This document shows positions 1 to 64,000 of a stretch of 64,000 bases of DNA, piece after piece. Numbering within the stretch: the first letter of the stretch is position 1; the number at the start of each line of letters is the position of its first letter. The stretch is taken from NCBI RefSeq assembly GCF_029266855.1, contig NZ_JAQSWB010000001.1:558001-622000 (forward strand). Direction: 5' to 3'. Below the pieces are notes generated by a model, which searched no databases, was not told the DNA's origin, and saw only the letters and a program-made list of their open reading frames with translations. Origin of the DNA: Fluviicola sp. GTDB lineage: Bacteria > Bacteroidota > Bacteroidia > Flavobacteriales_D > Crocinitomicaceae. Both the position numbers and the translations under genes were made by a program.

Positions 1-1746
1 GAATGCATCAAAAGGAGTGCAAACGATCGGTTCACCGCGCACATTGAAGCTGGTATTAACAACCAAGCCATAAGAAGTTTGTTTTTTAAACTCCCGGATC
101 AGGGCATGGTATCTTGGATTTGTTTCCTTATAAACAGATTGTACGCGTGCAGAGAAGTCCAAATGAGTAATGGATTGTAAATCGCTTCGCTGGTGATACA
201 AACGCTCCCAGAGCGGCAGATCGTTGTAATTATCCGGTAATTTAAGCCTTCTGCTTTCCTTTACCGGCGCAACAACAAGCATGTAAGGGGAGTCGGCCTG
301 TAAATCGAAATATTCGCGCGCATCTTCAGCCAGCACAGAAGGAGCAAAAGGCCTGAAACCTTCGCGGTATTTGATCTTCAGGTTTAGTTTCTTTTGCATT
401 TCAGGATTCCGTGCGTCTCCCAGGATACTTCTGTTTCCCAAAGCACGTGGTCCGAATTCCATTCTTCCCTGGAACCAGCCAACGACATTTCCTTCTGCTA
501 ATTTAGAAGCAACAAAAGAGGTCAGATCGTTGAAGTCATCGTATTTGGTGTAACGTGCATTGTTGTGCCTATTCATCGACTGGATTTCCTTCTCGGAATA
601 ATCCGGCCCCAAATAAGTTCCGTTCATCTGATCGTACTTGTAATCAATGATCCGTTCTTCTTCGAAATACATGTGAGAAACTGCCAATGCAGCCCCTAAA
701 GCTCCTCCGGCATCACCCGAAGCAGCCTGGATGTAAATCTCTTTGAAAATATTTTCCTCCAGCAACTTGCCATTTGCCACGCAATTCAGCGCAACACCGC
801 CAGCCATGCATAAGTATTCCGAATTAGTAAGCCTCTTTGCTTCTTTGGCCATTTTGATCACGATCTCTTCAGTGACTTTTTGAATGGCGATTGCCAGGTT
901 ACAATGTACCTGTTCCAAATCGGCTTCCGCTTCCCTGCGTCCGACTCCAAATAGTTCTTTCCATTTTTGGTCGTGAACCATGCGAAGTCCGGTGGCGTAA
1001 TTGAAGTATTTTTGATTTAACCAAATAGATCCATCCTCTTTAATATCAACCAGTTCAGATTTTATTTTAGCAATAAATTCTTTTGTCTGATCAGCATGCT
1101 CATTCCCGTAAGGAGCGAGACCCATGAGTTTGTATTCCCCGGAATTAACCGTGAATCCCAAATAATAGGTAAAAGCACTGTAAAGTAATCCTGCCGAATG
1201 CGGGAATTCCATTTCGCGTAAAAGCTCGATCTTTTCACCTTTTCCAAGTCCGATAGAAGCTGTGCACCATTCACCAACTCCATCAATTGTCAGAATAGCG
1301 GATTCCGGGAATGCAGAAGGATAAAAAGCACTTGCTGCATGCGATAAGTGGTGTTCCGGGAAAAGCAAATTCACCTTCCTCTTATCGTACGATCCAACTT
1401 CCTTCAATCCTTCATGAATCATTTTCTTCAGGAACATTTTTTCATTGATCCAAACAGGAATTGCTTTCAGAAATGAAAGTAAACCTTTGGGAGAAAAGGA
1501 ATAGTACGTTTGAAGCAAACGCTCAAATTTCAGGAGTGGTTTATCGTAAAAAACGATGGCATCCAGGTCATCCAATTCAAGTCCGGCTTCTTCCAAACAA
1601 TATTTTACTGCTTCAACGGGGAAATCGGGAGTGTGTTTATCGCGTGTGAAACGTTCTTCCTGAGCTGCGGCAATGATTCGGCCTCCAATAACCAAGGCGG
1701 CAGCCGAATCGTGATAGAAGGCAGAAATCCCTAAGACTTTTTTCAT
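1..1746 (-). CDS. NodU/CmcH-family carbamoyltransferase (3' end cut by window edge)
   Basis: Reading leftward from ATG 1744-1746, 582 codons are open to the window edge, so the C-terminus lies outside. The product begins MKKVLGISAFYHDSAAAL, the usual start of the family. It has the HHLSHAASAFY metal/carbamoyl-phosphate motif near residue 130 and the C-terminal-domain motif GRMEFGPRALGNRS near residue 420. Family members transfer a carbamoyl group from carbamoyl phosphate to a hydroxyl of a sugar, antibiotic or lipid-linked acceptor. Members are about 570-610 residues, so little is missing. The acceptor cannot be read from sequence. Many Bacteroidota homologues sit in polysaccharide or cell-surface clusters, and the relevant neighbours would be to the left of base 1. 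Confidence 0.93.
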   Translation of the reverse strand, partial: MKKVLGISAFYHDSAAALVIGGRIIAAAQEERFTRDKHTPDFPVEAVKYCLEEAGLELDDLDAIVFYDKPLLKFERLLQTYYSFSPKGLLSFLKAIPVWINEKMFLKKMIHEGLKEVGSYDKRKVNLLFPEHHLSHAASAFYPSAFPESAILTIDGVGEWCTASIGLGKGEKIELLREMEFPHSAGLLYSAFTYYLGFTVNSGEYKLMGLAPYGNEHADQTKEFIAKIKSELVDIKEDGSIWLNQKYFNYATGLRMVHDQKWKELFGVGRREAEADLEQVHCNLAIAIQKVTEEIVIKMAKEAKRLTNSEYLCMAGGVALNCVANGKLLEENIFKEIYIQAASGDAGGALGAALAVSHMYFEEERIIDYKYDQMNGTYLGPDYSEKEIQSMNRHNNARYTKYDDFNDLTSFVASKLAEGNVVGWFQGRMEFGPRALGNRSILGDARNPEMQKKLNLKIKYREGFRPFAPSVLAEDAREYFDLQADSPYMLVVAPVKESRRLKLPDNYNDLPLWERLYHQRSDLQSITHLDFSARVQSVYKETNPRYHALIREFKKQTSYGLVVNTSFNVRGEPIVCTPFDAF

Positions 1747-1961
1747 TAGCGCAATTTATTCTGTTTCACTAACGGTAAAACCGATAGTTCATTTTGATGA
1801 GGAGCAAAAATAATTCATTAATTGCAGTAAGCAAGAGGAGGGAGATATAATTCATCAAGAATTACGTGTTAATTGCGAATACCCAATTAATTCAAACTAA
1901 CCCGGGTTAAGAAAATGCTCTGCACGCATAAATATTTTGTATTTTTACAGCAAAAAAAAGC

Positions 1962-2390
1962 ATGGAGTTATTCAGTAAATTGGTTTCCGTCCGTTGGTCT
2001 GATTTAGATCCCAACTATCACGTTAGACACAGTGCTTATTACGATTGGGGTGCGCAGCAACGCGTCGAAGTTCTGAACAAACTGGGACTTTCATTAAAAG
2101 TCATGCAGGAGAATCATTTTGGTCCGATCTTGTTTCGGGAAGAATGTGTATTCAGAAAAGAAATCCACATGCACGATGAAATAACAATCAACCTGGCAAT
2201 GAAATCCATTACAGCAGACGGATCGCGCTGGACAATGCAGCATGTACTGACCAATCAAAGAGGGGAGTTGTGTGCTACTATTACTATTGACGGCGCGTGG
2301 ATCGATACGGAGAAACGCAAATTAGCAAATCCTACACCTGAGGTGATCATTGAAACGATGAAACTCTTTCCTCAATTAGCGGGAGGTTAA
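1962..2390 (+). CDS. acyl-CoA thioesterase, hotdog fold (YbgC/4HBT-like)
   Basis: A 142-residue single-domain protein. The N-terminal stretch VRWSDLDPNYHVRHSAYYDW matches the 4-hydroxybenzoyl-CoA thioesterase pattern (D-x-D-x-x-x-H-V), in which the first acidic residue is catalytic. The length fits one hotdog domain. It probably hydrolyses an acyl-CoA in the cytoplasm; the chain type is unknown. It is transcribed alone, divergent from the carbamoyltransferase and convergent with the helicase. A TATTTTTA box at 1940-1947 lies 14 bases before the ATG and may be its -7 element. Confidence 0.85.
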   Translation: MELFSKLVSVRWSDLDPNYHVRHSAYYDWGAQQRVEVLNKLGLSLKVMQENHFGPILFREECVFRKEIHMHDEITINLAMKSITADGSRWTMQHVLTNQRGELCATITIDGAWIDTEKRKLANPTPEVIIETMKLFPQLAGG

Positions 2391-2454
2391 CTGGAATTAC
2401 GAGTTCCGAATTTCAAATTCATGTCATTCCGATAGCACCGGAATTCCGTCTTCT

Positions 2455-2506
2455 TCTCGATATCCCGGGTTTCCAGGACTCGAACTGACAGGCGGAAATA
2501 TCGAGA
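2455..2506. repeat. inverted repeat between convergent genes
   Basis: TCTCGATAT (2455-2463) is the exact reverse complement of ATATCGAGA (2498-2506), with a 34-base loop. It lies between the thioesterase and helicase stops. It has no T-tract, so it resembles a dispersed intergenic repeat more than an intrinsic terminator. Confidence 0.5.
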
Positions 2507-2522
2507 CAGATATAAATTAGGA

Positions 2523-3833
2523 TTATCGTGCGAAGCCGATCTTCTGTTTCTTTCCTTTGATCTTTTGATCTCTCAATTCGGGAACGACATCCTCAGCAAC
2601 ATCGCTGCTGATTGCAGCAAAAGAACTGTAATCCATTACAGTGATCAAACCGATCTCATCTTGTTTTAATCCGCCCATTTTGTGCAGGAAACCAACAATG
2701 TCAATTTTATTCACCTTGTCTTTTTTACCGGCACTAATGTATATGGTTTTCCATTTCGGAGGTTCGGGAAGCGGTTCGTTGTGGATCACTTCATAATCGT
2801 GATGTTCAGGAATGAAATCCGGAACGTTTTTCTTTGAATCAAGCAGCATAAAAACCACTCCGTCCGCATCTTGTCGGCCTGTTCTTCCACTCCGGTGAAT
2901 GAATTCAGCTTCTTTCAGGGGTAACTGGTAATGAATTACATGTTCCACCGCGGGAATATCCAACCCTCTGGCAGCAAGATCCGTAGAGACTAAAAAGTTT
3001 GAGCTTCCATTACGAAAGCGGATCAATGCCCTTTCCCGGTCATCCTGTTCCATTCCACCATGATAAGCAACAGCTATAACACCATTTTCCTTTAAAAAAT
3101 CAGTGATTTCCACAACAGGTTCCCGGTGATTGCAAAATATTATCGTTTTTCCTTCCGGTAAATTACACAGTAATTCGAGTAATAACTCCAATTTATCCGA
3201 GTCATTCATCTGCACCCCGAAATAATTGATCTGATGACTCTTTTCGACCAGGAAATCAATTGTTACAGGGTTTTTGATCTGCGTAAATGCAGGTATGGTC
3301 TCTAATTTTGTTGCTGAGACGAGGTACTTATTCCGGAGCGATTTTAATTCCTGTATAATTTCGGTCATATCCGACTCAAAACCCATCTGCAGTGACTTAT
3401 CAAACTCATCCAGAATCAGTGTATGCACTTCAGATAAATCAATATTGCTTCTTCGAACATGATCAGCCAAACGTCCCGGAGTTCCAATCAAAACAGCAGG
3501 AGGGACAGAGAGGTTATTTTCCTCCACACGCATTGAGTGTCCGCCGTAGCAGGTATTTACTTTGAATCCGGTACTTAGCTTCTTAAATACATCTTCGATT
3601 TGAATAGACAATTCACGCGTTGGTGAGATGATCAATAATTGAACAGTTGTTTGTTCCTTATTCAATTTCTCCAGGGCTGTCAATAAAAAAGCCACCGTTT
3701 TACCTGAACCTGTCGGTGCATGCAGAATAATGTCTTTATTCGTTTTGGCAGATTTGAGCATTTCCTGCTGCATCTCATTCAACGTCGTGATGCCAAGCTT
3801 TTCGAGAGAGAAAGAGGATTGTGAATTATTCAT
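2523..3833 (-). CDS. DEAD-box ATP-dependent RNA helicase with DbpA-type RNA-binding domain
   Basis: A 436-residue helicase. Visible motifs are the Q-motif region near residue 10, Walker A APTGSGKT near 40, SPTRELSIQ (Ia), LILDEFDKS (II), SAT (III) and HRSGRTGRQ (VI). The last 80 residues (from about 360) form a DbpA-like RNA-binding domain with the pattern KIDIVGFLHKMGGL. By family it would remodel 23S rRNA during 50S assembly. Motif II reads DEFD instead of DEAD, an accepted variant that keeps the catalytic D and E. A TACCTTTA box lies five bases before the ATG. It could also be a YfmL- or CshA-like helicase. Confidence 0.92.
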   Translation of the reverse strand: MNNSQSSFSLEKLGITTLNEMQQEMLKSAKTNKDIILHAPTGSGKTVAFLLTALEKLNKEQTTVQLLIISPTRELSIQIEDVFKKLSTGFKVNTCYGGHSMRVEENNLSVPPAVLIGTPGRLADHVRRSNIDLSEVHTLILDEFDKSLQMGFESDMTEIIQELKSLRNKYLVSATKLETIPAFTQIKNPVTIDFLVEKSHQINYFGVQMNDSDKLELLLELLCNLPEGKTIIFCNHREPVVEITDFLKENGVIAVAYHGGMEQDDRERALIRFRNGSSNFLVSTDLAARGLDIPAVEHVIHYQLPLKEAEFIHRSGRTGRQDADGVVFMLLDSKKNVPDFIPEHHDYEVIHNEPLPEPPKWKTIYISAGKKDKVNKIDIVGFLHKMGGLKQDEIGLITVMDYSSFAAISSDVAEDVVPELRDQKIKGKKQKIGFAR

Positions 3834-3959
3834 GACCGTAAAGGTACAAGTTTATCATTGATGACGATAATTCCGGGTTATGATAGTTATCGGTGAACTA
3901 AATTTAAACAGGGTCGGCAACAAGTTAATAAAATTGCTAACAACAAGCTTTGATTGTAA

Positions 3960-4751
3960 TCACTTTCTTTCGATCTTCTGATAACTCGTTACAATTCCTT
4001 TGATAAGGGCCGAGCTGAATCCGCTGTGTTCCATTTCATTCAGTCCCACGATCGTGCAGCCTTTCGGAGTAGTAACCTTATCGATTTCTTCTTCCGGATG
4101 CAAACCGTTCTGAATCAATAGCTGTGCAGCGCCTTTAACTGTCTGACTGACAATTTTATTCGCTGTTTTAGCATCGAAACCAACTTCAATTCCGCCCTGA
4201 ATCATAGCCCGTATGAAGCGCAGCACATAAGCAATTCCGCAAGCTCCCAAAATAGTTGCCGATTCCATTAACTGTTCATCTATCCAGACCACATCTCTAA
4301 CCGCATTGAATAACTCGCTTACCCGCGACTTCCTGTTTAGAGGATCAGTTGAAGAACTTAAGGCCGTCATGCTTTCCTGAACATCGGCTGCAGTGTTTGG
4401 CATTCCACGGTATAAGGAAATATCATTCATCTTCAGAGCTTCTTTAATCTCACTCAAAGTAATTCCGGTTGCAACACTGATTATCGTGTGTCTTCCCGGA
4501 TCAAAAGACGTTTTATTTTCTTCGAAGAAAGAGAGGATCGTATACGGTTTCAAAGCGACAATCAAATAATCACACAGAGTAATCACTTCCTGATTATTTG
4601 AAGTGAAATGTGTTCTGTCATCGGCCAAAGCTGTTAATTCTGCCAGATTTCTCCGTGTACCATAAAGTTGAGCATCGGGGTATTGCTTGCGTAATCCTTT
4701 CAGTAATGACAATCCTAAGTTTCCGCATCCGATGATTCCAATCTTTTTCAT
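3960..4751 (-). CDS. proC: pyrroline-5-carboxylate reductase
   Basis: A 263-residue oxidoreductase for the last step of proline synthesis: reduction of 1-pyrroline-5-carboxylate with NAD(P)H in the cytoplasm. The N-terminal Rossmann motif KIGIIGCGNLG (residues 3-13) binds the nucleotide. The middle carries RGMPNTAADVQESMTAL (residues about 115-131) and the C-terminal dimerisation domain ends in VTTPKGCTIVGLNEME. The length is normal for the family. It is monocistronic, with a perfect TACTTTTG box at 4768-4775. Confidence 0.95.
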   Translation of the reverse strand: MKKIGIIGCGNLGLSLLKGLRKQYPDAQLYGTRRNLAELTALADDRTHFTSNNQEVITLCDYLIVALKPYTILSFFEENKTSFDPGRHTIISVATGITLSEIKEALKMNDISLYRGMPNTAADVQESMTALSSSTDPLNRKSRVSELFNAVRDVVWIDEQLMESATILGACGIAYVLRFIRAMIQGGIEVGFDAKTANKIVSQTVKGAAQLLIQNGLHPEEEIDKVTTPKGCTIVGLNEMEHSGFSSALIKGIVTSYQKIERK

Positions 4752-5383
4752 TTTAACAATTTGAATGCAAAAGTAAGATTAATCTAACAAGTTGATTTCG
4801 ATTCTGCTCAGTCAACTTGAAAACACATTCGCTTTTAAAGAGACTTGTCGACTTGTTAAAAAAGCTGGAAATACCATGTGATTAAAAGGAAATACAGGAA
4901 TATTTTGTATCTTTAAAAAGTCGTTCGTCCGTCAGATGACGGAGTGTAAATGGCAGTCTCATGTTTATACACGGGACAAAACCCATACAGTGAGAATTGT
5001 TGACGTCTAACATTTTTTTGCGAACGGGGAGACTTGATTTTTCAATGGCGGGCTGCACCTTTCGAGGTTCACATGACGTGAACGGCAGATTACAAAGAAA
5101 AACAGCGAACCAAATCGTGCTTTCTGAGGCGTTCAGAATTTTCAGTCTTAAATGACTGGCGCTGTGTGGGTTTATTTTTTTATTCCAGTTGATTTCGTAA
5201 CTGTCACGGCATTTCTATTATATCCTGCTTTTTTAGCACATGTGACAATTATCAGATGAAGTTGAGATCTTCGTTTTGTGCAATTGGGATTAGTTCGCAG
5301 CTATAATTTGTTTTATTCAGAGCAAATATTTGTCCGAATATTAAATTGAGTTTTAGTTTGTCAGACAATGTTTAATCCAATTC
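4752..5383. other. 632-base gene-free region with clustered inverted repeats
   Basis: No convincing open reading frame is present on either strand. The segment 4920-5190 is GC-richer than its surroundings and holds several short perfect stems. These are TCCGTCA-GA-TGACGGA (4928-4943), ACCT-TTCG-AGGT (5057-5068, a UUCG tetraloop if transcribed), GTTCAC-5 nt-GTGAAC (5067-5083, overlapping the previous one) and CAGTC-6 nt-GACTG (5143-5158). A TATCTTTA box sits at 4909-4916, just ahead of the structured part. It could be a small RNA, a non-autonomous repeat or the remnant of an element; sequence alone does not decide. Confidence 0.5.
4768..4775 (-). promoter_or_regulatory. -7 promoter box of proC
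   Basis: On the minus strand the bases read TACTTTTG, a full match to the Bacteroidota TAnnTTTG box. Transcription would begin at about 4763, leaving a 12-base leader before the ATG. Confidence 0.6.
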
Positions 5384-5839
5384 TTAGTTTTTCCCGTAGG
5401 TCCGGTAGATCATTGTTTTCTTGTTGGAGCGCTCCGTTACCAATTCCTTGCCGTTGCATCGTATGATTTTGAAGGTTTCGCTGTAAGAAGTGTCTTTTTC
5501 ATCGTGAACCATAGTTAAAACATTGCCTTTCAATTTCCATTGACCGGAGGTTCTCCGCTGAATCAGAGGCAATCCTTTTTTTCGCCATGCAGGGTCAACG
5601 AGGGTGTCATAAATAATGAAGAATCCATTTTTCTTGAAATTCAAAACCACATCCGACGGTTGATTTTGATGATCTGTTTTACGCATGCCTGCATCTTCCG
5701 ACTTGATCAAAATCCATCTTCCTGTAATGGAGATTTCCCCCTGTTTGGTTGCATTTTTAACCTCTTTGGTTTCCGCCGAACACGATGCGAAAAGTAGTAG
5801 GATGAAAAATGGTAAAAAATTAATTGCCGATTGCTTCAT
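5384..5839 (-). CDS. putative lipoprotein with lipocalin-like domain
   Basis: 151 residues. A hydrophobic signal ends in the lipobox LLFASC near residue 20, so the mature protein should be lipid-anchored at C20. The rest is a small beta-rich domain with GRWILIKSED near the start and GQWKLKGNVLTMVHDEKDT in the middle, the layout of Bacteroidota lipocalin-like proteins. No catalytic residues are recognisable. It precedes no operon partner; the endonuclease/phosphatase gene ends 47 bases upstream of its ATG. A TATATTTA box lies four bases before the ATG, a near match to the leaderless pattern seen elsewhere in the window. Confidence 0.7.
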   Translation of the reverse strand: MKQSAINFLPFFILLLFASCSAETKEVKNATKQGEISITGRWILIKSEDAGMRKTDHQNQPSDVVLNFKKNGFFIIYDTLVDPAWRKKGLPLIQRRTSGQWKLKGNVLTMVHDEKDTSYSETFKIIRCNGKELVTERSNKKTMIYRTYGKN

Positions 5840-5886
5840 TCATTAAATATAAACGAATAATTTAAAGAATCAGAATTAGTTAGGAT

Positions 5887-7014
5887 TTAAAGCGCCTTCC
5901 TATAGATTTTACAATGAACGGCACGATGATCTGAGAATGCTGCTGACTGGATCCCAAAATCGTATGCCTGAAGATCACCTGAATGAAAAATATAATCGAT
6001 CCTTCCGGCAGGTACACGTCCAACATAGGTTACACCGATTCCTGTTGTCGTTTCGCGGTAGGAATCAACGAGATCCGTATTGAACTGGTTGTAGACATAC
6101 GACATCGGGGTATCGTTGAAATCTCCGCAGACAACAACCGGGTAAGGAGAAGTTTTCATGTGCTCAACAACACGTTCAGCCTGTTCTGCCCGAGCGGGAT
6201 AAGCAATACGCAGTTTATCGATCAATAAGCGAATAGTTGATTTCTTCCCGCCGGCCTGTTTATTCTTTTCACCGAACAATTCATAATCTTCCTGCTGTAA
6301 TTTGATCGACTGCAAGTGGATATCATAAAAACGGATGGTATCCGCTCCTTTCACAATATCAGCGTAAATACAGTAATTATCGGTTGTTTTGAAATTCTCA
6401 AACATCACATCACCTTTAGCAATGATAGGGTATTTCGACAACATACAAATACCGAAATTCTGCCTGTTGCGAATCCGGTGTGAATACCGTTCGTGATAAT
6501 ATTTGTAATCCATTAAACTAATCAGCGTATCCCGTGTAGAGAAAACAGAAGGCTTGTCCTGGTGGAAAAATTCCTGGAAACAGACCACATCCGGATTAAT
6601 ACGCTGAACGTAGCTTATAATACTGTCGCGCGATTTATTTCTTCCTGTGAGGGACGAATTATAAACATCAAACAAACGCACGTTATAACTCATTACACTC
6701 CATGAAGAGACTTCTTGTACAGGTTTCGGATCGGAAAATTGAATAGACAATGTTCTAAAATGCAGGTTTCCACCAAACAGGATCGCAATTAGGATATAGA
6801 AGAACCATCTGGATCGAGCAAAGGCCCAATAAACCATCAATACAAGTGCCAGACAAATAAAAATCGGATACATCAGCCCGAAAAAGGGCAGAATGCGAAT
6901 AGTAGCGGGATGAACATAAGGAGCTAAGTAGGCGAGTAGCAGGCAGCAGATAGCTGTGATAGAAAGAATCTTTATCACCGTTGAAAATCGCGCTATCTTT
7001 TTAAACCAACTCAA
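5887..7014 (-). CDS. membrane-anchored endonuclease/exonuclease/phosphatase family protein
   Basis: 375 residues. Three hydrophobic segments (about residues 12-32, 36-58 and 66-84) are followed by an EEP-fold domain from about residue 100. The domain motifs are MSYNVRLFD, CFQEFF (catalytic Glu), VVCGDFNDTPMS (Asp/Asn) and the terminal SDHRAVHCKIY (Asp-His). The fold cleaves phosphodiester or phosphate-ester bonds. The anchored domain probably faces the periplasm, but the substrate is unknown. It starts one base after the stop of the rhomboid gene, so it belongs to the mutL-rhomboid-rhomboid operon. Confidence 0.88.
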   Translation of the reverse strand: MSWFKKIARFSTVIKILSITAICCLLLAYLAPYVHPATIRILPFFGLMYPIFICLALVLMVYWAFARSRWFFYILIAILFGGNLHFRTLSIQFSDPKPVQEVSSWSVMSYNVRLFDVYNSSLTGRNKSRDSIISYVQRINPDVVCFQEFFHQDKPSVFSTRDTLISLMDYKYYHERYSHRIRNRQNFGICMLSKYPIIAKGDVMFENFKTTDNYCIYADIVKGADTIRFYDIHLQSIKLQQEDYELFGEKNKQAGGKKSTIRLLIDKLRIAYPARAEQAERVVEHMKTSPYPVVVCGDFNDTPMSYVYNQFNTDLVDSYRETTTGIGVTYVGRVPAGRIDYIFHSGDLQAYDFGIQSAAFSDHRAVHCKIYRKAL

Positions 7015-7015
7015 A

Positions 7016-7909
7016 TCATTTATTACTTTGCGAAAATAGGAAGTCTTTTTCTGCTTTCGTTAAAGACTCGTAACCCGATTTGGATATTTTATCCAAAATC
7101 TTATCAATTTTCTGTTGCTTAAGCTTCGCATCCACGTTGTATTCCTCATCTGTTTTAATAACCCGTCCACCTTTCTGAGCTTTCATTTTAGGGCTTCTGT
7201 TCTTTCTGTTGGCGAAGAAGCTTAAAATCCGCTGGTGAAGAGATTCCGTCCAATTAATAATATTGGAAGATGAGTGTAAATTCTGTACAGAAAGAAATCC
7301 GATCAATGCTCCACCCAAATGTGCAAAATGAGCCGTCCCGTCACTACTTAATGTTTGAGCCAGATCGGCAATCACATAAATCAATGCGATCACGTACAAT
7401 TTCAGAGGAATAATCCCAAACAGGCTGACCTGGATGTTCGGTCTGTAAACGGCTATTGCAATAAACAAAGCCATGATCGAGCCGGAAGCTCCGATCACCG
7501 CCGGATATTGTGTCCCAAACTGGTGAGCGATGACTTCAGCAAGTCCACCTGCAAGTCCACCGACTACATATACGTGCAACATTCTTCTATCGGAAAAGAA
7601 CTGCCGGAACATGTTTCCTGCAAAATACAGGAAAATCATATTAAAGAGTAAATGCAGCAGACTGAAGTGCGAAAAGATACTTGTGATAAAACCATAGGGT
7701 GCAACAGCCAAATCCGATAGATTCGTCTGTAAAGCGAATCCTTTGTCTTTAATAATGTTGAATAGCACTTCCTGCCCCGACATTTTACCAATCAATCCTA
7801 GCAGGATAATTAACAGGAATACCACCACGTTAACAAAAATCAGGCGAATGTGCATTCCTCCATTTTTGAATTGAAACTTCAATTCTTCAGATAAGCTTCG
7901 ATCTTGCAT
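7016..7909 (-). CDS. rhomboid family intramembrane serine protease (with C-terminal tail)
   Basis: 297 residues with about six membrane helices. The catalytic Ser is in GASGSIMALF (near residue 141) and the catalytic His in HFAHLGGALIGF (near 196), so the dyad is complete. After the last helix comes a soluble lysine-rich tail (about 220-297) ending in KILDKISKSGYESLTKAEKD, a tail typical of Bacteroidota rhomboids. It starts one base after the stop of a second rhomboid gene. Its protein substrates are unknown. Confidence 0.92.
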   Translation of the reverse strand: MQDRSLSEELKFQFKNGGMHIRLIFVNVVVFLLIILLGLIGKMSGQEVLFNIIKDKGFALQTNLSDLAVAPYGFITSIFSHFSLLHLLFNMIFLYFAGNMFRQFFSDRRMLHVYVVGGLAGGLAEVIAHQFGTQYPAVIGASGSIMALFIAIAVYRPNIQVSLFGIIPLKLYVIALIYVIADLAQTLSSDGTAHFAHLGGALIGFLSVQNLHSSSNIINWTESLHQRILSFFANRKNRSPKMKAQKGGRVIKTDEEYNVDAKLKQQKIDKILDKISKSGYESLTKAEKDFLFSQSNK

Positions 7910-7910
7910 A

Positions 7911-8687
7911 TTAATAAAAGTTTTTACCTGTTCTACGCCAAATTAAAACCAGGATAGCACCCACAATTGCTCCACCTACATGAGCCAAATGGGCTACATT
8001 GTCTCCGGCATTACTTTGAAAACTGCTATACACTTCAAGAACAAAATATCCTCCGATCAGCCATTTTGCTTTAATTGGAATAGGAGGGAATAATAACATC
8101 AACTCCGTATTCGGAAACAAAATTGCAAAAGCAGCCAGTAAGCCAAAAATGGCTCCCGATGCACCGACCATGGGAACAATGGATTTGACAGCGTAATCAG
8201 CCAGGGCATCAAACTGAAGCTGTGTAAGTCCATATCGATGAGCAATTTCCAATAGATTCTGATCTGTGATATTTCCGCCTGTTTCTCTCAGCAAGCCATT
8301 CAATGCAGCAATCGCATCCGAATTATGTATAGTATCCTTGAGTTCAAGAATTTGGAAAAAACCCACACCGTTATAAAGTAAGATAGAGCCTAAGGCAGCT
8401 GCAACGTAAAGAATGAAATAGCGCTTAGGACCCCAAAGTCGTTCTAAGAAACTCCCGAACATCACTAAAATATACATGTTCATGAAAATGTGGAAGAATC
8501 CGCCATGCATGAAAAAATGTGTCACTAATTGATATGGTTCAAAAAGCGGAGTTCCGAAATAATGCGCCCCGAGCAAACTGCCTAAATTGACTCCCTGTCC
8601 CTGGTAGTCAAAAAATGCTGTTAATAAAAACAATGCGACATTCAGCAATAATAAATTCTTAGTTACCGGCTGTATACTTCCAAACAT
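7911..8687 (-). CDS. rhomboid family intramembrane serine protease
   Basis: 258 residues, polytopic. Catalytic Ser lies in GASGAIFGLLAAF (near residue 175) and His in HLAHVGGAIVGA (near 234). Between the early helices and the catalytic Ser it has a soluble loop of roughly 60 residues (about 105-165), longer than in the neighbouring rhomboid. It lies four bases after mutL and one base before the next rhomboid, so the three are surely co-transcribed. Confidence 0.92.
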   Translation of the reverse strand: MFGSIQPVTKNLLLLNVALFLLTAFFDYQGQGVNLGSLLGAHYFGTPLFEPYQLVTHFFMHGGFFHIFMNMYILVMFGSFLERLWGPKRYFILYVAAALGSILLYNGVGFFQILELKDTIHNSDAIAALNGLLRETGGNITDQNLLEIAHRYGLTQLQFDALADYAVKSIVPMVGASGAIFGLLAAFAILFPNTELMLLFPPIPIKAKWLIGGYFVLEVYSSFQSNAGDNVAHLAHVGGAIVGAILVLIWRRTGKNFY

Positions 8688-8691
8688 AACT

Positions 8692-10593
8692 TTAAAATAA
8701 TTGTATTAGTTGTTCATTTGTAATTTGTGCTATAATGCGTTTCCCGGAAGGAGAAAAAGTATGTTCATCTGCTTCAAATAAACGAGATATAAAGTCAGAA
8801 ATTGCCTCCTGGTTACTCTGCAGTTTGAAAGACATACTTCCACCGAAAGCAATTTGAGATAAAACAGTGTGTGCAATCTCTCCTTTATCCAAAGTTCCCA
8901 TCTGTAATTGTTCCAAAATCTTGTCCACACAGGATAAAACCGTTGATTCATCCAGGATCTGCGGAATACCGTCGATATGTAATTCCTGTTCCGCCCAGGA
9001 CCAGTTGAAGCCGATTCGCGAAAGTGTTTTTTCGTGCTCGTTCCATGCCAATTGTTCCTGTTTGGTCATTTGTTTCTCCATAGGAAAAATCAACTGCTGC
9101 GATGCAAGCGGATTTACAAAGAAACCACGCATAAGGTCGTCATACAACATGCGTTCGTAAGCTCTTCGGTAATGAATAACAAGCAAACCTTCGGGTACTG
9201 AGCCAACAACAAAAGAACCTTTTAAGATGAACGGACCTATCGATCTCAAAGTCTCCACATCCAATTGCACCTGTTGCGGTTTTTCCTCGTTCCATCCTGT
9301 ATTTACCCGGTTGGATTCATCGTTCACAGATTCCGTATTCCACAACTCATCCAAACTTGCAGATTGAAATTGTGAACCGAATCCTGCATTATTCAATGCA
9401 TTTGAAAAGGCCTTGTCTTTTGTTCCGGATGTCCCGTTTGAAGCTGAATTCCCACTGGAAAACTGTCCTTCACGCGTATTGTGTACATGAAAAGGATTGT
9501 ATGTTTTATCCACACGAATTTCCGGTGCAACAGGAGTCTGATTAATCATTGACATCGGAAGGTCAAATTCACTTTCGCGATCAAAATCCAATGTAGGCGT
9601 GATGTTGAACTTCCCTAATCCCAATCGGACCGCGCTCCTGATAATACTGTAAATCGCCTTATCCTCCTCAAATTTAATTTCCGTTTTGGTAGGATGAACA
9701 TTCACATCAATTTGTTTCGGATCCACTTCCAGGAACAAAAAGTATCCCGGGAATAATTTCGAAGGGAGCAGGTGTTCAAATGCTGCAGAAATGGCATGAT
9801 TAAAATAAGTGTCCTTGAAAAAGCGATTGTTTACAAACAGGAATTGTTCTCCGCGTGATTTTTTCGCTACTTCCGGTTTTCCTACAAAACCATCCAGTGC
9901 CACAATATCGGTTTGTTCCGTAACCGGAACTAAATGATCATTGAATTTCTTGCCGAAAACATCGACAATGCGCTTTCTGAGCGGTCCGGGAGCCAAATGG
10001 TAAATTTCCTGATCGTTGTGAACCAGGCGGAAAGCGATATCGTGATGGGGGAGAACTACCCGTTCAAACTCATCTATAATATGTTTAAACTCGACATTAT
10101 CTGATTTCAGGAAATTGCGCCGGGCAGGAACATTAAAGAATAAATTCCTGATTTCGAAATTACATCCTACAGGACATTGGATCGGCTCCTGGTTAATTAC
10201 TTCTGTTCCTTCGATTAGAATCTTTGTTCCCAATTCATCGGTTGCCCGCTTGGTTTGAAGCGTTACGTGTGCAATTGCAGCAATTGAGGCAAGCGCTTCA
10301 CCTCTGAATCCTTTTGTTTTTAATGCAAACAAGTCATCTGCACATGCAATTTTACTGGTGGCGTGTCTTTCAAAACACATCCGTGCATCCAAGGACGACA
10401 TTCCTTTACCGTTATCCACGATCTGGATCAGTGTACGGCCCGCATCCTTAATATGAAGTTCTATTTTTGTTGCGCCTGCGTCGATACTATTCTCCACAAG
10501 TTCCTTTACAACAGAAGCCGGTCTTTGAACAACTTCACCAGCTGCAATTTGATTAGCTACGTGATCCGGAAGTAAACGAATAATGTCTGACAT
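8692..10593 (-). CDS. mutL: DNA mismatch repair protein MutL
   Basis: 633 residues. The N-terminal GHKL ATPase carries VKELVENSIDAGATKI (motif I), DNGKGM (motif II) and TKGFRGEALASIA (motif III), followed by the S5-like transducer with VHPTKTEIKFE. A linker of about 100 residues leads to the C-terminal dimerisation domain. The endonuclease motif DQHAxxER expected near residue 476 reads IHYRRAYER, so nicking activity is doubtful. First gene of the mutL-rhomboid-rhomboid-EEP operon. A perfect box at 10619-10626 gives a leader of about 20 bases. Confidence 0.96.
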   Translation of the reverse strand: MSDIIRLLPDHVANQIAAGEVVQRPASVVKELVENSIDAGATKIELHIKDAGRTLIQIVDNGKGMSSLDARMCFERHATSKIACADDLFALKTKGFRGEALASIAAIAHVTLQTKRATDELGTKILIEGTEVINQEPIQCPVGCNFEIRNLFFNVPARRNFLKSDNVEFKHIIDEFERVVLPHHDIAFRLVHNDQEIYHLAPGPLRKRIVDVFGKKFNDHLVPVTEQTDIVALDGFVGKPEVAKKSRGEQFLFVNNRFFKDTYFNHAISAAFEHLLPSKLFPGYFLFLEVDPKQIDVNVHPTKTEIKFEEDKAIYSIIRSAVRLGLGKFNITPTLDFDRESEFDLPMSMINQTPVAPEIRVDKTYNPFHVHNTREGQFSSGNSASNGTSGTKDKAFSNALNNAGFGSQFQSASLDELWNTESVNDESNRVNTGWNEEKPQQVQLDVETLRSIGPFILKGSFVVGSVPEGLLVIHYRRAYERMLYDDLMRGFFVNPLASQQLIFPMEKQMTKQEQLAWNEHEKTLSRIGFNWSWAEQELHIDGIPQILDESTVLSCVDKILEQLQMGTLDKGEIAHTVLSQIAFGGSMSFKLQSNQEAISDFISRLFEADEHTFSPSGKRIIAQITNEQLIQLF

Positions 10594-10618
10594 GAAGGTT
10601 CAATTTATGCAATACCAA

Positions 10619-10626
10619 CAAAATTA
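10619..10626 (-). promoter_or_regulatory. -7 promoter box of the mutL operon
   Basis: TAATTTTG on the minus strand matches TAnnTTTG exactly. The predicted transcription start is near 10614. Confidence 0.6.
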
Positions 10627-10708
10627 AGATAATCTCTTAGTTTTATCCGTGTCTTTTTAACAATTCTCGTTCCACTTTTTTCCATCTGACAGCATGTCAG
10701 GTTTATTT

Positions 10709-10811
10709 AACCACGAAGAGTGAACGCTTACGCAGTTAGCTTCAGCGAAGGAGCAAAGATCGTAAAAAGTTCCAAGATAAACTTAGCGTTCTCTGCGCCT
10801 TTGCGGTGAAA
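10709..10811. repeat. dispersed intergenic repeat, copy 1
   Basis: The stretch begins ACCACGAAGAG and ends TCTCTGCGCCTTTGCGGTG, a type of intergenic sequence seen scattered in many bacterial genomes. It shares AACGCTTACGC and GCTTCAGC blocks with the stretch at 14968-15080. Its right end provides a TTTG (10800-10803), placed like a -33 element for the gene at 10832. A small hairpin CTGACA-GCA-TGTCAG lies just before it (10686-10700). Confidence 0.45.
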
Positions 10812-10819
10812 TATTTACG

Positions 10820-10827
10820 TAATTTTG
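10820..10827 (+). promoter_or_regulatory. -7 box four bases before the start codon (leaderless candidate)
   Basis: TAATTTTG matches TAnnTTTG exactly and is followed by four bases and then ATG 10832. If transcription starts on the fifth base after the box, the mRNA begins at the A of the start codon. A TTTG at 10800-10803 could be the -33 element. Confidence 0.6.
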
Positions 10828-10831
10828 TTAT

Positions 10832-13783
10832 ATGAACAGAAAGACATTTCGCAAAGCCCCTTTCATTCTTTTCCTAGTTGCCGGATCAGGATTGATTACT
10901 TCAGCTCTTTTAAAAAAGCCTGCCCATCAATCGGTAAAAAAGCACAAAACAACTATTGTGTCTGATGAAGATCAATGGATTACAGCTGAACTTGCAAAAC
11001 TTTCGATGCAGGAACGCATTGCGCAATCCTTCATGGTCGCATGCTGGTCAAACAAAGGTAAAGATCATTTAGCCGAAACAGAATCCCTTGTACGGAATCA
11101 AAAGATCGGCGGACTGATCTTCTTCCAGGGTGAACGCGACAATCTGCAGGAGGCCATACAGCAGATGCAATCAGCTGCGAAAGTCCCTTTATTAATCGGC
11201 ATGGATGCTGAGTGGGGAACAGCTATGCGTCTTTCCGGAGAGCCACGTTTTCCTTATCAACAGACAATCGGAGCAGCAAATGATTTAAAACTGACAGAAC
11301 GGATCGGATATCACATGGGAATAGAATGTGACCTGCTTGGAATTCATATGAATTTCTCACCGGTTGCCGATGTGAACCTCAATTCGCAAAACCCCGTGAT
11401 CGGATTCAGGGCTTTTGGTTCCGACCCGCAACAGGTATCAAAACAAACGGCTGCCATGGTGAAAGGAATTGAAGATGCCGGAGTCATTTCCTGTGTAAAG
11501 CATTTTCCCGGACACGGTGATACGGACAAAGATTCCCACAAAGAACTCCCGACTGTTTCTCACAGCATCAGTGAATTTGAAAATAAAGATTTTCTTCCCT
11601 TCAAAAGCGGAATTGAAGCAGGAACCCGTTCGGTCATGGTTGCCCATTTAAATGTTCCTTCGCTGGACCCGAGCGGCACACCAAGCAGCTTATCCAAGGT
11701 AGTTATAGAAAGCTATTTACGCAAGAAGCTTGGATTCAAAGGCCTGGTTATTTCCGATGCTTTGAACATGAAAGCGGTTTCTGATAAATACGGCAAATCA
11801 GAAGTTGTGGCAAAGGCATATTTTGCAGGATGTGATATTTTATTATTTCCCGAAAACGTTCAGGATGCAATCAAATTGATCTACAGTAAAGTAGAAAGCG
11901 GCGAGTTGAGCAAAGAAGAAGTGAACGAACATTGCAAAAGAATTTTAAGAGCAAAATACCAGGCAATTGTCCATAAACCCATGATTAAGCGCAAAGATCC
12001 GGCTCCGGAACGCAAACTGATCATTAACCAGGTTTATGAAAAAGCCTTGCTGTGTTTGAGAAACGAAGACAACAACCTGCCTATAGACAAATTGGATAAG
12101 GAGATCATCCGGATCGCAGTAGGCACACATACGGCTTCTTTCAGAGATCGTTTAAATGACTATGCTAAAATAACTCACTATAAATACTTTACACCGGAAG
12201 AAGCAGTCCGCAGATTAAAATCCGTCAAATTGAACCCGGATGCCATTTATATTTTGGATTTCCATTCCGACGGTCAACGTGCACGCAATAACTACGGTTT
12301 CGGAGAATGGAAACAAGTACTCGACCTGCTTCCTGAAAATGCACAGGCAAGTGTGGCTCTATTCGGGAATCCATTGACATTTCAAAAAGCACAGGAGTTT
12401 CCCAAGGCAGTAAAATCAATCCTGTGTGCATATGAGAACACCGCTGCAGCGCAGGAACGCACGGCACAGGCAATCATGGGTGCATTCGACATCGACGGAA
12501 AGCTGGCAACAGACATCAGCAGTTCATGGAAAAACGGGTTTGGAATTCATGTAAAGAATAACGGAAGACTGAAATATTCTCAACCCGAAGAATTGGGATT
12601 AAATCCCGAAAAACTGAAAGAAGTAGATGAGATCGTAGCTAAAGCCATTGAAGCAAAAGCATTCCCTGGCTGTCAGATCGTTGTGGCGATCGACGGAAAA
12701 ATTGTCATTCAGAAATCGTACGGAACAACCATCTATGAAAACGGTGACAGCATTACGAACAATCATATTTACGACATTGCTTCCATTACCAAGATCGCTT
12801 CATCGACAACTGCACTGATGCGTTTGAAAACACTCAATAAATTCGATGAAAAAATGAGTCTGAACCAGTTGGTGCCGGAATACGTGAAAGAAACACCTTA
12901 TGCCGACCTGAAAGCAATTGATCTCCTGACACATCAGGCCGGTTTAACTCCATGGATTGCCTTCTATAAGCGAACAATGGAAAACGGAGAGTTGAATAAG
13001 AATATCTACGGTTCAACGAATAAAGGAGTTTATAGCAGAGCAGTAGCCGATAACATCTTCATCAAAGACGATTATTGGAAAACCATGCTGAAGATTATTG
13101 TCGAGACACCATTGACGGGTAAAAAGTCTTACGAATATTCCGATCTGAGCTATTACTTTTTCAATAAATACATTGAGCTTAGCAGTGGAATGGGACAGGA
13201 TGAATTCGTTGAAAAAGAGATTTACCGGCCTTTGGGATTACAAACTATGACCTATTTGCCATTGAAAAAATTCAATAAGAAACGAATCGTTCCTACCGAA
13301 TACGACAAAGAATTCCGCAAGCAGCTGATCCATGGATATGTGCATGATCCGGGAGCAGCCATGATGGGTGGAGTAGCAGGCCATGCAGGATTGTTCTCCA
13401 ACGCAACAGATTTGGCGGCTTTGATGCAGTTTTTATTGAATAAAGGCCAGATAGGAGACCAATCGATTATCAAAAAAGAAATTGTAGATCAGTTTACGGC
13501 GTGCCAATTTTGCCCCGGAAACAGAAGAGGAATTGGTTTTGACAAACCGACAGTAAGTTTAAAAAACGGTCCGACTTGTGATTTGGTTTCCCCTTCAACC
13601 TTCGGTCATTCCGGGTTTACAGGAACAATCACATGGGCAGACCCCGTAAATAAGGTGAATTTCGTGTTCTTATCGAACCGTGTTTACCCCGACGCAGACA
13701 ATTGGAGAATAACAAAGATGAGCGTGCGCACAGAGATTCAGCGAGTAATCTACGAAGCACTTTTAGAAGCACGCCAGAACTAA
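10832..13783 (+). CDS. GH3 beta-N-acetylglucosaminidase (NagZ-like) fused to a serine beta-lactamase-like domain
   Basis: 983 residues with an N-terminal signal/anchor segment (about 10-28). Residues about 50-370 form a GH3 N-terminal domain with the NagZ signature KHFPGHGDTDKDSH near 223. The next 200 residues resemble a GH3 C-terminal domain. From about 600 there is a beta-lactamase/class C esterase domain with SITK near 650 (catalytic Ser/Lys), YSDLSYY near 767 and HSGFTGT near 925. The likely role is trimming peptidoglycan or muropeptides in the periplasm, with one domain cutting GlcNAc links and the other an ester or amide. bshA follows 11 bases later. Confidence 0.92.
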   Translation: MNRKTFRKAPFILFLVAGSGLITSALLKKPAHQSVKKHKTTIVSDEDQWITAELAKLSMQERIAQSFMVACWSNKGKDHLAETESLVRNQKIGGLIFFQGERDNLQEAIQQMQSAAKVPLLIGMDAEWGTAMRLSGEPRFPYQQTIGAANDLKLTERIGYHMGIECDLLGIHMNFSPVADVNLNSQNPVIGFRAFGSDPQQVSKQTAAMVKGIEDAGVISCVKHFPGHGDTDKDSHKELPTVSHSISEFENKDFLPFKSGIEAGTRSVMVAHLNVPSLDPSGTPSSLSKVVIESYLRKKLGFKGLVISDALNMKAVSDKYGKSEVVAKAYFAGCDILLFPENVQDAIKLIYSKVESGELSKEEVNEHCKRILRAKYQAIVHKPMIKRKDPAPERKLIINQVYEKALLCLRNEDNNLPIDKLDKEIIRIAVGTHTASFRDRLNDYAKITHYKYFTPEEAVRRLKSVKLNPDAIYILDFHSDGQRARNNYGFGEWKQVLDLLPENAQASVALFGNPLTFQKAQEFPKAVKSILCAYENTAAAQERTAQAIMGAFDIDGKLATDISSSWKNGFGIHVKNNGRLKYSQPEELGLNPEKLKEVDEIVAKAIEAKAFPGCQIVVAIDGKIVIQKSYGTTIYENGDSITNNHIYDIASITKIASSTTALMRLKTLNKFDEKMSLNQLVPEYVKETPYADLKAIDLLTHQAGLTPWIAFYKRTMENGELNKNIYGSTNKGVYSRAVADNIFIKDDYWKTMLKIIVETPLTGKKSYEYSDLSYYFFNKYIELSSGMGQDEFVEKEIYRPLGLQTMTYLPLKKFNKKRIVPTEYDKEFRKQLIHGYVHDPGAAMMGGVAGHAGLFSNATDLAALMQFLLNKGQIGDQSIIKKEIVDQFTACQFCPGNRRGIGFDKPTVSLKNGPTCDLVSPSTFGHSGFTGTITWADPVNKVNFVFLSNRVYPDADNWRITKMSVRTEIQRVIYEALLEARQN

Positions 13784-13794
13784 CACAGACAAAC

Positions 13795-14940
13795 ATGAAA
13801 ATCGGAATCGTATTGTATCCCACATTTGGCGGGAGTGGTGTAGTAGCCACAGAACTGGGCAAAGCCTTAGCTCAAAAAGGACATCTGGTCCACTTTATTA
13901 CTTATTCGCAACCTGTCCGTTTGGGTAGTTTCCGCGAAAACATTTTTTACCACGAAGTACAGCTTTCGGATTACCCGCTTTTTGAATATCAGCCCTACGA
14001 AACAGAATTGGCCAGTAAAGTAGTGGATGTAGTGAAATACGAAGGTTTAGACCTACTGCATGTACATTATGCCATTCCGCACGCCTCTGCCGCATTCATG
14101 GCGCAACAGATCCTGAAAGCCCAGGGAATCAATATTCCGTTTATTACAACACTCCACGGTACCGACATTACTCTTGTCGGGAAAGACCCTTCTTTCGAGC
14201 CTGTTATTTCTTTCTGTATCAATGCCTCCGATGCGGTTACCGCGGTTTCGGAAAGCTTAATGAAAGATACCTATACCCATTTCGAAACAAAGCGCAAGAT
14301 ACACGTCATTCCGAATTTCATTCAACCGAAAGACGAATTACCGGTAATCAATATGGAAAAGCGCAGACATTATGCGAAAGACAACGAATTAATCTTGTGT
14401 CACATTTCAAATTTCCGTCCGGTAAAACGCATTTCCGATGTTGTGCGTATTTTCCAGAAGGTACAGGAGAAACTTCCTGCGAAATTATTATTGGCAGGTG
14501 ACGGGCCTGACCGGGCAATCGTAGAGCGTTTGGCACGTGACTTAGGGATTTGTCAGAATATCATCTTTATTGGAAAAGTACGTGAAACCGGTCCGATCCT
14601 GGAATTAAGCGATTTATTCCTTTTGCCGTCCGAAACGGAAAGCTTTGGTTTGGCAGCCTTGGAAGCAATGGCAGAAGGAGTTCCGGTAGTTTCTTCCAAT
14701 ACAGGTGGAATACCAGAGGTGAATATTGATGCCTATTCTGGATTTACATCCAATGTTGGGGATGTTGACGCGATGGCAATTGATGCGATCCGAATATTAG
14801 AGAACAAAGAAACGCATCAGATCTTCCGTAAGAACGCATTGGCTCAGGCAAAGAAATTTGACCTGTCGAAAGTACTTCCTTTGTATGAAGATTTGTATGA
14901 ATCGGTTCTGAAAGGGCAGGCGGATACGGTAAAGGCTTAG
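13795..14940 (+). CDS. bshA: N-acetyl-alpha-D-glucosaminyl L-malate synthase BshA
   Basis: 381 residues from the ATG at 13795; an in-frame upstream ATG (13702) lies inside the previous gene and gives a non-homologous extension. The start MKIGIVLYPTFGGSGVVATE is the BshA signature, and SETESFGLAALEAMAEGVPV near residue 280 is the GT4 nucleotide-sugar (EX7E) motif. The enzyme joins GlcNAc from UDP-GlcNAc to L-malate, the first step of bacillithiol synthesis. It is 11 bases behind the GH3 fusion gene, so they are probably co-transcribed. No bshB or bshC is visible in the window. Confidence 0.95.
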   Translation: MKIGIVLYPTFGGSGVVATELGKALAQKGHLVHFITYSQPVRLGSFRENIFYHEVQLSDYPLFEYQPYETELASKVVDVVKYEGLDLLHVHYAIPHASAAFMAQQILKAQGINIPFITTLHGTDITLVGKDPSFEPVISFCINASDAVTAVSESLMKDTYTHFETKRKIHVIPNFIQPKDELPVINMEKRRHYAKDNELILCHISNFRPVKRISDVVRIFQKVQEKLPAKLLLAGDGPDRAIVERLARDLGICQNIIFIGKVRETGPILELSDLFLLPSETESFGLAALEAMAEGVPVVSSNTGGIPEVNIDAYSGFTSNVGDVDAMAIDAIRILENKETHQIFRKNALAQAKKFDLSKVLPLYEDLYESVLKGQADTVKA

Positions 14941-15465
14941 TTCTCAAATGGTCATCGTTTATTTTTTTAACGCGGAGAAGCAACGCTTACGCTGATCGCG
15001 TGTCGCCAATAGCTTATGCTTACGCCAGAGCTTCAGCATAGGCGCATAGCGATGGCACAAAGAGTGCAAAGGATGCAAGTCTTGCTGTATTTTTTAAGTC
15101 ATTTATTTCATTGATAATCGTCAGTTTGCTTTGCAGGCTGGCGTTTTTTTCTTACTCAAGCTACAAATACATTCATCAATATCGTGAAAACCTATGACTT
15201 TCATTTGAATGTTAAGACACTATTAATTTAAGCACCAGGACGAAATATTTCCGTCCATTAGTTTGTTCCATATCAATTAAATAAATATCTTAGATTTCCG
15301 CTAGAGAAAATAAAACGGGTGTTTCATATCGCAGATATCAAGTTATTCATTATTTTCACTGGTACGTACTCCCCATAAGCATAAGGTTACTTCTGCCTTT
15401 TTTACTATTGCGGATCTCCGAAACGATCCGGAAATAAGGTTTCGGAAGGAAGACACGCTATACTT
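14941..15465. other. 525-base intergenic region
   Basis: No gene is supported; a minus-strand frame overlapping its right end is a shadow of the DUF1569 gene. The left half holds the second copy of a dispersed repeat (14968-15080). The rest (15120-15465) is AT-rich with no clear motif. Confidence 0.5.
14968..15080. repeat. dispersed intergenic repeat, copy 2
   Basis: It carries AACGCTTACGC, GCTTATGCTTACGCC and AGCTTCAGCATAGGCGC blocks, followed by GGCACAAAGAGTGCAAAGG. It shares AACGCTTACGC and GCTTCAGC with copy 1 at 10709-10811. Internally, TTATGCT and AGCATA can pair. Confidence 0.4.
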
Positions 15466-15918
15466 ATGAAAACGATTTTTGACCACAAAACACGTATTGA
15501 GTTGATCAATAGGATCAATAACCTGGATGAGCATGCACAGGCTCAATGGGGTAAAATGAATCTTTACCAGATGCTCATGCATTGCACTACCTGGGAGCAT
15601 TGGATGCAGGGCAAAGGAAATCATCAGTATAAGCAGGAATTTATCGGGAAGATCTTTGGTAAAATTGGCCTGAGACGCATGATCAAAGATGATAAACCGA
15701 TCGACAAAGGTGTTCCTACTTCCACACAATTTAAGATCAAGGAAACAAGCGGAGATATTATTGAAAAGAAAAAGGAATGGATTCAACTTATCGAATCCTG
15801 GGAAAACTACTCAAATCCGGCATTTATCCATGATTTCTTTGGAAAAATGACAAAAGAACAGGTTGGTTTGTTAGCCTATAAGCACTCAGATCATCATTTA
15901 AGGCAATTTAATTCATGA
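15466..15918 (+). CDS. DUF1569 (DinB-like) protein
   Basis: 150 residues. The N-terminal QWGKMNLYQMLMHCTTWEHW (about 26-45) and the C-terminal YKHSDHHLRQF carry the His residues expected of a DinB-like four-helix bundle, and the overall pattern fits DUF1569. DinB-like proteins often bind a divalent metal; some are thiol-dependent transferases (the bacillithiol/mycothiol S-transferase fold). The link to the upstream bshA is only suggestive, because 525 bases separate them. Confidence 0.8.
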   Translation: MKTIFDHKTRIELINRINNLDEHAQAQWGKMNLYQMLMHCTTWEHWMQGKGNHQYKQEFIGKIFGKIGLRRMIKDDKPIDKGVPTSTQFKIKETSGDIIEKKKEWIQLIESWENYSNPAFIHDFFGKMTKEQVGLLAYKHSDHHLRQFNS

Positions 15919-15922
15919 AGTT

Positions 15923-16408
15923 ATGAAAAAGTACGCTACCCTTTTTTCAGTCTTGATGATATCAACATCATCCTTTTTGTTTAGTCAAACAAGAAAAGAG
16001 ACAACTGTCAAACTGGAATGGCAGGAGCAAGGCTTCCTGCATTTTTACACCAGCGAGTATTCCGTTTATGTGAGTAAACCTGATTTCCTGGATTTTCAAA
16101 ATGAATTATTGATCGGGCTTTTCGACGAGTTTGCTCAGAAAAACGACTCGATCAATCTCCAGGATCCTTTTTCGATCTTTAAAACAGATCATCAGAATCT
16201 TCTCTGGAGTCAGCTGATGGAATGTGCAGCCGATGGCCACATGCTTATTCTGCCGAATGATTCCAAAAAGAAATTGAAAAACGTGTTGATCATTGATGAT
16301 ACCCGTCTCCGGGGAAGTGCGGGAACCATTTGGGAATGCCGCGATCCGAGAACGAACCATGTCATTTTTGCTCACAATGTGGCACTTGCCGGCAGCCCGG
16401 ATTTTTAA
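15923..16408 (+). CDS. exported hypothetical protein, apparently truncated by frameshift
   Basis: 161 residues from MKKYATLFSVLMIS, with a clear signal peptide ending near SFLFSQ. I recognise no family. The frame stops at TAA 16406-16408 directly after a run of five T (16402-16406). Removing one T gives ...SPDF-KSYDIEDSS... and opens 61 more sensible residues to TGA 16590-16592. The intact protein would be about 222 residues. Either the gene is broken, or the sequence has a homopolymer error, or the ribosome slips here. It starts four bases after the DUF1569 stop, so they form an operon. Confidence 0.7.
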   Translation: MKKYATLFSVLMISTSSFLFSQTRKETTVKLEWQEQGFLHFYTSEYSVYVSKPDFLDFQNELLIGLFDEFAQKNDSINLQDPFSIFKTDHQNLLWSQLMECAADGHMLILPNDSKKKLKNVLIIDDTRLRGSAGTIWECRDPRTNHVIFAHNVALAGSPDF

Positions 16409-16592
16409 GTCATACGACATAGAAGACTCATCTGGAAACAGATCCTGGCAGCTATCCGGAATGGATGGATACAAAATCTTTTGTCTTCAAACAAAGGGAT
16501 GGGAAGCTTTTGATGTACTGGAACAGTCCGATTTTTACTGGAAATATCGAGTATTTTGCCCCTTACAGACGGGCACGGAGGAACGAAGATGA
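16407..16592 (+). pseudogene. out-of-frame C-terminal part of the preceding protein
   Basis: Sixty-one codons in the frame one base off from the upstream gene. They read as ordinary protein (for example FCLQTKGWEAFDVLEQ and FYWKYRVFCPL), with no start codon at their own left end. They join cleanly to the upstream frame if one T of the run 16402-16406 is absent. Confidence 0.6.
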
Positions 16593-16730
16593 ATGATTTT
16601 TCCTAGTTCCTCATTAAATCTACGTAATTCGCGGGAAGTACAAAAAATGATAAATTCCGTCAACTAAACCATTCTCCTATAACTGCTATTTGCTCAATTC
16701 TTGCTAACTTGCGCGCTCTTAACTGAAGCG

Positions 16731-18461
16731 ATGAGAGGAATCAACCCTAAACAACACTACGATGTTGTCATAATTGGTGGCGGAATTAGTGGATTAACCT
16801 CTGCAGCCCTTTTTAGTAAAGCCGGAATTTCGTGTTGTGTAATTGAAATGGACAACCGTCCGGGGGGCTACCTGGCCGGATTTCGTCGTCATGATTTCCG
16901 TTTCGATTCTGCCATTCACTGGCTAAACAATTGCGGACCTAACGGACTGGTTACCAAAATCTTCAAGATCATCGGAGATGATTACCCGAAATGTAAAGAT
17001 CAAAAGAATATTCGTCGCTTTGTAAGTGATGATTTCGATTACATGGTAACCAATAACCCGGACGAACTGAAGGAACAATGGATCAAAGAATTCCCGCATG
17101 AGGAAAAAGGAATCATCCGCTTTTTCAGGGATGCAAAACGAATCGGGAAATCATTCGATAGATACGCTAAGCTGAGCCGGACAATGAACTCCATGACATG
17201 GTACGAATACCCGATTCATGGTTTGAAAATGCTGGGCTTTGCGCTGCCGTTTATTCCTCACGTGCGCTTTACGGGTGAAGAAAAGTTGAAAACAGGTTTA
17301 AACCGTTACTTTACCGACGAAAAGCTGCACCGTGTGTTTTGTTCCGAACCGGATGTGCTTTCCTGTTTGATACCGATCTCATGGGCCTACATCAAGGATT
17401 TCCAGCTTCCGCCCGACGGAGGAAGTCAGAGTTTTCCGGAATGGCTTATGTATGCCACAGAACAAATGGGCGGGGAGATCTTCTTCAAATCCAAGGTAAG
17501 TGAAGTTTTGGTGGAAGATAATGTAGCAAAAGGTGTAAAATTCGATCACCGGGGAACCGAACATACTATTTCAGCTAAATATGTGGTAGCTGCCTGCGAC
17601 GCAGAAACCCTCTTCGAAAAAATGCTTCCTCAAAAATCCGTTCCGGATAAAATGAAAGACCGCCTGAAAGGAGCTCCTTTATATGCTTCCGCAATTACGA
17701 TCGCTCTTGGAATCGATTGTCCGGCTGAAGAACTTGGATTGGGCGAAGAGATCATATTCCTGGCAGACACCTCTGTTTCCCGGGATGATTTGGGGCAGGG
17801 AGATCCGCATTTGAGCGGGATCCATATTTTGGCCTCAACTGTTCGCGACAAATCACTCGCTTTACCTGAACACGGAACAATCACCTTATTCATTCCGGCC
17901 TGGATGGAAAATAATAATTTTTGGGGCTGTGAGGTCGATGAGAACGGAGATTACGTTCGCGGGGAAGAATACAACCGTATCAAGGATGAATATGCAACTA
18001 TTTTGATCGACCGGGTAGAAGAGAAATTGATTCCAAATCTGCGTAAACATATATTATACTGCGATGTCGCTACTCCGATCACACATTTCCGCTATACCGG
18101 CAATAAGAATGGAACAATGATGGCGCAGAAACCCGGAAAAGAAAATTACCAGGGAAGGGTAGCATCTTATATTACACCGGTAGAAAACCTGTTCCTGAGC
18201 GGTCATTGGGCTGATCTTGGAGGAGGAATCCCCATTGCCATCAAATCATCAATCAACACCACTTTACTGGTCTTGAAGAAAGAGGATAAAAAGCGCTTCA
18301 AACTGCTTGCACGCTATATGGATGGCAGAATTGGCACTGATCAGCTGAGAACTTCCGATTTACTGGTTAAATATGATAATTCCTGGATCAAAGATCCGAC
18401 TCCGGCACAAAAGAAAGTAAAACGCAGGGAAGAGGGGTTGAGCAGTGATTTGACAGTGTAA
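16731..18461 (+). CDS. phytoene desaturase-like NAD(P)/FAD-dependent oxidoreductase
   Basis: 576 residues from the ATG at 16731; a possible upstream start (16701) would add ten unrelated residues. The FAD-binding Rossmann motif is YDVVIIGGGISGLTSAALF near residue 10, followed by the CrtI/COG1233-type GGYLAGFRRHDFRFDSAIHW. The C-terminal FAD motif is LFLSGHWADLGGGIPIAIKS near 500. Homologues include carotenoid desaturases, isomerases and retinol saturase-like enzymes. No other carotenoid gene is adjacent, so the substrate is open. It is probably membrane-associated. Confidence 0.87.
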   Translation: MRGINPKQHYDVVIIGGGISGLTSAALFSKAGISCCVIEMDNRPGGYLAGFRRHDFRFDSAIHWLNNCGPNGLVTKIFKIIGDDYPKCKDQKNIRRFVSDDFDYMVTNNPDELKEQWIKEFPHEEKGIIRFFRDAKRIGKSFDRYAKLSRTMNSMTWYEYPIHGLKMLGFALPFIPHVRFTGEEKLKTGLNRYFTDEKLHRVFCSEPDVLSCLIPISWAYIKDFQLPPDGGSQSFPEWLMYATEQMGGEIFFKSKVSEVLVEDNVAKGVKFDHRGTEHTISAKYVVAACDAETLFEKMLPQKSVPDKMKDRLKGAPLYASAITIALGIDCPAEELGLGEEIIFLADTSVSRDDLGQGDPHLSGIHILASTVRDKSLALPEHGTITLFIPAWMENNNFWGCEVDENGDYVRGEEYNRIKDEYATILIDRVEEKLIPNLRKHILYCDVATPITHFRYTGNKNGTMMAQKPGKENYQGRVASYITPVENLFLSGHWADLGGGIPIAIKSSINTTLLVLKKEDKKRFKLLARYMDGRIGTDQLRTSDLLVKYDNSWIKDPTPAQKKVKRREEGLSSDLTV

Positions 18462-18564
18462 AAATACCCGGTATGAATGCATTTAACACTTTCACATTGA
18501 CCAATTTGATTGGTTTTTGTTCATTGTATGCTTTATTCGGAATCTCAAGCACTAAAAAAGACAA

Positions 18565-18768
18565 ATGAAATCATTTATAAAAAAGTATCGCTTAGCAATT
18601 ATCGGTGGAATTATCGGCGCTGCCGGAGGATACGCCTATTATTATTTTATCGGCTGTTCCACAGGAAGCTGTGCCATTACATCAAAACCCATCAATAGCA
18701 CGCTTTATGGCTCTGTGATGGGCACTTTACTCTTCAGCAGTTTCAGAAAAAATTCAAAAAAAGAATAA
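18565..18768 (+). CDS. DUF6132-type small membrane protein
   Basis: 67 residues with two membrane segments (about 10-28 and 45-58). The segment FIGCSTGSCAITSKPINSTL between them contains two cysteines in GCxTGSC, the pattern of the DUF6132 family. It heads a tight cluster (spacing 9-10 bases) with two rhodanese genes, followed by thioredoxin. The cysteines and neighbours suggest a role in thiol or sulfur handling at the membrane; this is an inference. Confidence 0.75.
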   Translation: MKSFIKKYRLAIIGGIIGAAGGYAYYYFIGCSTGSCAITSKPINSTLYGSVMGTLLFSSFRKNSKKE

Positions 18769-18777
18769 CCCGGCAGA

Positions 18778-19023
18778 ATGAAAAAAACAATTATTGATGT
18801 CCGATCTCATGCAGAATACCAATACGGACATGTGGCAGGAAGTATTAATATCCCGGTCCAGGAAATTGTAAACCGACTGGATGAGATCAGGCGATTCGCA
18901 CAACCGCTTATTTTATGTTGCGCAAGTGGAAACAGAAGCGCTCAGGCAACTTTGTTTCTTCAAGGTAATGGCATTGAATGTTCCAACGGAGGTAGCTGGA
19001 TGGATGTAAACGCAAATTATTAA
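18778..19023 (+). CDS. rhodanese-like domain protein (short)
   Basis: 81 residues, a minimal single rhodanese domain. DVRSHAEYQYGHVAGSINIP forms the N-terminal half, and the active loop LCCASGNRSAQA contains the catalytic Cys of CxSGxRS. By family it moves sulfane sulfur from a donor such as thiosulfate or persulfide to a thiol acceptor. It lies nine bases after the DUF6132 gene and ten before a second rhodanese. Confidence 0.88.
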   Translation: MKKTIIDVRSHAEYQYGHVAGSINIPVQEIVNRLDEIRRFAQPLILCCASGNRSAQATLFLQGNGIECSNGGSWMDVNANY

Positions 19024-19033
19024 ACAAACTATC

Positions 19034-19351
19034 ATGATACAACGTTTAAAAAACTTATTCGGACTGGGGCCGAAAACTGATTTTAATGACTTGATGACCA
19101 ATGGAGCTCAAATCATCGATGTACGTACCCCTTCCGAATTTAATGGTGGACACATCAAAGGAGCTGTAAATATTCCATTATCCAACATTTCAGAAAATCT
19201 AAATAAAATCAAAAAAGACAAACCTGTTATTACCTGTTGTGCATCAGGAATGAGAAGTGCATCCGCTAAAAGCATCCTGATATCAAAAGGATTTCGTGAA
19301 GTCTATAATGGCGGTGGCTGGAGCAGTCTTCAACAAAAAATAAAAAAATGA
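19034..19351 (+). CDS. rhodanese-like domain protein
   Basis: 105 residues. A 25-residue N-terminal extension precedes a rhodanese domain with DVRTPSEFNGGHIKGAVNIP and the active loop TCCASGMRSASAK. The active-site loop is nearly the same as in the preceding gene, so the two are probably tandem paralogues. It has no signal peptide and should be cytoplasmic. It is followed after 83 bases by thioredoxin, which can serve as sulfur acceptor or reductant for rhodaneses. Confidence 0.88.
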   Translation: MIQRLKNLFGLGPKTDFNDLMTNGAQIIDVRTPSEFNGGHIKGAVNIPLSNISENLNKIKKDKPVITCCASGMRSASAKSILISKGFREVYNGGGWSSLQQKIKK

Positions 19352-19412
19352 AACGACTCTAGACATTAACAATTATTGCAAAACCAAAATAGTGAATCAC
19401 TCAGTGAATTTC

Positions 19413-19420
19413 TAACTTTG
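19413..19420 (+). promoter_or_regulatory. -7 promoter box of the thioredoxin gene
   Basis: TAACTTTG is a full match to TAnnTTTG. The leader would be about 10 bases, so thioredoxin can be transcribed independently of the rhodanese genes. Confidence 0.6.
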
Positions 19421-19434
19421 AAAAAAAACACGTT

Positions 19435-19731
19435 ATGGCATCTTTTTCAGAAATAATAAACTCAGACAAGCCTGTTTTGGTTGATTTTTTCGCAGAATGG
19501 TGCGGTCCATGCAAAACCATGAAACCCATTTTGGAAGATTTAAAATCGAAACTGGGAAATTCTGCTTCGGTTTTAAAAGTAGATGTCGACAAAAACCCGC
19601 ATGCAGCGAATAAATACCTGATCAAAAGCATTCCAACACTGATCCTGTTCAAAAAAGGCAAGCCGGTCTGGAGACAATCGGGAGTAGTTCAGGCGAATCA
19701 ATTGGCTCAAATTATTAAGCAGCACCAATAG
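19435..19731 (+). CDS. trxA: thioredoxin
   Basis: 98 residues, a single thioredoxin fold. The active site is [13 protein letters not shown] near residue 20 (WCGPCK), with the cis-Pro loop [13 protein letters not shown] near 68. It reduces protein disulfides in the cytoplasm using thioredoxin reductase. It has its own promoter box but follows the rhodanese pair, so a link to persulfide reduction is plausible. Confidence 0.93.
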
Positions 19732-19754
19732 TTGCAAGAGAATCAATTAAAGTT

Positions 19755-19780
19755 GGACGTAATTCCGCAATATTACGTCC
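19755..19780. repeat. repeated hairpin sequence, copy 1
   Basis: GGACGTAAT and ATTACGTCC pair around TCCGCAAT. A 22-base core of it recurs at 52612-52633. It lies between the convergent thioredoxin and nitroreductase genes. Confidence 0.55.
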
Positions 19781-19784
19781 ATAA

Positions 19785-19815
19785 AAAGAATCCGCCGTGC
19801 CACAACGGATTCTTT
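19785..19815. terminator. intrinsic terminator between convergent genes
   Basis: AAAGAATCCG (19785-19794) pairs with CGGATTCTTT (19806-19815) and is followed by further T-rich sequence. It should end transcripts from thioredoxin (+) and from nitroreductase (-). Confidence 0.7.
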
Positions 19816-19837
19816 CTTTAGGGTTGGTTATTGATGC

Positions 19838-20464
19838 TTAGTTTAAAGTAATAGTTAATTCGTCCAAAGGAATTCTCACTTTTTTCGCTTTCGCATAAGG
19901 ATCTATCTCTTCATTGCGGTATCCCAATGCAAGGAGTACAACGGATTGCAATCCTCTTTCTTTTAATCCCAGAATCTCATCAAAAGCCGCATTATCGAAA
20001 CCTTCCATTGGTGTGCTGTCGACTTTCAGATTTGCTGCGGCAACAATTGCTGTTCCCAATGCGATGTATGCTTGTTTTGCAGCCCATGTTCTAACAAATT
20101 CTTCCGGCATACTTAAGAATCCAGAAAGTTTCATTTTGAAATCATTCAAACTCTCTACAGGGATGTTTCGCGTTTTTGCCACTAATTCCATATACTCATC
20201 AATGTGTTCCTTAGAAACATGAGTATAAGAGGCAAAAACCAACAAGTGAGAAGATTCGCTCACTTGCGGATTAAAAGAAGCTGCCTGCAATTTTTGTTTG
20301 ATCTCCGGATTGGAAATCGATAGCACTCTGAAGGGTTGCATTCCTGCAGATGTTGCTGTCAGATTGATAGCCTCCAGGATCTCGTTTACTTTTTCGTTCG
20401 CTACTTTTTCGGATGTCATGCGTTTCGCGGCGTATCGCCAGTTCAATGTGTCTATTAAATTCAT
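19838..20464 (-). CDS. nitroreductase family NAD(P)H-dependent oxidoreductase
   Basis: 208 residues, the usual size. The N-terminus MNLIDTLNWRYAAKRM provides the FMN-phosphate Arg residues; SAGMQPFRVLSIS is in the middle and the C-terminal ALGYRNEEIDPYA is the flavin-contact region. It resembles NfsB-type FMN enzymes that reduce quinones, nitro compounds or enones. It is monocistronic, with a TATCTTTA box about 18 bases before the ATG. The physiological substrate is unknown. Confidence 0.9.
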   Translation of the reverse strand: MNLIDTLNWRYAAKRMTSEKVANEKVNEILEAINLTATSAGMQPFRVLSISNPEIKQKLQAASFNPQVSESSHLLVFASYTHVSKEHIDEYMELVAKTRNIPVESLNDFKMKLSGFLSMPEEFVRTWAAKQAYIALGTAIVAAANLKVDSTPMEGFDNAAFDEILGLKERGLQSVVLLALGYRNEEIDPYAKAKKVRIPLDELTITLN

Positions 20465-20614
20465 GTTTTCTGTATTTTTTGGTAAAGATACATTGTGATA
20501 GTTTCAAAAAGATACGGATATACTTAAGGAAACCAGTTTCCATGAAGAAACTAGTGTCTTCGTCATATCACGAAATCATTATATCATGAAATCACGATAT
20601 AACGAACTACTGCT

Positions 20615-20622
20615 TAAATTTG
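20615..20622 (+). promoter_or_regulatory. -7 promoter box of the pentapeptide-repeat gene
   Basis: TAAATTTG matches TAnnTTTG. Transcription would start near 20627, which rules out the in-frame ATG at 20586 and supports the start at 20643. Confidence 0.6.
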
Positions 20623-20642
20623 TCTCAATCCAAAGCAACAGC

Positions 20643-21218
20643 ATGAGCAACAAACTTCACGAAGGAAAAACATTTAACAAAATCAATTACGCAAACAAGC
20701 AACTCATTAACAATGAATTCAGCAACTGTATCTTTATTGATTGTGATTTCACGAAAAGCAATTTCAGTAATATCGATTTTATAGACTGTGAATTTGAAAG
20801 CTGTAATTTTTCACTGACGGTATTCAAACATTCCGGATTGAAAGATATTCATTTTAAGGACTGTAAGATAGTAGGAGTAGACTTCAGTTCCTGCAATGAT
20901 TTCCTCTTCGCTGTCAAGTTTACGGATTGCACCCTGGATTACGCGACCTTCCATTCGAAAAGCATGAAAAACAGCGTGTTCACCAACACCATTTTAAAAG
21001 AAGTGGATTTCTCGGAAGTGAACCTGACCCAGGCAGTTTTTAAGAATTGTGATCTGACGCGAACAATATTCGACAGAAGCGTTCTAGATAAAGCTGATTT
21101 CAGTTCAGCCGTTAATTTTGATATCAACCCGGAACGGAACCGGCTCAAAAAAGCTGTTTTTTCTTCAAGTGGATTGATCGGTTTGCTTTCGAAGTACGAT
21201 TTGGTGGTAAAGGATTGA
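20643..21218 (+). CDS. pentapeptide repeat protein (Qnr/MfpA-like)
   Basis: 191 residues from ATG 20643. Runs such as FSNCIFIDCDFTKSNFSNID and DLTRTIFDRSVLDKADF repeat every five residues (A/C/S-D/N-L/F-X-X), building a right-handed quadrilateral beta helix over about residues 25-160. A repeat-poor C-terminus with INPERNRLKKAVF matches the Qnr-type end region. Qnr/MfpA proteins mimic DNA and protect gyrase from quinolones. Whether this one does is unknown, and it is shorter than typical Qnr (about 218 residues). Confidence 0.85.
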   Translation: MSNKLHEGKTFNKINYANKQLINNEFSNCIFIDCDFTKSNFSNIDFIDCEFESCNFSLTVFKHSGLKDIHFKDCKIVGVDFSSCNDFLFAVKFTDCTLDYATFHSKSMKNSVFTNTILKEVDFSEVNLTQAVFKNCDLTRTIFDRSVLDKADFSSAVNFDINPERNRLKKAVFSSSGLIGLLSKYDLVVKD

Positions 21219-21281
21219 TTTTTCTATTCTCCCTCATGTGGGGACGCGACGCATCACAGAAAATCTAAATTCTATAAAACA

Positions 21282-21312
21282 AAAAAAAGCTCAGTAAAAA
21301 CTGAGCTTTTTT
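21282..21312. terminator. bidirectional intrinsic terminator
   Basis: AGCTCAGT (21288-21295) pairs with ACTGAGCT (21300-21307) around AAAA, flanked by an A-run on the left and a T-run on the right. It can end both the pentapeptide transcript (+) and the tRNA transcript (-). Confidence 0.85.
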
Positions 21313-21313
21313 G

Positions 21314-21387
21314 TAGCGAGACGGAGAGTTGAACTCCGGACCTCAGGGTTATGAATCCTGCGCTCTAACCAACTGAGCTATCTCGCC
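21314..21387 (-). tRNA. tRNA-Met (anticodon CAT)
   Basis: A 74-base cloverleaf on the minus strand: acceptor GGCGAGA/TCTCGCT, D arm GCTC-GAGC, anticodon loop TTCATAA, T arm CGGAG-TTCAACT-CTCCG and discriminator A at 21314. CCA is not encoded. Anticodon CAT is at 21351-21353. The anticodon stem has an A31-C39 mismatch next to the loop. The elongator type is preferred, because the initiator hallmarks (C1-A72 mismatch, three G-C pairs in the anticodon stem) are absent. A lysidine-modified tRNA-Ile cannot be fully excluded. Confidence 0.93.
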
Positions 21388-21391
21388 ATAA

Positions 21392-21413
21392 GCCTTTCGT
21401 TTCCCTGAAAGGC
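21392..21413 (-). other. hairpin in the tRNA-Met precursor leader
   Basis: On the minus strand GCCTTTC and GAAAGGC form a perfect 7-bp stem around eight bases. The first stem base (21413) is the fifth base after the promoter box at 21418-21425, so it should be the 5' end of the precursor. Confidence 0.5.
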
Positions 21414-21417
21414 GGTG

Positions 21418-21425
21418 CAAATATA
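21418..21425 (-). promoter_or_regulatory. -7 promoter box of tRNA-Met
   Basis: TATATTTG on the minus strand matches TAnnTTTG exactly, 30 bases before the mature tRNA 5' end. Confidence 0.65.
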
Positions 21426-21449
21426 GTTACTTTTTTTTTCTGTGCAAGC

Positions 21450-22199
21450 CTATGAACGGTCTTCTTCGTATAAAACTTTTGTCTTATGCTTTAGTAACTT
21501 GAAAATCAAGCTAAACAATAAAGCTCCTGCGATCCAATAAACATAACAAAGTGGACATGCAATCGTTTTTGTCATGAAAAACTCGCGTAATCCGGCTACG
21601 AAAACAAAGCCCAGTACAGTTGCTGAAATCCCTGAATACTCACGACGTAAGATCGTTTTCATGGAAAAAGGAATCTGTCCTTTAATATAGTTTTTCATGC
21701 TCGGCCAAAATGCCGGAACAGAATTAGACCAGTTTACATAACTTTCACCGAACTTGCGCTCCAGGAAACGCTCTTCCGCAAACATGATGCGTTCGTAGTA
21801 AATCCAGAACAGTAAGCTCACGATAACAATGAAGTAAACATTGAATGTGAAACACACAATCCCGATCCACATAAAATAATTCCCCAAATAGAGTGGGTGA
21901 CGAACCGTGGAATAAATCCCTTTTGTATTCAATGCCTCAGCTACCTGTTCCTGTGTATTCCGGCCCGAAGTATTTTTATTACTTGTTCCGATAGCAATTG
22001 CACGGATTACCTGTCCTAAAATTGACATAGCAATTGCTGCCCCGGTACAGATGTAATACCATCGTGCATCATCCATAATGCATTGAACATCTGTAAAATA
22101 AATTACAGGAACAGCTAAAGCGAATAAAATAATCGGAATTTGTCCTCTGTACTTGAAGAGCTTGTTCCCGTTTTTTTCAAATGAATGTACTAACGCCAT
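21450..22199 (-). CDS. ICMT/PEMT-like membrane methyltransferase family protein with CPLC segment
   Basis: 249 residues, about six membrane helices. The signature YSTVRHPLYLGNYFMWIG near residue 95 and EERFLERKFGESYVNW near 142 match the isoprenylcysteine carboxyl methyltransferase/PEMT-like superfamily (S-adenosylmethionine site and EExxL motif). The last 70 residues are an extra two-helix region with TKTIACPLCYVYW, a CPLC pair at the membrane face that the core family does not need. Its substrate (lipid, quinone or prenylated compound) is unknown. Confidence 0.75.
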   Translation of the reverse strand: MALVHSFEKNGNKLFKYRGQIPIILFALAVPVIYFTDVQCIMDDARWYYICTGAAIAMSILGQVIRAIAIGTSNKNTSGRNTQEQVAEALNTKGIYSTVRHPLYLGNYFMWIGIVCFTFNVYFIVIVSLLFWIYYERIMFAEERFLERKFGESYVNWSNSVPAFWPSMKNYIKGQIPFSMKTILRREYSGISATVLGFVFVAGLREFFMTKTIACPLCYVYWIAGALLFSLIFKLLKHKTKVLYEEDRS

Positions 22200-22261
22200 G
22201 AAAGAAATGTGTATATTTCGAAAATGATTTTTCGGCGCGAAGTTAACATTATTAAACTACT

Positions 22262-22651
22262 ATGACAAAAAAGGAACAATTCGAATTAGAATATGTATTG
22301 AGAACCTCTCCGAAGGTGTTGGATAAATTACTGTCTACACCTGACGGATTGAGCGAATGGTTTGCTGATGATGTTATTGTAAAAGATGATATGTATACCT
22401 TTCATTGGGATGGAAGTGAAGAACAAGCGCGATTAATTTCCAAGAAAGCGGGAGAATACATTAAATGGCAATGGTTGAACGATGAGGAAGATGATTTGGA
22501 AACCTTCTTTGAAATGAAATATACCATCGACCCAATGACGAAAGTGGTTATTCTGACTGTTTCTGACTTTGCTGAACGAACAGAAAAAGATGAAATTGTT
22601 CGCCTTTGGGAATCGCAGATCAGTGACTTGAGAAGAGTGATCGGGGCATAA
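22262..22651 (+). CDS. START-like domain protein (SRPBCC fold)
   Basis: 129 residues, acidic. The length, the GLSEWFADDVIVKDDMYTFH segment near residue 28 and KWQWLNDEEDD near 68 fit the START-like/AHSA1 ligand-pocket family common in Bacteroidota. Members bind a hydrophobic ligand or partner; no function is established for this branch. An acyltransferase starts 18 bases later, so they are probably co-transcribed. Confidence 0.8.
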   Translation: MTKKEQFELEYVLRTSPKVLDKLLSTPDGLSEWFADDVIVKDDMYTFHWDGSEEQARLISKKAGEYIKWQWLNDEEDDLETFFEMKYTIDPMTKVVILTVSDFAERTEKDEIVRLWESQISDLRRVIGA

Positions 22652-22669
22652 CTCTAAATCTGATTTTAA

Positions 22670-23758
22670 ATGACGATTGCTGTTTCTTCCATCAAAGAAG
22701 ATGATTCAATCAGCCGTATCCGGGAACTTGATTCGTTGAGAGGAATTGCAGCGCTTGTTGTACTGGTCTTTCATTTCTCCTTACTAAAGCCGGAATTACT
22801 GGCATTTACCAAATTTGGAGTCACAGGAGTAGACCTCTTCTTTATTATCAGCGGCTTTGTGATCACAATGAGCCTGGATCGGATTCAATACGGATATCAA
22901 TTCGTTATTAATCGTTTCAGCCGGCTCTATCCAACTTACTGGACTTCCGTTATTTTTACTTTTACCGTTATCGTCATCAATAAATACTTTTTTGACTTTG
23001 AACCCCAAGTTCCCTTGCCGATAAAAGATTTCCTTTACAATCTAACAATGTTTCAAAGCTATTTCGGGGTCAAAGACCTGGATGGACCGTATTGGACCAT
23101 GATTATTGAAATGCTTTTCTACCTGGTCATGCTTTATTTATTCCTTACGAAATCATTAAAGAATGCTGTTGCCTTTCTGATACCATTAATTCTTCTCGGA
23201 ACAATACTAACCGAATTCCACTGGTTTCAGCCTTTCTCAATGGCTTACTTTAAGAATTTTCCCCTGGCTCAGTCTTTGCCTTTATTTGTTTCGGGAATTC
23301 TGTTCTATCGCCTGTTTACCAAAGACACGAATTTTGTTCTGAACATCCTTTTGATAATCGGTTGCTACTTTCTGCAAGTATTGTTATTCACGAAAACAGG
23401 CAGGGCAAACTATTACATCTCACATCCGGAATACAAAGCTGTACTGGCTGTATATTTTCTCGTGTTCTTTCTTTTTGTATTCGGAAAGCTGCGGTTTATT
23501 GTGAATCGGAGCACTTTGTTCCTGGGGAAAATATCCTTCGCACTATATTTAATCCACCAATACTTTTCGATCTATTTCCTGATCCCTAACCTGATGAAGC
23601 TGGGGATAAATTATTACATCGCAGCATTTTTAATTGCACTGCCGGCATGTATTCTGGTCGCAGCAGGAATAACATTCCTGGTAGAAAAACCAGCAGGAAA
23701 ATGGTTTAAACGAATCTTCTATCATTTTGTAGAAACAAAGATTATAAAACAACGGTAG
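22670..23758 (+). CDS. acyltransferase 3 family membrane protein
   Basis: 362 residues, about ten membrane helices. The N-terminal RIRELDSLRGIAALVVLVFH is the family signature (with the catalytic His in VFHFS), and DGPYWTMIIEMLFYL is the second conserved segment. Such proteins O-acylate exported sugars, peptidoglycan or lipids. There is no C-terminal SGNH domain. The stop codon lies inside a 40-bp perfect palindrome. Confidence 0.9.
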   Translation: MTIAVSSIKEDDSISRIRELDSLRGIAALVVLVFHFSLLKPELLAFTKFGVTGVDLFFIISGFVITMSLDRIQYGYQFVINRFSRLYPTYWTSVIFTFTVIVINKYFFDFEPQVPLPIKDFLYNLTMFQSYFGVKDLDGPYWTMIIEMLFYLVMLYLFLTKSLKNAVAFLIPLILLGTILTEFHWFQPFSMAYFKNFPLAQSLPLFVSGILFYRLFTKDTNFVLNILLIIGCYFLQVLLFTKTGRANYYISHPEYKAVLAVYFLVFFLFVFGKLRFIVNRSTLFLGKISFALYLIHQYFSIYFLIPNLMKLGINYYIAAFLIALPACILVAAGITFLVEKPAGKWFKRIFYHFVETKIIKQR

Positions 23759-23788
23759 GTAGGCGATTAATCGCCTACCTACCGTTGT
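23749..23788. repeat. 40-bp perfect palindrome with GATTAATC core, copy A
   Basis: Perfectly self-complementary about the point 23768/23769, with inner sequence TAGGCGATTAATCGCCTA. It sits between two convergent genes and includes the acyltransferase stop codon. It shares its centre with the elements at 25512 and 32977. It probably ends transcription in both directions. Confidence 0.7.
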
Positions 23789-23792
23789 CGTT

Positions 23793-25487
23793 TTAACCCA
23801 ATTCGTTGATCGAATCCATCAAGTTTTTACTGATATCTTCCAATGAAGCTTGTGAGAAATCAAATTTCAATCCTGCGGTTTCATAAATTTCAGGAATCGA
23901 CTTTGTATAACCTAATGAAAGCGCGTTTTTATAATCGGTCAAAGCCTTAGCCGGATTCTTTTTATAATTACTCCAAACACCCAAAGCACCCAATTGAGCA
24001 ATTCCGTATTCAATATAATAGAATGGGACCTCAAACAAATGCAACTGTTTTTGCCAAGAACTTTCCAAAACTGCTTCGTAACCTTCGTAGTCAACCAATC
24101 CGGTTCCAAAGCGTTTACTCAAATTCAACCATTCCTGCGTTCTTTCGGCAGTTGAATGATCAGCATGTGTATAGATCCAATGCTGGAATGCATCGATTTG
24201 TGCGATCCACGGCAAAACTTTCACTACAGACTCCAACTGTTCCAATTTAGCGCGTCTCAGATCATTCTCATCGGTGTAAAATTCAGACCAGAGATCCATA
24301 GTCAGTAATTCCATAGACATGGAAGCAAGCTCTGCAACCTCTGAAGGCAAAGACTTAAAGCCTGTCAATTCCAGGTCCCGGCTCAGGAAAGAGTGCACCG
24401 CATGACCGCCTTCATGGACCATCGTGGTCAAATCTCTTTGAGCACCGGCTGCATTCATGAAAATAAATGGAATTCCGGATTCGTAAAGCGGGTAGTTGTA
24501 ACCTCCCGGTGCTTTCCCCACTTTTGAATCGAGGTCTAAAAAGCCCCCGCTTTTCATTGTTTTCAGGCAATCACCGAAATAAGCATCCAGCTTTTCAAAA
24601 ACGGCAATGGATTTATCGAGTAACTCTTCTCCGTTCTCAAATGGTTTTAAAGGAGCCAATCCATCCGGATCAACTTCCGTATCCCACGGCTTTAATTTGG
24701 GTTTTCCTAATTTTTCCAGTTTCTTCAAATTCAGCTGCTTCACGATCGGAACAATCAATTTCTCTATTGCATCATGAAAAGCCAGGCAATCTTCAACTGT
24801 ATAGTCAAATCTTCCAAGCGCCTTGAATTTATAATCGCGGTAATCCGTGCAATCTGCATTCTTTGCAACCTGATTTCTCAGTTTGATCAAAAGATTGAAC
24901 AGATCATCCAATGCATTGCGGTCCTGTAATCTACGCGCCGTGATGAGTTCATAGACCTCTTTGCGAACTGATTCGTCCGGATCTTTGAGAAAATTCGCAG
25001 CCTGCGGCATAGTTAATTCCTTTCCCTTGTAGGTAATCATTTGTTTCCCCGAAATTGCTCCGAATTGTTGGCTCAGGGTATTTAATTCCGTTTCAATTGC
25101 AATATTCTCTTCCCGGAACAATTCCAGTGCAGATTGGACTCCTCTGAAATAGATAGCATAAGCCTTGTCTGCAGCCAATTCTTTGACAAAAGGAGAGGCC
25201 ATCATCTTTTGGTTCAGTGAATCTTCAAAAGGAGCGAGGTTCGGCTGAATCTCAGTTACAAAGAACTGGTATGCCTGCGTCAGTTTTTCATCAAGCGTGT
25301 TAATAGTCATTTTAATATAGCGCCACGCCATATTTTCTTCCAAAAGAGCTTCCAGTTCACTTTTATCAGACAACCATTCTTTAAAGGATTCTTTTGAAGA
25401 AATATCCCTGTTTTGAAGATCCAAAAGGTACATTTCTACGGATTTCCAACTTTCGCATTTGAAGTCGGCTGAAACAAATTTTCTCAT
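23793..25487 (-). CDS. M3 family oligoendopeptidase (PepF-like)
   Basis: 564 residues, the usual size. The zinc site is MVHEGGHAVHSF near residue 360 (HExxH) with the downstream Glu in LPSEVAELASMSMELL. It hydrolyses peptides of about 6-20 residues in the cytoplasm; no signal peptide is present. It is transcribed from a perfect TATTTTTG box four bases before the ATG, so it may be leaderless. Flanking palindromes at both ends isolate it as a single gene. Confidence 0.93.
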   Translation of the reverse strand: MRKFVSADFKCESWKSVEMYLLDLQNRDISSKESFKEWLSDKSELEALLEENMAWRYIKMTINTLDEKLTQAYQFFVTEIQPNLAPFEDSLNQKMMASPFVKELAADKAYAIYFRGVQSALELFREENIAIETELNTLSQQFGAISGKQMITYKGKELTMPQAANFLKDPDESVRKEVYELITARRLQDRNALDDLFNLLIKLRNQVAKNADCTDYRDYKFKALGRFDYTVEDCLAFHDAIEKLIVPIVKQLNLKKLEKLGKPKLKPWDTEVDPDGLAPLKPFENGEELLDKSIAVFEKLDAYFGDCLKTMKSGGFLDLDSKVGKAPGGYNYPLYESGIPFIFMNAAGAQRDLTTMVHEGGHAVHSFLSRDLELTGFKSLPSEVAELASMSMELLTMDLWSEFYTDENDLRRAKLEQLESVVKVLPWIAQIDAFQHWIYTHADHSTAERTQEWLNLSKRFGTGLVDYEGYEAVLESSWQKQLHLFEVPFYYIEYGIAQLGALGVWSNYKKNPAKALTDYKNALSLGYTKSIPEIYETAGLKFDFSQASLEDISKNLMDSINELG

Positions 25488-25491
25488 ACTA

Positions 25492-25499
25492 CAAAAATA
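25492..25499 (-). promoter_or_regulatory. -7 box four bases before the start codon (leaderless candidate)
   Basis: TATTTTTG on the minus strand, then TAGT, then ATG (25487-25485). The spacing is identical to the boxes at 10820, 38082, 40818 and 62427. Confidence 0.6.
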
Positions 25500-25511
25500 T
25501 AAAAAGGGATA

Positions 25512-25549
25512 AAAAAGTTGGGGCGCGATTAATCGCGCCCCAACTTTTT
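25512..25549. repeat. 38-bp perfect palindrome with GATTAATC core, copy B
   Basis: Symmetric about 25530/25531, inner sequence GGCGCGATTAATCGCGCC, with A-run and T-run arms that would make it a bidirectional terminator. It ends the DUF5606 transcript and lies just upstream of the M3 peptidase promoter. Confidence 0.75.
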
Positions 25550-25566
25550 ATGAAATATTCGGATAA

Positions 25567-26217
25567 TTATTTACCTCTTGACGACCCTGTTTTAGGAGCA
25601 GCCACTTTTTTAGCACTTGTTGTTTTACCAGCAGCCTTTGCAGGACCTTTCGCAGCAGCCGGGGCTTTAGCTGCAGTTGCAGACTTCGTAGCGGTAGCTG
25701 CTTTTTTAGCAGGAGCTTTTTTCGCCGGTGCTTTTGCTTTTGCTTCAGCAGCAGGAGCATCCGTTTCTTTTGCTTTAGCAGTTTTCTTAGCTTTAGGAGC
25801 CTCTGTAGCTGCAGCATCTTCCTTCACTTCTTCGTCAGGGATTAACGCACCTGCTTTATGCAATAAGTTATACCACTGGAAAATTTTCTTGATATCAGAA
25901 GCATATACACGCTCTTGGTCGAAATTTGGCAACACTTCAATCAAATAAGCTTTCAACTTATTTTGATCTTCCTTATGAGAAATGGTTTCTTTTCCCTTTT
26001 CTTTTTCAAAAATCGAAGTGAAAATTTCTCTTAACGGTTTGTCATCGTCATAGGTATAGATAGAAATATCATCCAAAGCAGATATTCTGTCTGAAGCATA
26101 TGCCGGAACACGTTTTTTGTCCTCTAAAGATTCTACAATGATGTTGTTTTTACCTTGTGCCAATACTTTATAAAGTCCTGGTTTTCCTGAAATAGCAATT
26201 ATACCTGTTAAATTCAT
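25567..26217 (-). CDS. DUF5606 protein with Ala/Lys-rich tail
   Basis: 216 residues from ATG 26215-26217. A longer version starting at 26238 is excluded, because the promoter box (26236-26243) overlaps it. The first 125 residues, beginning MNLTGIIAISGKPGLYKV, are the DUF5606 domain. The last 85 are low-complexity KAPAKKAPAKKA-type sequence resembling histone H1 tails, which suggests nucleic-acid binding. No function is established for the family. Confidence 0.85.
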   Translation of the reverse strand: MNLTGIIAISGKPGLYKVLAQGKNNIIVESLEDKKRVPAYASDRISALDDISIYTYDDDKPLREIFTSIFEKEKGKETISHKEDQNKLKAYLIEVLPNFDQERVYASDIKKIFQWYNLLHKAGALIPDEEVKEDAAATEAPKAKKTAKAKETDAPAAEAKAKAPAKKAPAKKAATATKSATAAKAPAAAKGPAKAAGKTTSAKKVAAPKTGSSRGK

Positions 26218-26235
26218 TCGATTAATTATTTGCGC

Positions 26236-26243
26236 CAAAAATA
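26236..26243 (-). promoter_or_regulatory. -7 promoter box of the DUF5606 gene
   Basis: TATTTTTG on the minus strand, giving a leader of about 14 bases before ATG 26217. Confidence 0.6.
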
Positions 26244-26253
26244 CGGCTTCTTT

Positions 26254-28842
26254 TTAATTCTTCACAATTTTCACCTGAAAGTATTGAACATCCGTGTGAA
26301 TAATTAAATAATATGTACCTTTTTCCAGCTCTGAAATTGAGATTTCGTGATTTCCATCGTTAATTTCCTTTACCGTTCTTCCTTGAACATCAACTACTTG
26401 AATACTTGTTAGCGGAATGGAAGCATCAATTGTTATACCACCTGAAGTCGGATTGGGATAAACATGTATTTCATTAGCTAATTCATCAATTCCTAACGAA
26501 GGATTGTAAGGTTGTGAAAAAACTTCGCATCCATCGGTGCTGGTTCTTGAAACTGTAAAGAATGATGATGAAGGTAAAGTGATGGTATAAGTGGTATTTG
26601 TTGCACCGGGAATTAAAGTTCCGTTCTCATACCACTGTAAACTTGGATATGGGTCTGTAGAAAGTAAAGTTCCGTTTACATAAAGTGTTGGAGCGGGTGG
26701 GGCAGATAAAGCAACTACTGCAAGTGTATCGGAATAAGAAACACAGCCATTCTGGTCGTAAGCAGTGAAATAAACATCCTCCGAGGCAGTTAATGCAGAA
26801 TTGAAGGTTGTGTCCCCGTTCATCCACTGAATCGAGTAATTTGGAATTGAAGCCGTAGAGATCGCGCTGTCTCCCGGACAGAATAATAAATCAGCCGTGA
26901 TCGTATTCGTGAAATTAGACTGCAGCATCAGGTTCAATGCATGAATTTTACCGTATCCATATGCGTTGTTCGGAATTGTACCCGTAAATCCATCGGTATA
27001 AGAAGTAGTGTGAATTGCATCCAGGAAACTCTGGTAATTTCCTCTACTGCATTTCTGTAAGTACAAAGCCGCAATTCCCGCAACAACCGGCGAAGCCATA
27101 GATGTTCCTCCATTGCGAACGTGCAGTCCGTCGTTGGAAATCACCGAGTTCAGACCAGGATCATTTAAGAGCCAAAACGGCCCGGCGCTTAATGAAATAT
27201 CACCGCAAGCTACCACATCCGGTTTGATTAAGCCTGTTCTTGTAGGTCCTTTTGCAGATGCAGGTGTCAGCTGACCAACCGCAGTATAATTCGGTGGATT
27301 GGGTTGATACAGATTTCCATTATTATCGATATGTCCGAATCTGTTTCGCATATTTCCCACAGTAACCACTTTCGGTGAACAATTCCAGGAAGAAACAATT
27401 GTTTGTAGGGAATCGGGTAAGTTATAATGCTGAATATCCGGGTATACGGCAGCGGAAGGCAAGTCGGTCGTAAGCATATCATTCAATGCGATGATTGATG
27501 AACCGCTCCACGCGTCGTAATTTCCGGATCCTTTTGTTTTAAATGCATAGAGGTAATCGGTAGAATCCACATTATTGAAATAAAATTCCAGATGCAAGTT
27601 CGGGCCTACAATTTCAGGGTAGATCTCCAAAGTTGCAATCCGGTTAGCACCGTTCCACAAAGTATCCCTGATTACTGTTCCAACCCCGGTAGCAGCAGCT
27701 CTGTAAATTAATTCGGCACGTTCCTCGAAACTTCCGCTTCCCAGGTTAGCTCCCCAAGAGTAGTCCCAGGTAGCATCTGAAAGGTCAGTCCAAAGATCCA
27801 GGTAAACGGTGTTTGGTCCTAATTGGCTTCCAGGATTCGGTTTTACCCAAACAAAGGAAGTATCTGTGTCTACATCCCCATGAACATGGTATTTCCCCCA
27901 TGAACCTGAATTTCCGGCTGCACAAACAATGATTCGTCCGTCTTTTTCGTCCAGTAAGTTGTCCATCAATACAGCGGCAGGATCGGTTCCGTCATGACTT
28001 CCCAAATAAGAACCAACAGATAAATTGACCACAGCAGGGAGACCCAGTTCATCCGCTTTATTAAAAACAAAATCACAGGCATCTGCAACAGTCATTGTCC
28101 AGTTGGGTAAATTAAAATTTGTTTCGATAATAATTATTTTGGCTTCAGGAGCCATTCCGGTTTCCTGCCCGTTTGCCAATCCGCTTGAAACACCAGCACC
28201 GGCAACAGAAGTTCCGTGTGCAGAGGATTCTTCCATGCTTCCGCAGGTTCCACCCTGGATATCAGCGGCAGTCCAAACCTGTCCGTAATTGTAAGGCTGG
28301 GGAGTTCTAAGAGCATCAAACGGAAGTGTGTGGTCCCAGTAATAAAGAACGCGTGTGTTTCCGCTACTGTCTTTAAAATCCCCGTGATTATAATCCAAGC
28401 CCTGATCAACAAACGCAACAATAACATCTTTCCCGGTAAAAGGGGTTTGCAAACCGCCCAGTCCCTGGTGAACAGGTTTCACGAAATGCTTAACCAAAGT
28501 AGAGTCATTTAAAGCTTTTGGAACTGAGAACTCCAGGTAAAAAGACTTGATCAGTTTGGAATCCATCGCCTTTTTGATCCACTCCGGGCTTGCCTGGACA
28601 AAGATCCATTCCCTGGTTACCTGTTTCACAGAAATCTCTTTTACAGCCAGCAGGGCATCCAAATTCCCTGAATTTGCAATGGCAAAAGCTGTCGGGACAG
28701 TTGCTTGTTCCTCCAATAATTTTCTGAACCGGAAATTATCGGTTTGTGCCTGGCCCTGAACCGAATTAATCAAAATTAATCCCGCTATAAATAATATTTT
28801 ATTTACTTTCACCGCTTGTTGTAGTAGTTTTCCTATGAACAT
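26254..28842 (-). CDS. S8 (subtilisin) family serine peptidase with T9SS type A sorting domain
   Basis: 862 residues with a signal segment ending near QGQAQ (about 33). The catalytic triad is D in VIVAFVDQGLDYNHGD (near 145), H in SAHGTSVAGAG (near 208) and S in GTSMASPVVAGIAAL (near 581). A beta-rich region follows. The last 75 residues (VYPNPTSGGITID... to IVKN) are a type IX secretion C-terminal domain, so the enzyme should be exported across the outer membrane and secreted or surface-attached. It is divergent from a second subtilase gene. Confidence 0.93.
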   Translation of the reverse strand: MFIGKLLQQAVKVNKILFIAGLILINSVQGQAQTDNFRFRKLLEEQATVPTAFAIANSGNLDALLAVKEISVKQVTREWIFVQASPEWIKKAMDSKLIKSFYLEFSVPKALNDSTLVKHFVKPVHQGLGGLQTPFTGKDVIVAFVDQGLDYNHGDFKDSSGNTRVLYYWDHTLPFDALRTPQPYNYGQVWTAADIQGGTCGSMEESSAHGTSVAGAGVSSGLANGQETGMAPEAKIIIIETNFNLPNWTMTVADACDFVFNKADELGLPAVVNLSVGSYLGSHDGTDPAAVLMDNLLDEKDGRIIVCAAGNSGSWGKYHVHGDVDTDTSFVWVKPNPGSQLGPNTVYLDLWTDLSDATWDYSWGANLGSGSFEERAELIYRAAATGVGTVIRDTLWNGANRIATLEIYPEIVGPNLHLEFYFNNVDSTDYLYAFKTKGSGNYDAWSGSSIIALNDMLTTDLPSAAVYPDIQHYNLPDSLQTIVSSWNCSPKVVTVGNMRNRFGHIDNNGNLYQPNPPNYTAVGQLTPASAKGPTRTGLIKPDVVACGDISLSAGPFWLLNDPGLNSVISNDGLHVRNGGTSMASPVVAGIAALYLQKCSRGNYQSFLDAIHTTSYTDGFTGTIPNNAYGYGKIHALNLMLQSNFTNTITADLLFCPGDSAISTASIPNYSIQWMNGDTTFNSALTASEDVYFTAYDQNGCVSYSDTLAVVALSAPPAPTLYVNGTLLSTDPYPSLQWYENGTLIPGATNTTYTITLPSSSFFTVSRTSTDGCEVFSQPYNPSLGIDELANEIHVYPNPTSGGITIDASIPLTSIQVVDVQGRTVKEINDGNHEISISELEKGTYYLIIHTDVQYFQVKIVKN

Positions 28843-28942
28843 TTTTTTTAACCTTTAATATAGAATACTCTAAATATCTTTCTGCAAATTAAGATATTTG
28901 TTTAAAAGGAATTGTATTCCTGTCAAAAAAAGAATTAATAGC

Positions 28943-30517
28943 ATGAAGAAAAGAATCCTCACATTGTCATTTGCCCTGTTTTCTGTTGGTGTAATGAATT
29001 TTATTTATGGTCAGAAAACTGAAGAAGTAAAGAACTGGTATAATGGCCCAACTCCCGGGATGAATACTGAAAAAGCTTATTCGAGTCTGAAGAAGCAAAA
29101 ATCAACAACTGTTGTTGTTGCGGTAATTGATTCGGGTATTGATATTGAGCATAAAGATTTACAAGGAAAAATCTGGACAAATGATGATGAAATTCCGAAT
29201 AACGGGATGGATGATGATAAAAACGGATATATCGACGATGTTCACGGGTGGAACTTCTTAGGAAGTCCTGACGGGCAGAACCAGAACTATGCACGTTTGG
29301 AAAAAACCAGAATTTGTGCTGAATTACATGCAAAATTCAAAGATAAATCGGAATCTGATATTTCAGCTGCAGAAAAGGCAGATTATACAAAATACAAAGG
29401 GCTTTTAAAAGAAATTGAAACAGAGCGAGAAGGAAATCTTTCTGCTTTAGAGCAATATACTCAGTTGGGAGAAGCATTTCCTATGCTGAAAGCAAAACTG
29501 GTAGAGAAATTAGGTGAAAACTTCACTGAAAAAGATGTTCAGGAATGGAAAGCAGAATCTCCTCAGGATCTTCAATTAAAACAATTGGGGACATACATTG
29601 CAAACGGACAATTGTCTGAAGAAGCGATTAAAGAAGGTATTCAGCATTTGGATGCAAGCGCAAACTACCAGTTGAACATGGAATACAACGATCGTCAATT
29701 CGTAGGAGATAATCCGGATGATTTTAATGATGTTCGTTACGGAAACAGTGATGTAGAAGGACCTGACGCATTACATGGTACACATGTAGGTGGAATTATC
29801 GGTTCAGTAAGACATAATGAATTGGGTGGTGACGGTGTTGCCGAAAACATTCGTTTAATGTCCTTACGCGCAGTTCCGGACGGTGATGAGCAGGATAAAG
29901 ATGTTGCCTTGGCAATCCGCTACGCTGCAGACAACGGAGCTTCTATTATTAACATGTCTTTCGGTAAAGCTTACTCAAAACACCAGAAAGAAGTATACGA
30001 TGCAATGCTCTACGCTGAATCCAAAGGAGTTTTGTTGGTTCATGCTGCAGGAAATGACGGAGTAAACTTAGATGAGAATCCGAATTTCCCTACAAATGAA
30101 TATTCATTCCAAACAAAACCTTTGGACCTATATTTATGTGTTGGTGCTTCTACAAGAGATAAAAAGAACCTGGCTGCCAATTTCTCAAATTACAGTTCAC
30201 GCCAGGTAAACATCTTTGCTCCCGGATTTGAAATTTACAATACTGTACCTCAAAGTGATTACAAAATCCTTCAGGGAACATCAATGGCCGCTCCAATGGT
30301 TTCAGGTGTTGCTGCTTTGTTGAAATCTTATTTCCCTTCATTAACAATGATGGAAATTAAAGACATCATGCTTGCTTCGGCGAAACGTTATAAAGGAACG
30401 ATGATCCCTGCTCCGGGAACAGGAACATCCGTTGACTTTGGAACACTTTCTACAACAGGTGCTGTAATTGACATCTCTGCTGCAGTGAAAATGTGCCAGT
30501 CAAAAGTTAAAAAATAA
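28943..30517 (+). CDS. S8 (subtilisin) family serine peptidase with long insertion
   Basis: 524 residues from ATG 28943 (MKKRILTLSFALFSV, a good signal peptide); an in-frame upstream start (28898) would place 15 charged residues before it. Triad: D in VVAVIDSGIDIEHKD (near 62), H in HGTHVGGIIG (near 277) and S in GTSMAAPMVSGVAAL (near 446). About 200 residues separate D and H, far more than the usual 30-40. The inserted part is helical and charged. There is no T9SS domain, so it is probably periplasmic. A strong terminator follows the stop. Confidence 0.92.
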   Translation: MKKRILTLSFALFSVGVMNFIYGQKTEEVKNWYNGPTPGMNTEKAYSSLKKQKSTTVVVAVIDSGIDIEHKDLQGKIWTNDDEIPNNGMDDDKNGYIDDVHGWNFLGSPDGQNQNYARLEKTRICAELHAKFKDKSESDISAAEKADYTKYKGLLKEIETEREGNLSALEQYTQLGEAFPMLKAKLVEKLGENFTEKDVQEWKAESPQDLQLKQLGTYIANGQLSEEAIKEGIQHLDASANYQLNMEYNDRQFVGDNPDDFNDVRYGNSDVEGPDALHGTHVGGIIGSVRHNELGGDGVAENIRLMSLRAVPDGDEQDKDVALAIRYAADNGASIINMSFGKAYSKHQKEVYDAMLYAESKGVLLVHAAGNDGVNLDENPNFPTNEYSFQTKPLDLYLCVGASTRDKKNLAANFSNYSSRQVNIFAPGFEIYNTVPQSDYKILQGTSMAAPMVSGVAALLKSYFPSLTMMEIKDIMLASAKRYKGTMIPAPGTGTSVDFGTLSTTGAVIDISAAVKMCQSKVKK

Positions 30518-30535
30518 TTCAATATTCTTATATTT

Positions 30536-30571
30536 AATACCGTCTGGGCTTGGCCGAGGCGGTATTTTTTT
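30536..30571 (+). terminator. intrinsic terminator of the second subtilase gene
   Basis: AATACCGTCTGGGC and GCCGAGGCGGTATT form a 14-position stem with one mismatch around TTG, followed by seven T. It ends five bases before the next start codon. Confidence 0.85.
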
Positions 30572-30575
30572 GCTT

Positions 30576-31061
30576 ATGAAAACAATCAGACTCATCCCGT
30601 TCCTTTTCATCGGGTTTTTCCTAATAAGTTCCGGATTCAGTAATCCGAAGCCAAGTGAAACAGAAAAAATCGACCTACTTATTGACAGTTGGCACAAAGC
30701 TGCTGCTGAAGCTAATTATACGAATTACTTCCAGGTCATGGCTGATAATTTTATATTCATGGGAACAGATCCTACGGAACGCTGGAATAAAGAACAGTTC
30801 GGAGCATTCTGCAAACCTTATTTCGACCAGGGGAAAGGATGGGACTTCCGGAAAATTGAGCGCCACATTGAAATTTCCAAAGACGGAAAAACTGCCTGGT
30901 TTGACGAGCGGATCAACACCTGGATGAAAGATTGCAGGGGAAGTGGTGTTTTGATCAAGACAGGAAAAGAATGGAAGATCAGTCAGTATAACCTGGCTGT
31001 ATTGATCGAAAATGATAAGATACAGGAATTCATCCGCTTGCGCGATGCTGTAAAGGATTAA
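30576..31061 (+). CDS. exported SnoaL/NTF2-like (DUF4440-type) protein
   Basis: 161 residues from ATG 30576, with a signal peptide (IPFLFIGFFLISSGFS). The cone-fold pattern includes IDSWHKAAAEANYTNYFQVM near residue 35, DNFIFMGTDPTERW and AWFDERINTW near 105, typical of nuclear transport factor 2-like small domains. These bind small hydrophobic ligands or are enzymes; no catalytic set is clear. The ATG lies directly behind a strong terminator, so its promoter must overlap the hairpin, or it depends on read-through. Confidence 0.78.
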   Translation: MKTIRLIPFLFIGFFLISSGFSNPKPSETEKIDLLIDSWHKAAAEANYTNYFQVMADNFIFMGTDPTERWNKEQFGAFCKPYFDQGKGWDFRKIERHIEISKDGKTAWFDERINTWMKDCRGSGVLIKTGKEWKISQYNLAVLIENDKIQEFIRLRDAVKD

Positions 31062-31609
31062 TGTGTTTTTATTCCATACTGTTCACGATAGTAATCCTGA
31101 CCTCCTGCTGAAAGTAATAAAATCATTCCCGCTCTCAGATCAGATTGGAAGAGACTTAAATGGGTGCCGTAATTTCCAAGCACACTTAATTTCTCATTGT
31201 AAAAGAAAAAAAACGGGGGTATTCCTTTTGCTTTTATTCTCCTTTTAGCGTAAAAGAAATTATTTTTCCATCTCCCTTTTAAGAAGTACTGATCTGCCAA
31301 AGTGTCCCTAAGGAAAAAAGTCACCATTAAACCTCTCTCCAAGCTATCCAGCTGAATAAGGGTTTCTTTCCAATTTGTCAAGGTGTCTTTTCTCGAAAGA
31401 CTCATCTTATTTAGGGTATAAAATGAATTGTAAGGGTGTGGTTGTTCTATTGAATCAGGAATTGCGTAATTGCAGATTCGCAAAGTAGAAAAAGTGTGAG
31501 GTACAGGTTCGCCTTTGATTACCTGATCTATTTTCTTCCAAGAAACGCATGAACTAACTAGACAGACCAGTGAGATTACTGTCATTATATTGCGGATTTT
31601 AAGAATCAT
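31058..31609 (-). CDS. hypothetical lipoprotein
   Basis: 183 residues. The N-terminus MILKIRNIMTVISLVCLVSSC is a lipoprotein signal with lipobox VSSC. The rest is a beta-rich domain I do not recognise, with DQYFLKGRWKNNFFYAKRR in the centre. Its stop overlaps the stop of the opposite-strand NTF2-like gene by four bases. A TAACTTCG sequence five bases before the ATG resembles the short-leader promoters seen elsewhere. ATG 31585 is an alternative start. Confidence 0.7.
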   Translation of the reverse strand: MILKIRNIMTVISLVCLVSSCVSWKKIDQVIKGEPVPHTFSTLRICNYAIPDSIEQPHPYNSFYTLNKMSLSRKDTLTNWKETLIQLDSLERGLMVTFFLRDTLADQYFLKGRWKNNFFYAKRRIKAKGIPPFFFFYNEKLSVLGNYGTHLSLFQSDLRAGMILLLSAGGQDYYREQYGIKTH

Positions 31610-31762
31610 ATGGTCGAAGTTAATAAACAGAAAATCACGAATACAAAGGTATTAAGAATTCGCTCTTCAATTCTGCAGATATCTTTGACACCCATTAACT
31701 TTTTTTGGCTCAGGTTCACGGAGTTCTAGCACCATTTTTGATAACTTACTGAAAACCAAAGT

Positions 31763-32971
31763 ATGAAACGGTTAGTTAATTTGGGGTTGATTTTGATAAC
31801 GGGTTTATCATTCAGCACATTCGCTCAGCAAAGTGACAGTACCGGAATGCCCGGAGACAATTTTGATCTCCAAGCGGCACTGGATCTTTTTAAACAATCT
31901 AAAAACCTGGAAGACTTCGAAAAGAAACTGAATACAGAATCCAACGGAGTGAACAATTTGGACCTGGATGGAAATAATGTCATCGACTACATTCGGGTAG
32001 TAGACAATAAAGACGGGGACAATCACGCTATTTTACTTCAAATTCCGATCAATAAGAAAGAAACGCAGGATGTAGCGGCAATTGCTATTGAGAAACGCAG
32101 TGATTCCGAAGCACAACTGCAAATCATCGGTAATGAAGTCTTATATGGGGAAGAGAAAATTATGGAGCCGATCGAGGAGAGGGCGATTAAAAAACCTCGC
32201 GGTCCGGCTACTCTCAATTCACCTACGGTCATTGTATTTGTAAACGTTTGGTATTGGCCTTGTATTCAATACATTTACGATCCTTTTTATGACCCATGGT
32301 ATTCCCCATATTACTGGGATTATTATCCTTCCTGGTGGTCTCCATGGCGACCGGTATATTATTACGTGTATTATCAACGTGTATATTATTACCACGGTTG
32401 GTGTCAGTATACTACATCTTATCACGTCCCGAACGCACACCGTATTTATGCCCGCAACAGTTCCAACAGTCCTTCTGTGAGATCAAGATATGCTCCTCAG
32501 CAAGCAGCTTACAAAGCACGAGTGGTGAACAAGCAATCTGCGAACGGAACAAAAGGAAGAATTGAACCGGGAAAAACAGGAACGGTTAACAATGCCGGCA
32601 GAACAAGCGGAAAAAAAATAGAACCTGCACGTCCGACAACGAATTCCGAGCCTAAAAATGTGAAACGGGAACAGTCGGCTCCACGACCGATCAATTCAAA
32701 CAACCGGGGAAATGTAAACAATGGGGGAACAAATAAACCCAACAACGGAACAACCCGAACGGTTGAACCTGCCAGAAAGAATCCGACTACGGCTCCACAG
32801 CAAAGACCTGTAGAAAGAAGTCCGCAGCGAGTTCAACCACAGCCAAGACCGGTTGAGAAAGCTCCGCAAAGAGTTCAGCCACAGCCACAAAGACAAACGC
32901 AACCAATTCGGCAAACGCCTCAAAACAGACCAGTCAACAGACCTTCGAATGGAGGAGGCAGAGGACGCTAA
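31763..32971 (+). CDS. exported low-complexity protein, Tyr/Trp-rich centre and Arg/Pro/Gln-rich C-terminus
   Basis: 402 residues with a signal peptide ending SFSTFAQQ. Residues 25-130 are a folded-looking domain with LDLDGNNVIDYIRVVDNKDG, a calcium-loop-like stretch. Residues about 155-215 are extremely rich in Tyr, Trp and Pro (for example YSPYYWDYYPSWWSPW). From about 225 the chain is basic and disordered, ending in a 14-residue tandem repeat (RPVERSPQRVQPQP, RPVEKAPQRVQPQP). Similar proteins are known in Bacteroidota as hypotheticals. The aromatic centre may bind wall or surface polymers; no function is established. Confidence 0.75.
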   Translation: MKRLVNLGLILITGLSFSTFAQQSDSTGMPGDNFDLQAALDLFKQSKNLEDFEKKLNTESNGVNNLDLDGNNVIDYIRVVDNKDGDNHAILLQIPINKKETQDVAAIAIEKRSDSEAQLQIIGNEVLYGEEKIMEPIEERAIKKPRGPATLNSPTVIVFVNVWYWPCIQYIYDPFYDPWYSPYYWDYYPSWWSPWRPVYYYVYYQRVYYYHGWCQYTTSYHVPNAHRIYARNSSNSPSVRSRYAPQQAAYKARVVNKQSANGTKGRIEPGKTGTVNNAGRTSGKKIEPARPTTNSEPKNVKREQSAPRPINSNNRGNVNNGGTNKPNNGTTRTVEPARKNPTTAPQQRPVERSPQRVQPQPRPVEKAPQRVQPQPQRQTQPIRQTPQNRPVNRPSNGGGRGR

Positions 32972-32976
32972 AAAAA

Positions 32977-33004
32977 CAGGGGCGCGATTAATCTCGCGCC
33001 CCTG
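32977..33004. repeat. hairpin with GATTAATC core, copy C
   Basis: CAGGGGCGCGA and TCGCGCCCCTG form an 11-bp stem around TTAATC. It has the same centre as copies A and B, with a two-base insertion making it imperfect. It follows the aromatic-rich gene and may be its terminator. Confidence 0.65.
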
Positions 33005-33026
33005 CATGTAATAATCCCTTTATTTT

Positions 33027-33065
33027 AAATTCAAAAGCGAGATTAGTTATCTCGCTTTTGAATTT
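33027..33065 (-). terminator. intrinsic terminator of yidC
   Basis: A 16-bp perfect stem (33027-33042 with 33050-33065) around TTAGTTA, with TTCAAAAGCGAGA as one arm. It touches the yidC stop codon. Confidence 0.8.
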
Positions 33066-35017
33066 TATTTTTTCTTTCTGTTTTTGGCTTGCTCCAGTTG
33101 AGCTTTCTGAGCATCTTCCAAACGCTGCATAAAGCTTGATTTCTTCTTTGGTGCTGCCGTACCTTTCTTTGCAGAATTTGTTTGTGCTGCAGCCATTTTT
33201 GCTTTCAATTTTTCTTCATCAACGAAGAATTTCTTAATCACAAACATCAGGATGATCGTCATCAAAGTTGAGATAAAGTAATAGTAACTCAAACCTGAAG
33301 AATAATTATTGAAGAAGAAGATCATCAGGATCGGGAACATGTACATAATGATTTTCATGTTCGGCATTCCCGGCTGTTGCTGTTGTGTCATGTTTGATGA
33401 GTTCAAATGCGTATAAGCCAAGGTTGTTACAGCCATCAATAGTGTAAACAAGGAAACGTGATTACCGTAAAGCGGAATATAAGTTCCGAAATCCCAAATC
33501 GAATCAAATGAAGAGAGATCTTCTGCCCAAAGGAATCCACGCTGTCTTAAATCAAATGTTGCCGGGAAAAAGCGGAAAACAGCCAGTAAGATCGGCATTT
33601 GGAACAGCATCGGTACACAACCGGCCAGGGGCGAGGCTCCTGATGCCCGATAAAGTGCCATCATATCCATCTGCTTTTTCATTGCATCTTCCTTGTTCGG
33701 ATATTTCGCGTTGATCTCATCGATCTGTGGTTTCAGGATCTTCATCTTAGCCGATGAAACGAACATTTTCCATTGAACCGGCATTAGAACCAATTTCAGG
33801 ATAATTGTCAGTAATAGAATAGCCAGACCTGCATTAACACCTAAATTCAGGAAGAAGGTAAATACCGGTTGTACTGCATATAAGTTAATCCAACGGAAAA
33901 GACCCCATCCAAGATTTAAGATATCGTCATAGTCTTTGTCGTAAGCAGCCAATGTGTGGTAATCATTCGGACCGAAATACCAGGAAAAACTTGCTTTACC
34001 ATCTTTTACAGACTGCATTCCCAAATTCAATTTCGAACGGTATTTGCGAATGTGTGTAAAATATTCTTTTGAGCCCTCTTTATAATTCGTAGAGGTAAAT
34101 TTCGTTCCTTTTACTTTGAACCCATTGTCAGCATCCAGGATAGAGGAGAAGTAACTTTGTTTGTAAGCCACCCATTTCATATCTGTCTCAGCAACCTTAT
34201 AGCTTTCAGCAACTTCATTATTCCAATCCAGTTTCCCGTCGGCAGATTCATAGCAGATGGTAGAAACTTTGCGCTGCTCAGAAAGCAATCTTTCAGAACG
34301 CAGCATTTCCATCTGCCAATCCAGCATGACTGAGTTCGGGATGACCTTGCCATTCAAATCCTTCAATTCAATCGTGTATCCCAAATCATACCCACCTTTC
34401 AAATTATAGGTATAAATGATCGAACCGTCAGCCACATCGTGTTTGAAAACAACTTTGTGTTTCGTTTTGGAAACGATCTCAAACTCTTTGTTTCCGGTTG
34501 TATATTTATTTCCTGCAATATTGAAGATCAACTGATTCTTATGATCCCCGTCTTTAAACAAATAAAGAGGTGTGATCTTGCCGTCGTTCTTTGCAAAATC
34601 CATATAGGATTCGTATTCTTTCAACTGAACGGCAGAAACAATACCACCTTTCGTAGAAAAATCCACGATCAGTTTTTCAGATTCAAGTCGAACGATTTCT
34701 CCTTTTGCGATAACTTTAGTGGGAGCTTTTACACGAGGAGCAACGGTAGTATCTTGTTTTGTCTTCTCATTGAAGTAAACCAAGTGACCTTTTTCGTCCT
34801 TAATCTGATTCCCATCCTTATCTTTCTTAGCAACAAGCACTGGTTTGTTCTTATTCGCCTTTTCTGTCGAATCAGTATCCTTTTTTGCCTGTTCTGCTAA
34901 TTCTTTTTGCTCTTTCTGCTTGGCTTTAACCTCTTTTTCACTTGGCTGGCTCATGTATGTGAACACTACCAATAAGGCACCAATAAGCGTAAGACCAATA
35001 ACTGTATTCCTATCCAT
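33065..35017 (-). CDS. yidC: membrane protein insertase YidC
   Basis: 650 residues. An N-terminal membrane helix (MDRNTVIGLTLIGALLVVF) is followed by a charged linker and a large periplasmic domain (about 90-370). The YidC/Oxa1 core has five helices (about 385-600) with the segment LAGCVPMLFQMPILLAVF near 460. The tail is Lys-rich, as in Bacteroidota YidC, and may contact ribosomes. The protein inserts and folds inner-membrane proteins, alone or with Sec. pyrG lies 119 bases upstream, on the same strand. Confidence 0.97.
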   Translation of the reverse strand: MDRNTVIGLTLIGALLVVFTYMSQPSEKEVKAKQKEQKELAEQAKKDTDSTEKANKNKPVLVAKKDKDGNQIKDEKGHLVYFNEKTKQDTTVAPRVKAPTKVIAKGEIVRLESEKLIVDFSTKGGIVSAVQLKEYESYMDFAKNDGKITPLYLFKDGDHKNQLIFNIAGNKYTTGNKEFEIVSKTKHKVVFKHDVADGSIIYTYNLKGGYDLGYTIELKDLNGKVIPNSVMLDWQMEMLRSERLLSEQRKVSTICYESADGKLDWNNEVAESYKVAETDMKWVAYKQSYFSSILDADNGFKVKGTKFTSTNYKEGSKEYFTHIRKYRSKLNLGMQSVKDGKASFSWYFGPNDYHTLAAYDKDYDDILNLGWGLFRWINLYAVQPVFTFFLNLGVNAGLAILLLTIILKLVLMPVQWKMFVSSAKMKILKPQIDEINAKYPNKEDAMKKQMDMMALYRASGASPLAGCVPMLFQMPILLAVFRFFPATFDLRQRGFLWAEDLSSFDSIWDFGTYIPLYGNHVSLFTLLMAVTTLAYTHLNSSNMTQQQQPGMPNMKIIMYMFPILMIFFFNNYSSGLSYYYFISTLMTIILMFVIKKFFVDEEKLKAKMAAAQTNSAKKGTAAPKKKSSFMQRLEDAQKAQLEQAKNRKKK

Positions 35018-35136
35018 TCGTTTTTGTTTATTTGCTTCATTTAAATCGAATCATCTAGTGAACCGATTTCATTGGAAGCAATGTTCTTTTTAATTTAATT
35101 TCTCAATATCCCGTTTCCCGCGGATATCTTTTTCGA

Positions 35137-36774
<1,638 letters not shown>

Positions 36775-36784
36775 CTACGGGGCG

Positions 36785-36792
36785 CAAAATTA
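36785..36792 (-). promoter_or_regulatory. -7 promoter box of pyrG
   Basis: TAATTTTG on the minus strand; the predicted start near 36780 leaves a 21-base leader. No pyrimidine-type attenuator is visible in so short a leader. Confidence 0.6.
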
Positions 36793-37011
36793 CATCAAAT
36801 AAATGAATAAACACGAATGTTTGAATAGCTTTTTCAGAAACAATCGGTGAAGTGTTCATTTCTTCATTTATAAGTATTAAAATGTTCGGTGAATGGTGAT
36901 TTAGAATATAGAATGGAAAGAGATGCTTTGGTTTTAAACATGTTTACACAAATAAAAATGCTAAAAAAACAAGTTTACAAGCGTCATGAAACCCTTATAA
37001 ACAAAGGGCTG

Positions 37012-37027
37012 TTCGCGATATCGCGAA
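37012..37027. repeat. 16-bp perfect palindrome
   Basis: TTCGCGATATCGCGAA, 31 bases beyond the stop of the toxin-domain gene. Next to it CCCTT-7 nt-AAGGG (36992-37008) can also pair. There is no T-tract on either strand. Confidence 0.5.
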
Positions 37028-37057
37028 TTTGCAACCGACGGCACAAAAAAGACTGAA

Positions 37058-37966
37058 TCAGTAGGGTAAACCATCATTGAGAAATGTCTGAAAGTAGAAG
37101 CGTGATTTCCTCACTCCTTTTCTGGTAAAAACATTTTCACCCGATTCACTCAATCGCGGATAATGTGGTGTATTCCGTACCATCTTCTTAGGGAAAAGTA
37201 TCAAATCATGACTTAATTTATTTTGAAAGACGTGCCTGATCTGTTCGCTGTCCCAGCCCAGCCTGGTTCCGGCAGTTTGCATCCCAACAAAACAATGTTT
37301 CAGTTCCCCATATAAAATCCCGTGATTCAGTTTTCCAAACGGGCGGGAAGTCAGATCTCTAAATCCATTCGGCCCACCGGGAAAAGGAGTTCTATCCCAA
37401 ATTGTTTCAGCTGTTTCGCCGGTCCAGATCGTCAATCCAATACTGGCTTTATACAAGCTATCTCTATACGACACAACCAATGCCCCGGTACGAAAGCGGT
37501 CTTTTGCCTGTCCTCCGAAGACATCGTTTTCCATCAAAATATCCACGCGCTGAATCCCGATATTCCAGGCTCCTGAGCGCTGGGAAGTTCCCAATCGATC
37601 TAAGTACCAATAATGTGCATATCCGATTGAATATTCTGACTTTGACTGATGCAATGGTCCGTCCCAATCCATATTCTGCGGATTTTTACCTTTCCCGAAC
37701 ATCAAAACACCCCCGGTGCTGAATCGAATCTCTCCGAAATTGATACGTTTCCCTAAATTGGTCAGGAAATAACGTGTTGTCGCACCTGCATTCAACTGGA
37801 CAAAATCATTTCCCAGATAAGTATCCAATTTAAACCCAAATGAATTCTGATGTGAACCGAAGGATATCAGTATACCTGCTTTAATTCCTGCACCAGGTTT
37901 CCAGCGATTTTGGCCGAATACCAATACAGGAAATAAGAAGAAGATTAAAAATAAGAAGCGATTCAT
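37058..37966 (-). CDS. exported protein with polymorphic toxin type 23 (Ntox23-like) domain
   Basis: 302 residues from ATG 37966; an upstream in-frame start (38032) would place 22 residues before the signal peptide MNRFLFLIFFLFPVLVFG. A beta-rich region (about 20-220) is followed by the conserved end QIRHVFQNKLSHDLILFPKK and a Tyr/Phe-rich tail. This is the layout of Bacteroidota proteins annotated with the Ntox23 domain, a predicted RNase toxin domain with conserved His. No immunity gene, Rhs, VgrG or T9SS domain is adjacent, so a toxin role is uncertain. Confidence 0.68.
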   Translation of the reverse strand: MNRFLFLIFFLFPVLVFGQNRWKPGAGIKAGILISFGSHQNSFGFKLDTYLGNDFVQLNAGATTRYFLTNLGKRINFGEIRFSTGGVLMFGKGKNPQNMDWDGPLHQSKSEYSIGYAHYWYLDRLGTSQRSGAWNIGIQRVDILMENDVFGGQAKDRFRTGALVVSYRDSLYKASIGLTIWTGETAETIWDRTPFPGGPNGFRDLTSRPFGKLNHGILYGELKHCFVGMQTAGTRLGWDSEQIRHVFQNKLSHDLILFPKKMVRNTPHYPRLSESGENVFTRKGVRKSRFYFQTFLNDGLPY

Positions 37967-38081
37967 TGAAAACGAATTTACAATTTTCAGACCGAAATAG
38001 TCCGTCTTCCCGAAATACATCCAATCAACCACTAAAAGCGCCGTTTATTCCAAAGTCTTGTATTTCGCTTTAGAATTCATT

Positions 38082-38089
38082 TAACTTTG
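38082..38089 (+). promoter_or_regulatory. -7 box four bases before the start codon (leaderless candidate)
   Basis: TAACTTTG, then GTTT, then ATG 38094. A TTG at 38058-38060 lies 21 bases upstream as a possible -33 element. If the true start were ATG 38121, the leader would be 27 bases. Confidence 0.6.
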
Positions 38090-38093
38090 GTTT

Positions 38094-39131
38094 ATGTTTA
38101 AAGCAAGAAGGACTTACTGGATGGCGCAAATAGGAGGATGGGCTTTACTCTCATTACTTATTTTTTCGGCATCTACCTTTTCAAATCAAAGTATCGACCT
38201 GCAAACAATCGTTATTTCCACGAGTTGTTTCTTCGTGATGGGAATCGTACTGACTCACCTGATGCGTTATTTCTTCATTGCAATGGGCTGGCTGAATATG
38301 CGCTTATCGAATTTGATTCCGCGCGTTCTGCTTACTTCGGTCTTCTTTGCGGCGATCATGTCGATTTTAAACACGCTCGTTTCGCATTTTGTTTCAGGAA
38401 CTCCTTTCAGTTTTTCCATTGTTGAATTCTCACTGAACGTTGCGGCAACCCTGATCTTCTTCGTGTTGTGGAACAGTGTTTACTTTACGTTTCACTTTTT
38501 CCAACGGTCACGCGAACAGGAGGTAAGCAACTTACAGCTTACAGCCAGTCACAATGAAATTGAATTGAAAAACCTGCGTTCGCAACTCAATCCACATTTC
38601 TTGTTCAATTCCCTGAATTCTATTCGCGCATTGATAGATATCGAACCCTACCGTGCACAGGAAAACATTACGAAACTCTCCAATTTATTACGGAAATCAT
38701 TAATCATCGGAAGCGAACAACTGGTTCCGTTGGAAGAAGAACTGTCGATCGTACAGGATTACCTGGACCTGGAGAAAGTACGTTTTGAGGAACGCCTGGA
38801 GATTATCCAGGAACTGAATCCAAAAGTGATGAGTTTCCTGATTCCGCCTTTTATTTTGCAAACATTGGTTGAAAACGCTCTGAAACATGGAATTTCACAG
38901 CTGATTGAAGGCGGAACCGTTTGGATCAGGGTCAAAAAAAAGACAGAATCCATTTTGCTTGAAGTAGAAAACAATGGGAATCTGCGCTCAACACGTAAAG
39001 ACTCCATAGGAATAGGAATCTCCAATACACTCCGGAGACTGGAGTTACAATACAAGGGAAAAGCGCATTTTGAATTAAAACAGAACACCCCGAACACTGT
39101 TATTGCAATCATAGAAATTAAAGAAGCATGA
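38094..39131 (+). CDS. LytS/YehU-type sensor histidine kinase
   Basis: 345 residues. Four membrane helices (about 10-150) form the sensor. The His-kinase domain of the LytS type follows, with phospho-acceptor His in LRSQLNPHFLFNSLNSIRAL near 170, and an ATPase part with ENALKHGI and GIGISNTLRRL. It has no periplasmic sensor domain. The stop overlaps the response regulator start by four bases (ATGA), so it forms one two-component system with that gene. Confidence 0.93.
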   Translation: MFKARRTYWMAQIGGWALLSLLIFSASTFSNQSIDLQTIVISTSCFFVMGIVLTHLMRYFFIAMGWLNMRLSNLIPRVLLTSVFFAAIMSILNTLVSHFVSGTPFSFSIVEFSLNVAATLIFFVLWNSVYFTFHFFQRSREQEVSNLQLTASHNEIELKNLRSQLNPHFLFNSLNSIRALIDIEPYRAQENITKLSNLLRKSLIIGSEQLVPLEEELSIVQDYLDLEKVRFEERLEIIQELNPKVMSFLIPPFILQTLVENALKHGISQLIEGGTVWIRVKKKTESILLEVENNGNLRSTRKDSIGIGISNTLRRLELQYKGKAHFELKQNTPNTVIAIIEIKEA

Positions 39132-39910
39132 GAACTATAATCATTGATGATGAGCGACTTGCTCGCGAAGAGTTAAAGAAACTCTTGAAAGATTATCACG
39201 AAATCGAGATCATTGACGAAGCCAAGAATCCGGAAGAAGGGATTGAAAAAATAAAAGCTTTGAAACCTGATTTGATATTCCTGGATATCCAAATGCCGGG
39301 AATGACCGGTTTTGATATGCTAAAGAAACTGGATGAGATTCCACAGGTAGTTTTTGTAACCGCATTTGATGATTTTGCTTTGAAAGCTTTCGAGGTAAAT
39401 GCATTGGATTATGTGTTAAAACCGGTAGATCCGGCACGTTTGGACGAAACTATTAAAAAGCTGCTCAATAATTCCGAGGCTGATTTCCAATCCACGGCAA
39501 AAGCTCCTAAAATTGATCGTTCATCACGTCCTTTAACCATTTCCGATTCTATTTTCATCAAGGACGGTGAAAAGTGTTTCTATGTTTCACTGGATAAAGT
39601 GCGCTTGTTTGAAAGCGACGGAAATTATGTGAAAGTTTATTTCGAAAAAAGCAGACCGCTGATTTTAAGATCGTTGAACAGCCTGGAAGAACGCCTGGAG
39701 CCACAACATTTTTTCAGGGCTAACCGGAAATACATCATTAACCTGAACTGGATTCACAAAGTGGAAAACTGGTTCAATGGCGGTTTGCAGGTAGAACTAA
39801 AACCTCTAATTGTCAAAAATGCCTCAGGTGCAGATGAAATCCGTGAAGGGGAAAAGATCGAAATATCCAGAAGACAGGCTATTAAGTTTAAGGAGCTGTT
39901 CTCGATATAA
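39128..39910 (+). CDS. LytR/AlgR family response regulator
   Basis: 260 residues. A receiver domain (1-120) has the acceptor Asp in DLIFLDIQMPGMTGFDML near 55 and KPVDPARLDE after the conserved Lys. The C-terminal LytTR DNA-binding domain (about 140-258) contains LFESDGNYVKVYFEKS and FFRANRKYIINLNWI. It is the partner of the overlapping kinase. Targets of this pair are unknown; LytTR proteins bind two directly repeated sites. Confidence 0.94.
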   Translation: MRTIIIDDERLAREELKKLLKDYHEIEIIDEAKNPEEGIEKIKALKPDLIFLDIQMPGMTGFDMLKKLDEIPQVVFVTAFDDFALKAFEVNALDYVLKPVDPARLDETIKKLLNNSEADFQSTAKAPKIDRSSRPLTISDSIFIKDGEKCFYVSLDKVRLFESDGNYVKVYFEKSRPLILRSLNSLEERLEPQHFFRANRKYIINLNWIHKVENWFNGGLQVELKPLIVKNASGADEIREGEKIEISRRQAIKFKELFSI

Positions 39911-39918
39911 ACAGGTAC

Positions 39919-39975
39919 TTCGACTTCGCTCAATGACCTGTTTATTAATATTTAAGCTGACTGAACGAAGTCGAA
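39919..39975. repeat. inverted repeat between convergent genes
   Basis: TTCGACTTCGCTCA (39919-39932) and TGAACGAAGTCGAA (39962-39975) pair over 14 positions with one mismatch. This type of intergenic palindrome is common in Flavobacteriales. Confidence 0.6.
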
Positions 39976-39976
39976 A

Positions 39977-40813
39977 TCAACTCTCAATTAAAGTGATTCC
40001 ATTCTCGTGGAGACTGATCAGACGCTGTTTGTAAAGATTTCCCACAACTTGTTTGAATACCTTTTTGGACCAGCCTGTTCTGTATTGAATTTCTTCCGGA
40101 TCCGATTTGTCCGTTAAATCCAGGAATCCACCATTGTTTTCAAGCATTGCCAGGAATTTCCGGGCATGTGTGTCAATTTTGTCGTAGCCAGGTCTTTCCA
40201 AAACGATGTCCAGTTTACCATCAGGTCTTACTGTTTTCACATATCCTCTCAGAGTTTCACCCATTCTTACACGACGGTGCAGTTCATTCTTGAAAATCAA
40301 TCCCTGATAACGGTTGTTGACCAATACTTTCAAGCCAAGATCCGTAAATTCCCAAACCATTAAATCAACTTCATCATCAGCCTGCAATTCATCATTGTTT
40401 ACTGTATCCATGTACATTCCGATACGGGATGTGCCAACTAAGCGTTCAGTTGCCTCATCAATATACATGTATATGAAATAATGTTTGCCTTCTTCAAGCG
40501 GCTTCGGCTGTTCGCGATAAGGGATCAGCAAGTGCTTTTCAACTCCCCATTCGGCAAAAGCACCGTATTGGTTTACTTCAACTATTTTCAGGAAAGCAAA
40601 TTGATTTACCAAAACTTTCGGGGTAAGTGTAGTTGCAATGATCCTGCCTTCAGAATCTTTGTACAAAAACACATTTACCATATCATCTATCTGAAAAGAC
40701 GGATCAACATATTTTGTAGGCAACAATACATCATTGCCTTCTTCATCGACCAAATAAGCTCCCGGACTCGTAAAACGATCCAGGCGCAATTCATTATAAA
40801 CTCCTAATTCCAC
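39977..40813 (-). CDS. CvfB-like S1 RNA-binding protein
   Basis: 278 residues starting with GTG (40811-40813). There are tandem S1-type OB domains (about 1-215), with VNQYGAFAEWGVEKHLLIPY near 70 and ARGYVKTVRPDGKLD-like sequence near 190. A C-terminal winged helix follows (YRTGWSKKVFKQVVGNLYKQ). This is the YitL/CvfB organisation; the family influences virulence gene expression in Gram-positives by RNA binding. The promoter box ends four bases before the GTG, supporting both this start and leaderless initiation. Confidence 0.88.
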   Translation of the reverse strand: MELGVYNELRLDRFTSPGAYLVDEEGNDVLLPTKYVDPSFQIDDMVNVFLYKDSEGRIIATTLTPKVLVNQFAFLKIVEVNQYGAFAEWGVEKHLLIPYREQPKPLEEGKHYFIYMYIDEATERLVGTSRIGMYMDTVNNDELQADDEVDLMVWEFTDLGLKVLVNNRYQGLIFKNELHRRVRMGETLRGYVKTVRPDGKLDIVLERPGYDKIDTHARKFLAMLENNGGFLDLTDKSDPEEIQYRTGWSKKVFKQVVGNLYKQRLISLHENGITLIES

Positions 40814-40817
40814 AGAA

Positions 40818-40825
40818 CAAAGGTA
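40818..40825 (-). promoter_or_regulatory. -7 box four bases before a GTG start (leaderless candidate)
   Basis: TACCTTTG on the minus strand, then TTCT, then GTG. The spacing equals that of four ATG genes in this window. Confidence 0.6.
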
Positions 40826-40981
40826 ATCAAAAGAATTGCGAATGCCGAATTCCGAATTCCCGATTAAGGTTTAATCGCTTATTGCTGACAAGATCTGAAT
40901 ATGAATATCATGATGCTGTACCGGATTTATTTAATTGTTCCGGGATTTTATTTGCATCTTTAAAGTATAAAATACAGAACT

Positions 40982-41455
40982 ATGAATCGATATATTACAC
41001 CAGGTTTTTGCATTGCCCTTTTAGTTGTTTCTGCTTGCGGAAGCGGTGAAAAAAGCAAACTTGAAAAAGCTGACTGGCTTCTTGGAAGCTGGGAAAATAA
41101 TTCGGAGCAAGGAAAAATGTCAGAGACCTGGGTAAAAGGTGATAATGATATGTACAGAGCGGAGACTTACTTCGTAATCGGCACCGATACAGTATTCAGA
41201 GAACATTCCGAATTAAAAGAAACAGATGAGACGCTGGAATGCGCGATTACAATTCAGGACCAAAACAATGGTAAACCGATCGTTTTTAAGCTAACGAAAC
41301 AGGAAGATCATAAATTGGTATTTGAAAATCCGAAACACGATTTCCCACAAGTAATCACCTACATGCATGAGGGAGATTCTCTGATCGCAGAGATTTCCGG
41401 AAAACAAAAAGGGGAGTTCGCTAAAGAACGCTTTGCAATGGTGAGAGTGAAGTAA
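40982..41455 (+). CDS. DUF6265-type lipoprotein
   Basis: 157 residues with a lipoprotein signal (lipobox VVSAC near residue 19). The domain contains DWLLGSWENNSEQGKMSETW and FENPKHDFPQVITYM, matching DUF6265, a small lipocalin-like fold. No function is established. It is monocistronic. Confidence 0.83.
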   Translation: MNRYITPGFCIALLVVSACGSGEKSKLEKADWLLGSWENNSEQGKMSETWVKGDNDMYRAETYFVIGTDTVFREHSELKETDETLECAITIQDQNNGKPIVFKLTKQEDHKLVFENPKHDFPQVITYMHEGDSLIAEISGKQKGEFAKERFAMVRVK

Positions 41456-41527
41456 ATAAATAGCAGATCAGTCCATTAAGGATTGATCTAACTATTAAAT
41501 TATTTTTTTAGAATATTATGAATCCGA

Positions 41528-42340
41528 TCAGAAATATAAATTCCCTGATTGCTTCGCTGCAATGATCATACAAGGCAGTTTCAACTCATTCGTTATAAGG
41601 GATTGAGCGAAATTATCAAACTGAGGAAGTAAACTTTCAGAGTGATATGCAATTGCGATCAGTTCGATGTTGTTTTCTTTCACGTAAGCCATTACTTTCT
41701 TCGAATAGCTGCCGCTTGAAGGAAGCAGGTTCACTTCACATTTGGCTCCTTTTTCGTCGTATTTGTTTCGAATTAACAATACCCGGTTTTTGGTTTGCTG
41801 TGACAAGCCTTCATCGGAATGCTTTTCCCCGATAACGTGAACAGTAGCATCAAAGATCCGTGCCAAATCTCCTGCTGAACTGACAATCTGAAGACTTTCT
41901 TTCGTCAAATCAATTGGCACGACGATATTTTTAATTTCCTGGTGTTTGGTTTCTTTTTGTACAATGATAAAAGGAACATCGCAACTGGTAATTACCTTCA
42001 TTGCAAAACTTCCGGTGAGCTTTTGAAATCCTTTTGCTCCGTGGGTACCCATTAAAATTAACTGAGCGTGTTCCCGGTTTGCGATTTTGCTGATGTCCGT
42101 AAAAATATCACCGACCACAACGTGTACAAACATTTCGACACTTTCGGAAATTGCTTTCGATTTAACGATCTCCCACAACTTTGCTTCAACAGTCGGAATT
42201 TTGGATTTATTGTCAACCAAATGCAACAACATAATATCCGTTCTTACGTGCCTGCCAAGGAATAGCGCATAATCCAAAGCAGTGTTTCCAACCTCAGTTA
42301 AATCATGTGGGACGATGTACAAATTTCGACTCATAGCCAT
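41528..42340 (-). CDS. universal stress protein, two tandem domains
   Basis: 270 residues, two UspA folds (about 1-145 and 150-270). The first ends in LILMGTHGAKGFQKLTGSFA, close to the ATP-binding G-2X-G-9X-G-S/T pattern; the second lacks this, so only the first probably binds ATP. Such proteins support survival under stress or stasis. ATG 42334 is an alternative start two codons in. Confidence 0.9.
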   Translation of the reverse strand: MAMSRNLYIVPHDLTEVGNTALDYALFLGRHVRTDIMLLHLVDNKSKIPTVEAKLWEIVKSKAISESVEMFVHVVVGDIFTDISKIANREHAQLILMGTHGAKGFQKLTGSFAMKVITSCDVPFIIVQKETKHQEIKNIVVPIDLTKESLQIVSSAGDLARIFDATVHVIGEKHSDEGLSQQTKNRVLLIRNKYDEKGAKCEVNLLPSSGSYSKKVMAYVKENNIELIAIAYHSESLLPQFDNFAQSLITNELKLPCMIIAAKQSGNLYF

Positions 42341-42502
42341 TATTTTTCACCAAAGTAGGAAAAAAGTCGCTTTAGTAAGTGTATTTATTTTTAACATTTT
42401 ATTGTTGATGAATATTTCGCCGATTAATTCACCGATTTTAACGAAGATTGGCTAAAGTATCATCCGTTGCGCTCTACTTTTACCCATCTAAAAAAAACAA
42501 TT

Positions 42503-43639
42503 ATGTTCGGAATCATTCTCTTAATCATACTTTTAGCGCAGGCTACACTTTCATACACGCTTTTTGAATTTCAACATCCCTTTTTCATTGTACTGGGGAT
42601 TTTACAACTTGTTTTATTTTTCGGGAGCATGATCATTATGATGCGTGCAATCCGAAACCGGAAGACAACAGATTACAGGAATGGATTTAATGCTTTCGGG
42701 GTGATGGTGGCCAGTGGCGTTCCTGCTTTAGGCTTTTTCCCATTCGGAATTATTTACCTTATAACGGGAATTGCATTTATCGAATACTTAGGATTCGGGA
42801 TTGCTATTTCTTTATTCCTGGCGATCCTGACCGGAATTATTTGGGGGAGATGGAACTGGAAAACACATACTATTGAAATTCCATTTGAAAATCTTCCGGA
42901 AGACTCCGACGAATTAAGAATCGTGCAGATCAGCGATATTCATGTAGGCAGTTTCTTCAATAAATATGAAAAAGTAGAGAAAGCGATTCAGCAGATCAAT
43001 CAGCTGGAAGCGGATTTTGTATTCTTTACGGGCGACCTGGTAAATAATATTGCAGAAGAAATGCTGGGATGGGAATCTGTGTTTTCAAAGATTCAGGCTA
43101 AAAAAGGAAAATACAGTATCCTTGGTAATCACGATTACGGCGATTACGTTCCATGGGAAAAGGAAGAAACCAAAAATGAGAACTTAAGTAAATTGATCGC
43201 GATCCATAAAGAAATCGGATTTACACCTTTGCTAAATGAAGCAGTTGAATTGAAACCGGGATTTTGGCTCTTGGGTGTAGAAAATTGGGGCACAGCTCCA
43301 TTCAGACAAAGCGGAAAACTGGACGAAACGCTGGAACAAGTTCCTTCCGATGCATTTAAAATCCTGCTTTCACACGATCCGAGTCATTTTGACGAACAGG
43401 TTTTGAAAACAGACATTGATTTGACCTTATCCGGACACACACATGGAATGCAATTTGGGATCGAACGTTTCGGAATCAAGTGGAGTCCCGTTTCCCTGCG
43501 CTATAAGAAATGGGCAGGACTGTACCAGGTTGGAAAACAATTCCTGTATGTAAACCGCGGATTCGGTTATTTGGGTTTTCCCGGCAGAGTAGGGATTTAT
43601 CCTGAGATTACATTGATTAAGCTGCGTCGCAACAATTGA
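42503..43639 (+). CDS. membrane-anchored metallophosphoesterase
   Basis: 378 residues from ATG 42503 (MFGIILLIILLAQ); a TTG 12 codons earlier is unlikely. Four membrane helices (about 1-125) precede a calcineurin-like domain with metal ligands in QISDIHVGSF, FFTGDLVNN, LGNHDYGDY and LSGHTHGMQF. This is the YaeI/YkuE-type arrangement. It probably hydrolyses a phosphodiester at the membrane, in the YaeI case a lipid. It ends at a convergent terminator. Confidence 0.92.
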   Translation: MFGIILLIILLAQATLSYTLFEFQHPFFIVLGILQLVLFFGSMIIMMRAIRNRKTTDYRNGFNAFGVMVASGVPALGFFPFGIIYLITGIAFIEYLGFGIAISLFLAILTGIIWGRWNWKTHTIEIPFENLPEDSDELRIVQISDIHVGSFFNKYEKVEKAIQQINQLEADFVFFTGDLVNNIAEEMLGWESVFSKIQAKKGKYSILGNHDYGDYVPWEKEETKNENLSKLIAIHKEIGFTPLLNEAVELKPGFWLLGVENWGTAPFRQSGKLDETLEQVPSDAFKILLSHDPSHFDEQVLKTDIDLTLSGHTHGMQFGIERFGIKWSPVSLRYKKWAGLYQVGKQFLYVNRGFGYLGFPGRVGIYPEITLIKLRRNN

Positions 43640-43791
43640 AAATGGAAAATGGATAATTGAGAATTGAAAAGACCGGAGATGTTCCAAAACTTTTGATCCC
43701 GATAGCTATTGAGATTATATTCAATTTTCAATACCCTTAATCAAATTCTTCTTTTAGTGAAGGGATCTGAAATTCTACTTCACTCAACAAA

Positions 43792-43818
43792 AAAGGCTGT
43801 GAATCAATCACAGCCTTT
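43792..43818. terminator. intrinsic terminator between convergent genes
   Basis: AAAGGCTGTGA and TCACAGCCTTT, an 11-bp perfect stem with loop ATCAA. A-rich and T-rich flanks allow use in both directions. Confidence 0.85.
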
Positions 43819-43838
43819 CCTTTTAAGATCATTCCGAT

Positions 43839-45725
43839 TTATTGAATTATCATGATTTTACCTATTTCAACAAATCCGTTCTCCGAGTTGATTTGATAAG
43901 TGTATGTTCCACTGTGCCATTGATCTGCCTTAATTATTAATTGCTGCATGTTTGAATCCAGTGTTTCTTCAAAAACAACTTCACCCAATGAGTTCAGAAC
44001 CAGAACCTCCTTTTTAACTCCCAGTAACTGCTGTGAAAACAGAACCTGGAACATATCGGAGGCCGGATTAGGGAAAATGCGAATCAATGAATTAGAATCT
44101 TCATCTGCTATTCCTGCGGTTGAAGAGATCGTAAAACAGGTGTCCAGTTCACAAGCATTCGCATCTGAAACTTCAAGACAATATTCTCCCGGAACGGCTG
44201 TCATTACCGGGGAAGTTGTGTTGTCCTCCCAAAGAAAAGAATAGGGAGCAACACCCCCCTGTGTGCTTAGTGTGATCGTTCCGTTACATGTTGAACAAAC
44301 AGCATTAACCACCGAAGCAGAAACACTAAGAGGAAGCGGTTCCGTTAGTGTGTAATCCGCATTGTAAATGCAATTGTGAGCATCCAAAACTACCAGATCA
44401 TAATCTCCGGCAGAAAGGTTTAAAGCCGCAGGCCCTGTCTGACTAATCCCATTTCCCGTCCATGAAATCGAGTAGGGCGCGGTTCCTCCGCTTACAGAAA
44501 CGTGAATGCTTCCTTCAGAACCGGAATTACAAAGGATATGTGCAAGTGAGTCGGTCACCAAAAAAGCGGAAACTGATTGAATACTGAATGAAGAATCGGC
44601 TGAGCAGCCCACAGCATCTGATAAATTTACCTCATAAGTTCCTCCATCCAGGTTATTCAAATCCTGTGTGAGCTCACCATTAGACCAGGAATACTGGATC
44701 AAACCGGAACCACCTGTTATTGTCAAATCAATTTCCCCTGTACTATCGGGGCAATCCGGTTGTATAACAGAAGCGCCAAGAGCCATTCCCGGGTAAACCA
44801 ATAGATGAGTTGTATCCAAACCATTAATTACCGGATCACTGGATTTAATTCGCAAGAGGTAATTTGCACTGGCCGTACCGGCCGGAATAAATCCGTTAAT
44901 CGTGCCTGTATTGGAATTGCTGTTCAAGGTGCCTAAAATCAAAGGGGCAGAAAAATCCCCTGAAGCATCCGACAATTCTAAGGAATAGCTGTTTCCGGCA
45001 TTAAAAACTCCGGCAGAGTTAAAAGTAACCTGCACACTGTCGCTCAAAAGCGAGGAAACGCAAGTCGCATTATTTGATTGAACCACAGGAGCTGTTATTG
45101 AATTCGTAGTTACGCTTATTGCTTTCCCGTAAACCGCGCTATTATTGATCAGTTTCATAGTTCCCAGGGTACTGGCCGCGTGCCATGCTACCAGGCGGAA
45201 AACAACTGTATCGCCGGCAGCAACCGAAATAGGAGCGGGAGGAATAAATGACAAAATAGTAGTCGGGCTGTTTGTAGGATGCTGGATTACCCGTACACCG
45301 GAAACAACAGAAGTGAAAACATTACCGGTACCGGCTGATTTATATTGAAGGATACAGGAATCAGGTCCTGAAGCAGATCTTCCGAGAATTAGTACCAAAC
45401 TATCAATTTCAGCTGTTGCAGTACTTGTTGCGCTAACAGAGAACGTGAGGTATTGATTGGCTGTGACAGCGGCATTGGCAGAAGGATTATTCCATTTACT
45501 TGAATTGATTCCATCTGCAGCTGTTGAAAAAGTATTTCCGGATCCACGAGTGATTTGTGTAAATGTGACTCCCGGAGCCGAAGGAATTGTTGCAAAGGAG
45601 TTAGTTGGAGTTGATACCCAGCCAGAGTAGGTATTCGGGCTAAATAGTGTTTGAGCTTTTAAATTAGTTGTACTCATTCCAAAAACAGAAATGAGCATCA
45701 TTAACATCAGGTACTTTTTTTTCAT
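43839..45725 (-). CDS. SprB-repeat protein with T9SS type A sorting domain
   Basis: 628 residues, signal peptide ending near LKAQ. After a beta-rich N-terminal half there are three SprB-type repeats (about 325-545), recognisable from GGSGLIQYSWSNG, GGTAPYSISWTG and GGVAPYSFLWEDN, each ending in a ...CS/CI/CE cysteine segment. The C-terminal 75 residues (RIFPNPASDMFQVLF to IMIIQ) are the type IX sorting domain. SprB itself is the gliding adhesin of Flavobacterium; this shorter protein may be a surface adhesin or wall-associated cargo. Confidence 0.9.
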   Translation of the reverse strand: MKKKYLMLMMLISVFGMSTTNLKAQTLFSPNTYSGWVSTPTNSFATIPSAPGVTFTQITRGSGNTFSTAADGINSSKWNNPSANAAVTANQYLTFSVSATSTATAEIDSLVLILGRSASGPDSCILQYKSAGTGNVFTSVVSGVRVIQHPTNSPTTILSFIPPAPISVAAGDTVVFRLVAWHAASTLGTMKLINNSAVYGKAISVTTNSITAPVVQSNNATCVSSLLSDSVQVTFNSAGVFNAGNSYSLELSDASGDFSAPLILGTLNSNSNTGTINGFIPAGTASANYLLRIKSSDPVINGLDTTHLLVYPGMALGASVIQPDCPDSTGEIDLTITGGSGLIQYSWSNGELTQDLNNLDGGTYEVNLSDAVGCSADSSFSIQSVSAFLVTDSLAHILCNSGSEGSIHVSVSGGTAPYSISWTGNGISQTGPAALNLSAGDYDLVVLDAHNCIYNADYTLTEPLPLSVSASVVNAVCSTCNGTITLSTQGGVAPYSFLWEDNTTSPVMTAVPGEYCLEVSDANACELDTCFTISSTAGIADEDSNSLIRIFPNPASDMFQVLFSQQLLGVKKEVLVLNSLGEVVFEETLDSNMQQLIIKADQWHSGTYTYQINSENGFVEIGKIMIIQ

Positions 45726-45748
45726 TTTAAAGAACTTAAATAAAGAAT

Positions 45749-45782
45749 TAAAAAGAGCTCTTCCGCCGAAACGGAAGAACTC
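45749..45782 (-). terminator. intrinsic terminator of the lamin-tail gene
   Basis: GAGCTCTTCCG and CGGAAGAACTC pair around CCGAAA with one mismatch; on the minus strand a run of five T follows. Confidence 0.8.
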
Positions 45783-45812
45783 CTCATAGTAGTCAGATAA
45801 ATTATCGAATAA

Positions 45813-47771
45813 CTATTTTTCTGTTTTAATCACGCGAAGCGTTTGGTTTTCAGAAGCAGATGTAATGCGGATAATGTAAGTTCCGGCAGTCAATTTTGAC
45901 AAATCAGCCTGCAAACGGTGTGTTCCTTTTACTAAGTATTCGTTAGCAAGGATCATGCGCTCTTTTCCTGAAAGATCAAACACTACTACCGATACATTTT
46001 CATCAGAATCCGTTGTGAATGACAATGTTGACACCCCGTTAGTAGGATTCGGGAACAATTCAGCTAATGTTCCGTTTGCAGTTGTCGTTGTAATACCACG
46101 AGCTTCACCACAACCATCTGCATTTACATTTACTGCGAATGTTGTACTGCCACCACAATTATTAAATGTGCAGAAAGTTCCGCTTACAGTAACAACCGAG
46201 TTCACTGTACCGATCTCAATATTCGCACAATTACCAGTTGTGGACAATACAGCTGCATCACCAGTAGTTACAGTGAAATTATAAGCCGATGCTCCGATGC
46301 TATGAGATCCAAGACCTGTAACATTATCAACAGAAAGTGTATCCCACTCCGTGAACAATGTTGGAAAACCTCCAATTCCTGCCAAATCAGGATTTACTGT
46401 AATTCCTGAATAAACGCACGGTTTTCTTACCAATGTTTTGTTTTCTGTAGACCAACGGTATGTAGTGCTTAAAGTATCAGCATCTCTCCATGCAGATCCC
46501 GGATCATGTCCTACAGAACCAAAAATATCTGCAGTTGCAGCAGCAGTTACATTGAATAATACCAATGCATCATCCCCGTTGAATTGCAGGTCAGCAGAAA
46601 ACAAATCTGGTGTTCCACTCCAAACTGTTGCACTTGGGTGAGCAACTACATATGCGTCACCAGCAGCCAATGTTCCTGAAAGTGCGATTGTATAAGTCGG
46701 AGCTCCCGATAAGGATGCACCGTTGTGGTAAGCTCTTAACTCGTATCCCGATAAATTTACACTTGCACATGTACCGTTGAAAATTTCAACATACTTATTC
46801 AATCCGCTTCCTTCCACATATTGAGAGAAGATCAGGTCTTTTGCTGCTACAGTCACACATGCCTGAGCAACATCTTCCGGACAACCCTGAACACCTCTTG
46901 ATTGACAAAACTGAGCTTGCGGATAAACCAATACGTACTCTTGCCCCGAAATAGCCTCACAACCATCTTCATTGCTTACAGTAACATAATAAGTTCCGGA
47001 ACCTGTCGGTGAAAACACATCCGAATCTGCTCCTGCAATAGAACCATCCTGGTTGAACCATTGGTAAATCGGATTGTCAAGGTCAGTTGTAGCCGTTAAC
47101 ACCGGCATTGTACTTCCTGCACACAGAATTGTTGATCCCGTAACAGCAATAGTCGCCGTTGGCTCTCCACAAGAAGTAGTTGACCCGCACGTCATTGCGA
47201 TATCATCCACTCTGAATTGCGGATTAGAACTGGAAGTCCCGACCAAAGTGCTGCGAAAACGCACGCGCAGGTTTGGCACCAAAGCTCCCGCAGGCAAAGC
47301 CGCTGCTACTTTATACCATTTTGCAGTTCCGGTACCTGTTGGCAAGGCAGGAAAGCTGATTGAACTCCAGCTAGCCCCATTGTCGTTACTGTATTCCAAT
47401 ACAAGGAAGTCAATTCCATTGGAAGCATTTGTTGTTTTAAACAAACCGAAGCGGATAGAGTCACTTACCGAACACGACCCAGCATTAATTCCCTGAATCT
47501 CAAAATCCTCCTGTGCCTGAATCAAGGTATTGTAACTTCCGGAAGCACCAGTATAGCCGGTTGACGGAGAAGTTATTCTCATATCAGCAGTTCCGGAATA
47601 CGTAAGTGATACCAAATCAAAATTACCGGCAGTTTCCCTGGCAGCAATTGTTTGAGTACCGCTTCCCACAGTTCCCATCGTTTCCACAAATTGTCCATTT
47701 GCGACAAATCCCATCATTGCGATTGCACTGGTAGCAATCAACTGTTTTAGTGTGTTGTTTTTTTTCTTCAT
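45813..47771 (-). CDS. lamin-tail-domain protein with T9SS type A sorting domain
   Basis: 652 residues, signal peptide ending near FVANGQ. An Ig-like segment (about 205-290) precedes a lamin-tail domain (about 310-430) with KYVEIFNGTCASVNLSGYEL and FNGDDALVLFN. The C-terminal sorting domain runs from LFPNPTNGVSTLSF to RVIKTEK. Lamin-tail domains occur in secreted nucleases and adhesins; no nuclease motif is present here. It follows its own terminator and is upstream of the SprB-repeat gene. Confidence 0.9.
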   Translation of the reverse strand: MKKKNNTLKQLIATSAIAMMGFVANGQFVETMGTVGSGTQTIAARETAGNFDLVSLTYSGTADMRITSPSTGYTGASGSYNTLIQAQEDFEIQGINAGSCSVSDSIRFGLFKTTNASNGIDFLVLEYSNDNGASWSSISFPALPTGTGTAKWYKVAAALPAGALVPNLRVRFRSTLVGTSSSNPQFRVDDIAMTCGSTTSCGEPTATIAVTGSTILCAGSTMPVLTATTDLDNPIYQWFNQDGSIAGADSDVFSPTGSGTYYVTVSNEDGCEAISGQEYVLVYPQAQFCQSRGVQGCPEDVAQACVTVAAKDLIFSQYVEGSGLNKYVEIFNGTCASVNLSGYELRAYHNGASLSGAPTYTIALSGTLAAGDAYVVAHPSATVWSGTPDLFSADLQFNGDDALVLFNVTAAATADIFGSVGHDPGSAWRDADTLSTTYRWSTENKTLVRKPCVYSGITVNPDLAGIGGFPTLFTEWDTLSVDNVTGLGSHSIGASAYNFTVTTGDAAVLSTTGNCANIEIGTVNSVVTVSGTFCTFNNCGGSTTFAVNVNADGCGEARGITTTTANGTLAELFPNPTNGVSTLSFTTDSDENVSVVVFDLSGKERMILANEYLVKGTHRLQADLSKLTAGTYIIRITSASENQTLRVIKTEK

Positions 47772-48139
47772 GACTTTTCCTTATTAAAGTGAATAATGGT
47801 TTCGAAACCGAAGTAAAGTTACAAGCAACTGATTTTAAAGGTTTAAAGTCAATAACAACAATGTTTTAAGTTTTTCGATAGATTGGAAGCTATATTAATT
47901 TTCAACAAACTATTTGGAACAAAAAATCGTTTTAGATATGAGAAAATACGTTTGAGCAATGTGTACTTTCTTTTAAAACGAATGAAGAATAAAATCTTGG
48001 ACTAATTTTTGGAATATATAAGAAGTGGTTAATTCCGGAATCCGGTTTGATTTTGCTTGTTGGATTTTTCGTTAAAAACAGGTTCTGTTTTCAATTATTC
48101 ACGGTTTCTCAAAAAATAAACACACACGTAATCAATCAT
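47772..48139. other. 368-base intergenic region
   Basis: AT-rich, no gene. A TAACTTTA box (minus strand, about 47814-47821) and a GGTTTCGAAACC palindrome (47798-47809) lie upstream of the lamin-tail gene and may form its promoter region. Nothing else is recognisable. Confidence 0.4.
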
Positions 48140-48670
48140 TTACATTCCGTCAACAAGATTCATAAAAGAGTTTGTAAATTGTTCCAATTCGGATTGGGTT
48201 TCGGAATCAGTCAGTTGTCCGGACATTGAAATTTTACTTTTTATCCCGGAAATCAGAAGGGTGGTTTCATCAATAAATTGTGCCATTAATGTACGCATGA
48301 TCAGCTGCAATTCTTCGTGAGCTTTTTCTCCCTGGGCAGAGGCGGTGATCAATCCTGTTGGTTTATCTGAGAAAATGGTGGTTGATACACACCATTCGAT
48401 TGCATTTTTTAGTCCGCTGGGAATACTGAACACATATTCCGGAGTACAAATGATAATTCCATCCGCTTGTTCGATCTGCTTTCTAAAATTGACTACTTCC
48501 TCCGGGGGATTATTTACGGATAATTCAGGATCGAAGTGGGGAAGAGATTTCAATTCATTGAAAAGAATCCATTCGAAATCCTTCCCGGTTTCTTTTGCCA
48601 GGAACTCAATTAATCGTTGATTGGCAGAGTTTTCGCTTGCGCTTCCGATGATTGCGAGGACTGTTTTCAT
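48140..48670 (-). CDS. NADPH-dependent FMN reductase family protein
   Basis: 176 residues from ATG 48670; 22 additional upstream codons (to 48736) are unrelated to the family. A flavodoxin-like fold starts LAIIGSASENSANQRLIEF (FMN-phosphate loop), with GIIICTPEYVFSIPSGLKNA (PEY motif) near 70. It reduces quinones, azo compounds or flavin. A near-consensus TATCTTTT box lies four bases before the ATG, so this gene may also be leaderless. Confidence 0.9.
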   Translation of the reverse strand: MKTVLAIIGSASENSANQRLIEFLAKETGKDFEWILFNELKSLPHFDPELSVNNPPEEVVNFRKQIEQADGIIICTPEYVFSIPSGLKNAIEWCVSTTIFSDKPTGLITASAQGEKAHEELQLIMRTLMAQFIDETTLLISGIKSKISMSGQLTDSETQSELEQFTNSFMNLVDGM

Positions 48671-48771
48671 TCTTAAAAGATAGGAGACTTTAGACGAAAG
48701 ACTCAAGACAAAATGAAGATTGAAATAAAAATTCAAGTCTTCTGTCTTACATATCGAGTCTTAAGTCTTCG

Positions 48772-51060
48772 TTAATTCCCACTCTCCAAACGTTTCTGGC
48801 GCTGCATCGGATTTTCGTTGCTTTGTTTTTGTTGAAACAACTGGAACCGTGTTGGCTTTGAAGCAGGAGGGAAGGAGTTGTTATTCACATCACAATCTGC
48901 TGTTTCCAAAAAGGGATCCAATTGGAATGAGGCAACCGGTTTATCGAAGATCAGCACTTTTGTCACCGTAATATCGTCCATTCTCCAGATTTCAGCAGGA
49001 ATACGCACTTCCTGGGTAGAACCGTCTTCAAATTTTGCCTGAATGATCAGAGGAGTTACCAAACCACCTTTATTTGTGAAAGCCAGTTCATAGAACTGTT
49101 TTTTGGAATCCAGCAACTTCTTTTGCTCAGGAGTCAGTTTTGCCTGGAGATCATCGTATTCTTTTTTATCCAAACGATCCACCTTATAAATATCTCTTTT
49201 CGCATAGAAGTCATCGATCGTAGTATCTCTCTCGTTAACAGTTTGTTTAATCGATTCTTTATTCCGGATATCTCCGATGAACTGCGGTTTTGAATCGGCT
49301 TCTTTTTTACTTTCCGCTTTTTCAATTTCAGGATTATTTGAATTCAATTCGAACTGTTTTACATAGTCAAGCGATACATCAACATATTCCGTTGAATAAA
49401 ACCAACCTCTCCAGAACCAATCCAAATCCACACCTGAGGCATCTTCCATAGTTCGGAACAGATCAGCAGGAGTAGGATGTTTGAACTTCCAGCGCTCGCA
49501 ATAAGTTTTGAATGCAAAATCGAATAATTCACGTCCCATTACTGTTTCGCGCAAGATATTCAGGGCTGTAGCCGGTTTACCGTAAGCATTGTTTCCGAAT
49601 TGCCAAATCGATTCGGAATTGGTCATGATCGGAGAAATGAATTTTTGGTCGCCGCGCATGTAATCCGTGATCATAGCAGCCGGACCTCTTCGTGAAGGAT
49701 AACCGCGTTCCCATTCCTGTTCTGTCAGGTATTGAACGAAAGTATTCAAGCCTTCATCCATCCAGGACCACTGACGCTCATCCGAATTGATGATCATTGG
49801 AAAAAAGTTATGTCCGACTTCGTGGATAATCACACCCCACATACCGTATTTTGTTTGCTCCGAATAGGTTCCGTCTTCGTTCGGACGTCCGCCGTTGAAA
49901 CAAATCATCGGGTATTCCATTCCGATTTGATTCGAATGAACAGAAATTGCAACCGGATAAGGGTAATCGATCGTGTATTTTGAATAAGTCTGAATGGTAT
50001 GAGCTACCAGTTTCGTTGAATAGCGTTCCCACAGCGGATTTCCTTCTTTCGGATAAAAAGACATGCATAAGATATTCTTGCCTTTCACAACTGTATTTTG
50101 TGCATCCCACATGAATTTACGGGAAGTAGCAAAAGCAAAATCACGTACGTTTTTCGCCTTAAAGGTCCAGGTTTTAGTAGCCGTTGCTTTGTTCTTTTCT
50201 GCGTTCTCAGCTTCGGCTTGGGTTACTATTAAAACCGGAGTATTGGAAGTTTTCGCTTTTTCCATCCGCTGTTTTTGTTCAGCCGTCATCACAGAAGCGC
50301 CATTTTGCAATTCACCAGTTCCGGCCACCACGTGATCGGAAGGAACCGTAATTGAAACCTCGTAATCACCAAACGGAAGAGTGAATTCTCCTTTGCCCAA
50401 AAACTGTTTGTTCTGCCAACCCTCTACGTCATTATAGACGCACATTCTAGGGAAGAACTGAGCGATTGTATACAAGTAGTTATTATCCTTTTCAAAATAT
50501 TCATAGCCTGATCTTCCCCCGAATTTCATCCGATCATTGATATTGTACCACCATTTAATCCGGAAAGAGATGCTTTGTTTTGGTCCGAGCGGTTTTGCCG
50601 GATCGATCCGCATCATGGTTTTATTGATCGCATAACGCATTTTTTCTCCATTTACCGTAGCAACCATTTCGATATTGAATCCGCCTTCAAAAGTCATCAA
50701 TTTACGCTCTACATCTTTTATCGACTGGAAATCCTCCATTTTCTCCACTGCAATCAGTTTGCTGTCGGAATCCGGTTTGAAGATGTTTTGGTCCAGCTGC
50801 AGCCACAAATATTCAAGCACATCCGGTGAATTATTTGTGTAAGTTATTACCTCTTCTCCACGAATCATTTGTTTGGTATCATCCAAAGTCAGACTCATTT
50901 TGTAATCTGCCTTTTGCTGGTAATAACCATGTCCCGGAGCTCCTGCCGCAGTGCGGTATTCATTAGGAGTCGGAAGTTCTATATCCAATTGAGCAAATTT
51001 TGTTTGTGCAGAAACGTTTAATGCCGAAAGGACAAGAGAGAGAGAAAGGATTTTTTTCAT
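48772..51060 (-). CDS. M1 family metallopeptidase
   Basis: 762 residues with signal peptide MKKILSLSLVLSALNVSAQ. The zinc site is IIHEVGHNFFPM near residue 415 (HExxH), with the downstream Glu in WSWMDEGLNTFVQYL 19 residues on. It is an aminopeptidase-like exported enzyme; the GAMEN-type exopeptidase loop appears as GMEYPMICFNGG. The C-terminus lacks T9SS features, so it is probably periplasmic or in the outer membrane. A DUF6702 gene lies two bases upstream, so they form an operon. Confidence 0.93.
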   Translation of the reverse strand: MKKILSLSLVLSALNVSAQTKFAQLDIELPTPNEYRTAAGAPGHGYYQQKADYKMSLTLDDTKQMIRGEEVITYTNNSPDVLEYLWLQLDQNIFKPDSDSKLIAVEKMEDFQSIKDVERKLMTFEGGFNIEMVATVNGEKMRYAINKTMMRIDPAKPLGPKQSISFRIKWWYNINDRMKFGGRSGYEYFEKDNNYLYTIAQFFPRMCVYNDVEGWQNKQFLGKGEFTLPFGDYEVSITVPSDHVVAGTGELQNGASVMTAEQKQRMEKAKTSNTPVLIVTQAEAENAEKNKATATKTWTFKAKNVRDFAFATSRKFMWDAQNTVVKGKNILCMSFYPKEGNPLWERYSTKLVAHTIQTYSKYTIDYPYPVAISVHSNQIGMEYPMICFNGGRPNEDGTYSEQTKYGMWGVIIHEVGHNFFPMIINSDERQWSWMDEGLNTFVQYLTEQEWERGYPSRRGPAAMITDYMRGDQKFISPIMTNSESIWQFGNNAYGKPATALNILRETVMGRELFDFAFKTYCERWKFKHPTPADLFRTMEDASGVDLDWFWRGWFYSTEYVDVSLDYVKQFELNSNNPEIEKAESKKEADSKPQFIGDIRNKESIKQTVNERDTTIDDFYAKRDIYKVDRLDKKEYDDLQAKLTPEQKKLLDSKKQFYELAFTNKGGLVTPLIIQAKFEDGSTQEVRIPAEIWRMDDITVTKVLIFDKPVASFQLDPFLETADCDVNNNSFPPASKPTRFQLFQQKQSNENPMQRQKRLESGN

Positions 51061-51062
51061 AA

Positions 51063-51563
51063 TTACAGGGTTATGATTTCTGTAGGTTTTGTGGGTAAGA
51101 ATACAGCTGTTTGTTTGTGTGAATTGCGAATAAATGTGACTTTGTTTTGCTGATTCGGGAAAGATTCCATCAGCAGGTCGAACTTAAAAGCAAGTGATTT
51201 CATTAATTCAAGGGGTTCACTTTCCATGTAAACGTAAAGCAAGCCGGTAGGCAGAACATCAAATCCGATTAATTTCAATACAACAGGTGAATTATCTGCA
51301 GTGATACTGAATCCAGTTGACAGATGTGATTCGAGTTGTTTTTTGAAACCGGGATTCTGTGATTGATTTTCAATGTGTTTATCCAGAAGGATTCCCGATC
51401 TTTTCATATCGGATTCGAGATCGTGTGCACTCATTTCGAGAGTAATCTCCAGTTTTCGGGTCGATCCGTTGTATTCTACTTCGCCAAAAGCAAAATAATA
51501 CTCGTGCGCATTCGCTGAAAACAAAACAGAAATAAATGCAAAGACTGCGACGAGCTTCTTCAT
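51063..51563 (-). CDS. DUF6702-type exported protein
   Basis: 166 residues with signal peptide MKKLVAVFAFISVLFSANA. It begins HEYYFAFGEVEYN and ends QTAVFLPTKP, as in DUF6702. The family regularly neighbours M1 peptidase genes in Bacteroidota, as here (two-base gap). A perfect promoter box precedes it, so it heads the operon. Function unknown. Confidence 0.85.
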   Translation of the reverse strand: MKKLVAVFAFISVLFSANAHEYYFAFGEVEYNGSTRKLEITLEMSAHDLESDMKRSGILLDKHIENQSQNPGFKKQLESHLSTGFSITADNSPVVLKLIGFDVLPTGLLYVYMESEPLELMKSLAFKFDLLMESFPNQQNKVTFIRNSHKQTAVFLPTKPTEIITL

Positions 51564-51580
51564 AAAGTAGAATATTGAAG

Positions 51581-51588
51581 CAAAAATA
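51581..51588 (-). promoter_or_regulatory. -7 promoter box of the DUF6702-M1 peptidase operon
   Basis: TATTTTTG on the minus strand, with a predicted leader of about 13 bases. Confidence 0.6.
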
Positions 51589-51680
51589 GCAGAATGCTTT
51601 TAGAAGTGAGTCGAAATTTGACTAAAGGGGGAATATTCGGGTTAAGCAGGTAAAAAAAGAGGATAAAGTTCAAATAATTA

Positions 51681-51718
51681 CGAATTACGTCCCGATAGCT
51701 ATCGGGATACGAATTACG
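51681..51718. repeat. palindrome flanked by direct repeats
   Basis: An 18-bp perfect palindrome (51690-51707) with core CCCGATAGCTATCGGG is flanked by CGAATTACG on both sides (51681-51689 and 51710-51718). A degraded half-copy (CCCGATAGCTAT) occurs near 43698. It lies between the aldolase stop and the DUF6702 operon. Confidence 0.6.
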
Positions 51719-51758
51719 AATTACTTGAACTTTAAATATTTCTCTAATCTATTGCGGA

Positions 51759-52415
51759 TTATTTATTCCCTTTTGCGTGATCAGCCAGGAATTGAGCCAA
51801 TCCGTTATCCGTTAAAGGATGTTTTGCCAAAGCCAGGATTGCGCTAAGAGGACCTGTCATAACATCCGAACCAATTTCTGCACATTGAATAATATGCATC
51901 GGGTGACGGATAGATGCAGCAAGTATCTCCGTTTCGAATCCGTAGTTATCAAAAATGATTCGAATTTGCTGGATAAGATCCAAGCCATTTGTAGAAACGT
52001 CATCCAAACGTCCGACAAAAGGAGAAACGTAAGAAGCACCTGCCTTTGCTGCCAATAATGCTTGTCCGGCACTAAAGATCAATGTACAGTTCGTCTTGAT
52101 TCCTTTGGATGAAAAGTATTTGATAGCTTTAATACCTTCCGGGATCATCGGGATCTTCACTACGATATTTTTGTGCAATTCCGCTAAAGCTTCACCTTCA
52201 CGGATCATGCCTTCGAAATCAGTTGCGATTACTTCTGCACTTACCGGTCCGTCTACAATTTTGCAGATATCCACGTAGTGTCTCAAAATATTGTTTTGAC
52301 CTGTGATTCCTTCTTTAGCCATTAAAGACGGGTTTGTTGTAACACCGTCCAAAATTCCCAAATCATTTGCCTCACGAATGTCGCTCAGGTTTGCTGTATC
52401 AATGAAAAATTTCAT
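51759..52415 (-). CDS. transaldolase/fructose-6-phosphate aldolase-like enzyme
   Basis: 218 residues, the short TalC/FSA type. The Schiff-base Lys is in [16 protein letters not shown] near 86; [13 protein letters not shown] near 25 and SPFVGRLDD near 130 are the other signatures. It either transfers dihydroxyacetone in the pentose phosphate pathway or cleaves fructose 6-phosphate; the sequence does not separate the two. It has a perfect promoter box. Ribulose-phosphate 3-epimerase is encoded about 3.5 kb away. Confidence 0.92.
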
Positions 52416-52434
52416 GTTTGTTTTTATTTGAGAA

Positions 52435-52442
52435 CAAAGATA
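52435..52442 (-). promoter_or_regulatory. -7 promoter box of the aldolase gene
   Basis: TATCTTTG on the minus strand, with a predicted start near 52430 and a 15-base leader. Confidence 0.6.
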
Positions 52443-52492
52443 AACTCATTTAATAAGTAATTGTGCTTTCCCTTGTTAAATCCTTCACACTT

Positions 52493-52558
52493 CCATACTT
52501 CCCTCATACTATATCCGTACTTGATCCATACTTGATCTATGCTTTACCCATATGTGAA
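52493..52558. repeat. six-unit 11-bp tandem repeat
   Basis: Six consecutive 11-base units with consensus CCATACTTGAT: CCATACTTCCC, TCATACTATAT, CCGTACTTGAT, CCATACTTGAT, CTATGCTTTAC, CCATATGTGAA. It lies 50-116 bases upstream of the aldolase -7 box. The near-helical period could place protein sites on one face of the DNA. Confidence 0.7.
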
Positions 52559-52611
52559 GATCGGGAGAGGGTGTGTGTTCAAGATTGGACAGATTTAAGC
52601 AAATTAAATTT

Positions 52612-52635
52612 GACGTAATTCCGCAATATTACGAC
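52612..52635. repeat. repeated hairpin sequence, copy 2
   Basis: GACGTAAT-TCCGCA-ATATTACG repeats 22 bases of the hairpin at 19755-19780 without change. CGTAAT and ATTACG form the stem. Confidence 0.55.
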
Positions 52636-52833
52636 CGGCTTAAATAATCACTTTAAATAAATTCGAATCAGCCATAACTGGCGGGGATCTCAGAAGCTAA
52701 ACAAAAAAAAATAAACATGCGTTTAATCAGTTGATCTTATTGTTTCCTTTTATCGGACTTGAAAGAGAGGGATAGCCAAAGAGGGAATAAAAAAAAAAGA
52801 AATTGAACCTCCGGAAAATTAGGCAAAAAAAGA

Positions 52834-52931
52834 GGGGTAAGCTACTCTTATCGCACCGCTACAACCTCATACCTTTGCTACGTTCCCGTCCTGGAGGATT
52901 AAGAGGGAGCTGGTCGTAAAAGACTTACCCC
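52834..52931 (-). ncRNA. ffs: small bacterial signal recognition particle RNA (4.5S type)
   Basis: About 98 bases on the minus strand. The ends GGGGTAAG (52931-52924) and CTTACCCC (52841-52834) close the hairpin. The centre has the SRP domain IV signature: CCAGG, apical stem ACG-GGAA-CGT with a GGAA tetraloop, then AGCA and AAGGTA. It pairs with Ffh to target membrane proteins to YidC/Sec. No Alu domain is present. Exact ends are inferred from the pairing. Confidence 0.88.
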
Positions 52932-52935
52932 GCCG

Positions 52936-52943
52936 CAAAATTA
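52936..52943 (-). promoter_or_regulatory. -7 promoter box of the SRP RNA gene
   Basis: TAATTTTG on the minus strand; four bases (CGGC) separate it from the first paired base of the RNA at 52931, which fixes the start position relative to the box. Confidence 0.7.
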
Positions 52944-53045
52944 GTGTTTTCTCAGAGATAATGAACTCAAAAAGCGATTTTTTCTCAAATGATTTGATTC
53001 GACGGGTTAATCAACTCACAATCAAACGAGTGAATTGTTGATTTA

Positions 53046-53540
53046 TCAAGGATTAAACCGGAATTCCAGTTGTTTTTCCGAAAGTTCTTTCATGAATACG
53101 AAACCGGTTCGTTCCAATAAGGCAATAGCTTTACTGTTTTCTTTTCCGGTAATTGCAATTACCCGGGACAGTTTCATCGAATTTAATCCAAATTCAACTG
53201 CCAGGAGTAAGGCCGGGGACATCAATCCCTTTCCGCGAAATGAGGATTTCAAAATAAAACCTAATTCACCTGTCCCATTTTCAAATCCGCGGTAATAACC
53301 CACAAAACCAATCAATTCTTTTGTTGGAAGGTATTCAATGACCCAATTGACTGTATCTCCGTCCAAATAGTTCTGATGGATGCGGTTTGTCATTGCGATT
53401 CCTTCCTCCAATGTTTCAGGTTTCTTTCCATCATAAGTCAGAATTTCAAGCAGGGAAGGAATATCTTTCGATTTAACCTCTCTTAGGAGCAACTCCGAAT
53501 GCCTTAGTTCAGGAAAAATGGAATATGGAGGAAGATTCAT
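53046..53540 (-). CDS. GNAT family N-acetyltransferase (RimJ-like)
   Basis: 164 residues. It opens with LRHSELLLREVKSKDIPSLL and has the acetyl-CoA loop FILKSSFRGKGLMSPALLLA near 95, followed by ITGKENSKAIALLERTGFVF. This is the RimJ/RimL branch (acetylation of protein N-termini or small amines). Its ATG directly follows the TAG of the upstream lipoprotein gene, so the two are co-transcribed. Confidence 0.88.
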   Translation of the reverse strand: MNLPPYSIFPELRHSELLLREVKSKDIPSLLEILTYDGKKPETLEEGIAMTNRIHQNYLDGDTVNWVIEYLPTKELIGFVGYYRGFENGTGELGFILKSSFRGKGLMSPALLLAVEFGLNSMKLSRVIAITGKENSKAIALLERTGFVFMKELSEKQLEFRFNP

Positions 53541-54020
53541 CTAACGGCTTTCTAATTGAATAGTATCTAAAACTACAAACTCATGGTCGGCAGTAATACC
53601 ATCAACCTCTAATAATGTCCAATAAAATTTCGGATTGCGCAAGGTTTCCCGATACATTTTAACGTGATAATTGAGTTTATCGTTAGCCATGAGAACCCGA
53701 TAATAGGGAATATTTGCGTTACATTGGAACATTTGAGGAACAAGAGAACCTCCCGTACAGTGAATTCCATAATTTATATCACAATGATAAAATAGTATTT
53801 TCCTTGTCTTGAAAGTATGATTTAAAACACTGAGCTCATAAGTTACTGTTTCTTCAGAGGAATCCTTTAATTGTTTACAGACCAGTTCTAAATCAGGAAC
53901 GGAATCATTTACAAATGGAAAACGTTCGATCGGAACTTCGGACACCTCATTCTTAGTTTCACATGAAATTGAGAACAGAATAACTGAAAGTGTACAAAGA
54001 ATGAAAAATAAAAGGCGCAT
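53541..54020 (-). CDS. hypothetical lipoprotein
   Basis: 159 residues with a lipoprotein signal and lipobox FSISC near 20. The domain has a beta-sandwich feel, with TFKTRKILFYHCDINYGIHC and a Cys-containing SLVPQMFQC segment. No family is recognised. Its stop adjoins the acetyltransferase start. Confidence 0.65.
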   Translation of the reverse strand: MRLLFFILCTLSVILFSISCETKNEVSEVPIERFPFVNDSVPDLELVCKQLKDSSEETVTYELSVLNHTFKTRKILFYHCDINYGIHCTGGSLVPQMFQCNANIPYYRVLMANDKLNYHVKMYRETLRNPKFYWTLLEVDGITADHEFVVLDTIQLESR

Positions 54021-54053
54021 CGATCATTGAGTTGATCTATAAAATTAAGTATT

Positions 54054-55460
54054 TCAAACTAACTCTCGTCTTTTTGCTTTTCTCCAGCTTAACTTATTCT
54101 TTTTAAGCAGGTAAACTTGTTTCAGTTTCGCTTTTGAAATCCCGTTTTTCGTTTTGACCTTCAGCTTTTTTGCTTTATTCTTTTCAATATAGTATTTATC
54201 TTTTTTGATATAGCACAATTCAAAACCATCCTGGTAAACCGGTCCATACCAGGTATTACCGCCTCTTCTTTCAAGCGGAATAAACAAATCGAAATCCGGG
54301 TGGTAGTAACCGATTTTATCAATTCCATTCACTTTTACCTTTAACTCCATTTCTTCTTTGGGAGAAGCGATTTTGTAATCTGAAGTATAGAGCAAACAAG
54401 CATTCGATGAAACGGAATCCCTGTTCAAAAATTGATTCAGGATTCTTTGAGCTTTTTCTTTGTACAAATACCATTCTTTATTGATCGAATAATAGCTAAT
54501 TACTGTTTCAATATCATCAGGGAAATTCATCGTATCATTGAACAAACGTTCAGGTTTGCTTTGCGGATAATGCAGGAAAAACGATTTCCCGGTTTGTGAT
54601 TCCTCCGGGAAAATCAAGTACAGTTTCCCGGGGATATATCGATCCAGGATAAGATCACAGTTAATCCTTTTCGCACCGGAGCAAAACCTGGCCACACGTG
54701 CCACAGAATCATAAATGATCGATTCATCCAGCTGTCTCCAGTTATCATTTCCGGATTGTTCTACTAATTCAAACAACTTTACCCGATCGTTCCAAAAAGG
54801 AGCCGGTACTTCCATACACGTTTCAAACTTTTGCTGTTCTTCCTTTGAAACAGAGAAACAGGTATCTATATCAAACAAAACCATTCCATAAGTAACCAAG
54901 CGTTCTCCTCTGTCTGTTACCAGGTCAATACCGTTGGCTTTCGCATCTGCTTCCGTCTGTAAATACTTCATCTTTGGCTTCAGTGCACAAATTCCGCAGT
55001 CACCAAATGAAGAAAGATCTCTTTTGATAATCACCCCATCCGGTGATTTAAATGTTACATCATTTCCTTCCATGGGTGTCAGATACACATCCACACGACG
55101 CTGAAATGCCGGATGCTTACTTTGGACACTGGAATTAAAATCTTCGCCTTCATTAAAGGTTCGTATCTCTTTCGGAGCGACCTTTTTTGATTTCAGATAA
55201 TTCAGAACTGCATCAATCCTGTTTTGAGAAAGCCTGCTGTTATAATCAGACGTGTTTGACGTATCTGTATACCCGTAAATTTCAAGGATAAATTCAGAAT
55301 TATTCATTGTTTTGATCAAACTATCAACCGTCAATTGTCCTTCAGACTTTAGCTCCGACTTATTCAGATCGAAAAAAACGCTGCTTGCTTTACAAAAGTC
55401 CTGGGCATATAAACCGGAAAGACATAAAAACAGAATGAGAAAAGATAATAGATACTTCAT
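54054..55460 (-). CDS. OmpA family protein (N-terminal OmpA domain)
   Basis: 468 residues, signal peptide ending LYAQ. An OmpA-like peptidoglycan-binding domain occupies about residues 25-130, with LEIYGYTDTSNTSDYNSRLS and RIDAVLNYLKSKKV, placed at the N-terminus instead of the usual C-terminus. The remaining 330 residues are unrecognised and end in a Lys-rich stretch (KKLKVKTKNGISKAKLKQ). It probably links the envelope to peptidoglycan. Confidence 0.82.
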   Translation of the reverse strand: MKYLLSFLILFLCLSGLYAQDFCKASSVFFDLNKSELKSEGQLTVDSLIKTMNNSEFILEIYGYTDTSNTSDYNSRLSQNRIDAVLNYLKSKKVAPKEIRTFNEGEDFNSSVQSKHPAFQRRVDVYLTPMEGNDVTFKSPDGVIIKRDLSSFGDCGICALKPKMKYLQTEADAKANGIDLVTDRGERLVTYGMVLFDIDTCFSVSKEEQQKFETCMEVPAPFWNDRVKLFELVEQSGNDNWRQLDESIIYDSVARVARFCSGAKRINCDLILDRYIPGKLYLIFPEESQTGKSFFLHYPQSKPERLFNDTMNFPDDIETVISYYSINKEWYLYKEKAQRILNQFLNRDSVSSNACLLYTSDYKIASPKEEMELKVKVNGIDKIGYYHPDFDLFIPLERRGGNTWYGPVYQDGFELCYIKKDKYYIEKNKAKKLKVKTKNGISKAKLKQVYLLKKNKLSWRKAKRRELV

Positions 55461-55536
55461 GAACCAATATGTTCGAAAATGAAAAAAGTAAACCGGTTTT
55501 AATGGAGAATTGAAAAGACAGAGCAGTCACTCAATC

Positions 55537-55950
55537 TTATTCTACACGAATAAGTGTATCATCCAATTCTTCCAATCCATGCTGAGCAACGAGTAATTTC
55601 AGCTGACCGATATATTGAGCCGTTTCGTGAAGTGATTTAAACAGGAGAGGAGTGAGCCATGCGATATTGTCGCGAAGTCCCTGATTGTATTGCAGGAAAA
55701 CATTCATCCATTGCTTGTAGTTATCGCGTTCCAATGATTCCCAATACATTTCGGGAAGTACATCATTCAAATCGGATTCAATTTCCAGGTCCAGAATTCC
55801 GCAAACCGCAATGTGCTGCGAATTGATCAATTGAGAAACAGCAACTTTGATATCCCAGGGAATATCCGCATCGTTTTTAGTCAAATGAGCAATCCAGCTC
55901 AAATTTAACTGATGGATATAAGAGAATCGCTGCTGGAAAAAATCGAGCAT
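55537..55950 (-). CDS. DinB-like hypothetical protein
   Basis: 137 residues, all-helical. IHQLNLSWIAHLTKNDADIP near 12 and LFKSLHETAQYIGQLKLLVAQHG near 103 place His residues as in DinB-fold four-helix proteins. The start codon overlaps the rpe stop by one base (TAATG), so translation is coupled. Function unknown. Confidence 0.68.
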   Translation of the reverse strand: MLDFFQQRFSYIHQLNLSWIAHLTKNDADIPWDIKVAVSQLINSQHIAVCGILDLEIESDLNDVLPEMYWESLERDNYKQWMNVFLQYNQGLRDNIAWLTPLLFKSLHETAQYIGQLKLLVAQHGLEELDDTLIRVE

Positions 55951-56600
55951 TAAAGTTGTTTCAGGGAAGAAATAGTTGCTTTCGGATCCGGACTATTGAA
56001 TACAAAGCTACCGGCTACCAAAGCATCCGCACCTGCATCTACCAATAATTTTCCTGTTTCCGTATTTACTCCACCGTCCACTTCAATCAATGCTTTCGAT
56101 CCTGATTTCGCGATCAGTTCTTTGGTTTGTTTCACTTTTTCAATTGCCTGGTGAATGAATTTCTGTCCGCCAAATCCCGGATTTACCGACATGATCAAAA
56201 CCAAATCCAAATCTGCGATCACATTTTCCAGAACAGAAACAGGTGTATGCGGATTCAATGCAACTCCGGCTTTCATTCCTGCTTCGTGAATAGCGCCGAT
56301 TGTGCGGTGCAAATGCGTACAAGCTTCGTAATGAACTGTCAGGATATCTACTCCAGCTTTCGCGAAATCACTTACATATTGATCCGGATTTACGATCATG
56401 ATATGACAATCAATGGTCTTTTTCGCCACTTTCTTCAATGCTGAAATAATGGGGAAACCAAAAGAAATATTCGGAACAAAGACTCCATCCATTACATCGA
56501 CATGAAACCAGTCTGCCTCACTTTGATTAATCAATTCAAAATCGCGTTCGAGGTTTCCAAAATCGCATGACAAGATAGAAGGAGCAATTATTACTGACAT
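55950..56600 (-). CDS. rpe: ribulose-phosphate 3-epimerase
   Basis: 216 residues from ATG 56600; a possible GTG start six codons further upstream (56618) lies within the promoter box. The TIM barrel begins IIAPSILSCDFGNLERD, with metal-binding His and Asp in WFHVDVMDGVFVPN and VDGGVNTETGKLLVDAGAD. It interconverts ribulose 5-phosphate and xylulose 5-phosphate in the pentose phosphate pathway. Confidence 0.95.
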   Translation of the reverse strand: MSVIIAPSILSCDFGNLERDFELINQSEADWFHVDVMDGVFVPNISFGFPIISALKKVAKKTIDCHIMIVNPDQYVSDFAKAGVDILTVHYEACTHLHRTIGAIHEAGMKAGVALNPHTPVSVLENVIADLDLVLIMSVNPGFGGQKFIHQAIEKVKQTKELIAKSGSKALIEVDGGVNTETGKLLVDAGADALVAGSFVFNSPDPKATISSLKQL

Positions 56601-56617
56601 ATTTCTAATTTTTTTCA

Positions 56618-56625
56618 CAAAAGTA
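56618..56625 (-). promoter_or_regulatory. -7 promoter box of rpe
   Basis: TACTTTTG on the minus strand; the predicted start near 56613 gives a 13-base leader. Confidence 0.6.
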
Positions 56626-56701
56626 CTAAATCCTTTTTCTTAATTATCAATTAGCAATGGTGTAATTATCAAGAGGAGACCTCTTAATCAATTGATAATT
56701 C

Positions 56702-58297
56702 CTAATTCACCTTCGGATAAATGTTCATCATTTTAAGGTAGCTTTCATCGCGGTCATAGACATCCGGGAAGAACAGTAAACCTCCTTTTTCATTTGTAAC
56801 CACCGTAATATAGTCGACCTGCAAGGTTATCGGTTTTCGTAAGGGAATCGTGAAATGTTCTTTACGCGCGATCAAAGTATCCAATGAATCACGTGTCATT
56901 TTCTGGCGGTTATCACGTGTGAGAATATAACGGGCCAATGAATCAGGCATTTCGCAACGCATACATCCATGGGAATAAGCGCGAATATCCTTATTGAAAA
57001 ATCCTTTGGAAGGGGTGTCGTGGATATAAACTCCGTATTTATTATTGAACTCAAACTTTACCAATCCAAGCGCGTTGTCGTTCCCAGGTTCCTGGCGCAC
57101 TCTGAAAGGGAAGTTCTTTTCCTTGTAGCGTTTCCAGTTGATGGTTGTCGGATCCACTTCCGTTTCCCCACGGTAAACCTTGTAATGATTTTTAGCAGCA
57201 TAATTTGAATTGCGCTGAATAGCAGGTAAAAACTCTTTGCTGGCAATGGATTGTGGCTGAGTCCAATAGGGCAGGGAAACGATTGCCCGTAACCTGGAGC
57301 TCAACTGCGGTGTTTGATTTTCCGGTTTTCCCACAACAACCCGGTGCTCGGAATACAAGGTATCGTTGTAGAACAATCTCAGTTTATATTCCGGGATATT
57401 TACCCATACATACCTTTCAGGGAAGGGAGCGCGCCATCTCCATCTTTCCATCGATAAGATCGCTCTGTGACATTTGTAACGTTCCGATTCATTCAATGCT
57501 TTCCGGGTGTAAATTCCGATGACACCATCTGCTTTCAAACCGTTATCCGCCTGAAAACGTCCCATTGCTTCCCAAAAAGCTTCCTCGCCGGTCTTTTTCG
57601 GATCCAGATAACCTTTATCGATCAGTGATTCTTCCGCCAATTCCAGGCAGCGAAGTGAATCCTCGACCAAGGCCGGAACTTCGAAGTGGATGGTTGACAA
57701 TTTCTTTTTAGCAGCATAACGGAACAAACCCTTGGCCAAAGCACGGTATTCAGGTCTCGAAGGTCCCATTTTAGCCAGCCAGGATCCCCAGTTTTTTACC
57801 GTATCTATTTCCTTCACCGACCTGCTCAATGATTTTATATCAATTGATCTATGTGGCCTGTATGCATTTATTGCCGTATCCAGGAAGCCAACCTTCAAAT
57901 CCTGTTGCAGTTGGGCCAAACGTGCTGTAAGCAAAAACTCCTGTATAATAGAAGCCCCGCTTAATGAATCAGCTTTAAACCTAAAAGGCCTGTTATCCGG
58001 TAATCCCAGTGCGCAGGGAAATTTCCACAATTCTTTCCATTTAGTTCCTTTTTCCAACAGCATGGTATCATTCGCCCAAACAGGTCTAAAATCGCGTGCT
58101 TTGTAGAATGCATAAACAGAATCCTTAATTCCTTCGGGGAAATCCAGTTTTGTTAATAAATCGGACTCGACAGCCAGTGCAATTCGCTTCTTCAGGGAAA
58201 CTTTGCGGTCAAAAATGGGATCTGTCTTATCAATGGAGGAGGAACATCTAATTAGTGCAAATGCGAGAAGTAGAAGTAGAACTCTGCTAATTTTCAT
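56702..58297 (-). CDS. L,D-transpeptidase family protein (YcbB/LdtD-like)
   Basis: 531 residues with a lipoprotein-type N-terminus (ALIRCSSS). A peptidoglycan-binding domain near residues 240-275 has FQADNGLKADGVIGIYTRKA. The YkuD catalytic domain (about 300-480) ends in AYSHGCMRCEMPDSLARY with the catalytic Cys in SHGCMR. It forms 3-3 cross-links in peptidoglycan or attaches proteins to it. It has a scaffold-like N-terminal domain as in YcbB. Confidence 0.92.
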   Translation of the reverse strand: MKISRVLLLLLAFALIRCSSSIDKTDPIFDRKVSLKKRIALAVESDLLTKLDFPEGIKDSVYAFYKARDFRPVWANDTMLLEKGTKWKELWKFPCALGLPDNRPFRFKADSLSGASIIQEFLLTARLAQLQQDLKVGFLDTAINAYRPHRSIDIKSLSRSVKEIDTVKNWGSWLAKMGPSRPEYRALAKGLFRYAAKKKLSTIHFEVPALVEDSLRCLELAEESLIDKGYLDPKKTGEEAFWEAMGRFQADNGLKADGVIGIYTRKALNESERYKCHRAILSMERWRWRAPFPERYVWVNIPEYKLRLFYNDTLYSEHRVVVGKPENQTPQLSSRLRAIVSLPYWTQPQSIASKEFLPAIQRNSNYAAKNHYKVYRGETEVDPTTINWKRYKEKNFPFRVRQEPGNDNALGLVKFEFNNKYGVYIHDTPSKGFFNKDIRAYSHGCMRCEMPDSLARYILTRDNRQKMTRDSLDTLIARKEHFTIPLRKPITLQVDYITVVTNEKGGLLFFPDVYDRDESYLKMMNIYPKVN

Positions 58298-58351
58298 AAA
58301 GGAATCAAAAAATAATGAGCAATTTTACTGCAAGATACTTATTCCTCAAAT

Positions 58352-58975
58352 ATGGAGCCTCAAATTTATTCAACATATATTCTTCTCGGAACCATGGCGA
58401 TCATGTCATTTATAGGTTTTAATAACCGTGATTTCATGGAGAAATACCTGTTCAGTCCTTACCTGGTCAAACACGAAAAAGAGTATTACCGTTTCATCAC
58501 ACATGCTTTTCTTCACGGTGATTTCGGCCATCTTTTTTTTAACGGAATCACGCTTTATTACTTTGGAAGGTATTTTGAGTTCTATTTATATAATTTCTAT
58601 GGTCCGCTAACCGGAGAAATTATCTTTTGGGCCTTTATACTCGCATCCATGTTTGCATCCAGTTCCATTTCTTATTTCAGGCACAAAGACAACCCCAACT
58701 ACCGTTCTTTGGGACTTTCCGGAGTTACTTCAGCGATCCTGTTTGCAATGATCATGCTTGATCCGGGTATGAAAATCGGGTTCATGTTTATCCCGATCCC
58801 GATAAGTGCCTGGATTTTCGGATTGATCTACCTGGCTTTCGAAATCTATTCCGACAGGAACCGGAAAACAAATATTGCGCATGATGCACATATATCCGGT
58901 GCTGTTTTCGGAATTATTTTCATTTTAATTACTAATATTGAACAAGTGATTTTTGCATTTCAAAACCTACTTTAA
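58352..58975 (+). CDS. rhomboid family intramembrane serine protease
   Basis: 207 residues, six membrane helices. The catalytic Ser is in LGLSGVTSAILFAMI near 123 and the His in HDAHISGAVFGIIF near 179, so the dyad is present. It is the compact six-helix type, unlike the two paralogues at 7016 and 7911. The stop overlaps the next start by one base (TAATG). Confidence 0.88.
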   Translation: MEPQIYSTYILLGTMAIMSFIGFNNRDFMEKYLFSPYLVKHEKEYYRFITHAFLHGDFGHLFFNGITLYYFGRYFEFYLYNFYGPLTGEIIFWAFILASMFASSSISYFRHKDNPNYRSLGLSGVTSAILFAMIMLDPGMKIGFMFIPIPISAWIFGLIYLAFEIYSDRNRKTNIAHDAHISGAVFGIIFILITNIEQVIFAFQNLL

Positions 58976-59829
58976 TGAGTGATCAAGAACTATTCGTAAA
59001 CAATAACGGTAAAATCATTAGTAACACCGGGCATTCCATTGCTGCGGGAAACAGAGCTTATACTTACGGTGACGGACTTTTTGAAAGTATTCGTGTGATG
59101 AATGGAAAAGCTTTGAATCTTTCCCATCATTTTTCGCGTTTGAGCGAAGGAGCAAAGGTTCTGAAAATGCGTTTGCCGGCTTTTTATACTACCGAATTCT
59201 TTCAGCAGCAGATCGATGAACTGATCCAGCTTTGTAAAATTACGGAAGGAGCACGAATAAGACTTTCGATTGATCGTTTAGGTGGCGGGACTTATTTACC
59301 TGACACCAATGAAGTTAGCTATTTCATCGAGATCTATCCGATTGAAAATAATCTCTTCAGTTTGAATGCAAAAGGGCTGGAAGTAGATCTGTACCAGGAC
59401 ATCCGGAAAACCAAAAATATTCTTTCCAATTACAAGACAAAGAACGGCCTTTTGTACGTTTTAACTGCAATTTCAGCGAAAGAAAAAGGCCTGGACGACA
59501 TGCTCATCACAAATGATAACGGTCAGATTCTTGAAAGTTCGCACAGCAATATTTTTGTAGTCAGCAACGGAGTACTTTATACACCAAGCCTTTCAGACGG
59601 TTGTCTAGCAGGAACCATGCGCATGCAGGTCATTAACCTGGCTTTGAAGAACGGATTAAAAGTTTACGAATGCCCGATCCTGCCATCCAACTTACTGGTA
59701 GCAGATGAAGTGTTCTTAACGAATGCCGTGCGTGGAATTACCTGGGTAGGCGGATACCGGACAAAACGTTATTTCAATACCACAGCGCGCAAGATCGTTG
59801 CTTTTTTGAATGAAGAATGGGACGTTTGA
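58975..59829 (+). CDS. class IV aminotransferase (D-alanine aminotransferase/PabC/BCAT-like)
   Basis: 284 residues. The PLP-binding Lys lies near 155 in NILSNYKTKNGLLYVL, with SIRVMNGKALNLSHHFSRL near 38 and LESSHSNIFVVS near 182. These place it in the fold IV group that contains 4-amino-4-deoxychorismate lyase, D-amino acid and branched-chain aminotransferases; the exact reaction is not readable. It overlaps the rhomboid start and the next gene by 13 bases, so the three are coupled. Confidence 0.88.
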   Translation: MSDQELFVNNNGKIISNTGHSIAAGNRAYTYGDGLFESIRVMNGKALNLSHHFSRLSEGAKVLKMRLPAFYTTEFFQQQIDELIQLCKITEGARIRLSIDRLGGGTYLPDTNEVSYFIEIYPIENNLFSLNAKGLEVDLYQDIRKTKNILSNYKTKNGLLYVLTAISAKEKGLDDMLITNDNGQILESSHSNIFVVSNGVLYTPSLSDGCLAGTMRMQVINLALKNGLKVYECPILPSNLLVADEVFLTNAVRGITWVGGYRTKRYFNTTARKIVAFLNEEWDV

Positions 59830-60527
59830 TCCCCGCATATTTCAACTGGAGCGGAGGTAAAGACAGTACATTGGCGCTTTACAAAATCCTCCGGGAGAAA
59901 AAATTTGACATCCGTTATTTGCTTACCACCCTGAACCAGGAAGCCGACCGTATTTCCATGCATGGAGTGCGGAGTGAGTTGTTACTTCCACAGGCTGAAT
60001 CACTTGGGATTCCCGTGAAACAAATTCAATTGCCCAGCAGTGCAGATATGGGAGCCTATGAAACCGTCATGAGCACCGCAATCCGGGAATTGAAAGCAGA
60101 AGGAATTTCAGATTGTATTTTCGGTGATATCTTCCTGGAAGACCTGAGAGCTTACCGGGAACAAAAACTCCAGGAAGTTCAAATTTCCGCTCATTTCCCA
60201 CTATGGAAGGGAGACACCTCCGATCTTGTAAATGAGTTCATAGATCTCGGCTTCAAAACAATGGTTGTCTGTGTAGACGGATCCAAACTGGGCGAGGAGT
60301 TTGCCGGAAGAATCATTGACAGGGACTTTCTTAACGATCTGCCTGCAAACGTAGATCCATGCGGAGAGAATGGGGAATTCCACACCTTTGTTTACGACGG
60401 ACCGATCTTTCAAAAACCCATCCAATTCGAATTAGGGGAAAGAGTTCTGAAAACCTATTCCATGAAGGATAAGGACGACAAACCTCTTGAGTACGGTTTT
60501 TGGTTCCAGGACCTTATTCCGGTTTAG
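59817..60527 (+). CDS. Dph6-related ATP-pyrophosphatase
   Basis: 236 residues. The ATP pyrophosphatase loop is NWSGGKDSTLALYKIL near 10 (SGGKDS). The rest, including FGDIFLEDLRAYREQKLQ near 100 and GENGEFHTFVYDGPIF near 180, matches the diphthine-ammonia ligase family. Bacteria lack diphthamide, so this probably acts on another substrate. It is the third gene of a tight operon. Confidence 0.85.
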   Translation: MGRLIPAYFNWSGGKDSTLALYKILREKKFDIRYLLTTLNQEADRISMHGVRSELLLPQAESLGIPVKQIQLPSSADMGAYETVMSTAIRELKAEGISDCIFGDIFLEDLRAYREQKLQEVQISAHFPLWKGDTSDLVNEFIDLGFKTMVVCVDGSKLGEEFAGRIIDRDFLNDLPANVDPCGENGEFHTFVYDGPIFQKPIQFELGERVLKTYSMKDKDDKPLEYGFWFQDLIPV

Positions 60528-61743
60528 TTTTACCTCCAGTTTTACCCGGAGTTTTATCGGCAGGTTTACTGTCTGTTTTTTTACTTACCGGTTTATCTTC
60601 CGGTTTGCTTTCAGTCGTACCTTCACTTTTACTTTTCGGTTTGCTCACCAGTTTTTCTGCCTGGTTACCAATATCTTTCTTTTTAGACCAGAACAAGGCT
60701 TTTGGCAGTTCATCCCCCAACAAATAACCATAAGGTTCCAGATTCGGAATCGCATCAAAAACAACTTTCAGGATCGCTGTGACCGGAATTGCGAGGAACA
60801 TACCTGGAACTCCGGCAAGAGAGCCCCCAATGATCACGCATAAAATCGAGGCGAGGGCATTGATCCGAACTTTGGAACCTACAATTCGCGGCAACAAAAT
60901 GTTATTATCAATGAGCTGTACCGTACCGATTATGGCTATAACTCCCAGAACAGATTGTTCAATACTCGGATTATTGGAAAGCGATATCAGACAACTTAAA
61001 AAATTTGCAACAAGTATTCCAACATATGGGATCAGATTCAGTAAAGAAACCAAAAGTCCCAGGAACAAAGCATATTTCACACCGATCAGCCACAAGCCCA
61101 AGGTCGTCAATGCAGCTACAATTGCAATTTCAAGTAATAATCCCAGGATATACATGCGGATGATAATCTTGATATCATTCACAACAATCTGCATTTTTTC
61201 AGAACTCTCAGCAGGAACTAATTTCAACAAGAAGTTCAGCAACAGTGAACGATAGAATAAGAACAGGAAGAGGTAAAGCGGAACTAAAATGAAATTTATC
61301 AATGCCCCGGTAATTGACCCAAAATTCTCCATGGAGAAAAAGTTCCCTTTTTTGAAGTTTTCTTTCACCATTTTCTCCTGCTGGAAGTGTGTCACCCCAA
61401 ACTTTTTGTTGATCCATCCTTCTATATCATGGAGCACCTTGGTCATATTCTTTTCCAGGGTTGGAAGATCATCAAAGAAGTCTCTCAACTGTAACCCTAG
61501 CAGGAACATAACCCCTGCGAAAAATAAGATCGCAATTGTAACCGTGAGAATTACCGACAATAGTTTGGGAAAGCGCCACTTATTCTGCAAAAAGGAATCA
61601 ATTGGCCGAATAAGCACAGCAAAGATAAATGCCAGTAACAGTGGGAAAAGGATATCGCTTGCCAGACAAATAATTACCGTAAGTGATGTCAGAAGCAGGA
61701 TTGTGAAAATACGCTTCAAATATTTGTCTTGTAGGTTCACCAT
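60514..61743 (-). CDS. AI-2E family transporter
   Basis: 409 residues with about eight membrane helices in the typical pattern; PVTAILKVVFDAIPNLEPYG near 325 is the conserved end. The C-terminal 45 residues are a charged low-complexity tail (KPEDKPVSKKTDSKPADK). Members transport autoinducer-2 or act as Na+/H+ antiporters. The stop overlaps the end of the opposite-strand Dph6-like gene by 14 bases. Confidence 0.88.
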   Translation of the reverse strand: MVNLQDKYLKRIFTILLLTSLTVIICLASDILFPLLLAFIFAVLIRPIDSFLQNKWRFPKLLSVILTVTIAILFFAGVMFLLGLQLRDFFDDLPTLEKNMTKVLHDIEGWINKKFGVTHFQQEKMVKENFKKGNFFSMENFGSITGALINFILVPLYLFLFLFYRSLLLNFLLKLVPAESSEKMQIVVNDIKIIIRMYILGLLLEIAIVAALTTLGLWLIGVKYALFLGLLVSLLNLIPYVGILVANFLSCLISLSNNPSIEQSVLGVIAIIGTVQLIDNNILLPRIVGSKVRINALASILCVIIGGSLAGVPGMFLAIPVTAILKVVFDAIPNLEPYGYLLGDELPKALFWSKKKDIGNQAEKLVSKPKSKSEGTTESKPEDKPVSKKTDSKPADKTPGKTGGKTKPE

Positions 61744-61873
61744 AATCTTGACTTTCTTAAATATAAGAAGATTCGCCAGACAAGTGAGCAGATAAAAGTG
61801 AAAAGTCCTTAAAAATCCTGCTTTCGGAATTGAGGAACGGTATCAAATAGTAACTGATTATGATCTGAACTTC

Positions 61874-62422
61874 TTATCTCACAGACAGATGCATGGAGAT
61901 CTCATCGTGATAACGGCCATTTTGCTTGAAAAAATCCGGGATCCTTCCATGTTCGACAAATCCCATTTTCCGATATAATGCCAACCCGGCTTTGTTATCA
62001 GCATAAACCTGCAGGAATAGGATTTCCAACTCGGAATTGTTCTTCGCCCAATCAATTGCGGCATTTAGTATTGCAGTTCCCAGGCCACAGCCTTGCCATT
62101 CCTTGTGCATTCCCATTCCAAAAACAGCAGTATGTCGCAATATTTTACGCTGATTTCCGTCCACATTAATATTCCCAACCAGTTTCCCGTCAAATTCCGC
62201 TACCAGAAACAAGGCATTTGATCGATTAATATAGTTTGCCAGGACTTGTTCTTCTTCAGCAAGGGTAGGGTTGAACTCACCCTCCGTTAATGGAACATAC
62301 TCTTCATCGTACACAAAACCATGCACAAATTCCATTACTTTGGGCGCGTCGGCAACTTCCACATGGCGAAGCAACACACTTCGTCCATCTTTTAAACCAA
62401 TTGTAAGGGGCGAGAATTTCAT
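61874..62422 (-). CDS. GNAT family N-acetyltransferase
   Basis: 182 residues. The acetyl-CoA loop is GMGMHKEWQGCGLGTAILNA near 103, followed by FLQVYADNKAGLALYRKMGF, a clear single GNAT domain. The substrate is unknown. Its promoter box ends four bases before the ATG, so it may be leaderless. Confidence 0.88.
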   Translation of the reverse strand: MKFSPLTIGLKDGRSVLLRHVEVADAPKVMEFVHGFVYDEEYVPLTEGEFNPTLAEEEQVLANYINRSNALFLVAEFDGKLVGNINVDGNQRKILRHTAVFGMGMHKEWQGCGLGTAILNAAIDWAKNNSELEILFLQVYADNKAGLALYRKMGFVEHGRIPDFFKQNGRYHDEISMHLSVR

Positions 62423-62426
62423 CTTT

Positions 62427-62434
62427 CAAAATTA
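62427..62434 (-). promoter_or_regulatory. -7 box four bases before the start codon (leaderless candidate)
   Basis: TAATTTTG on the minus strand, then AAAG, then ATG (62422-62420). The spacing is the same as in four other genes of the window. Confidence 0.6.
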
Positions 62435-62442
62435 CGAATAGT

Positions 62443-63501
62443 TTAATTTTTCATGTGAACCAACTTATCGTAATCCAAAATAGTAATTGTTCCCCCGGCA
62501 ATATCAATATACCTCGACTCTTTAAAATCGCTAAGTGTCCTGATCACGGTCTCCGTTGCAGTTCCAACGACATTTGCCAGATCTTCCCTTGAGACATACA
62601 TTGAAAACTGGGTTTCGGATTCTTTTTTATACTTGTCGGAAAGTTTTACCAACGCTTCAGCAACACGTTTCCTTACTGAGTCGTAAGCAATTTTGATTAA
62701 TTGCTGCTCCGTTTCCTGCAAATTATCCGAAAGCATTTCAATAAATTTCCTGGCAACCTGGGAATTGTTATACAATAAGGAGAAGAAGTCATCTTTTGGA
62801 ATAACGTAAATCTCCGAATCTTCCAACGCACTTGCAGAAGAAGAATATTGTTCATCCTTCAAAAGATCCAGAAAACCAAAGAACTCGCCCTCTTTGTAAA
62901 AAGAAGTTATCAGCTCTTTTCCGTTGTCATTACTTTTAAAGATCTTTACTTTTCCTTTACTGATGAAATAGATTCCTTTCGGGTAAGATCCTTCGCGAAA
63001 AATCTCGGATTTCTTTTTGTAGGACCGGACCTCATTCTTTTCAGAAAGTTCTTTCAACGATTCAAATCCTTTTGCACTTTGAATAAAGTCATCAATTCCG
63101 GAAATATTCTTAGAAAACTCTTTTTTCAGGGATGCACTTTTTCTTAGCCTGACATCAACGATATTAAGCAATTCCATATCATCAAAAGGTTTTGTCAGGT
63201 AATCATCCGCTCCCATTTCCATTCCTTTTCGAAAATCGGAACGTTCTGCCTTTGCAGTCAAAAAAACAAAGGGAATAGTTGCAGTTTCGTCATTCTTTGA
63301 AAGGAGGTGCAGTACGCCATAACCATCGAGAACCGGCATCATAATATCGCAAATAATCAAATCCGGTTTCTCTTTCAGCGCCAGCTCAACACCTATTTTC
63401 CCGTTTTCAGCAGTCAGTACGGAGTAGTTTGCCAAAGTAAGAATTTCAGCTGTATTCTCTCGTATATCTTTATTGTCCTCAATCAGTAGAATCTTCTTCA
63501 T
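62443..63501 (-). CDS. receiver domain fused to Crp/Fnr-type regulator
   Basis: 352 residues. Residues 1-120 are a receiver domain with acceptor Asp in DLIICDIMMPVLDGYGVL near 53 and the KPF motif in DDYLTKPFDD. Residues about 140-250 form a cyclic-nucleotide-binding beta roll, with YPKGIYFISKGKVKIFK near 185. The C-terminal winged helix-turn-helix (about 280-350) contains SREDLANVVGTATETVIRTL, a Crp-type recognition helix. It joins phosphorelay input and ligand or redox input in one DNA-binding protein. The gene upstream by 18 bases encodes a histidine kinase, the likely partner. Confidence 0.94.
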   Translation of the reverse strand: MKKILLIEDNKDIRENTAEILTLANYSVLTAENGKIGVELALKEKPDLIICDIMMPVLDGYGVLHLLSKNDETATIPFVFLTAKAERSDFRKGMEMGADDYLTKPFDDMELLNIVDVRLRKSASLKKEFSKNISGIDDFIQSAKGFESLKELSEKNEVRSYKKKSEIFREGSYPKGIYFISKGKVKIFKSNDNGKELITSFYKEGEFFGFLDLLKDEQYSSSASALEDSEIYVIPKDDFFSLLYNNSQVARKFIEMLSDNLQETEQQLIKIAYDSVRKRVAEALVKLSDKYKKESETQFSMYVSREDLANVVGTATETVIRTLSDFKESRYIDIAGGTITILDYDKLVHMKN

Positions 63502-63519
63502 AATTCTTATTTGTAATCC

Positions 63520-64000
63520 TTATCTTTTAAAAATAACCGTAATGAGTGTCCCCTTATTCTCTTCACTATCAATCCGAATGGTTCCATTCATTAATTTTAA
63601 ATAACTCGCAATAATATTTAAACCAAGTCCCGTTCCCTGGATGTGAGTTGCATTTTGTCCCCTGAAAAAACGCTCAAACAAGTGTTCCTGGTCTTCCTTC
63701 GAGATTCCGATCCCCGAATCCTTTACGCTAATCCTCACTTCTTCTTCATTCACCAGTGAGGCCAAGTCTACGGCACCACCTTCAGGTGAAAATTTAATAG
63801 CATTTGAAAGCAGGTTAAACAGAACTCCCTGCAACAATTTAGGATCCAGTTCAACTGTTTCTGCTCCCTGGTGAGTGTACGTCAGCGAATGATCTTTTGT
63901 CGTTAAGGCCTCTATTTCCCCAACGATTTCAGTTATCAGGGTTTTAAGATTTAATTCAAGCGGCATATTGACGATCTTTCCTTCTTCCAGTTTACTGACA
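63520..64000 (-). CDS. sensor histidine kinase (5' end cut by window edge)
   Basis: 160 codons of the C-terminal part, open to the right edge. The ATPase domain shows the N box LLQGVLFNLLSNAIKFSPEG, G1 VKDSGIGIS, the F box and G2 GTGLGLNIIASYLK. Upstream in frame is VSKLEEGKI, the end of the dimerisation helix. It should phosphorylate the receiver-Crp protein encoded 18 bases downstream. Sensor domains lie outside the window; the internal ATG at 63966 is not its start. Confidence 0.93.
   Translation of the reverse strand, partial: VSKLEEGKIVNMPLELNLKTLITEIVGEIEALTTKDHSLTYTHQGAETVELDPKLLQGVLFNLLSNAIKFSPEGGAVDLASLVNEEEVRISVKDSGIGISKEDQEHLFERFFRGQNATHIQGTGLGLNIIASYLKLMNGTIRIDSEENKGTLITVIFKR

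Follow-up and report, generated by a model that had tools for sequence, protein, structure and literature searches.

Five genes in a 64,000-nucleotide stretch of the Fluviicola sp. genome (C1:558001-622000, hereafter the window; the genome comprises 4.30 Mb in 14 contigs) are predicted, with a probability of about 0.88, to be transcribed as leaderless mRNAs from Bacteroidota housekeeping promoters. The original prediction named five places at which the octamer TAnnTTTG is followed by exactly four bases and a start codon, and a check of the sequence found every one of them exact at its position, with ATG at four sites and GTG at 40813 (Table 1). In all five, the octamer matches perfectly the -7 box of the housekeeping (sigma-A) promoter of Bacteroidota. 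According to the mechanism we propose, each site would be a promoter of the housekeeping sigma factor, with four bases between the end of its -7 box and the start codon; RNA polymerase would start at the fifth base past the box, where the start codon has its A (or G), and the mRNA would open with AUG (or GUG) and carry no leader. As for leaderless mRNAs in other systems, the ribosome would then have to recognise the start codon by its 5'-terminal position.

The distance between box and transcription start is taken from papers on Flavobacterium. Start mapping in F. psychrophilum places the box at -12 to -5 (PMC9723704), and with the box so placed the start codon should also be where transcription begins; in F. 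johnsoniae the box lies 4 or 5 nt from the transcription start (PMC6847099), so that an RNA end one base off could also occur. The RNA ends in Fluviicola sp., and the leaderless translation of these messages, are what we infer from this analogy and from the sequence. The rule that had placed the RNA starts at the initial base of the start codon is supported by these published maps and by the conservation of the spacing described below. Two RNA genes of the window had been proposed as calibrators of this rule. For the tRNA-Met precursor (21313-21425, minus strand) the calibration holds, since its 5' leader hairpin starts at 21413, the fifth base past the box. We had at one point considered this calibrator lost in a second genome of the same genus (G241), which was wrong: the stem letters differ there, and the hairpin starts again at the fifth base past the box. 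The small SRP RNA is a fair calibrator rather than a strict one: its long stem does run from 52931, but the predicted fold begins earlier, with an additional pairing of 52934-52933, and the Rfam model starts at 52937, within the box.

Table 1. Boxed sites of the window, with the two RNA genes used as calibrators
Site	Box	Spacer and start codon	Span	Strand	Gene or remark
Exact box	TAATTTTG, 10820-10827	TTAT, ATG	10820..10834	+	ORF 10832-13783, 983 codons
Exact box	TATTTTTG, 25492-25499	TAGT, ATG	25485..25499	-	Peptidase M3, ORF 23793-25487, 564 codons
Exact box	TAACTTTG, 38082-38089	GTTT, ATG	38082..38096	+	Histidine kinase, ORF 38094-39131, 345 codons
Exact box	TACCTTTG, 40818-40825	TTCT, GTG	40811..40825	-	CvfB-like S1-domain protein, ORF 39977-40813, 278 codons
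Exact box	TAATTTTG, 62427-62434	AAAG, ATG	62420..62434	-	GNAT acetyltransferase, ORF 61874-62422, 182 codons
One-mismatch box	TATATTTA	ATGA, ATG	5837..5851	-	Lipocalin-like gene, ORF 5384-5839
One-mismatch box	TATCTTTT	AAGA, ATG	48668..48682	-	FMN reductase gene 48140-48670; weak case
Exact box, outside the set	TANNTTTG	N4, ATG	47947..47961	+	Five codons only; absent from the original prediction
Calibrator	TATATTTG	four bases	21413..21425	-	tRNA-Met precursor, leader hairpin from 21413
Calibrator	TAATTTTG	four bases	52931..52943	-	Small SRP RNA, main stem; unchanged in G241

The five genes with exact boxes are named after their Pfam matches. The site at 10820 retains both its box and its spacing in G241. 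Its ORF matches the glycoside hydrolase 3 and beta-lactamase families in Pfam, so that a single protein encoded at 10832-13783 on the plus strand fuses a glycoside hydrolase 3 N-terminal domain with a beta-lactamase-family domain. The peptidase M3 site is likewise retained, and its homologs can be aligned from residue 2; the histidine kinase site is retained with 25 identical N-terminal residues, and the CvfB-like site with altered spacer letters. At the acetyltransferase gene the G241 box reads TAATTTTA and the spacing of 4 is unchanged. Two further genes had been listed as fitting with one mismatch in the box, and both are as described. The lipocalin-like gene has TATATTTA at spacing 4 in G241 as well; for the FMN reductase gene we found no corresponding box in that genome. 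The exact site at 47947 on the plus strand was taken as a chance occurrence, having a five-codon ORF, a G among the two free ('nn') positions and a box that is lost in the same-genus genome. It had also been claimed that all other boxed genes of the window have leaders of 10 to 21 bases. This is mostly right: the implied leaders are 10 nt (ORF 19435) and then 12, 13, 13, 14, 15, 16, 21 and 21 nt, but boxes implying longer ones exist, with 30 nt for ORF 31058-31609 and 48 and 54 nt for two more called starts.

A genome-wide count of box-to-start distances had been proposed together with the sites. We sampled 862 kb of the window's contig, window included, or roughly one fifth of the genome; a hexamer-model gene finder blind to promoters called 778 genes in it. 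The count gave a sharp excess at spacing 4, with 28 of the 778 called starts. At spacings 0 to 3 there are 0, 1, 0 and 1 genes, at spacings 5 to 14 there are 6, 3, 2, 3, 2, 0, 0, 0, 2 and 0, and a broad leadered mode comprises 82 called starts at spacings 15 to 28. Against a background mean of 0.45 per spacing at distances of 61 to 160, the spacing-4 count has a Poisson P of about 4e-40. Six altered boxes used as controls yielded 0 or 1 gene each at spacing 4, and TAnnTTTA, one base off, yielded 9. Genome-wide, TANNTTTG-N4-ATG was counted 165 times, the reversed control 73 times and the spacing-11 version 55 times. In the 862 kb there are 42 of these spacing-4 ATG sites, of which 25 stand at called starts; three GTG sites bring the number to 28. 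Adding five ATG sites that lie upstream of called starts and in frame with them gives the set of 33 used below, the unbiased count being the 28 because these five were chosen with the box in view. Among the 12 leftover N4-ATG sites, three open uncalled ORFs of 220 (L012:16692, plus strand), 166 (L017:8026, plus strand) and 61 codons (L010:5935, minus strand), which may be leaderless genes.

The octamer is a common one in an AT-rich genome, and one could ask whether its place before start codons is accidental. The octamer itself has no excess in the window (46 occurrences versus 63 expected from shuffles), and one of the six exact window sites is spurious. The excess therefore resides in the spacing and not in the number of boxes, and 28 of 778 starts at one single spacing, together with the conservation of this spacing in the second genome, refute chance as the origin of the set, although any single gene could owe its box to it.

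Several properties of the sites are those of promoters. The mapped promoters of F. johnsoniae follow the consensus TAHHTTTG, with G avoided in both free positions (PMC6847099). This rule holds for all five window sites and for 32 of the 33 overall: G appears in the free positions of 1/33 sites, compared with 8/82 leadered boxes, 7/12 other N4-ATG sites and 155/474 boxes inside genes (Fisher P of 1e-4 for the 33 sites versus the in-gene boxes). A same-strand gene lies within 40 nt upstream for only 3 of the 33 spacing-4 genes versus 226 of 776 among all genes (P 0.01), which indicates that spacing-4 genes tend to come first in their transcription units. A -33 TTTG element is not evident, only a T-rich zone roughly 17-18 bases ahead of the box; F. 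johnsoniae is likewise described as lacking a clear -33 motif (PMC6847099). The two classes were alike in the folding predicted for the initial 40 nt of the mRNA, with means of -2.4 and -2.3 kcal/mol. As to function, the 33 genes include six matches to DNA-binding regulators (MarR twice, one of these two just below the cut-off, HxlR, Rrf2, Penicillinase_R and HTH_3), several matches to RNA- or protein-modifying enzymes, and four genes without any match. Regulators also occur among the leadered genes (78 of the 82 scanned, with the 25 commonest families listed), and we do not claim a functional enrichment.

Bacteroidota favour A/T just before the start codon, and the spacing-4 box falls within this favoured stretch. 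It would therefore be conceivable that the element is a translational enhancer adjoining the start codon, or that the real transcription start lies upstream of it. We regard this as very unlikely: the same box occurs at 82 other called starts, where it lies 15-28 bases ahead, and precedes two untranslated RNA genes (those of the SRP RNA and tRNA-Met), the sites obey the no-G rule of mapped promoters, and intermediate positions at spacings 10 to 12 are absent.

Comparison with G241 (800 kb, L100-L139) gave a usable ortholog for 27 of the 33 spacing-4 genes. Exactly four bases separate box and start codon in 24 of these 27; one ortholog has five, and two have no exact box, one of them being the window acetyltransferase with its TAATTTTA box at spacing 4. 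Leadered genes (spacing 10 to 40, n=70) presented 31 cases with the same spacing, 26 with another and 13 with none, so the retention of spacing differs markedly between the two groups (24/27 versus 31/70, P 7e-5). Genes at spacings 5 to 9 retain their own spacing in 9 of 12 cases. The ten TAnnTTTA genes are less conserved: of the six with an ortholog, two retain the box at spacing 4. Over the 27 genes, mismatches with G241 amount to 7.9% of box positions, 40.7% of positions in the four-base spacer and 32.4% of those in the 24 bases upstream. With the spacing kept and its letters mismatching to this extent, what is conserved is the length of the spacer while its letters drift. The start codons are alike in all 27 pairs, and codons 2-8 already present mismatches of 11.6, 5.3 and 24.9% at codon positions 1, 2 and 3, respectively, a periodicity which, together with the agreement of start codons, argues that translation begins at the boxed codon.

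This last point bears on a further possibility, that the box is indeed a promoter and the RNA starts at the boxed ATG, but that translation begins at a later in-frame codon, which would make these messages short-leader mRNAs. The promoter-blind gene finder provides some ground for it, since in 5 of the 33 genes it favoured an ATG 24-54 nt downstream. Inside the window it chose the boxed start at 10832, 40813 and 62422, and a later ATG at 25433 and 38121, for the peptidase M3 and the histidine kinase. The agreement of start codons and the early coding periodicity stand against such a shift, and the N-termini of precisely these two proteins are kept in G241, with the M3 homologs aligning from residue 2. 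We consider it very improbable that the later codons are the ones used, and initiation probably takes place at the boxed codon.

A survey of 198 genomes of the phylum, 49 of them from the window's class (own genome included), addressed the reach of this arrangement. Matches at spacing 4 outnumber those at spacing 11 in 47 of the 49 class genomes (5187 versus 3448 matches; the exceptions are G162 and G186) and outnumber the reversed pattern in 44 (5187 versus 3569), G049, G088, G091, G126 and G186 being those that stay behind. Outside the class the totals cover two families. The one with the strongest whole-genome spacing-4 excess, f23, has more matches at spacing 4 than at spacing 11 in all 8 genomes (329 versus 70), and the other, f16, in only 6 of 43 (462 versus 654). 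Profiles by spacing were made for two further genomes: in G115, from the same class, spacing 4 accounts for 12 of 332 genes and each other spacing from 0 to 12 for 0-4, and G144, the one profiled genome of f23, has 4 of 244 genes at spacing 4, a peak but a thin one. Despite the spacing-4 excess of its family, G144 has Shine-Dalgarno-like sequences at 56 of 244 starts, versus 32 of 778 in our genome.

Retention of leaderlessness gene by gene across the order is not general. For cvfB, a TAnnTTTG or TAnnTTTA box at spacing 4-5 was found in 10 of 30 loci, fetched out of 45 matches, and for peptidase M3 a spacing-4 box was found in 2 of 29, our genome and one of the same genus. Among 80 named relatives of cvfB (L175-L254), many of which are close Flavobacterium, 59 have TAnnTTTG within 60 nt; the spacing is 3-5 in 8 of them, 8 in 3, 13 in 1 and at least 15 in 47. 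Most of these named relatives carry a leadered promoter, which counts against the leaderless reading, as does the weaker retention of the TAnnTTTA set. The nearest named CvfB relatives found, in a search that may leave out records of this genome itself, belong to Flavobacteriales bacterium UBA7666 (95% identity) and a Fluviicola MAG (70%); the organism is therefore probably one of the Flavobacteriales, like both Flavobacterium species whose start sites have been mapped. In the same 80, TAnnTTTG was not found at spacings 9-12 or 14, and one TAnnTTTA stands at 12. Such a distribution indicates that cvfB shifted between the leaderless and the leadered arrangement and seldom stopped between.

The zone beside the spacing-4 peak is nearly empty in the profiled genomes. 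Implied leaders of 6-8 nt (spacings 10-12) belong to 0 of 778 genes in our genome, 0 of 736 in G241, 2 of 332 in G115 and 1 of 244 in G144, counted over 862 kb of contig 1, L100-L139 for G241, and L150-L159 with L165-L174 for G115. Spacings 5-9 hold 16, 13, 11 and 4 genes in the same four genomes, and spacings 13-14 hold 2, 5, 6 and 0. Such a gap would be accounted for if selection acted against leaders that fall short of what ordinary initiation needs but exceed what leaderless initiation tolerates. From this we tentatively put forward, as a possibility that we do not hold to be the probable one, that mRNAs of Bacteroidia fall into two classes, with leaders of 0-5 nt (leaderless or nearly so) and of about 10 nt or more; that leaders of 6-8 nt are selected against; that promoters switch from one class to the other without stopping between, as for cvfB; and that a class-wide initiation route dependent on the 5' end exists beside the leadered one and was missed by surveys of the TATAAT type. 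The six genes at spacings 13-14 in G115 make the gap narrow there, which lowers the odds of this two-class reading. The ribosomes of Bacteroidia are reported to hide their anti-Shine-Dalgarno end (PMC9976891).

Leaderless mRNAs have already been reported in the phylum, so the idea itself is not new there and the present genes add members. RNA sequencing in F. psychrophilum measured leaderless mRNAs for 5.5% of the 890 genes with mapped starts (PMC9723704). That set and ours have in common their phylum and a TAnnTTTG box at -12 to -5, and differ in that ours is predicted from sequence; the available portions of the F. psychrophilum account describe neither a leader-length gap nor a conservation of spacing. 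In F. johnsoniae 13% of leaders are, by implication, of 10 nt or less (PMC6847099), and in Bacteroides thetaiotaomicron about 3.7% of 5' UTRs are shorter than 10 nt (PMC7366714). Both papers present the same box and a 4-5 nt distance from box to start, as here, but in their accessible text they stress the leadered majority and do not set exactly leaderless genes apart. A 2011 survey used the same logic, recognising leaderless genes by a promoter box at a set distance ahead of the start codon, and with TATAAT-like boxes it found such genes in 1 of 37 Bacteroidetes/Chlorobi genomes (PMC3160421); in the part available, it sought TANNNT-type boxes only and names that restriction as a limitation. 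A study of 2017 suspected leaderless mRNAs in Bacteroidetes from base biases (PMC5397173). The leader-length gap, which was not sought by name, does not appear as such in the portions of the open-licence literature covered. Less expected than the leaderless genes themselves are the absence of 6-8 nt leaders and the prevalence of spacing 4 over spacing 11 in nearly all class genomes.

Shine-Dalgarno signals are mostly missing in Bacteroidota, and the way in which start codons are selected by their ribosomes is still being worked out. Genes recognisable as leaderless by their sequence alone, together with a near-empty zone of leader lengths, provide a test set for 5'-end initiation in the phylum, and the spacing-4 box offers a simple means of correcting annotated gene starts in Bacteroidota genomes.
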